DNA from: a virus | DNA: 25,803 nucleotides | IMG/VR virus record: IMGVR_UViG_3300030107_000262 | Location: 1-25,803 of that record | Reading direction: 5' to 3' (one strand) | In this document: in pieces, positions 1-25,803 of the stretch | Position numbering within the stretch: position 1 is the stretch's first letter | Layout of the letters: each line of letters starts with the position of its first letter | The notes under the pieces: generated by a model | Databases searched by the model: none | Seen by the model: only the letters and a program-made list of their open reading frames with translations | What the model was told of the DNA's origin: nothing | Made by a program: the position numbers and the translations under genes

Positions 1-117
1 TACGATGCGTTGAGGTATATGGTAATGAGTAGGACTTTAATGAATGTTCATTCTCCACATAGGATGATGAAGCAGACGCAGCAATATGAACCACAAGATC
101 AGGTATTTGGATATTAA
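1..117 (+). CDS. terL: Terminase large subunit, C-terminal end (partial)
   Basis: The window opens inside a gene; frame 1 is open from base 1 to a TAA at 115-117 and encodes the last 38 residues. The fragment begins YDALRYMVMSR, which matches the typical C-terminal end of phage terminase large subunits, where a (D)DALRY sequence closes the nuclease domain. That family is the ATP-driven motor and nuclease that cuts concatemeric DNA and pumps it into the prohead. The ATPase motifs and most of the nuclease lie outside the window, so the call rests on this short tail plus position just upstream of the portal gene. The stop is 2 nt before the ATG of the next gene, so the two are probably translationally coupled. 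Confidence 0.72.
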   Translation, partial: YDALRYMVMSRTLMNVHSPHRMMKQTQQYEPQDQVFGY

Positions 118-119
118 TT

Positions 120-2252
120 ATGGCAACAGGTAAAACAAAATTAAGAGATGTAATTTTAGAAGCAATAGCTACAAGAGGTATACTTAATGAAGGAAAAGAT
201 AAACCTAATGTAAATAGTAAAACTCTTAATGCTAATATAAAAAAACTTATAGAAGCTAATCCATTAATAATGAAAAAGGAAATTGCTGATCCGTGGAAGG
301 CTGGCCCTATTAATGCTTTTAGTTCATATCTTACTCAATGGGAAAATTTAAAAATGCCTGATAGTAAAATGTCAGTGCTAGACATGCCTATTGAACAATT
401 TAAAGATAAATCTGTTTTAGAATATGTAGCTAAAAAAGTAAAAGAAAAAGGTTTTAAATACGGTGCAAGTTTAGAAACTGTATTTGACCAGATTACTAAG
501 TACTCAGGGTATGATACAGATAAAAGATATTTTACAGAATTTTTTGGGACTAGAACAGGTTCTAAAGTAAAAATAAAAACTGGGACAGGTACTGGAAGAG
601 GTAGAAAATTAGTAGATTTACCTAATGATATATATGCTTCATTAAGAGAAATAGAAAAAGGTATTAATAATCCTTTATCTAGAATAACTGCTCAATTTAT
701 GAATTTAACAGGACATAGAGGTAAAGAAATTAGTACTTTAAACATAGAAGATTTTAAAAAAATTGAAGGTACTAGAGGAGAAGGTTCTTCATATGGAGGA
801 AAATATAATTTACATGCTACTGGCTGGGGATTAAAGCAAAATTATAAAGCAATGAATTTTACTGTTTTAGGTAAAATATTAATTCATAATGCTTTGATGA
901 TAGCAGAAAAAGAAGGAAGAACTACAGGGCCTTTATTTCCATCTGCAATAGCTGTAGACGACATAGTTACAAGAGGACTTATAGCTAATTATGGAGAAAA
1001 AGCTATAGAAACATATGTAACTGGAAAAGAAGAAGCCGAGGCAGGAAGCCCTACACGAGCATTGCTTCGTAAACTTGCAAAAGGTAGATATTTAATGTCT
1101 GAAGGTATTGCAGAATTTGCGGGGCCATTTTACAAAGGTGCAATAAATATTTTACAAGGTATTGCTGATCAATCAACAGAAAATAATTATCCAAGTATTA
1201 ATGATAGAGAAGGAGCTATAAATCATGTAGGTAAATTTGTAGATAATAGATTTATAGCCTTTTCAGGTTCAAATAATTTATATGCATTTTTAGCTGCAAA
1301 TAATTTAGAAGTTCCTGAAGGTCTTAATGAATATGTTAAAGAACAAAGTACGCCAGATTCAAGATATTTAATTACTGGTAGAAATTTTTTAGCATGGATG
1401 CCTAAAGAAGCTAGAGCAAAATTATTAACTAATACACCTGTAAATGAAGTTCCTGTTACAGAAATAAATTACGGTGATATTCAAGAACAAAGAGAAGACA
1501 GTAAAATAAAACAAAAAATAAAAACTAAAGCATCTACTAGAAAAGATTTAATAGAAGCTGAAAAAGCAAAAACAGCAGATATAAATTTAATGAAAGTTGA
1601 ATTTATGAAACAAGGTTTTTCTGAAGATGAAGCATTAACAAAAGCTCGTAATACTTTGGGGGGTAAAATAGAAAAATATGTAGACCCTTTAAATGAAGCT
1701 GATAGAGATTATATCAGTGAAAATATGAATGAAGAAACAGATAATAATATAAAAAAAATAGCACAAGAAAATAAATTAGATCTTAAAAAAGAAAAAGATG
1801 TACGTCTTATGCTAAAAGAACTTTTTAAAAAAGGAAAAGGCCCTTTAGGTTTAGGACTTCTTACAGGGGGTCTTACAATGTTAGAAGATAATTTAAGTGC
1901 TGAGGATTTATTAGGGCCGGGTGTAAATGTTTACGGATATAATGTTTTTGATTATGATAAAGGCCCTAGAGGTTTAGTTGTTGATAAAGAACTTGCAGAC
2001 GATAAAATGTATAAAACGGGAACAGCAGATATAGGAGATGCTTTACCACATGAGCAAGAAAATATACTAACTGGAGCTGCTAAAATGGGAGACCCAAAAG
2101 CATTAGAACATGTTGAAAGACTATCAGCAACTTTAAAAAGAAACAAAGCATATGAAGAAGAACAAAAAAAAATAAAAGAAGAATTTAAAAGAGCAAAACA
2201 AAAAGAAGAAATGGATAAACTTCTTGCAGATCCACTAGGAGCAATAGATTAA
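120..2252 (+). CDS. Tyrosine-recombinase-like protein with long C-terminal extension
   Basis: A 710-residue protein. Residues 164-360 resemble the catalytic domain of tyrosine recombinases. TGHRGKEISTLNIEDF (197-212) matches the box I pattern with Arg200, GPLFPS (270-275) matches a conserved segment, LLRKLAKG (315-322) could supply the second arginine (Arg317), and LQGIADQSTENNYPS (345-359) occupies the place of the LGH...Y motif with Tyr357 as possible nucleophile. Residues 60-150 are helical and could be the core-binding domain. The usual histidines are not seen: Ala314 sits where the HxxR histidine belongs and Ile348 where LGH ends, so activity is doubtful. Residues 430-710 are a Lys/Glu-rich, coiled-coil-prone extension with a glycine-rich patch near 575-590; family members are usually 300-400 residues. 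The gene is visibly more AT-rich than the capsid genes. It could be a degenerate integrase, a DNA-binding packaging factor or a virion protein. Confidence 0.6.
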   Translation: MATGKTKLRDVILEAIATRGILNEGKDKPNVNSKTLNANIKKLIEANPLIMKKEIADPWKAGPINAFSSYLTQWENLKMPDSKMSVLDMPIEQFKDKSVLEYVAKKVKEKGFKYGASLETVFDQITKYSGYDTDKRYFTEFFGTRTGSKVKIKTGTGTGRGRKLVDLPNDIYASLREIEKGINNPLSRITAQFMNLTGHRGKEISTLNIEDFKKIEGTRGEGSSYGGKYNLHATGWGLKQNYKAMNFTVLGKILIHNALMIAEKEGRTTGPLFPSAIAVDDIVTRGLIANYGEKAIETYVTGKEEAEAGSPTRALLRKLAKGRYLMSEGIAEFAGPFYKGAINILQGIADQSTENNYPSINDREGAINHVGKFVDNRFIAFSGSNNLYAFLAANNLEVPEGLNEYVKEQSTPDSRYLITGRNFLAWMPKEARAKLLTNTPVNEVPVTEINYGDIQEQREDSKIKQKIKTKASTRKDLIEAEKAKTADINLMKVEFMKQGFSEDEALTKARNTLGGKIEKYVDPLNEADRDYISENMNEETDNNIKKIAQENKLDLKKEKDVRLMLKELFKKGKGPLGLGLLTGGLTMLEDNLSAEDLLGPGVNVYGYNVFDYDKGPRGLVVDKELADDKMYKTGTADIGDALPHEQENILTGAAKMGDPKALEHVERLSATLKRNKAYEEEQKKIKEEFKRAKQKEEMDKLLADPLGAID

Positions 2253-2279
2253 TTTTAACAACCAAAAAAGGAGGTAAAC

Positions 2280-2513
2280 ATGCCATACGGTAATCCAAAA
2301 GCATATAAATCAGACTACATCATGGGCCAGATGAAGAAGCAAGGCGAAATGAGTGAAGTTGGTGAAAAGCTATACAGAGAAAAACTGGATCCGAAAGTAA
2401 TGGGCGAGAACAGCGGAGCATTTAAGCAGTCTGAAGACTCTAAATCTGCTTCTGGTAATGTTCATATGAAGCAAGCCGGTTACATCATGGGTCAAACAAA
2501 AAAAGTAAAATAA
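2280..2513 (+). CDS. Small hypothetical protein with repeated YIMGQ motif
   Basis: A 77-residue, basic, hydrophilic protein with no signal peptide or membrane segment. Its start is fixed by a strong ribosome-binding site, AAGGAGG, a few bases upstream. The motif YIMGQ occurs near both ends (residues 13-17 and 68-72), each followed by a lysine-rich stretch (MKKQ and TKKVK), so the protein may carry two copies of one short binding motif. It is rich in Met, Lys, Gly and Ser. It lies between the recombinase-like gene and the portal gene, 13 nt before the latter. Base composition is less AT-rich than the gene before it. I do not recognise the family; a small virion or assembly protein is a guess from position. 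Confidence 0.75.
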   Translation: MPYGNPKAYKSDYIMGQMKKQGEMSEVGEKLYREKLDPKVMGENSGAFKQSEDSKSASGNVHMKQAGYIMGQTKKVK

Positions 2514-2526
2514 GTTAGGATAAAAA

Positions 2527-4647
2527 ATGAGCGATCCTCAAGACGTATCAGAAGACATGTCTCTTGAAGATGCACCCGGATTAGTAGGGTACATCAAAGA
2601 GAAACAACGAGAGGCTGAAGACGGTAGGCAAGTACATGAAGAACGATGGTTAAAGGCTTATAAAAATTTTAGAGGTGTCTATGATAGTACTACACAGTAT
2701 ACATCAAAAGAAAAATCAAAAGTATTTATAAAAATAACCAAGACAAAAGTACTTGCTGCCTACGGACAGATTGTAGATATCTTATTTGCTAATAAGAAAT
2801 TTCCAATTACTGTGGAGCCTACACCTGTTCCTGAAGGAATAGCAGAGTTTGCTCATATAGAAACCCCTCTTGATCAAGCTGTTCCTGCCGATCCTTATGG
2901 TTTTAAAGGAGATGGAAGAGAATTACCACCCGGAGGTTTTCAGGCTACAGAAGGTAATTTAGATTATTTAGGAGGTTTAGCACCAAAATTTGAAGGTGCA
3001 CCTATTGCTGAAGGTAAAGCTAGGATGGGCGAACCACAAATATCTCCTGCACAGGAAACAGCTTTGAGGATGGAAAAAGTAATACATGATCAATTGATGG
3101 GTTCAAATGCTATTTCTACACTTAGAAATGCTATATTTGAATCTGCTTTATTAGGTACAGGAATTATAAAAGGCCCATTTACACATACAAAAACTGTACA
3201 TAAATGGGAGAGTGTAGAAGGAGAAGGTAAAACATACACACCTTATTTTAAAGACGTGCCTAAAATAGAATCTGTATCATGTTGGGATCTCTATCCTGAT
3301 CCTCTAGCAACAAATGTAGATGACTGTGATTATATAATTCAAAGACACAAGATGAATAGAGCACAGCTTAGAAATTTAATGGACATGCCAATGTTCAATC
3401 CTGATGCTATTCGAGAAGTTTTAGAAGGTGGTGGTAACTACCAAGATAAGTATTATGAGAGTGTAATACGAGATGAAGAACAAGTACAAACAGGGTCTGC
3501 TGATAGATACGAAGTTTTAGAATATTGGGGTTGTATAGATTCTAATTTTTTAGAACAAGTTGGTGTAGACACTTCTGAAGTAGATGATTTAGGACAAGTA
3601 CAGGCAAATATTTGGATATGTGGAGGACAGGTTTTACGAGCAGTAATAAATCCTTTTGTACCTATGCGTATGCCTTATCAAATATTTCCTTATGAAATAA
3701 GCCCTTATCAAATATGGGGCATTGGAATACCAGAAAATATGGAAGATGCACAGATGTTAATGAATGGGCATGTTCGTATGGCAATTGATAATTTATCTCT
3801 GGCAGGTAATATGGTTTTTGATGTTGATGAAACATCATTAGTTCCCGGACAGAATTATGATATATTTCCGGGCAAGATATTCAGAAGACAGTCTGGCGTT
3901 ACAGGAACTGCAGTGAATGGAATTAAATTTCCTAACACTGCAGGAGAAAACATACAGATGTATGATAAAGCTAGACAGTTGGCTGATGAAGAAACTGGTA
4001 TACCCAGTATTATGCACGGACAGACAGGCGTTACTGGCACGGGCAGAACAGCAGCTGGCCTATCAATGTTGTTAGGATCAGCTGGCCTATCAATAAAGAC
4101 TGTTATTAAAAATTTGGATGACTATCTTTTGAAACCACTAGGCGAAGCATTGTTTCAATGGAATATGCAGTTTAATAATGAACAACCTGATATTGTGGGA
4201 GATTTAGAAATAAAACCAAAAGGTGTATCTTCTGTAATGCAAAAAGAAGTTCGTTCTCAAAGATTAACTGCTTTATTGCAAACAGTGGCTAATCCTATGT
4301 TAGCTCCGTTTATTAAGATTCCTAATCTTATAAAAGAATTAGCAATTTCACAAGATATTGATCCAGACAGTCTAGTAAATGATATTAACCAAGCTCAAAT
4401 ATACGCAGAAATGCTGAAAGGAATAATGCAAAATGTCCAACCAGAACAACAACCAGAATCAGGAAGTCCTCAAACAATTAGCCCCGGTGGTCAACAACCC
4501 ACAGGTATGGGAGCCCCTCAACAAACTGCTGCAGGGCCTCCACCTACAGACATTACAGGGACTGGTAACGGCACAATCGGAACTGGAGGTGTACCGACTG
4601 CAGGGGAGAGCCAGTTTGCTGGCAATGCTCCTCAACTTGAAGACTAA
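2527..4647 (+). CDS. Portal protein (head-tail connector)
   Basis: A 706-residue protein of the size and style of podovirus portals, which form the dodecameric ring at one capsid vertex through which DNA is packaged and ejected. The N-terminal third has the helical pattern of such proteins (for example WLKAYKNFRGVYDS, about residues 41-54, and KVLAAYGQIVDILFANKKFP, 74-93). The middle holds aromatic, Pro-rich segments (MRMPYQIFPYEISPYQIWGI), and GRTAAGLSMLLGSAGLSIK precedes long helices, as is common before the portal stem. The last 70 residues are low-complexity Pro/Gln/Gly/Thr. This tail overlaps a different gene in the +1 frame from 4433 on, which may explain its odd composition. The gene follows terminase as usual. 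The portal assignment is firm by pattern and context, although I cannot name the exact family. Confidence 0.85.
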   Translation: MSDPQDVSEDMSLEDAPGLVGYIKEKQREAEDGRQVHEERWLKAYKNFRGVYDSTTQYTSKEKSKVFIKITKTKVLAAYGQIVDILFANKKFPITVEPTPVPEGIAEFAHIETPLDQAVPADPYGFKGDGRELPPGGFQATEGNLDYLGGLAPKFEGAPIAEGKARMGEPQISPAQETALRMEKVIHDQLMGSNAISTLRNAIFESALLGTGIIKGPFTHTKTVHKWESVEGEGKTYTPYFKDVPKIESVSCWDLYPDPLATNVDDCDYIIQRHKMNRAQLRNLMDMPMFNPDAIREVLEGGGNYQDKYYESVIRDEEQVQTGSADRYEVLEYWGCIDSNFLEQVGVDTSEVDDLGQVQANIWICGGQVLRAVINPFVPMRMPYQIFPYEISPYQIWGIGIPENMEDAQMLMNGHVRMAIDNLSLAGNMVFDVDETSLVPGQNYDIFPGKIFRRQSGVTGTAVNGIKFPNTAGENIQMYDKARQLADEETGIPSIMHGQTGVTGTGRTAAGLSMLLGSAGLSIKTVIKNLDDYLLKPLGEALFQWNMQFNNEQPDIVGDLEIKPKGVSSVMQKEVRSQRLTALLQTVANPMLAPFIKIPNLIKELAISQDIDPDSLVNDINQAQIYAEMLKGIMQNVQPEQQPESGSPQTISPGGQQPTGMGAPQQTAAGPPPTDITGTGNGTIGTGGVPTAGESQFAGNAPQLED
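4052..4094 (+). repeat. Short direct repeat inside the portal gene
   Basis: The 16-mer CAGCTGGCCTATCAAT occurs at 4052-4067 and again at 4079-4094, 27 nt apart and in frame, encoding AAGLSM and SAGLSI. It is probably a small internal duplication within the conserved portal helix region, without regulatory meaning. Confidence 0.6.
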
Positions 4648-4684
4648 TTTTGATCAGATGAAAAAGGAAGATAATAAAAAATAA
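4433..4684 (+). CDS. Small leucine-rich protein overlapping the portal gene
   Basis: An 83-residue protein whose first 215 nt lie within the portal gene in the +1 frame; it ends at 4684, directly against the ATG of the next gene at 4685. Its ATG has a plausible Shine-Dalgarno sequence AAAGGA at 4417-4422. After an Asn/Gln-rich start, residues 14-70 form amphipathic helices, including NNPQVWEPLNKLLQGL and SELEVYRLQGRASLLAMLLN. Small phage proteins with a similar Q-S-E-x-E-x-[FY]-R-L-Q-G-x8-LLNL ending are familiar to me next to portal genes. The portal frame here is low-complexity PQGT, so the structured reading is this one. Function unknown; probably a small virion or head-completion protein. 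A +1 frameshift giving a portal extension is a less likely alternative. Confidence 0.7.
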   Translation: MSNQNNNQNQEVLKQLAPVVNNPQVWEPLNKLLQGLHLQTLQGLVTAQSELEVYRLQGRASLLAMLLNLKTNFDQMKKEDNKK

Positions 4685-6169
4685 ATGGCAATTAACCCAG
4701 CACATATAGGTGGTTTTGCAACTACTGGAGAACAGGCAAAACAATCAGGTGAAGTATCTGATATTGAATTTTCACTTTTAGAAGGGCCTGCTGAAGTTGC
4801 AGGAGTAGGCGATGTAAAGGCAGCCAATATTCAAGTTAAAAGAGATGCTTTTAAAGGATTAGATTTTCTCAATAGCGAAGCAGATAAAGAAGAGGTTGAT
4901 GAAGGAACTCAAGACCCTTTAACTAAACTAAGACGAACAATGGCAGCTATGTCTTCTACTCCTGCAAGTTTAGTAGATGTTACTTCTGATTTACGAGATG
5001 CCGGAGATGGTTATAGTGCAAACTGGAGAGCTGGTGTGGATGCTTTTAAATCGCTAGCCATTCCTACAACTATGGGTTTAATATCTGGAGCCGGTGCTAT
5101 TTTAAGTGAAAAAGCAAAAGAAGATAGTTATTTTACTGATATAAGCAATCTTTCAGATGTAGTAAAGGGCTCTGATGGTGCTGAAATTCAGCACGCTGCT
5201 GCAGGTGCAGAAACTGTGGCAAAAGGTGTTGATTGGTTAGCAGAACAAGACTGGATTCATTCAGATATTAAAAACATAAACAAACCTATTACAAGCGTAG
5301 GAGGTTATAAACTACCCGGCTATGACCCTAAAGTAGCAAGTAGCAAATATGGAAGTTATCAAGAATACGCTCAAAGTTCTACAGCATCTCCTACATTGGC
5401 GGGCCAAATAGGAGGAACAGCTATGGCTGTAACTTCTGCATATTCTGCGTATGATGCACTAAAAGGTGGTATTGACAGCCCAATGGAGGGTGCTCAAGCT
5501 GTAAGTGGTATAATAGGTACGATAGGTGGTTTAAACGCTATGGGATTAATATCCACACCCGGTTTTATGGCAGCAGCAGGGCCTATAGGGTGGGGTATAA
5601 CCGCTGCTACTTTTTTATATCAATCAGGTTTAATTGGAGGAAAAGGAAAAGATAAAGTTCCAATGGGCGGTGTAGAATTTAGATTGGTAGATAATGAAGG
5701 TAATCAATTTGCCCGTCCAGAAGAAGGCAAAAACAGAAAAATAAAAGCTGTAAATGCTCACAGTTACAATGGTTTTAATTCTAGTGCTTTATTAGCACAA
5801 GCAAACAAAAACGTAGATTACATGTATTCATTTGCAGATCATTTTGGTTTGAAAGTAAATGAAGGTGCTTGGTCACAAGCAGCGTTTGGAGGAGATGGTG
5901 TAGATAAATACATGACTAGAGGAAGGGAGGCACCTTATAGAAGTGTGTTAGAGAGAATAGATACTATGGGAGATGGTTCTGTAAGTCCAAGCGAGTGGTT
6001 ACGACACGCTATGGAATATGAAGGGCCAAATGGAGAGAGAATAGTTGAAGGAGACATATATAAAGGTGTACGAATAGGCCCTAATGGATTGCCGATGAAA
6101 GTAGGATATAAAACACAAGAAGATTTTCAAGAAGAAGTAGCTAAATTTAATAAGCAATTTTACGCATAA
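4685..6169 (+). CDS. Putative internal virion / ejection protein with EF-hand-like loop
   Basis: A 494-residue protein without a signal peptide. Residues 1-120 are mixed and acidic. Residues 240-318 are rich in Gly and Ala and strongly hydrophobic (for example GIIGTIGGLNAMGLIS and GPIGWGITAATFLYQSGLI), a composition seen in phage proteins that enter membranes during DNA ejection. Near the C-terminus, residues 426-437 read DTMGDGSVSPSE, matching the calcium-binding EF-hand loop at positions 1, 5, 6, 8 and 12, with Met in place of the usual Asp/Asn at position 3. Helical residues flank it (YRSVLERI and WLRHAMEY). The start follows the preceding stop with no gap, and AAGGAA at 4664-4669 may serve as ribosome-binding site. 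It lies between portal and holin. The ejection role is inferred from composition and context only. Confidence 0.6.
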   Translation: MAINPAHIGGFATTGEQAKQSGEVSDIEFSLLEGPAEVAGVGDVKAANIQVKRDAFKGLDFLNSEADKEEVDEGTQDPLTKLRRTMAAMSSTPASLVDVTSDLRDAGDGYSANWRAGVDAFKSLAIPTTMGLISGAGAILSEKAKEDSYFTDISNLSDVVKGSDGAEIQHAAAGAETVAKGVDWLAEQDWIHSDIKNINKPITSVGGYKLPGYDPKVASSKYGSYQEYAQSSTASPTLAGQIGGTAMAVTSAYSAYDALKGGIDSPMEGAQAVSGIIGTIGGLNAMGLISTPGFMAAAGPIGWGITAATFLYQSGLIGGKGKDKVPMGGVEFRLVDNEGNQFARPEEGKNRKIKAVNAHSYNGFNSSALLAQANKNVDYMYSFADHFGLKVNEGAWSQAAFGGDGVDKYMTRGREAPYRSVLERIDTMGDGSVSPSEWLRHAMEYEGPNGERIVEGDIYKGVRIGPNGLPMKVGYKTQEDFQEEVAKFNKQFYA

Positions 6170-6180
6170 GAGGAGTATAG

Positions 6181-6546
6181 ATGTTACAATTTTTAAGCCC
6201 AATAGCAAATATAGCAGGAACATGGTTAAAGGGTAGACAGAAGAAAGCAGAGATAAAACAAAAGTTAGCAGTAGCAAAGATAGAAGCACAAGTAAAAAGA
6301 GTGCAGAGTGATGCGAACTGGGAAGAGAAAGCAATGGATGCTTCTGCAGATAGCTGGAAAGACGAACTCTGGACAATTTGTTTCATCTCCATCATAGTAG
6401 CATGCTTTGTTCCTGCTGCACAGCCATATTTATCTGATGGGTTTAGGTTCTTGAGAGAAGACTGCCCTGATTGGTTAAGTTGGGGTATCCTTGCAAGTAT
6501 CGGTGCTAGTTTTGGTTTGAAATCAATAGGACAATTTAAAAAATGA
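6181..6546 (+). CDS. Holin-like membrane protein (3-TM gene-transfer-agent type)
   Basis: A 121-residue protein. It has a short hydrophobic N-terminus (1-17), a charged helical segment (18-60) and two clear membrane segments (about 64-82, WTICFISIIVACFVPAA, and 98-116, WLSWGILASIGASFGLKSI). The sequence SWKDELW immediately before the first long segment, and the ASFGLKS ending, match my memory of the GTA_holin_3TM family, the holin found in gene transfer agents and many phages of Gram-negative bacteria. Holins form lesions in the inner membrane that let the lysozyme reach the cell wall. The next gene is a lysozyme without a signal peptide and overlaps this one by 4 nt (ATGA), which strongly supports the role. 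The RBS AGAGGAG precedes the start. Confidence 0.82.
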   Translation: MLQFLSPIANIAGTWLKGRQKKAEIKQKLAVAKIEAQVKRVQSDANWEEKAMDASADSWKDELWTICFISIIVACFVPAAQPYLSDGFRFLREDCPDWLSWGILASIGASFGLKSIGQFKK

Positions 6547-7016
6547 TAAATGAAGAGACAAGAGAAAAACTAATAGAAAAGTTAATATTGCACGAAGGTA
6601 TGCGATTAAAAGTGTACGATGATGCAAATGGTAATGAAATACGGGCTGGCGACACCCTAGTAGGACACCCTACAATTGGTGTAGGTAGAAACATCGCAGG
6701 AGATGGTCTTGGTATTACAGAAGAAGAGGCAAAGATTTTACTATCCAATGATGTAGATAGAGTATTAAAAGAGATAGACCACTGGAGTTTTATAAAAGAC
6801 TTGAATGAAGTTAGAAAAACAGTGCTTATAGACATGGTATTTAACATGGGTGTATCTAGATTTAATCAGAGAGAATGGCCTAACTTTTTTGGTGCTGTAA
6901 TAGACGGAGACTTTAAACGAGCCAAGATGGAAATGCTGGACAGCAAATGGGCCGGTCAGGTAAAAACAAGAGCAAACATTTTAGCAAACATGATGGAAAG
7001 TGGCGAATGGTCGTAA
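6543..7016 (+). CDS. Endolysin, T4-lysozyme-like muramidase (GH24)
   Basis: A 157-residue enzyme close to the 160-residue norm for T4-type lysozymes, which hydrolyse the MurNAc-GlcNAc bond of peptidoglycan. The catalytic triad pattern is visible: Glu18 in LILHEGMRLKVYDD, Asp27 nine residues later as in T4 (E11/D20), and Thr44 in PTIGVGRN. The insert NEIRAGDTLVGH between Asp and Thr lengthens the hairpin compared with T4. Further conserved segments are VLIDMVFNMGVSRF and the tryptophan in SKWAGQVKTRA. There is no signal peptide or SAR segment, so export depends on the holin, whose stop codon overlaps this start. It is followed by a 10-nt overlap with the next gene. Assignment is secure. Confidence 0.93.
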   Translation: MINEETREKLIEKLILHEGMRLKVYDDANGNEIRAGDTLVGHPTIGVGRNIAGDGLGITEEEAKILLSNDVDRVLKEIDHWSFIKDLNEVRKTVLIDMVFNMGVSRFNQREWPNFFGAVIDGDFKRAKMEMLDSKWAGQVKTRANILANMMESGEWS

Positions 7017-8791
7017 ATAATCAACAGATGATGAATGGCGTACAGCAACCGGAACAATCTGTGCCTGTGGGTGAAGAACAAGACAGACCTATACCAATAG
7101 GAGAGATGGATTTTCAATTCTTAACAGAAAATGATCCTGCTGTAATACCACAAGATATAGCTTTAAAAATGAAACAAAATTTAACTCCTGATGAACAACA
7201 AGAAATATCAGGATTAGTTCCTTACGTAGAAAGGTTTTTTGTACTTAATTTTAAAGCTGAAACTGGAGAGTATCCTCCTGAAGGCACAATAGAGCCTGAA
7301 GACGGAACGGGTATAACCATAGATGAATATAGAAGCATGACAGACGAAGAAAAAATTGCTAATTCTATGGGTGATCAAAAAATAAAACACGTATTAAAAT
7401 CTAAATCTATACATGATAAAACTCCTAGTGCAATTCCTCAATCAATGATGGCACCTCAAAAAGAACAGTCAACGGAACAGCCTGTAGAGCAACCAATGGA
7501 ACAGCCTGTAGAGCAACCAATGGAACAACCAGCAATGCAAGCAAACATAGGAGGAAAGATTCCACCGGCTAAAGTTCAAACAGATAAGGCAACCCCTAAA
7601 GATAAAGAAGCTGTGCCTGCAGGCCCAGTAGGCGAAATAAATGTAGACGGAAAAGATAGATCAGGTGTAGCTGATGATATACAAACTAAAAGTGACGGTT
7701 TTGTATTGAGTAAAGGTGCAGTAATTGCAAATGGCAAAATGTACATTAGAGATGTCATACAAGAAGCTATTGATAATTTAAATAAAAAAGGTGTACGAGT
7801 AGATATAGATAAGATACCGGAAAAAGCAGAAGATATATTAATATCAAACGGTGAGATTGTAATACCTGATATTATAGCACAGGAGATAGGCTATAAAAGA
7901 CTTGAAAAAATGAATAATAGAGGTAAGGAACTTACAGAAAAATTAATAGCAGAACACGAGCAACAGCAAGGACAGCAACAGCAAGCACAGTTAGTACCGG
8001 GTTTTCAAGATGGAGGAAATGCTGCTCTTACTGAAGAACAAATAAAAAATAGAGATCATATTTTAAAAGATTTGGGAGAAAGAAGAGATACAGAAGAACA
8101 AGCAAGTGCTATGAACATGGAAAATCAAATGAAGCATGCTTTACCTGAAACTAAAATAGAAAAACCAAAAATAGATAATGTTGAAACAGCTAGAATTGAT
8201 ACTACACCAGAAACTATTTCAGTAGAAGAAGTTCCTTTTTCACAAGTGGATTTTGAATTATTTAAAACTGGATATAAAGGACATAATCCAACTGTAAAAA
8301 CAGTAAGAGATGTAAAATGGGAAGCAAATGTTTTAAATCAATTTGATACAATTAAACCAACAGCACAAGTAACAAATGCTATAAACTCTGTTCTTCCAGC
8401 TTTTAAAGAACTAGAGAGACATAATTTATACAATAGAGATTTTTTTGAAAAACTAGCAATAGTTGAAAGTAATTCTGGAGATTCTAAACAAATGATTTCT
8501 GACACTAACGACTACGGTGTTTTTCAAATTAACATAGATGCAATAGGTAAAACTTTTAATGATGAAAGTTCATTTAATAATTCTTTTAAGAAATACTACA
8601 GCGATAAAGCAGCACAAGTTACAGGATACTCTGCGGATAAATTAAAAGAATTGTATAATGCAGACATAGAGAAATTTAAGGATTTATTAATTAAAGATCC
8701 TAAACTGAATTTAGCGTTAGCAATAGCCGGATCAATTATGCCTAATTTAGATTCACAGGCAAATATAAAACTGGCTAAGAAAAACGACTAA
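7007..8791 (+). CDS. Virion-associated protein with C-terminal lytic transglycosylase domain
   Basis: I place the start at ATG 7007 (594 residues), after GGAAAG at 6995-7000. An ATG at 6947 is also in frame, but its 20 extra residues only read the lysozyme gene in another frame. Residues 150-180 are a Gln/Pro/Glu-rich linker with an exact EQPVEQPM duplication. Residues 222-305 contain two related segments, DGFVLSKGAVI and DILISNGEIVIP followed by GYKRLEKMN; the second resembles the L-S-x-G-E-x-V-I-P element of tape-measure-like proteins. The C-terminus (about 463-585) looks like a soluble lytic transglycosylase: IVESNSGD with probable catalytic Glu487, DYGVFQIN (502-509), then LNLALAIAGSIM. 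Such domains locally open peptidoglycan at infection. It follows the lysis genes but is more likely a virion component than a second endolysin. Confidence 0.72.
   Translation: MVVNNQQMMNGVQQPEQSVPVGEEQDRPIPIGEMDFQFLTENDPAVIPQDIALKMKQNLTPDEQQEISGLVPYVERFFVLNFKAETGEYPPEGTIEPEDGTGITIDEYRSMTDEEKIANSMGDQKIKHVLKSKSIHDKTPSAIPQSMMAPQKEQSTEQPVEQPMEQPVEQPMEQPAMQANIGGKIPPAKVQTDKATPKDKEAVPAGPVGEINVDGKDRSGVADDIQTKSDGFVLSKGAVIANGKMYIRDVIQEAIDNLNKKGVRVDIDKIPEKAEDILISNGEIVIPDIIAQEIGYKRLEKMNNRGKELTEKLIAEHEQQQGQQQQAQLVPGFQDGGNAALTEEQIKNRDHILKDLGERRDTEEQASAMNMENQMKHALPETKIEKPKIDNVETARIDTTPETISVEEVPFSQVDFELFKTGYKGHNPTVKTVRDVKWEANVLNQFDTIKPTAQVTNAINSVLPAFKELERHNLYNRDFFEKLAIVESNSGDSKQMISDTNDYGVFQINIDAIGKTFNDESSFNNSFKKYYSDKAAQVTGYSADKLKELYNADIEKFKDLLIKDPKLNLALAIAGSIMPNLDSQANIKLAKKND
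7474..7521 (+). repeat. Perfect 24-bp tandem duplication
   Basis: Two exact adjacent copies of a 24-nt unit (7474-7497 and 7498-7521), followed by a partial third copy starting GGAACAACC. Each copy encodes EQPVEQPM in the linker of the transglycosylase-domain protein. The identical nucleotides imply a recent duplication by slippage. Confidence 0.9.
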
Positions 8792-8884
8792 AAAAACACC
8801 CGGCCACCCGTTTGCCCCGGCACTGGGTTTCTACAACCATAACCAGCCACCCTCAATTATGAGGCACTGAGAAAGGAAAATAAA
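8792..8884 (+). promoter_or_regulatory. GC-rich untranslated leader before the scaffold gene
   Basis: This 93-nt gap is one of only two sizeable non-coding stretches in the window. Bases 8797-8830 are GC-rich (CACCCGGCCACCCG onwards), in sharp contrast to the AT-rich surroundings. A clean hairpin CCTCA-ATTA-TGAGG lies at 8851-8864 and a weaker one GGTT-TCTAC-AACC at 8826-8838. The scaffold ribosome-binding site AAAGGA follows. I see no convincing sigma-70 boxes and no U-tract terminator. It may be a 5' leader, an RNA processing site or a promoter for the capsid genes; which of these cannot be decided from the sequence. Confidence 0.45.
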
Positions 8885-9799
8885 ATGGCAAAAAAAGGAA
8901 AGACCAATAAACACAATAAAGCAGCAGTACTTGAAAACGATCCTCGTGTAAATATGTACGAGGGGAAAGATAGAGTGCTAACAACTGAAGATGAAACGAC
9001 TGAAGCAACCGAGGACACTGACATCAAGGCCACGATGGAAGCCACTCCTGAAGTAGAAGGTTTTATGGATTCTTCCAAGCCAGCTCCAAAAGAGCCGGAA
9101 GGAGTTCAAGGAGACCCCGAAACTGAAATTAGGTATAAGAAAAGATACGATGACCTTAAAAAATATTACGATCAGAAGCTGTCCGAATGGAAGCAGGAAA
9201 AGGAAACTCTAGAAGCACAGAAGAAGGCTATAGAGGAACCTCAACCTAAATATGCTCCACCAAAGACACCTGAAGAACTTGATAGATTTAAAGATCAATA
9301 TCCAGATGTATACCAAGTTGTAGAAACTATATCTCACAATATGGCTTCTAAACAAGTAGAGGATCTTCAAGCTGAAATAGGTAGATTAACTGCAAAAGAA
9401 AAGAAGACTAAAGTTCAATCAGCCTACAGACAGCTTCTGAACAATCATCCGGATTTTGAAGAGATAAAGACTTCTCAAGAGTTTTTAAATTGGCTTGAGC
9501 AACAGCCCCAAAGCATTTCTGAAGGTATTACCAAGAACAATACCGATCCTGTTTGGGCAAGTAGGACTGTTGATCTATACAAAGCTGATATTGGTATAAG
9601 CGGGAAACAGACCTCTAACAGGTCTAAAGACGCTGCGAAAGCTGTAACTAAGTCTGCCGCAAGGGAGATTAACACTACAGGTAAGAGTGGCAGGACATGG
9701 AAGATGTCTGAAATTCAGAAGCTCAAACCTTGGGAGTATGAGCAATATGAAGCGGAAATTGATCAGGCTGTGAAGTCTGGTCGTGTTATAAATGAATAA
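8885..9799 (+). CDS. Capsid scaffold (assembly) protein
   Basis: A 304-residue hydrophilic protein directly before the major capsid gene, the standard place for a scaffold, which guides coat assembly inside the prohead and then leaves. After a basic start (MAKKGKTNKHNK), residues 20-80 are acidic and disordered-looking, rich in Glu, Thr and Asp. Residues 80-120 form a probable coiled coil (IRYKKRYDDLKKYYDQKL) and 150-180 a second. NNHPDFEEIKTSQEFLNWL (186-204) resembles the helical segment common in podovirus scaffolds. The C-terminus (250-304) is mixed charge and Lys-rich and would suit coat binding. There are no protease motifs. The start follows AAAGGA with a spacing of about 7 nt. The family is diverse in sequence, so the call uses composition plus position. 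Confidence 0.8.
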   Translation: MAKKGKTNKHNKAAVLENDPRVNMYEGKDRVLTTEDETTEATEDTDIKATMEATPEVEGFMDSSKPAPKEPEGVQGDPETEIRYKKRYDDLKKYYDQKLSEWKQEKETLEAQKKAIEEPQPKYAPPKTPEELDRFKDQYPDVYQVVETISHNMASKQVEDLQAEIGRLTAKEKKTKVQSAYRQLLNNHPDFEEIKTSQEFLNWLEQQPQSISEGITKNNTDPVWASRTVDLYKADIGISGKQTSNRSKDAAKAVTKSAAREINTTGKSGRTWKMSEIQKLKPWEYEQYEAEIDQAVKSGRVINE

Positions 9800-9821
9800 T
9801 AGCTAATAAAAGGAGAAAAAT

Positions 9822-10775
9822 ATGGCTACTATGGGACTAGCAGCAGGCTACCAAAATTTACCTACTGGTAACTGGGCACCTGCTATTTACAGTCAAAAAG
9901 TCCTCAAATTTTTCCGTAGAGCATCGGTTGTAGAAGCAATAACTAATACCGACTACACTGGGGAAATCGAGAACTTTGGCGATACTGTAAACATACTAAA
10001 AGAGCCTTCAATTACTGTAGCTTCTTATTCTAGAGGTCAGACCGTAAATACACAAGTACTAGCTGACGATCAAATGCAATTGACAATTGATCAAGGTAAC
10101 TACTTTGCATTTAAGGTTGATGACATCGAGGAAAGACAGTCACACGTAAATTGGGAAGCTCTTGCTACTTCTTCAGGTGCATACACTTTGAAGAAGGCTT
10201 ATGACTACAACGTACTTAAAAACATGTATGACAATGCTGTAGCATCTACAGGAACATTAGGCACACAAGCAACATCAGCTAACACTGGTGATGAAGTGGC
10301 TAATCTTGTAGCTCAAGCAGCAGCAGAGTTAGACAAGAACGATGTACCTGAAGAAAATCGTTGGCTTGTAGCTCCACCTCAATTTTACGAGGTGTTGAGA
10401 CAGGCTGGCTCTAAGATTATGGATGCATCTGTAACTGGTTCTGGCTCACCATTATTAAATGGTAGAGTAACAGACAGACCACTACACGGCTTTGATTTAT
10501 ATCAATCAAATGCTATTGCAGTTGGTTCAACTGGTTCAGCTGCAACTCATACTTTTGGGTCTTCAAGTACTTCCGGACAGACAGCAATTCTCTACGGACA
10601 TATGTCTGGTGTTGCTACTGCATCTCACATCGCAAAGACCGAAGTGATAAGAGATCCAGATAGTTTCTCTGACATTGTAAGAGGATTACATGTTTTTGGA
10701 AGAAAAGTACTTCGTGGTGAAACAACAACAGGATTCAAAGGCGTATTTAAAGGCCTTATGGATCTAGATTCTTAA
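9822..10775 (+). CDS. Major capsid protein
   Basis: A 317-residue protein expected to form the icosahedral shell with an HK97-type fold. Visible hallmarks are the N-terminal region with GDTVNILKEPSITVASYSRG (53-72), the long central helix region around 105-140, LDKNDVPEENRWLVAPPQFY (170-189), which matches the 'D-x-x-x-V-P-x-x-x-R-W-x-V-x-P-P' pattern of podovirus coat proteins, and the C-terminal RGLHVFGRKVLRGE. The ribosome-binding site AAGGAG at 9810-9815 is strong, fitting the need for hundreds of copies. Codon use is less AT-biased than in most neighbours, also as expected for a highly expressed gene. It follows scaffold by 22 nt. No cleavable prodomain or protease gene is apparent. Confidence 0.9.
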   Translation: MATMGLAAGYQNLPTGNWAPAIYSQKVLKFFRRASVVEAITNTDYTGEIENFGDTVNILKEPSITVASYSRGQTVNTQVLADDQMQLTIDQGNYFAFKVDDIEERQSHVNWEALATSSGAYTLKKAYDYNVLKNMYDNAVASTGTLGTQATSANTGDEVANLVAQAAAELDKNDVPEENRWLVAPPQFYEVLRQAGSKIMDASVTGSGSPLLNGRVTDRPLHGFDLYQSNAIAVGSTGSAATHTFGSSSTSGQTAILYGHMSGVATASHIAKTEVIRDPDSFSDIVRGLHVFGRKVLRGETTTGFKGVFKGLMDLDS

Positions 10776-10796
10776 TTGGGAGGATAGATATAAAGC

Positions 10797-11231
10797 ATGG
10801 CAACACATGATAAAACTGGTAAAGGCGGTACTACTGGGCATCCTTCTAATGGAAGGACACCCTATTTAGTTGAAAATACAGTTGACTTCTCAACTTTTGA
10901 TCCTGCAGCAAATGACATTGTTCAAATGATTGATGTCCCTGCTGAAACTCTAGTTATTAACGCTGGTATAGAAGTATTAACTGCTTCTGCTAGTGGTGTT
11001 ACTCTAGACGTAGGTGATGGAGGAGATGTTGACAGTTATGTAGACGGTTATGATTCTACTTCAACTGGATTTGCAGGCTTAGTGGAAAATGTATCTAATG
11101 CAGGAACTGTTTACGGTTCTGCAGATACTATTGACGTTAAAGTTCTGGGAGCACAAGATGACGCAGGCAAAGTTAGAGCTTGGGCTGTAATGTGCGACAT
11201 ATCTGGTGTAGATGAAACCGATCACAACTAA
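10797..11231 (+). CDS. Putative capsid decoration / head structural protein
   Basis: A 144-residue acidic protein predicted to be mainly beta-strand, with runs such as VQMIDVPAETLVINAGIEVL, TLDVGDGGDVDSYVDGYD and VRAWAVMCDISG. The N-terminus (MATHDKTGKGGTTGHPSNGR) is Gly-rich and probably flexible. Its place between the major capsid gene and a terminator-like hairpin, 21 nt after the capsid stop, together with beta-rich composition and small size, suggests a protein that decorates or stabilises the capsid surface. I have no catalytic motif or firm family name; a head-fibre or minor capsid protein is an alternative. Confidence 0.6.
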   Translation: MATHDKTGKGGTTGHPSNGRTPYLVENTVDFSTFDPAANDIVQMIDVPAETLVINAGIEVLTASASGVTLDVGDGGDVDSYVDGYDSTSTGFAGLVENVSNAGTVYGSADTIDVKVLGAQDDAGKVRAWAVMCDISGVDETDHN

Positions 11232-11244
11232 TACGTAACCATTT

Positions 11245-11273
11245 AGGTGGGGGGTTATTATAGCTCCCTACCT
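11245..11273 (+). terminator. Terminator-like hairpin after the capsid gene block
   Basis: AGGTGGGGGG (11245-11254) pairs with CTCCCTACCT (11264-11273) over 10 bp with two G-T wobbles. The stem can extend inward by three more pairs, leaving a tiny loop. It is the strongest hairpin I found and lies just after the capsid/decoration genes, where T7-like phages place their partial terminator. The downstream sequence TACCTTTAAGG is only weakly U-rich, so termination may be partial, or the hairpin may protect capsid mRNA. Confidence 0.6.
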
Positions 11274-11292
11274 TACCTTTAAGGAGTAAGAC

Positions 11293-11463
11293 ATGGCTGT
11301 TCACAATATGAGAGCTACACAAAAAATTATAAAAATAAATCCTAATAAAATTGAAGGATTAGAAAAAATAGAGTTACGAGTTAAAACTATAGAACAAAGT
11401 GTAAATTTAATATTAAAGAAATTAGATAGAATAGAAAAATCAAATAATACGGAAATAGCATAA
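11293..11463 (+). CDS. 56-residue coiled-coil protein
   Basis: A short gene with a strong ribosome-binding site AAGGAG at 11281-11286 and an ATG at 11293. It encodes 56 residues starting MAVHNMRATQK and ending in TEIA. Residues 18-50 have a heptad-like pattern of Ile, Leu and Val (IEGLEKIELRVKTIEQSV, then LILKKLDRIEK), so it should form a coiled coil. It is basic, without a signal peptide or membrane segment. The stop at 11461-11463 is followed one base later by the ATG of the tail adaptor gene, indicating coupling. It sits right after the terminator-like hairpin. Function unknown; small assembly or head-completion factors occur at this place in other phages. Confidence 0.75.
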   Translation: MAVHNMRATQKIIKINPNKIEGLEKIELRVKTIEQSVNLILKKLDRIEKSNNTEIA

Positions 11464-11464
11464 G

Positions 11465-12574
11465 ATGGCAACTACTTACTTAACATTAGTTAATAATGTA
11501 CTAAACGAAATGAATGAGGCTGAATTGACTTCTAGTACTTTTTCAAGTAGCAGAGGAATACAGACAGCTATTAAAAAATTCGTATTGAAAGCTATGCACG
11601 AGGTGTATAATTCAATATCTGAAATACCAGATTTATATAAATCTACTTTTCAAGTTACGAATGCAGGACAGCGTACTTACAGCCTGCCTTCTTCAGCGTC
11701 TCCTCAAAGTGGAGATTTAGCGTATAGAAAAATAGATTGGGATTCCTTTCGCTTGGTACCAAAAGAATTAATTACTAATGGAGAGTTTACTTCTGACATA
11801 TCTAGCTGGACAACCATAGCTGGAGCAGGTAGTGCTGCATATAATTCAGGAGGAAATGGTAGATTACGTTTGAATGATTATGCTGCATATCAATCATTTT
11901 CTACTGTGAAAGATACTACATACAGAATACAAATACGAGTTTTTGATTCTGAAAGTGTAGGACAGGCTTTGAAAGTACAAGTAGGTACTTCTGCTGAAAA
12001 CACTACAAATTTAAATACAACATTAACTGTTGAAGATTTTGGTGCTGGTAATGTGTTAGATACAACTTTTACAGCAACGGCACAGACAACTTTTGTAACT
12101 GTAAATAACACAAGTACAGCAACTAATTTAGACGTAGATTACATACGAGTTTCAGAAGATATAGGCGTTAATAAATTAGAATATATGACTTACGATGATT
12201 GGAGTAAACGCTTTCTTGAAAGAGATTTAGCAAATGACGATTCTGTTCTTGGTAGACCTACTCATGTTTACCCTACACAGAATAAAAAATTAGGTTTATC
12301 TCCTGTGCCTGATAAAAGTAATTATAGCATTCAATATGAATACTGGAAAGTCCATACAGATTTATCTGCACACGGTGATACTATGGATTTAGACGACAGA
12401 TTTAAAGACGTAATTATAACAAGAGCTAAATATTACGCACACATACTAAGATCAGATGCTCAAGCTGCTCAGATGGCTCTTGCTGAATATCAATATCAGC
12501 TACAGCAGATGAGGTCTGAATATATTAATACAAAGTCTTATATGACAGATACAAGGATTCATGTAAATGCCTGA
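11465..12574 (+). CDS. Tail tubular protein A-like adaptor with inserted carbohydrate-binding-like module
   Basis: A 369-residue protein. The outer parts look like the gp11-type adaptor (tail tubular protein A) that binds below the portal ring: residues 1-100 (TYLTLVNNVLNEMNEAEL, RGIQTAIKKFVLKAMHEVYN, then RKIDWDSFRLVP) and 232-369 (YMTYDDWSKRFLERD, RPTHVYPTQNKKLGLSPVP, DLDDRFKDVIITRAKYYA). Between them, residues about 101-231 form a separate beta-rich domain beginning ELITNGEFTSDISSW and ending TATNLDVDYIRVS, which reads like a carbohydrate-binding jelly roll of the CBM4/9 type. T7 gp11 is about 196 residues, so the extra length is largely this insertion. The downstream neighbour is the nozzle protein, overlapping by 8 nt. 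The adaptor call is good; the insertion's sugar binding is inferred. Confidence 0.75.
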   Translation: MATTYLTLVNNVLNEMNEAELTSSTFSSSRGIQTAIKKFVLKAMHEVYNSISEIPDLYKSTFQVTNAGQRTYSLPSSASPQSGDLAYRKIDWDSFRLVPKELITNGEFTSDISSWTTIAGAGSAAYNSGGNGRLRLNDYAAYQSFSTVKDTTYRIQIRVFDSESVGQALKVQVGTSAENTTNLNTTLTVEDFGAGNVLDTTFTATAQTTFVTVNNTSTATNLDVDYIRVSEDIGVNKLEYMTYDDWSKRFLERDLANDDSVLGRPTHVYPTQNKKLGLSPVPDKSNYSIQYEYWKVHTDLSAHGDTMDLDDRFKDVIITRAKYYAHILRSDAQAAQMALAEYQYQLQQMRSEYINTKSYMTDTRIHVNA

Positions 12575-14111
12575 TACCAGTGCTATATCACCATTTAAAG
12601 CAAGCTGTTCTGGAGGTTTGACACTTAACAAAGATGTGTTTGCTATGCACCCCGGAGAAGCATTACAGCTTTCTAATTTTGAACCTGATATAACTGGTGG
12701 ATATAGAAGACTAAATGGTACTACTAAATTTAATTCAACTATTGTACCTCAAGTAGCTGAAGCAACAGAAAGAATTATGTTCTGTGCTATTTTTAATGAT
12801 ATAGTAATAGCAGGACGAGGTGGAACTGTCTATACAGGAACTACAAGTGGTAGTTGGACAAGTAGAGCTACAAGTAAGGGAACTACATACACTTATGATT
12901 TTGATAAATTTAACTACGATGGTAATGATAAAATAATTATAGCTACTGGAGCTGCAGCTGCATTTACTTTAAACACAAGTTACACTGAAGATGTAATTAA
13001 TGCTACTGGAGGAGGAACAGCACCTACTAATCCTAGATTTGTAAAATCTTTTGCTAATCATATGTTCTACGCAGGTATGAGTAACAGCAAGGCTGAAATT
13101 ATATTCAGTGCACCTTTTGCTGAAGACGATTTTACTTCTGGTAACGGAGCAGGTTCTTTTAAAATAGGTACAGAAGTTACAGGAATGAAAGTATTCCGTG
13201 ATGAATTATTTATCTTTGGAGAATCTAGTATTTATAAACTAGCAGGAAAAAGTTCTTCTGATTTTGCACTTGCCGAAGTGGCGAAGAATGTTGGTACGCT
13301 TGCACATCATTCCATTCAGGAAATCGGTGGAGATATTATTTTCTTAGCTGCGGATGGTATTCGTACAATTGCTGGTACAGCAAGAATTGGTGACGTGGAA
13401 TTGGGTACTGTTTCTAAACAGGTACAAGACAGAATTAATGAGATTACATACGATAATGTAACTGCTACAGTTATAAGAAATAAATCACAGTATAGATTAT
13501 TCTATCCAGTAACAGGAGGTTTAGAAGCAAGTCAAAAAGGATTGATTGCTGTAATTAAAATAAATCCTAATACTAATCAAATGGGTTATGAATATTCTGA
13601 TATTAAAGGATTGAAAGCAGCTTGTTGTGATTCAGAATTAATAAGTAATGTAGAGACTACAATTAGTGGTGGGTATGATGGATATATTTACAAACAGGAT
13701 TCAGGAAATGTTTGGACTAGAGCTGGTGGTACTACAAATATAGATGCTACGTATCGTTCACCAGATATAACAATGGGAGATCCGGGCATTAGAAAAACAA
13801 TGCAGAGAGTAAACTTAAACTGGAAACCGGAAGGTGCAGTAAGTGCAAATATGTACGTTAAGTATAACTACGATGATGTTAGTACTCCACAACCAAATGT
13901 ATTTACATTGAGTACTTCTGGAAGTGGTGCGGTATTTGGTGTTGGTTTATTTGGTACGGCAGCATTCGGACAAGGTGACTTACCTATAACAAGGCAGACA
14001 GTAGAAGGATCAGGTTTTGCTGTAGCTGTTAAAATTACAGACACAAGCAGTAACATTCCTTTTTCAATAAAAGGATTTCAATTAGAATTTACACCGGGAG
14101 GAAGGGCATAA
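12567..14111 (+). CDS. Tail tubular protein B-like nozzle protein
   Basis: A 514-residue, mainly beta-strand protein starting with an 8-nt overlap of the adaptor gene. The segment ALQLSNFEPDITGGYRRLNG (32-51) is characteristic of a family of podovirus tail nozzle or tail-stabilisation proteins. The rest shows repeated beta segments such as FNDIVIAGRGGTVYTG, FRDELFIFGESSIYKLAG and GGDIIFLAADGIRTIAG, as expected for a beta-propeller-like body. In T7 the equivalent gp12 forms the hexameric tube tip below the adaptor and holds the fibres. The C-terminal part (about 440-514) is a beta sandwich-like region ending GFQLEFTPGGRA. Length is shorter than T7 gp12 (about 790) but fits marine podovirus relatives. 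Confidence 0.8.
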   Translation: MPDTSAISPFKASCSGGLTLNKDVFAMHPGEALQLSNFEPDITGGYRRLNGTTKFNSTIVPQVAEATERIMFCAIFNDIVIAGRGGTVYTGTTSGSWTSRATSKGTTYTYDFDKFNYDGNDKIIIATGAAAAFTLNTSYTEDVINATGGGTAPTNPRFVKSFANHMFYAGMSNSKAEIIFSAPFAEDDFTSGNGAGSFKIGTEVTGMKVFRDELFIFGESSIYKLAGKSSSDFALAEVAKNVGTLAHHSIQEIGGDIIFLAADGIRTIAGTARIGDVELGTVSKQVQDRINEITYDNVTATVIRNKSQYRLFYPVTGGLEASQKGLIAVIKINPNTNQMGYEYSDIKGLKAACCDSELISNVETTISGGYDGYIYKQDSGNVWTRAGGTTNIDATYRSPDITMGDPGIRKTMQRVNLNWKPEGAVSANMYVKYNYDDVSTPQPNVFTLSTSGSGAVFGVGLFGTAAFGQGDLPITRQTVEGSGFAVAVKITDTSSNIPFSIKGFQLEFTPGGRA

Positions 14112-14112
14112 G

Positions 14113-16977
14113 ATGGCAACTTATACAAGACAGAGTTCATCAGGAATTGTTGACGGAGGAGTGATTGAGGCTTCTGATTTAAATAATGAATTTAATCAGT
14201 TAGCATCTGCTTTTCTTCAACCTACGTTTGGAGTAGGAACAGCAGGTACTGATATCGTAATGACATTTGACGGAGAAACAAATGATGGTGTTATTACGTG
14301 GATGGAAGATGAAGATTTATTTAAATTTTCTGACGCAATAAATGTTGGTGTTGATGGCACTGGACATGATGTAAAGTTTTTTGGAGATACTTCTGGAAAA
14401 TATTGGTTATGGGATCAGTCGGCAGATGGAGTTGTACAGATTGGAACATTAACCGTAGGAGTTGACGATGCAGGACACGATGTAAAGTTTTTTGGAGATA
14501 CAGCAAGTGCTTATATGTTGTGGGATGCTTCAACGGATGATCTAGTTTTAGCAGGTGCAGCAGGTATTGATCTTGCTGGTGATATAGATGTTGACGGTAC
14601 AGCTAATTTAGATAATACAGATATAGATGGTACACTTGCTGTTGATGGTACAACTATTTCATTAGATGCAACAACATCATTAAACATAGATAATTCTAAT
14701 ACCTCAAATGGTATTACTATAGGTACTGCAACATCTGGTGTACCTATTTCAATCGGACATTCTACTTCTGAAGTAACTATTAATGATAATCTTACTGTTA
14801 CAGGAACTTTAACTTTAGGTTCAGGTGCAGAACTAGCAGAAGCCGAATTAGAAATGCTAGACGGAATTACTGCAGGTACAGTTGCTGCAAGTAAAGCTGT
14901 TGTTGTTGATGCAAATAAAGATGCAGCCAGTTTTAGAAATGTAACTCTAACAGGTGAATTAGATGCTGCAACTTTAGACATATCTGGAGATGCTGATATA
15001 GATGGCACATTAGAAGCAGATGCTATAACTGTAAATGGCACAGCTTTAGCTACATATATTAGAGATACGGTTGGAACTAATATGCTTTCTAGTAATACTG
15101 AAAGTGGTATTACAGTTACTTATGACACAACAAATGATAATATTGATTTTGCAATTGATGCAGCACAAACTGGTATTACTTCTCTATTAGCAACAGATAT
15201 TAAAATTGGTGAAGACGACCAGACAAAAATAGATTTTGAAACAGCTGATGAAATACATTTTTATGCAAATAATGTTGAGCAGGTTTATCTTGGTGATAAT
15301 ATATTTGGCCCACAATCAGATAGTGATGTTGATTTAGGTTCTTCAAGTGTAAGATGGAAAGATGCTTATATTGATACAGTTACAACAACAGGTAATGTTA
15401 CTGTAGGAGGAGATTTAACAGTTACCGGTGATGACATTACTATGGGTACCAATACAAGTGGTGCTGCTTTAATTGCTGACGGAACAAATTTTAATCCTGT
15501 TGTAATTTCTGGAGATATTTCAATTGGTACTGATGGTGTAGCTGCTATTGGTTCTGGGGTTATTGTAGCTGCAGATATTGCTTCTAGTGCAATAGAAACT
15601 GCAAAAATAAATGCTGATGCAGTAACAGGTGCCAAAATAGCAGATGATGCTATTGATTCAGAACACTATGCGGATGGTTCTATAGATACAGCACATATTG
15701 CTGATGATCAAGTTACATTGGCAAAGATGGCAGGTCTTGCAAGAGGTAAGATTATCTATGGAGATTCAAGCGGTAATCCAGCTGCTCTTGCTTTAGGTTC
15801 AAATGGACAGATATTAAAATCTGATGGGACAGATATATCTTGGGGTTCTGCAGCGGGAACAGCAGCTGATGATATAAGTACAGGAGACGGTGCTGTAACT
15901 ATTGCAACATCTTCTGGTAATATAACTATAGATGCACAGGCTGGTGATAGTGATATTATCTTCAAAGGAACTGATGGTAGTTCAGACACTACTTTCTTAA
16001 CTCTTGATGGTAGTGATGCTGGTACTGCTGTATTCAACCATGACATTAGAATAGCAGACGGTGGACAGATTGGTTCTGCCTCAGATGCAGATGCCATAGC
16101 AATCGCTTCAGACGGTGTAGTAACTATGAATCAAATACCAGTGTTCAGTGCTGGTATCAACGTATCTGGTGGTTCGATAGCAGGTACACTTTCTACTGCT
16201 GCACAGGCAAACATTACAAGTTTAGGCACGCTTACAGCATTGACTGTAGATGACGTAGCCATCAATGGTAAAGTAATGACCATGACGGGTTCAACAGATG
16301 ATACTGCTGTATTTACTGTAGGTACAAACGGTACACTGACAGTAGAAACAACAGACACTGCTGCTGCAGCTGCGAACATACAGATAACAGCAGACGGTAC
16401 TGCTGAACTTGCTGGTACTACTGTAACACTAGATTCTGGAGCAGATATAGTACTTGACGCTGCTGGAAATAATGTTACATTTAAATCTGGTGGCACATCA
16501 ATACTAGATTTTAGCAATAGTTCAAGCGATGCTGTAATTACTTCTAGCGTGCAAGATAAGGATATTATATTCAAGGGAGATGATGGCGGTAGTGCTGTAA
16601 CTCCTCTGACTATGGACATGTCTGCAGCTGGTAAGTTGCTGTTGGGTGCTGGTGCTGTGGGCAGTACACAAACAGCTGGTTCTCAAAGTGGTAGTGTAAC
16701 ACTAGACTTTGATACTTATCAAAACTTTGTACTTACAGCGACAGGTAATGTAACTTTAGCTAATCCATCTACAGAATCAGCAGGACAATCTGGTATTATA
16801 GTATTTATTCAAGACGGTACAGGGAGCAGAACATTAAGTACAGGAACAGATTATGAAACTCCAGCAGCAACTGCACTTACAATTAGTACAGCAGCAAATT
16901 CAATCGATGTGATTCCGTATTTTGTATCTGCATCAAACTCAATAAAATTAGGAGCACCACAACTTGCATTTGGATAG
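14113..16977 (+). CDS. Long repetitive tail fibre protein
   Basis: A 954-residue protein rich in Thr, Ser, Gly, Asp and Ala, with almost continuous short beta-strand repeats typical of a trimeric fibre shaft. The N-terminus (GIVDGGVIEASDLNNEF, 11-27) resembles the attachment start of many marine phage fibres. Residues 78-147 hold two copies of a 37-residue repeat containing GHDVKFFGDT (84-93 and 121-130). Then come dozens of DG/LDGT-type repeats and AELEMLDGITAGTVAASKAV (about 240-259). The C-terminal domain, from GSVTLDFDTYQNFVLTATGN to the end with GLIVFIQDG-like and LGAPQLAFG segments, is a familiar fibre tip. No chaperone (peptidase S74) domain is visible. It starts 1 nt after the nozzle gene stop. 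It should bind the host surface or present the downstream adhesins. Confidence 0.85.
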   Translation: MATYTRQSSSGIVDGGVIEASDLNNEFNQLASAFLQPTFGVGTAGTDIVMTFDGETNDGVITWMEDEDLFKFSDAINVGVDGTGHDVKFFGDTSGKYWLWDQSADGVVQIGTLTVGVDDAGHDVKFFGDTASAYMLWDASTDDLVLAGAAGIDLAGDIDVDGTANLDNTDIDGTLAVDGTTISLDATTSLNIDNSNTSNGITIGTATSGVPISIGHSTSEVTINDNLTVTGTLTLGSGAELAEAELEMLDGITAGTVAASKAVVVDANKDAASFRNVTLTGELDAATLDISGDADIDGTLEADAITVNGTALATYIRDTVGTNMLSSNTESGITVTYDTTNDNIDFAIDAAQTGITSLLATDIKIGEDDQTKIDFETADEIHFYANNVEQVYLGDNIFGPQSDSDVDLGSSSVRWKDAYIDTVTTTGNVTVGGDLTVTGDDITMGTNTSGAALIADGTNFNPVVISGDISIGTDGVAAIGSGVIVAADIASSAIETAKINADAVTGAKIADDAIDSEHYADGSIDTAHIADDQVTLAKMAGLARGKIIYGDSSGNPAALALGSNGQILKSDGTDISWGSAAGTAADDISTGDGAVTIATSSGNITIDAQAGDSDIIFKGTDGSSDTTFLTLDGSDAGTAVFNHDIRIADGGQIGSASDADAIAIASDGVVTMNQIPVFSAGINVSGGSIAGTLSTAAQANITSLGTLTALTVDDVAINGKVMTMTGSTDDTAVFTVGTNGTLTVETTDTAAAAANIQITADGTAELAGTTVTLDSGADIVLDAAGNNVTFKSGGTSILDFSNSSSDAVITSSVQDKDIIFKGDDGGSAVTPLTMDMSAAGKLLLGAGAVGSTQTAGSQSGSVTLDFDTYQNFVLTATGNVTLANPSTESAGQSGIIVFIQDGTGSRTLSTGTDYETPAATALTISTAANSIDVIPYFVSASNSIKLGAPQLAFG
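14368..14501 (+). repeat. Direct repeat within the fibre gene (111-nt period)
   Basis: The sequence beginning GATGTAAAGTTTTTTGGAGA is identical over 23 nt at 14368-14390 and 14479-14501, a 111-nt (37-codon) period. Flanking codons encode similar residues but have diverged, so this is an older module duplication than the DNA identity alone suggests, or one kept by selection. Confidence 0.85.
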
Positions 16978-16986
16978 GATAAATAT

Positions 16987-17796
16987 ATGTTAAACAGCGA
17001 ATTATGGAACAAACCAACAAGTGCTAGTGGATTCTATAACCATCAAATTCAGAACTCAATGCGATTTGATAAAGCTGATGCAACTTCTTTGAAACTTGAT
17101 TTAAGTTCAGCAGGTGACAGAACATCTTGGGCATTTTCTACTTGGTTGAAATTTGGACTACTTAATAGTTCAGATAGTGGTGATAATGGTTATTCAACAA
17201 TATTTGGAAGTGGTAGAGCAGGACAATATGATTATATTGCTTTTTATGCAATTGATATGCACATATATTGGCAAGATTATCTGGGAGGTAGTACACCTCC
17301 TTACGGAATAACAAACGCACAGTTTCGTGATACAACCGGCTGGTATCATTTGGTATTCATTTGGGACTCAGATGATGGCACAGAAGCAGATAGAGCAAGA
17401 CTTTATATAAACGGAACTAGATATTCAAGTTATAGTGGAAGTAGAGCAGTGGGTTCAGGTGACACAAGTGATATAAACAACTCTGGTCGTGACCATGTGA
17501 TAGGAGATAGTGCAGTGGGAGATGGTAAATTATTTGATGGATATCTCGCAGAAACTATGTTTATAGATGGTGGAGCAGAAGCTTTTACAGCAGAAACTTT
17601 TGGTGAAACTAAAAATGGAGTTTGGATACCTAAAGCATATAGTGGTTCTTTTGGTTCAAACGGCTTTCATCTTAAATATGAAGACTCTAGTAATTTAGGC
17701 ACTGACAGTAGTGGTAATGGAAACAATTTTACAGTTGCTAACGCAGGCACAGACCATCAAGTTATTGATACACCTACTAATGGAGCAGGGAGTTAA
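16987..17796 (+). CDS. LamG / concanavalin-like adhesin (N-terminal part of a split protein)
   Basis: A 269-residue protein with a concanavalin A-like (LamG, jelly-roll) pattern: SMRFDKADATSLKLDL (25-40), TSWAFSTWLKFG, TTGWYHLVFIWDSDDG, RARLYINGTRYSSYSG and FDGYLAETMFIDGG. This fold commonly binds glycans and is frequent at the end of marine phage tail fibres. It ends with DSSGNGNNFTVANAG and DTPTNGAGS. In related proteins as I recall them, the same DSSGNGN...D-S/T-PTN stretch leads straight into the NFAT start of an SPRY-like domain; here a TAA at 17794-17796 intervenes and the next gene opens 2 nt later with that very sequence. So this appears to be one half of an adhesin encoded by two genes. 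It is preceded by the fibre gene. Confidence 0.78.
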   Translation: MLNSELWNKPTSASGFYNHQIQNSMRFDKADATSLKLDLSSAGDRTSWAFSTWLKFGLLNSSDSGDNGYSTIFGSGRAGQYDYIAFYAIDMHIYWQDYLGGSTPPYGITNAQFRDTTGWYHLVFIWDSDDGTEADRARLYINGTRYSSYSGSRAVGSGDTSDINNSGRDHVIGDSAVGDGKLFDGYLAETMFIDGGAEAFTAETFGETKNGVWIPKAYSGSFGSNGFHLKYEDSSNLGTDSSGNGNNFTVANAGTDHQVIDTPTNGAGS

Positions 17797-17798
17797 GT

Positions 17799-19418
17799 AT
17801 GTCAAGTAACACAAATTTTGCAACAATAGGTAGTTTAGAGAAAAATACTGGTGGCTTTACATTTAGTCAAGGTAATTTAAAATATTCAGTAAGCACTAAT
17901 AATAGAGGTTTTATTTGTTCAGCAGGTTTTCCAGATACAGGTAAGTGGTACTATGAGATGTATATAATAGGAGTTGGTGGAAGTGAAGACCAAGTTTTTA
18001 TAGGTGTGTGTAACCCAGACACAATGAGAGCAAATCTTACTCAAAGTAGAGGTGGAGCACAAGGTAGTTATGGAGGTTATGTTTTTGATAATTATGATGG
18101 TAAAGCATATTTAAATGGTACAGGTCAATCTGCTGATAGTATTGGTAATTTTAGAAGTTTTCCTCAAAAAGTTGGTATTTTAGTTAATAGAGATGATGAT
18201 GAAATTAAATGGACTTTGAATGGAAGTGATTTAAGTTCTGCTTATACCATACCGACAGGCCCTTTATATCCATACATAGGTAGTGGAGGTGGTTCAACAG
18301 AAGCATCAGGAGTATTTAATTTTGGACAAGATTCTACATTTGGTGGAGCTATAAGTGCAGGAGGTAATTCTGATTCAAATGGTTTTGGAGATTTTACTTT
18401 TTCTGTGCCTTCTAATTATGTTGCGTTAGCATCAGCTAACTTACCTATATCAGATGATATAGACCCTGCTGAAGAAAAAGGACCAAATACACATTTTGAT
18501 GTAGTTACTTATACAGGTAATGGAAGTACACAAAGTATAACATCTTTAGGATTTCAACCTGATTGGACTTTAATTAAAAATAGAGCAAGTGGTGATTGGT
18601 GTAATCAAAATAGTTCATTAGGTGTAGGTAAGGTACAATTATGGAATGATGATGGTGGAGTAGCAGATGATGATGATTGTGTTACAGCGTTTAATAGTAA
18701 TGGTTTTTCATTAGGAGACGATAGTAAAGTTAATACAAGTAGTGCTAATTACGTAGCTTATTGTTGGAAAAAAAGTGCTGCTGCAGGATTAGATATTGTT
18801 ACTTATTCTGGTGGTGGTGGCTCACAAGCAGTTAGTCATAGTTTAGGTGCTACTCCTGATTGTATATTTATTATGTTAAATACTGGGTCTGCTTGGGATA
18901 GTATTATGTATTTAAACTCTCCACATATGGGAACCTCTTATGGTATATTTCCTACACTAACTAATGCTAGACAAAACTCAACTTATGTGTCTGCAACTAC
19001 TTCAAGTAATTTTACAGTTACAACTTCTGCTGATACAAGTGGAAGAACATACTTTGCTTATGTTTTAAAATCAATAGAAGGGTTTAGTAAGTTTGGAGAA
19101 TATATTGCAAATGCTGATGCTGATGGGCCTTTTACATATCTAGGATTTAGACCTCGTTTATTAATTATTAAAGCATTAGAATCAGGACAAACATGGTTTT
19201 TTTATGATACAGCTAGGTCAACATCTAATCCTGTAAATAGATATTTATATGGGCAAAGAGATTTAGCAGAAGATACAGCAGGTTCAATAGATATAGACTT
19301 TTTAGCATCTGGATTTAAAATCAGGAATAGCAGGTCTGATACAAACAGTTCTTCTGGTGATGCTTATGCTTACTTAGCTTGGGCTGACGTACCATACAAA
19401 TACAATAACACATTCTAA
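17799..19418 (+). CDS. SPRY-like adhesin with three tandem beta-rich repeats
   Basis: A 539-residue protein. Residues 1-215 look like an SPRY-type beta sandwich (GKWYYEMYIIGVG at 48-60, KVGILVNRDDDEIKWTLNG at 124-142, GPLYPYIGSG). Residues about 232-530 hold three diverged copies of a roughly 95-residue domain. Each begins with a (D)VVTYTGNGS- or GEYIANADA-like strand, continues with GFQPDWTLIK / GATPDCIFIM / GFRPRLLIIK, and ends with YVAYCWK / YFAYVLK / YAYLAWA. No enzyme motif is seen. The start is 2 nt after the LamG gene stop, without its own clear Shine-Dalgarno, so translation probably depends on the upstream gene. Likely a receptor-binding protein at the tail, acting together with the LamG protein. 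Confidence 0.75.
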   Translation: MSSNTNFATIGSLEKNTGGFTFSQGNLKYSVSTNNRGFICSAGFPDTGKWYYEMYIIGVGGSEDQVFIGVCNPDTMRANLTQSRGGAQGSYGGYVFDNYDGKAYLNGTGQSADSIGNFRSFPQKVGILVNRDDDEIKWTLNGSDLSSAYTIPTGPLYPYIGSGGGSTEASGVFNFGQDSTFGGAISAGGNSDSNGFGDFTFSVPSNYVALASANLPISDDIDPAEEKGPNTHFDVVTYTGNGSTQSITSLGFQPDWTLIKNRASGDWCNQNSSLGVGKVQLWNDDGGVADDDDCVTAFNSNGFSLGDDSKVNTSSANYVAYCWKKSAAAGLDIVTYSGGGGSQAVSHSLGATPDCIFIMLNTGSAWDSIMYLNSPHMGTSYGIFPTLTNARQNSTYVSATTSSNFTVTTSADTSGRTYFAYVLKSIEGFSKFGEYIANADADGPFTYLGFRPRLLIIKALESGQTWFFYDTARSTSNPVNRYLYGQRDLAEDTAGSIDIDFLASGFKIRNSRSDTNSSSGDAYAYLAWADVPYKYNNTF

Positions 19419-19429
19419 AGGAGAAAAAT

Positions 19430-20065
19430 ATGTGGGCTTATGTAACAGGAAATACTATACAGGAAATAATTAGGTTTCCTAAAAGTATGGTAATTAACAA
19501 TGTACGACATCCACGAACTATATTTACAGCGTGGACATGGTCAGAATTGAATGCTGTAGGTATATATACTGTAGAGGCAGGAACTCAAGGAGATGACAGG
19601 TTTGAAATTACTTCACAGCCTACGTATGCATTTGATAGTTCTAATAAGAAAGTTACAACTACCTATACGAAAACTAATAGGGCACTTGCAGACAGCAACG
19701 CTGTTGATGAGAGTGGCAATCCTGTGCTAGACGATCACGATAATCAGATAGTAATACTTGGTTTGAAGTCCGTAGCTAAGAACAAGTGCAAGACAACAGC
19801 AAATGAATTGATAAGGAGATTTAATTGGTTAGTAGAAAGATATACATATGATAACAGTAAAACAATTCCTAGTGCAGTATCCACTTACGTTACAAATGTT
19901 AGAAATAGTTGCACTTCTATTTGCAATGCCATTGACAATAGTGCTAATATGGCTGCTTTCAAGGCATTACATAATGATACATATGACAGTGATGGGGTTC
20001 TTACAGCAGTTGCTACGGTTAATAACTGGCCTGATGACTATAATGTTAAAACTTATGAGAGGTAA
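19430..20065 (+). CDS. Tail-fibre accessory or assembly protein
   Basis: A 211-residue protein with a strong ribosome-binding site AAAGGAG before the ATG. The N-terminal part (1-60) contains VRHPRTIFTAWTWSELNAVG (25-44), a pattern seen in proteins encoded directly after marine phage fibre genes. Residues 95-110 are DESGNPVLDDHDNQIVIL, an acidic, turn-rich stretch. Residues 112-175 are helical (KCKTTANELIRRFNWLVERY), and the end is VATVNNWPDDYNVKTYER. The layout (small N-terminal beta domain, helical C-terminal half) fits a fibre assembly chaperone or a short tail appendage. There is no signal peptide. The exact family is not certain. Confidence 0.6.
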   Translation: MWAYVTGNTIQEIIRFPKSMVINNVRHPRTIFTAWTWSELNAVGIYTVEAGTQGDDRFEITSQPTYAFDSSNKKVTTTYTKTNRALADSNAVDESGNPVLDDHDNQIVILGLKSVAKNKCKTTANELIRRFNWLVERYTYDNSKTIPSAVSTYVTNVRNSCTSICNAIDNSANMAAFKALHNDTYDSDGVLTAVATVNNWPDDYNVKTYER

Positions 20066-20072
20066 ATAAAAT

Positions 20073-20384
20073 ATGAAAAAGTATATCTTATATTCAGTTA
20101 TACTCCACATGCTGTTTTTAACACTATCATATTGTGCTGTTGCTAATGATATTATAAAAAGAAAAATCACAATGGAATATACCTGTGCAGAAAGAAACTT
20201 TGCAGTTAGTGATTTAAACAACAGATTAGAACTTACAAGGACAGCCTTTGCAGTGACTTCTAATAATAGTGTTATAGAAATATATACAAATAAGTATAGA
20301 GGCAATTGGTTAATCATGGTAACAGGAACAGATAAAGTTACCTGTGGGCTCATGGGCGGACAACAAGAATTTATATTTGAATAA
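20073..20384 (+). CDS. Small secreted protein
   Basis: A 103-residue protein with a clear N-terminal signal sequence: MKKYILYSVILHMLFLTLSY, then CAVAND with a likely signal peptidase I site after AVA (residue 25). The Cys21 context (LSYC) does not fit a lipobox, so lipoprotein processing is unlikely. The mature part is about 78 residues with two cysteines (Cys38 and Cys91) that could form a disulfide in the periplasm, and ends in NWLIMVTGTDKVTCGLMGGQ, a beta-rich stretch. Small exported proteins of similar ending (WxI-x-x-GT-x-x-x-C-x-L-x-x-G) are familiar in marine phages without known function. A role in superinfection exclusion or lysis is possible but unproven. Confidence 0.7.
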   Translation: MKKYILYSVILHMLFLTLSYCAVANDIIKRKITMEYTCAERNFAVSDLNNRLELTRTAFAVTSNNSVIEIYTNKYRGNWLIMVTGTDKVTCGLMGGQQEFIFE

Positions 20385-20400
20385 CAAAAAGGAAAAATTA

Positions 20401-20637
20401 ATGGAACTAGACCCTACTATGATATGGAATCTCGTACTGACGTTGATCGTAGCACCTTTTGCTTGGGCATTCTCTAAGATGTTTCAAGAAGTAAAGCGAC
20501 TGCAGATTCTACTTAATTTAACTAGAGAAGAATATGCGAAGAGAAGTGATGTACAGCTAGAAGTGAAGGAAGTTATTTCACATCTGCAAAGATTAGAAGA
20601 TAAAATAGATAGGTTTATAGAGAGGAATAGGAGTTAG
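20401..20637 (+). CDS. Small membrane protein with C-terminal coiled coil
   Basis: I choose ATG 20401 (78 residues) because it has AAAAGGAAAAA just upstream and starts with a natural N-terminus, MELDPTMIWN. An in-frame ATG at 20344 would add 19 residues overlapping the previous gene and lacks such a site. One membrane segment spans about 8-24 (IWNLVLTLIVAPFAWAF). The rest is charged and helical with heptad pattern (EVKRLQILLNLTREEYAKR and VKEVISHLQRLEDKIDRFIE). This shape (one N-terminal transmembrane helix plus coiled coil) resembles i-spanins or small phage membrane-anchored proteins. The neighbouring secreted protein is not an evident lipoprotein, so a spanin pair is not supported. Function unknown. 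Confidence 0.7.
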   Translation: MELDPTMIWNLVLTLIVAPFAWAFSKMFQEVKRLQILLNLTREEYAKRSDVQLEVKEVISHLQRLEDKIDRFIERNRS

Positions 20638-20639
20638 AC

Positions 20640-22217
20640 ATGGCTAGATTATCACAATTACAAATGAACTTAGGAGGTGCTATTTCTAAAATAAAAAAAC
20701 CTAAAAAGTTACAGGCAGGGGGAACAGCAGCTCAAGATTTACCTACTACTACAGGAGGAGTAGGTACTTCTAATGTACAGCAATCAGGTGAAGTAACAGG
20801 TTTTCCAAGCGTTACTTCTACACAAGCAAGTCAAGCACAGGTTACAGATCAACCTGCTGTAAGTCCTATATCTGGAGTAAGGCCCCAAATGAAAGTAGGT
20901 TTGACAGAGGGAGAACAGGTAGCTCCTGTTGCTACTACTATAAACACTGATGAATTAGTTGATTTTGGTCAGTCTAACATGACTCAGCTACCTACTAATC
21001 CTACAATAACAACAACAGGTGCAATAGCAAAAGACGTTAGCTCTCCTACAGCTATGACAGCAAACACTTATAGTGCTTACACACAGGCAAACACTCCTCA
21101 AGCTGCCGCTGCTCAAGGAACAGTTTCTCCTTCTTCATTAGTAGGAGACCCTACTGAGTTTGCAAAAACAGCTGCTGTTATGGGTACAGTATCAAATGAA
21201 GCTGTAGCAGCTAACGTTACGGGAGAGGTATCTAATTTAGGAACAATAAAGGGGCAAATAGAATCATTGTATGCAGCTATGGATAATGGTGAAGCTCTTC
21301 CAGCATGGGCTGCACCTGCTGTACGTAAAGTAAATGCAATTATGCAACAAAGAGGTTTAGGTGCATCATCAATGGCTGCTGCTGCAATTACGCAAGCTAT
21401 TTATGAATCTGCCATACCAATTGCTGCACAGGATGCAAAAACATATTCTGCAGTTGACTTACAAAATTTAAGTAATCAACAACAAACAACTTTGCAAAAT
21501 GCTATGACATATGCGGCTATGGATAAAGCTAATATGAGTGCTAGGCTGCAAGCTGCTGTAGACAATGCAAAAGCATTTTTAACTGTAGATGTTAAAAATA
21601 TGGATAATTCTCAAAAAGTTAATGAAATAAATCAACAAACAAATGTGCAAAAAATGTTAAGCGATGTATCACAAGAAAATGCTTCTAGACAATTTAATGC
21701 TAAGACACAAAATGAAGTAGATGAGTTTTTTGCAGAACTGGGAGCACAGATAGGAAATGCTAACAACAACCGTGCAGCTTCTATATCACAGGTAAATGCT
21801 GACCAAGCAAATGCTATGAACAGGTTTATGGCACAGATGCAGGACAGTAGAGATAAATTTAATGCGAACATGGCTAATCAAATATTACAATCAAATGCCT
21901 TGTGGAGAAGAGAATCAAACACTAGAGACACTGCTACACAAAACGAAACGAACAGAATAAATGCACAGAATTTATTAAATTTAACTGCACAGGCACAGGC
22001 TAATTTATGGCAGAGGTATAGAGATGAAGCATCTTGGGTGATGTCTGCTAGTGAAAGTAATATACAAAGAGCTCATCAATCTGCTATGATTGCACAAGAA
22101 GCAGAAGCTCAATCTGAATTTTATGATAAACAATTTAAAGATTCTGTTGCTACTTCTGTAGGCACAGCTTCTTACAATTTACTATTAGAACCTGTTTTAA
22201 AAAACTGGCTAAAATAA
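20640..22217 (+). CDS. Internal virion (ejection) protein
   Basis: A 525-residue protein very rich in Ala, Gln, Asn and Thr. Residues 1-200 are low-complexity. Residues 200-270 include ALPAWAAPAVRKVNAIM and QRGLGASSMAAAAITQAIYE (238-257), a segment I associate with internal virion proteins of marine podoviruses. From 265 to the C-terminus it is predicted to be one long helical region with repeated NA, NQ and QA pairs (for example NADQANAMNRFMAQMQDSRD). Such proteins sit in the capsid core and leave with the DNA, forming a conduit through the envelope. RBS AGGAG at 20629-20633 lies in the end of the previous gene. The role is inferred from composition and gene order after the tail genes. Confidence 0.68.
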   Translation: MARLSQLQMNLGGAISKIKKPKKLQAGGTAAQDLPTTTGGVGTSNVQQSGEVTGFPSVTSTQASQAQVTDQPAVSPISGVRPQMKVGLTEGEQVAPVATTINTDELVDFGQSNMTQLPTNPTITTTGAIAKDVSSPTAMTANTYSAYTQANTPQAAAAQGTVSPSSLVGDPTEFAKTAAVMGTVSNEAVAANVTGEVSNLGTIKGQIESLYAAMDNGEALPAWAAPAVRKVNAIMQQRGLGASSMAAAAITQAIYESAIPIAAQDAKTYSAVDLQNLSNQQQTTLQNAMTYAAMDKANMSARLQAAVDNAKAFLTVDVKNMDNSQKVNEINQQTNVQKMLSDVSQENASRQFNAKTQNEVDEFFAELGAQIGNANNNRAASISQVNADQANAMNRFMAQMQDSRDKFNANMANQILQSNALWRRESNTRDTATQNETNRINAQNLLNLTAQAQANLWQRYRDEASWVMSASESNIQRAHQSAMIAQEAEAQSEFYDKQFKDSVATSVGTASYNLLLEPVLKNWLK

Positions 22218-22232
22218 TACAAGGAGAAAATT

Positions 22233-23000
22233 ATGTCTTTAAGAAATTCTATGAATCAAATGTTTAGGGATGCAGAATTAGGCTACATGGCTACTGACGA
22301 TCCTGAAAAATTAAAACAATACAGTGTAGGAAATTTTGATGATATAGACGATCAAGATGATCTTCCTAGATTTTATACAGGAGGCCCTATTAAAGAAAGA
22401 TACGGTGACTATGCGTATAAAGGTAGAACATACCAAAGTCGTAATGTAGTTTCTGCACCTAGTTCTTATCACAGTCCTAAACCGGCACCTCGTGGTTTTT
22501 TAGAAACTGTAGGCAGTGCTGCAAAGATAGCTTTTGGCTATGCAAAAGAAGCGTATAATGGTTTAAAAAACTTTATGCAAAAACCATCTGTTAAAGAGCT
22601 ATATACAGATTTAAAAAATATATACAGAGATTATTATTTTGATGATGAGGATAATTTTAATGAAGATAAATTATTTGGAGGATCACCTACTCCTTCACAG
22701 TTTGCAGAAAAGTTTGTTCCATCATCAGCAAGAGCTAGGGGGGTAGCACAAGGACAACAGTTTACAGCTAAAGATGTTTCGGGAGGAAGAAGAATTTCTC
22801 CTGTTCAAAACGCCATAGCTCATGCAGCAGGCAATGCAAATATTAATAAAAGTATGGCTGCTTTAATTATGTCTAACAAAATAGACACTACCTTAGCTAA
22901 CTTACCAGTGATAAATACAGGTATTAACGTGGCTAAAAAAGTACAATATTATAGCGGAGACCCAACAAAGGCAGCGCCAGTAGTAAATAAAATAGGATAG
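22233..23000 (+). CDS. Hypothetical virion-associated protein
   Basis: A 255-residue protein preceded by AAGGAGA. It begins MSLRNSMNQMFRDAELGYMA, then an acidic stretch (NFDDIDDQDDLPRF), a Tyr/Pro-rich region (residues 49-85) and a charged helical middle with VKELYTDLKNIYRDYYFDDE (119-138). The C-terminal third (about 170-250) is Ala/Asn-rich and helical with KDVSGGRRISPVQNAIAHAA. There is no signal peptide or catalytic motif. It lies between a probable internal virion protein and two further unknowns, in the block where podoviruses encode core or ejection proteins, so the same role is likely, but I do not recognise the family. Confidence 0.6.
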   Translation: MSLRNSMNQMFRDAELGYMATDDPEKLKQYSVGNFDDIDDQDDLPRFYTGGPIKERYGDYAYKGRTYQSRNVVSAPSSYHSPKPAPRGFLETVGSAAKIAFGYAKEAYNGLKNFMQKPSVKELYTDLKNIYRDYYFDDEDNFNEDKLFGGSPTPSQFAEKFVPSSARARGVAQGQQFTAKDVSGGRRISPVQNAIAHAAGNANINKSMAALIMSNKIDTTLANLPVINTGINVAKKVQYYSGDPTKAAPVVNKIG

Positions 23001-23004
23001 AAAT

Positions 23005-23640
23005 ATGAGATATGAAGCAAAACCACCAGTAAGTATGTACGATGATAGTAAACCCGATCCGGGTTCTATAGAAGCGTTAGATCCTCACTCTTCTCCTATT
23101 CCGGGACAGAGTTTAACAATGAGACCGGGCAGTCAAAAGTTTGAAAGACCTCCACAGTTTACAAATCCAGATGATTGTATTATGTTTGTTTTAGATAGGA
23201 TAGAACAAAATCATAATGTTAAAGAAGATTATCTAAGACAGATGGCTTCTGGTGTTCCTGTAGAATACATTGTAAATACAATATCTTTTGTGGGTTTTTC
23301 AGAGGGTATGTGGAGCCCTGACGTAGCAGAACTAATAAAACCACCGCTAGCCATGTATTTTATGATGATGGGTCTAGAAGAAGAAATACCTGTGGTGTTG
23401 TTCAATCCTGAAGCAAAGGACAATAGTAAAATATCTGATGAAGAGATTATGGAAAATATGCAACAGCTTAATCCACAGGCTTTTAATTACATACAGCAAA
23501 GGGCTCAGGGTATGCAAGCTGTGCCTGAAGAGGAACAAGGATTTTTAGATATGTTATCTACAGAAGGAGGGCCGGCTGCTGAAGAAGGGGCAGGCGAATT
23601 ACCAGTCGATGAAACTATACCACAGGAAGGGATGATATAA
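23005..23640 (+). CDS. Hypothetical acidic virion-associated protein
   Basis: A 211-residue acidic protein starting 4 nt after the previous stop. The N-terminal 55 residues are Pro/Ser/Asp-rich. Residues 55-130 form a compact helical region: DCIMFVLDRIEQNHNVKEDY, PVEYIVNTISFVGFSEGMWS (75-94) and VAELIKPPLAMYFMMMGLEE, the last hydrophobic enough for a buried helix but not a good membrane segment. The C-terminus is Glu/Gln/Met-rich and disordered-looking (YIQQRAQGMQAVPEEEQGF and onward to the end). The next gene starts 1 nt after its stop. Family unknown; context suggests a partner of the large protein that follows, perhaps in the capsid core. Confidence 0.6.
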   Translation: MRYEAKPPVSMYDDSKPDPGSIEALDPHSSPIPGQSLTMRPGSQKFERPPQFTNPDDCIMFVLDRIEQNHNVKEDYLRQMASGVPVEYIVNTISFVGFSEGMWSPDVAELIKPPLAMYFMMMGLEEEIPVVLFNPEAKDNSKISDEEIMENMQQLNPQAFNYIQQRAQGMQAVPEEEQGFLDMLSTEGGPAAEEGAGELPVDETIPQEGMI

Positions 23641-23641
23641 T

Positions 23642-25803
23642 ATGCCAATATTACCAGCATTTGTAGGAGGAATAGCAACAGGAGTAAATGCTAATGCTGC
23701 TATGGAAAAACAAGCAGCGTTAGATTTAAAAACAAAAACAGCAGTGGCTAATGCAACAGCAGGTCTTACTGCAGCGGAGGAGAATCAAATATTTAAAACG
23801 GGTGTAACACATCATAAGTTTGGATATAATTTAGAAGATATGTTTAAAAATCATTTTACACACTCCAAGTTTAAAGACATCAAAGGAGAAAAAAATCAAA
23901 ATCTTGCTTTATTAAATGCTAATGTAGGAATTTTAACAACACCTATACCGGGTCTTACAATTGATCAAGGAGAGTTTAAAGATAAAGATTTAAATGTATT
24001 ACAGTACGCAAAAGCTACTGGACAACAGGATAAAATAGAAAATATGGTGCGTCCTTTTATAGGTTATGTAAAAAGACATTTAGAAAACACTACAACAACT
24101 AGCGATGGCAGAGTATTTATGGAACCTGAAAATGCAATGCCCTTTACAACAGATAATAAATTTATAAAACAAGTCTGGTCAAACATGTGGTATAAAACTG
24201 ACAATTATCTTAATAATGCAACAATGAATATAATTTCAGCACCGGACTTTAGAGGTGCAGAGCTACAATCGAATGGTAATGTAGAAATTAAGATAAATTC
24301 TATAGATACAGAAAGTATGAACTCTTATCACACAGATGATAAATTTGCTAAAATGTACAGAGTTGATCCTATGAAATTAGCAAATATGTTTAGTTTAAGA
24401 TTTCATAACGGGGAATTATCTGCAAAAGAGTTTATTGTACAAGAAGTTCTTCAAGGAAAAGAAAGATTTAACCCTATGGTGGACAGAACAAAATTAACTA
24501 AAGAAGATAGGTCTAGACTTGACTATCAAACTAAATTTGAAATACAGTCAGATATTGCAGGTGTTTTTACGAACACTAAAAAAACAAAACTTACAAACCG
24601 TGATGTTCTTGACAGAAATAAAATTATGTTTTTATCTCAGTATTTTCAAAACCTAAGAAAAAAAGGTATGGATATTTCTGGTTTAGATATTATTGATATT
24701 ATTGGAAGTTTTTATGAAAAAGATCGTATTGTAAAAGGTAATGGTGAAACTTTAGGAAAATTAGGTTATGAAAAAGAACAAAAATTAGATAAATTATTTG
24801 AAACTATTCAAACTGATATAGCTAATATTCAAAAACCAAACCGAAGATTAGATAAAATGTTAACAACATTTGATGCAATAGAACAAGTAAACAGACAACT
24901 ACCGATGGGTGGTTTAGGAGGTTTAGTAATAACAACTAGAGGTATTTTAAGCACCGTAGAACAGCTCCCAGAGGCTAAAGACGCAGTAGGTCAATTTATG
25001 AGTCTTCATGAATCAAGACCACCAATGGATGATAGTCTTAGAGAAAAATTTAGTTTTATGAAATCTAGATTTGAAACTATTGAAGGGTATCAAAAATATA
25101 CACAATCAATACAAGATGATTACAAACTAATGTACAACCGTGAACAAAGTTTGTATAATCACATTAAAAATACATATTCAGGAAACGCAGCTAGATTTCA
25201 AGAAGCAGTAAGAAATGGAACAGACGAAAGAGGTGCTAATTTATTAAGAAATACAGCAGTTGCCACTATGAGATTTCATTCTTATCTTTTAGCTTTTGAT
25301 TTAGCTGCTGCTATTCAGGGCGGAGGAGACAGTAGAACTATTTCAGATAAGGACGTAGGCTTAATGCAGCAAGCGATCATGTGGAGATTTTTTACAAGCA
25401 ACATGGATTTTAAAGCTGTTCTTGGTGAAGTTAAACAAATGTTACAAACAAATTTAGATAATAAATTACTATTAGAAAAAGCTCAATTTGGTGATGTGTC
25501 TACTTTAATAGGTTATAAAATACTTACAGAAATGAGGCACAGAACTCCGGGAGGAAACACAATCAGTCAGACTATAACCAATTTAGCTTACAACGTTGCT
25601 GGAGAAGGCACTATAGAGGGAAAACAATTTGAAGAAAGCACAGGCACTTTTAAAAATAGTACAATTTATAATTATGTGTCAGGAGCAGATGACACCGGTG
25701 GGACAGCAACAACGTCTGATATAGAAGCGTTTATTAATGATGACTTTAAAAGAACAGCTCTTTTAGTAGATAAAAATACTTTTACACAAACAGGAGGTAC
25801 AAT
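23642..25803 (+). CDS. Large putative internal virion protein (partial, 3' end outside window)
   Basis: The frame opens at ATG 23642 and stays open for 720 codons to the window edge, with no stop, so the full protein is larger. The N-terminus MPILPAFVGGIATGVNANAA is Gly/Ala-rich and mildly hydrophobic, followed by a helical lysine-rich stretch. The body is hydrophilic and largely helical (for example YGYEKEQ-like and LDKLFETIQTDIANI segments), with one hydrophobic patch PMGGLGGLVITTRGIL in the middle and RFHSYLLAFDLAAAIQGG near the end. I see no transglycosylase or polymerase motif in this part. Size and position after the other internal proteins suggest the largest ejection protein, comparable in place to T7 gp16, though the sequence gives no direct homology that I can recognise. 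The start follows the upstream gene by 1 nt. Confidence 0.65.
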   Translation, partial: MPILPAFVGGIATGVNANAAMEKQAALDLKTKTAVANATAGLTAAEENQIFKTGVTHHKFGYNLEDMFKNHFTHSKFKDIKGEKNQNLALLNANVGILTTPIPGLTIDQGEFKDKDLNVLQYAKATGQQDKIENMVRPFIGYVKRHLENTTTTSDGRVFMEPENAMPFTTDNKFIKQVWSNMWYKTDNYLNNATMNIISAPDFRGAELQSNGNVEIKINSIDTESMNSYHTDDKFAKMYRVDPMKLANMFSLRFHNGELSAKEFIVQEVLQGKERFNPMVDRTKLTKEDRSRLDYQTKFEIQSDIAGVFTNTKKTKLTNRDVLDRNKIMFLSQYFQNLRKKGMDISGLDIIDIIGSFYEKDRIVKGNGETLGKLGYEKEQKLDKLFETIQTDIANIQKPNRRLDKMLTTFDAIEQVNRQLPMGGLGGLVITTRGILSTVEQLPEAKDAVGQFMSLHESRPPMDDSLREKFSFMKSRFETIEGYQKYTQSIQDDYKLMYNREQSLYNHIKNTYSGNAARFQEAVRNGTDERGANLLRNTAVATMRFHSYLLAFDLAAAIQGGGDSRTISDKDVGLMQQAIMWRFFTSNMDFKAVLGEVKQMLQTNLDNKLLLEKAQFGDVSTLIGYKILTEMRHRTPGGNTISQTITNLAYNVAGEGTIEGKQFEESTGTFKNSTIYNYVSGADDTGGTATTSDIEAFINDDFKRTALLVDKNTFTQTGGT

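Follow-up and report, generated by a model that had tools for sequence, protein, structure and literature searches.

What does a protein that resembles a tyrosine recombinase do between the terminase and the portal of a phage, and is it still an enzyme? The locus lies at the start of the window (the whole stretch of DNA analysed here, 25,803 nt with 36% GC), which derives from a marine podophage of the HMO-2011 type and is a linear fragment of its genome. Phages of this type rank among the most abundant marine viruses. All the features described below for positions 1-4647 are on the plus strand. The window opens with the 3' end of terL, the large terminase gene (1-117, ending in ...EPQDQVFGY and a stop codon), which we recognised by its reading frame and by the fact that the same FGY-stop terL end adjoins the recombinase start in relatives, where the upstream ORFs of terL size encode 531-578 aa. 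The ORF of interest (120-2252) begins with ATG 2 nt past the terL stop and, as the first-pass annotation had it, encodes 710 aa. Downstream, the ORF list gives a small ORF of 77 aa (2280-2513), with similar small ORFs in most relatives, and then the portal gene as right neighbour (2527-4647; PHROG 332 / 1216, head-tail adaptor/portal, 6e-76), whose product is 49-54% identical to the portals of Puniceispirillum phage HMO-2011 and Pelagibacter phage HTVC033P. The product of the 77-aa ORF contains a repeated YIMGQ motif, and many of the small ORFs that precede the portal in relatives start with MPxNNYNYG.

A tyrosine recombinase with a long C-terminal extension

The window protein alone has no match in Pfam, in the PDB, in 50,697 phage records searched with tblastn, or in pattern searches of viral contigs; tblastn with three other family members also gave no match in 50,697 phage records. 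A profile of 59 positional homologues compared with the PDB matches solved tyrosine recombinases, with the XerC-like 4a8e as the best hit (E = 2e-8), followed by Tn1549 Int (7e-8), XerA (1e-5) and XerD (2e-5), and also XerH. Searched singly, 28 of the 59 members match a PHROG integrase and 19 of the 59 match PF00589 at E <= 0.01; the curated cut-off of PF00589 (27.1 bits) is reached by two relatives (29.3 and 27.1 bits), and the window protein is unmatched. AF2 models the window protein with middling confidence (pLDDT 66), and ranks 1-31 of a Foldseek search of this model against the PDB are all tyrosine recombinases, including lambda Int at a probability of 0.99 (E = 8e-3). The model of a relative, L043, is good (pLDDT 82): its ranks 1-40 are again all tyrosine recombinases, with a top probability of 1.00, and integrases of the viral library BFVD are matched at 3e-5. 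The recombinase core that the first-pass annotation had recognised by eye is thus confirmed by profile search and by structure prediction, and the profile match and the conservation of the catalytic columns place it beyond chance.

The predicted structure has three parts. The N-terminal region (approximately residues 1-165, 120-614) is helical and, to judge from the AF2 helices and from the N-terminal T/E positions conserved in the family, probably core-binding-like. The catalytic domain (approximately residues 168-381, 621-1262) is modelled in blocks with pLDDT mostly between 60 and 96, and has Foldseek matches to lambda Int, Cre and XerH. The C-terminal extension (1263-2249) is helical, then of low confidence (residues 572-650 in the AF2 pLDDT profile), and closes with a C-terminal helix; the stretch beyond the catalytic domain comes to about 330-350 residues, and not the roughly 280 first estimated.

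The catalytic domain contains the RI arginine Arg200 (717-719, in TGHRGKE at residues 197-203), the Kbeta lysine Lys239 (834-836), the RII arginine Arg317 (1068-1070, in ALLRK) and the nucleophile Tyr357 (1188-1190, in NNYPS), with GPLFPS at residues 270-275. The first-pass annotation had placed these motifs correctly and listed both arginines and the tyrosine, but it overlooked the lysine, which lies in the beta-hairpin. It was also right that the histidines of HxxR and LGH are absent, their positions being held by Ala314 (1059-1061) and Ile348 (1161-1163). The auxiliary His/Lys of HxxR and His/Trp of LGH are common in tyrosine recombinases, though not universal. Set against the features of the superfamily (PF00589 / DNA_BRE_C), the window protein has the fold of the catalytic domain, the two arginines, the lysine and the tyrosine nucleophile, and is missing both auxiliary residues. 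By its R, K, R, Y and fold, it is a member of the tyrosine recombinase superfamily.

Two other kinds of enzyme were considered and rejected. A type IB topoisomerase would have Lys at the HxxR position, which is Ala314 here, and the structural matches listed are recombinases with no topoisomerase IB among them. A protelomerase (telomere resolvase) would call for a hairpin telomere palindrome close to its gene and a linear genome with hairpin ends, but no long palindrome is present in positions 1-2700 of the window, and the terminal repeats verified for two relatives (G002 and G011) are direct ones.

Position and conservation across the family

The relatives were reached through the conserved portal, which gave 80 viral contigs. 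A long ORF is present in the terL-portal slot wherever the contig extends there, and 69 of these ORFs, including that of the window, form one BLAST-connected family. Three scans with recombinase subfamilies resulted in 183 further loci, some of them on contigs of the first set. Among the judgeable loci found by recombinase sequence, terL directly precedes the gene in 177 out of 177 and the portal directly follows it in 150 out of 150. The placement in the packaging/head block, pointed out by the first-pass annotation for one contig, is therefore a strict rule of the family. Five genome-sized records (G002, G011, G014, G015 and G016; 53-55 kb) have one copy each and no other PF00589 gene or integrase. 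This gene order suggests that the recombinase is made together with the packaging and head proteins, and would be expressed late. One viral contig (L289), with a 23% match, was left out of the family, as its integrase-like ORF has neither terL nor portal next to it.

The family is absent from this slot in the cultured relatives HMO-2011, HTVC033P, HTVC115P, CRP-13, CRP-3, phiM6 and CHOED. The portal tree groups the recombinase-bearing phages with a contig from a Winogradskyella MAG (L103), with 100/100 support. The slot of this contig (L103:186-1205), whose portal is 67% identical, encodes a 339-aa protein that lacks recombinase motifs and resembles a PHROG family of virion structural proteins only weakly (E 0.002). 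The Sinorhizobium phage phiM6 has an annotated SGNH/GDSL hydrolase gene just before the portal (L086:5222-6829), which shows that the terL-portal region holds differing genes in different branches.

The sequences of the recombinases are very divergent. In an alignment of 101 members below 80% identity (nr80), the mean column identity is about 12%, and conservation is highest at R317 (101/101), R200 (100/100), Y357 (98/100), F273, G347 and K239 (90/98). The four catalytic columns are thus all within the top six. Phe replaces Tyr at the nucleophile column in 2 of the 100 members of this large alignment; both align a Tyr in a smaller one, so the Phe may be a misalignment. The HxxR histidine position is mostly Ser, Ala or Lys across the 101 relatives (among others, 41 Ser, 19 Ala, 11 Lys, 8 Thr and 8 Tyr) and His in 1. 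At the LGH histidine position, 59 of the 101 have His and 35 have Arg (94 together), with other residues in 7. The dN/dS of the core is between 0.04 and 0.40 in 12 pairs, which indicates purifying selection on the cassettes.

A near-invariant R-K-R-Y at such low identity, together with the low dN/dS of the core, is what one would expect of an enzyme that still carries out strand transfer. The putative recombinase is apparently active, its core catalytic residues being nearly always intact across the family. The window member could be slow or partner-dependent, because the HxxR histidine is nearly absent family-wide and the LGH histidine is also missing. The proposal that the protein is catalytically altered hence stands for the two auxiliary histidines, but not for R200, K239, R317 and Y357.

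Exchange of the recombinase ORF

The recombinase ORF is a precise single-ORF cassette that is traded between otherwise near-identical phages. In one pair of relatives (L031/L035), the terL sequences are 100% and the portals 99% identical, the recombinase cores are not alignable, and the blastn homology ends at the start codon +4 and returns 197 nt ahead of the stop. The window is 97.4% identical to another relative (L002) over 1-117 and 95.7% identical over 2131-4691, with no blastn match between these segments; the C-terminal tail that the two have in common (2131-2252) marks the right edge of the swapped cassette. The homology breaks at the start and stop of the gene in a third pair (L005/L006), and in a fourth (L042/L043) the portals are 100% identical and the recombinase cores 57%. 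Among 18 pairs with portals 93-97% identical, 10 have cores that fail to align over 150 aa. The recombinase gene also has a lower GC content than the portal side, i.e., is more AT-rich, in 68 of the 69 loci.

Since near-identical phages do not keep the same DNA-binding core, the target DNA is probably outside the conserved phage backbone, or within the recombinase's own ORF. DNA specificity is probably replaced along with the sequence of the cassette, so that the target would differ from virus to virus. A sequence-indifferent nicking-closing enzyme would also fit the unconserved DNA-binding parts. The idea of an attP embedded in the ORF was rejected: in the few subfamilies scanned, the peaks of conservation at four-fold sites (at the gene ends, with few internal ones) look like codon or phylogenetic signal.

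Explanations for a recombinase in the head operon

The best explanation in our view, and one that we give about an even chance, is a target-diversified, catalytically competent, late site-specific recombinase that is co-expressed with the packaging genes. One large, uncultured lineage of HMO-2011-type phages keeps the gene as a single copy, invariably in the terL-portal slot and closely linked to terL. The enzyme combines an R-K-x-R-x-Y catalytic domain, preceded by a core-binding-like one, with a C-terminal extension of 190-400 aa. Tyr357, activated by R200, K239 and R317, would cleave the DNA, and strands would be exchanged at a specific site. The swap of a whole-ORF cassette would replace the sequence and presumably the DNA specificity, the target being host or competing-element DNA, or the recombinase's own ORF, rather than the conserved backbone. 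The extension, often ending in short recurring motifs, may anchor the enzyme to the machinery of packaging or of the virion, and the tethered enzyme would act at packaging or enter with the genome.

An ordinary temperate integrase in an odd place is somewhat unlikely. Such an enzyme would integrate at a host attB, with the attP in the ORF (SSV-like) or elsewhere, and a switch of attB specificity would account for the swapping. It agrees with the fold and the catalytic residues, and with the lack of another integrase in the genomes that carry the gene; moreover, the sister subgroups I and III have canonical integrases, and CRP-3 integrates (PMC9038755). Yet the swap is limited to the ORF and leaves out the flanking DNA able to hold an attP, and a late-operon site is unusual for such an enzyme, the canonical integrases of HMO-2011-type phages being upstream of the replication module (PMC9038755). 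A scan of 84,980 genomes for the portal gave three MAG contigs, all without the recombinase gene, and so no provirus, a negative that proves little where the hosts are uncultured. The gene is never split or parted from its neighbours in the family loci, and no tRNA, tRNA-like or Rfam remnant was seen. Neither a repressor nor an excisionase is among the best 25 of 52 PHROG and 25 of 27 Pfam families of two complete genomes, whose listed matches include a T7-type endonuclease I. The first-pass annotation had seen no lysogeny gene in the window, and the matches listed for genome-sized records contain no lysogeny module either. Because an att site, a provirus and, among the families listed, a companion gene were not found, we do not class the recombinase as an integrase. 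The HMO-2011-type subgroups IV-X, which have no canonical integrase or lysogeny genes, have been termed possibly (obligately) lytic (PMC9038755).

A Cre/Xer-like resolvase of the phage chromosome, which would close the DNA into a circle on entry, resolve dimers or prepare concatemers for packaging, has a precedent in phiCbK gp143, proposed to resolve replication intermediates (PMC3556154). The neighbouring terL and portal, the strict retention of one gene per genome and the lysogeny genes not seen all suit this role. We nevertheless regard it as improbable: a fixed site on the phage predicts a conserved DNA-binding domain, whereas the cores are unalignable between phages with neighbouring genes 99-100% identical; the DNA next to the gene in the window shows no conspicuous palindromic site of the crossover type; and closely related HMO-2011-type phages lack the recombinase. 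The first-pass annotation had raised the idea of a recombinase fold reused, without catalysis, as a structural or cargo protein of the head or packaging machinery. The two missing histidines, the slot between terL and portal and the non-recombinase protein, with its weak virion-protein match, in the slot of the Winogradskyella contig point that way, but a protein of this kind would not keep exactly R-K-R-Y near-invariant amid such divergence, nor does it agree with purifying selection on the core, and we consider it very improbable.

Among the closest known systems, simple Xer-type tyrosine recombinases and lambda/Tn1549 integrases (PF00589) share with the family the fold, the R-K-R-Y active site and the core-binding plus catalytic architecture; the family differs from them by having mostly Ser, Ala or Lys for the HxxR histidine and often Arg for that of LGH, by the extension and by its strict position. 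The nearest precedent is gp50 of the Tyroviruses (Bacillus phages; also Perkons and Lactococcus 949-type), a tyrosine recombinase in the late structural module, between neck and tape-measure genes, of phages of 160-170 kb that have three recombinases each and a conserved putative attP adjoining gp50 (PMC9703825). In contrast, the window family is present as the sole copy, in the terL-portal slot, with no conserved flanking site seen and with swapping of the whole ORF. The gp143 of phiCbK is likewise a tyrosine recombinase in phages not known as temperate, but it has 208 aa, consists of the catalytic core only, and lies within the DNA replication module (PMC3556154). The CRP-3-type integrase of subgroups I and III is a tyrosine recombinase of related phages (PMC9038755), but it has 357 aa, is upstream of the replication module and is unmatched by the profile of the window family; the CRP-3 genome also differs in that terL and portal are adjacent. 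The terL-portal position, the extension and the cassette exchange are not described for Tyrovirus gp50 or phiCbK gp143. The feature is real, and it is not described in the literature searched.

The C-terminal extension and possible delivery

Between 193 and 399 aa follow the catalytic Tyr in all nr80 members but one, which is cut. The extension is modelled as helical near the core, with low confidence toward its end. A G[FM][LIVM] motif is present in the last 30 aa of 34 of the 69 recombinases and in none of 228 terL, portal, scaffold and MCP sequences, and the same motif occurs in 17 of 67 proteins encoded after the portal, where 6 are expected; both sets of counts ignore relatedness. The window recombinase itself is without this motif, and a search of the C-terminus for a hydrophobic, membrane-active segment of the ejection type gave nothing above shuffles. 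We hypothesise that the tail might attach the enzyme to components of the packaging apparatus or of the virion, and the gene order and the tail make it possible that the enzyme acts while DNA is packaged or inside the particle.

A more specific version of this idea is that these lytic-looking marine phages load the recombinase through its C-terminal tail and that the enzyme is injected together with the genome, to cut or recombine a site of the host or of a rival element. We think this unlikely as a whole; if true, a swap of cassettes would redirect the enzyme whenever the hosts or rivals changed. A whole lineage of HMO-2011-type phages carries a predicted, apparently active recombinase that single-sequence searches overlook, and its fixed site in the head operon and exchange as a single ORF make the DNA target and the carriage in virions testable questions. 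Either answer informs the inference of lifestyles from metagenomes, as well as why tyrosine recombinases occupy structural modules, a question shared with the Tyroviruses.

Similar protein ends occur elsewhere in these phages. The gene after the portal (4685-6169 in the window) varies widely in length (about 470-1235 aa in relatives), and in some relatives a GF[LIV] motif recurs at the C-terminus of both its product and the recombinase. Further downstream, the window encodes a late 211-aa protein that ends in QEGMI (23005-23640), and the proteins at the matching place in two relatives (G009 and G011) have ERGFL-type ends that resemble the recombinase tail.
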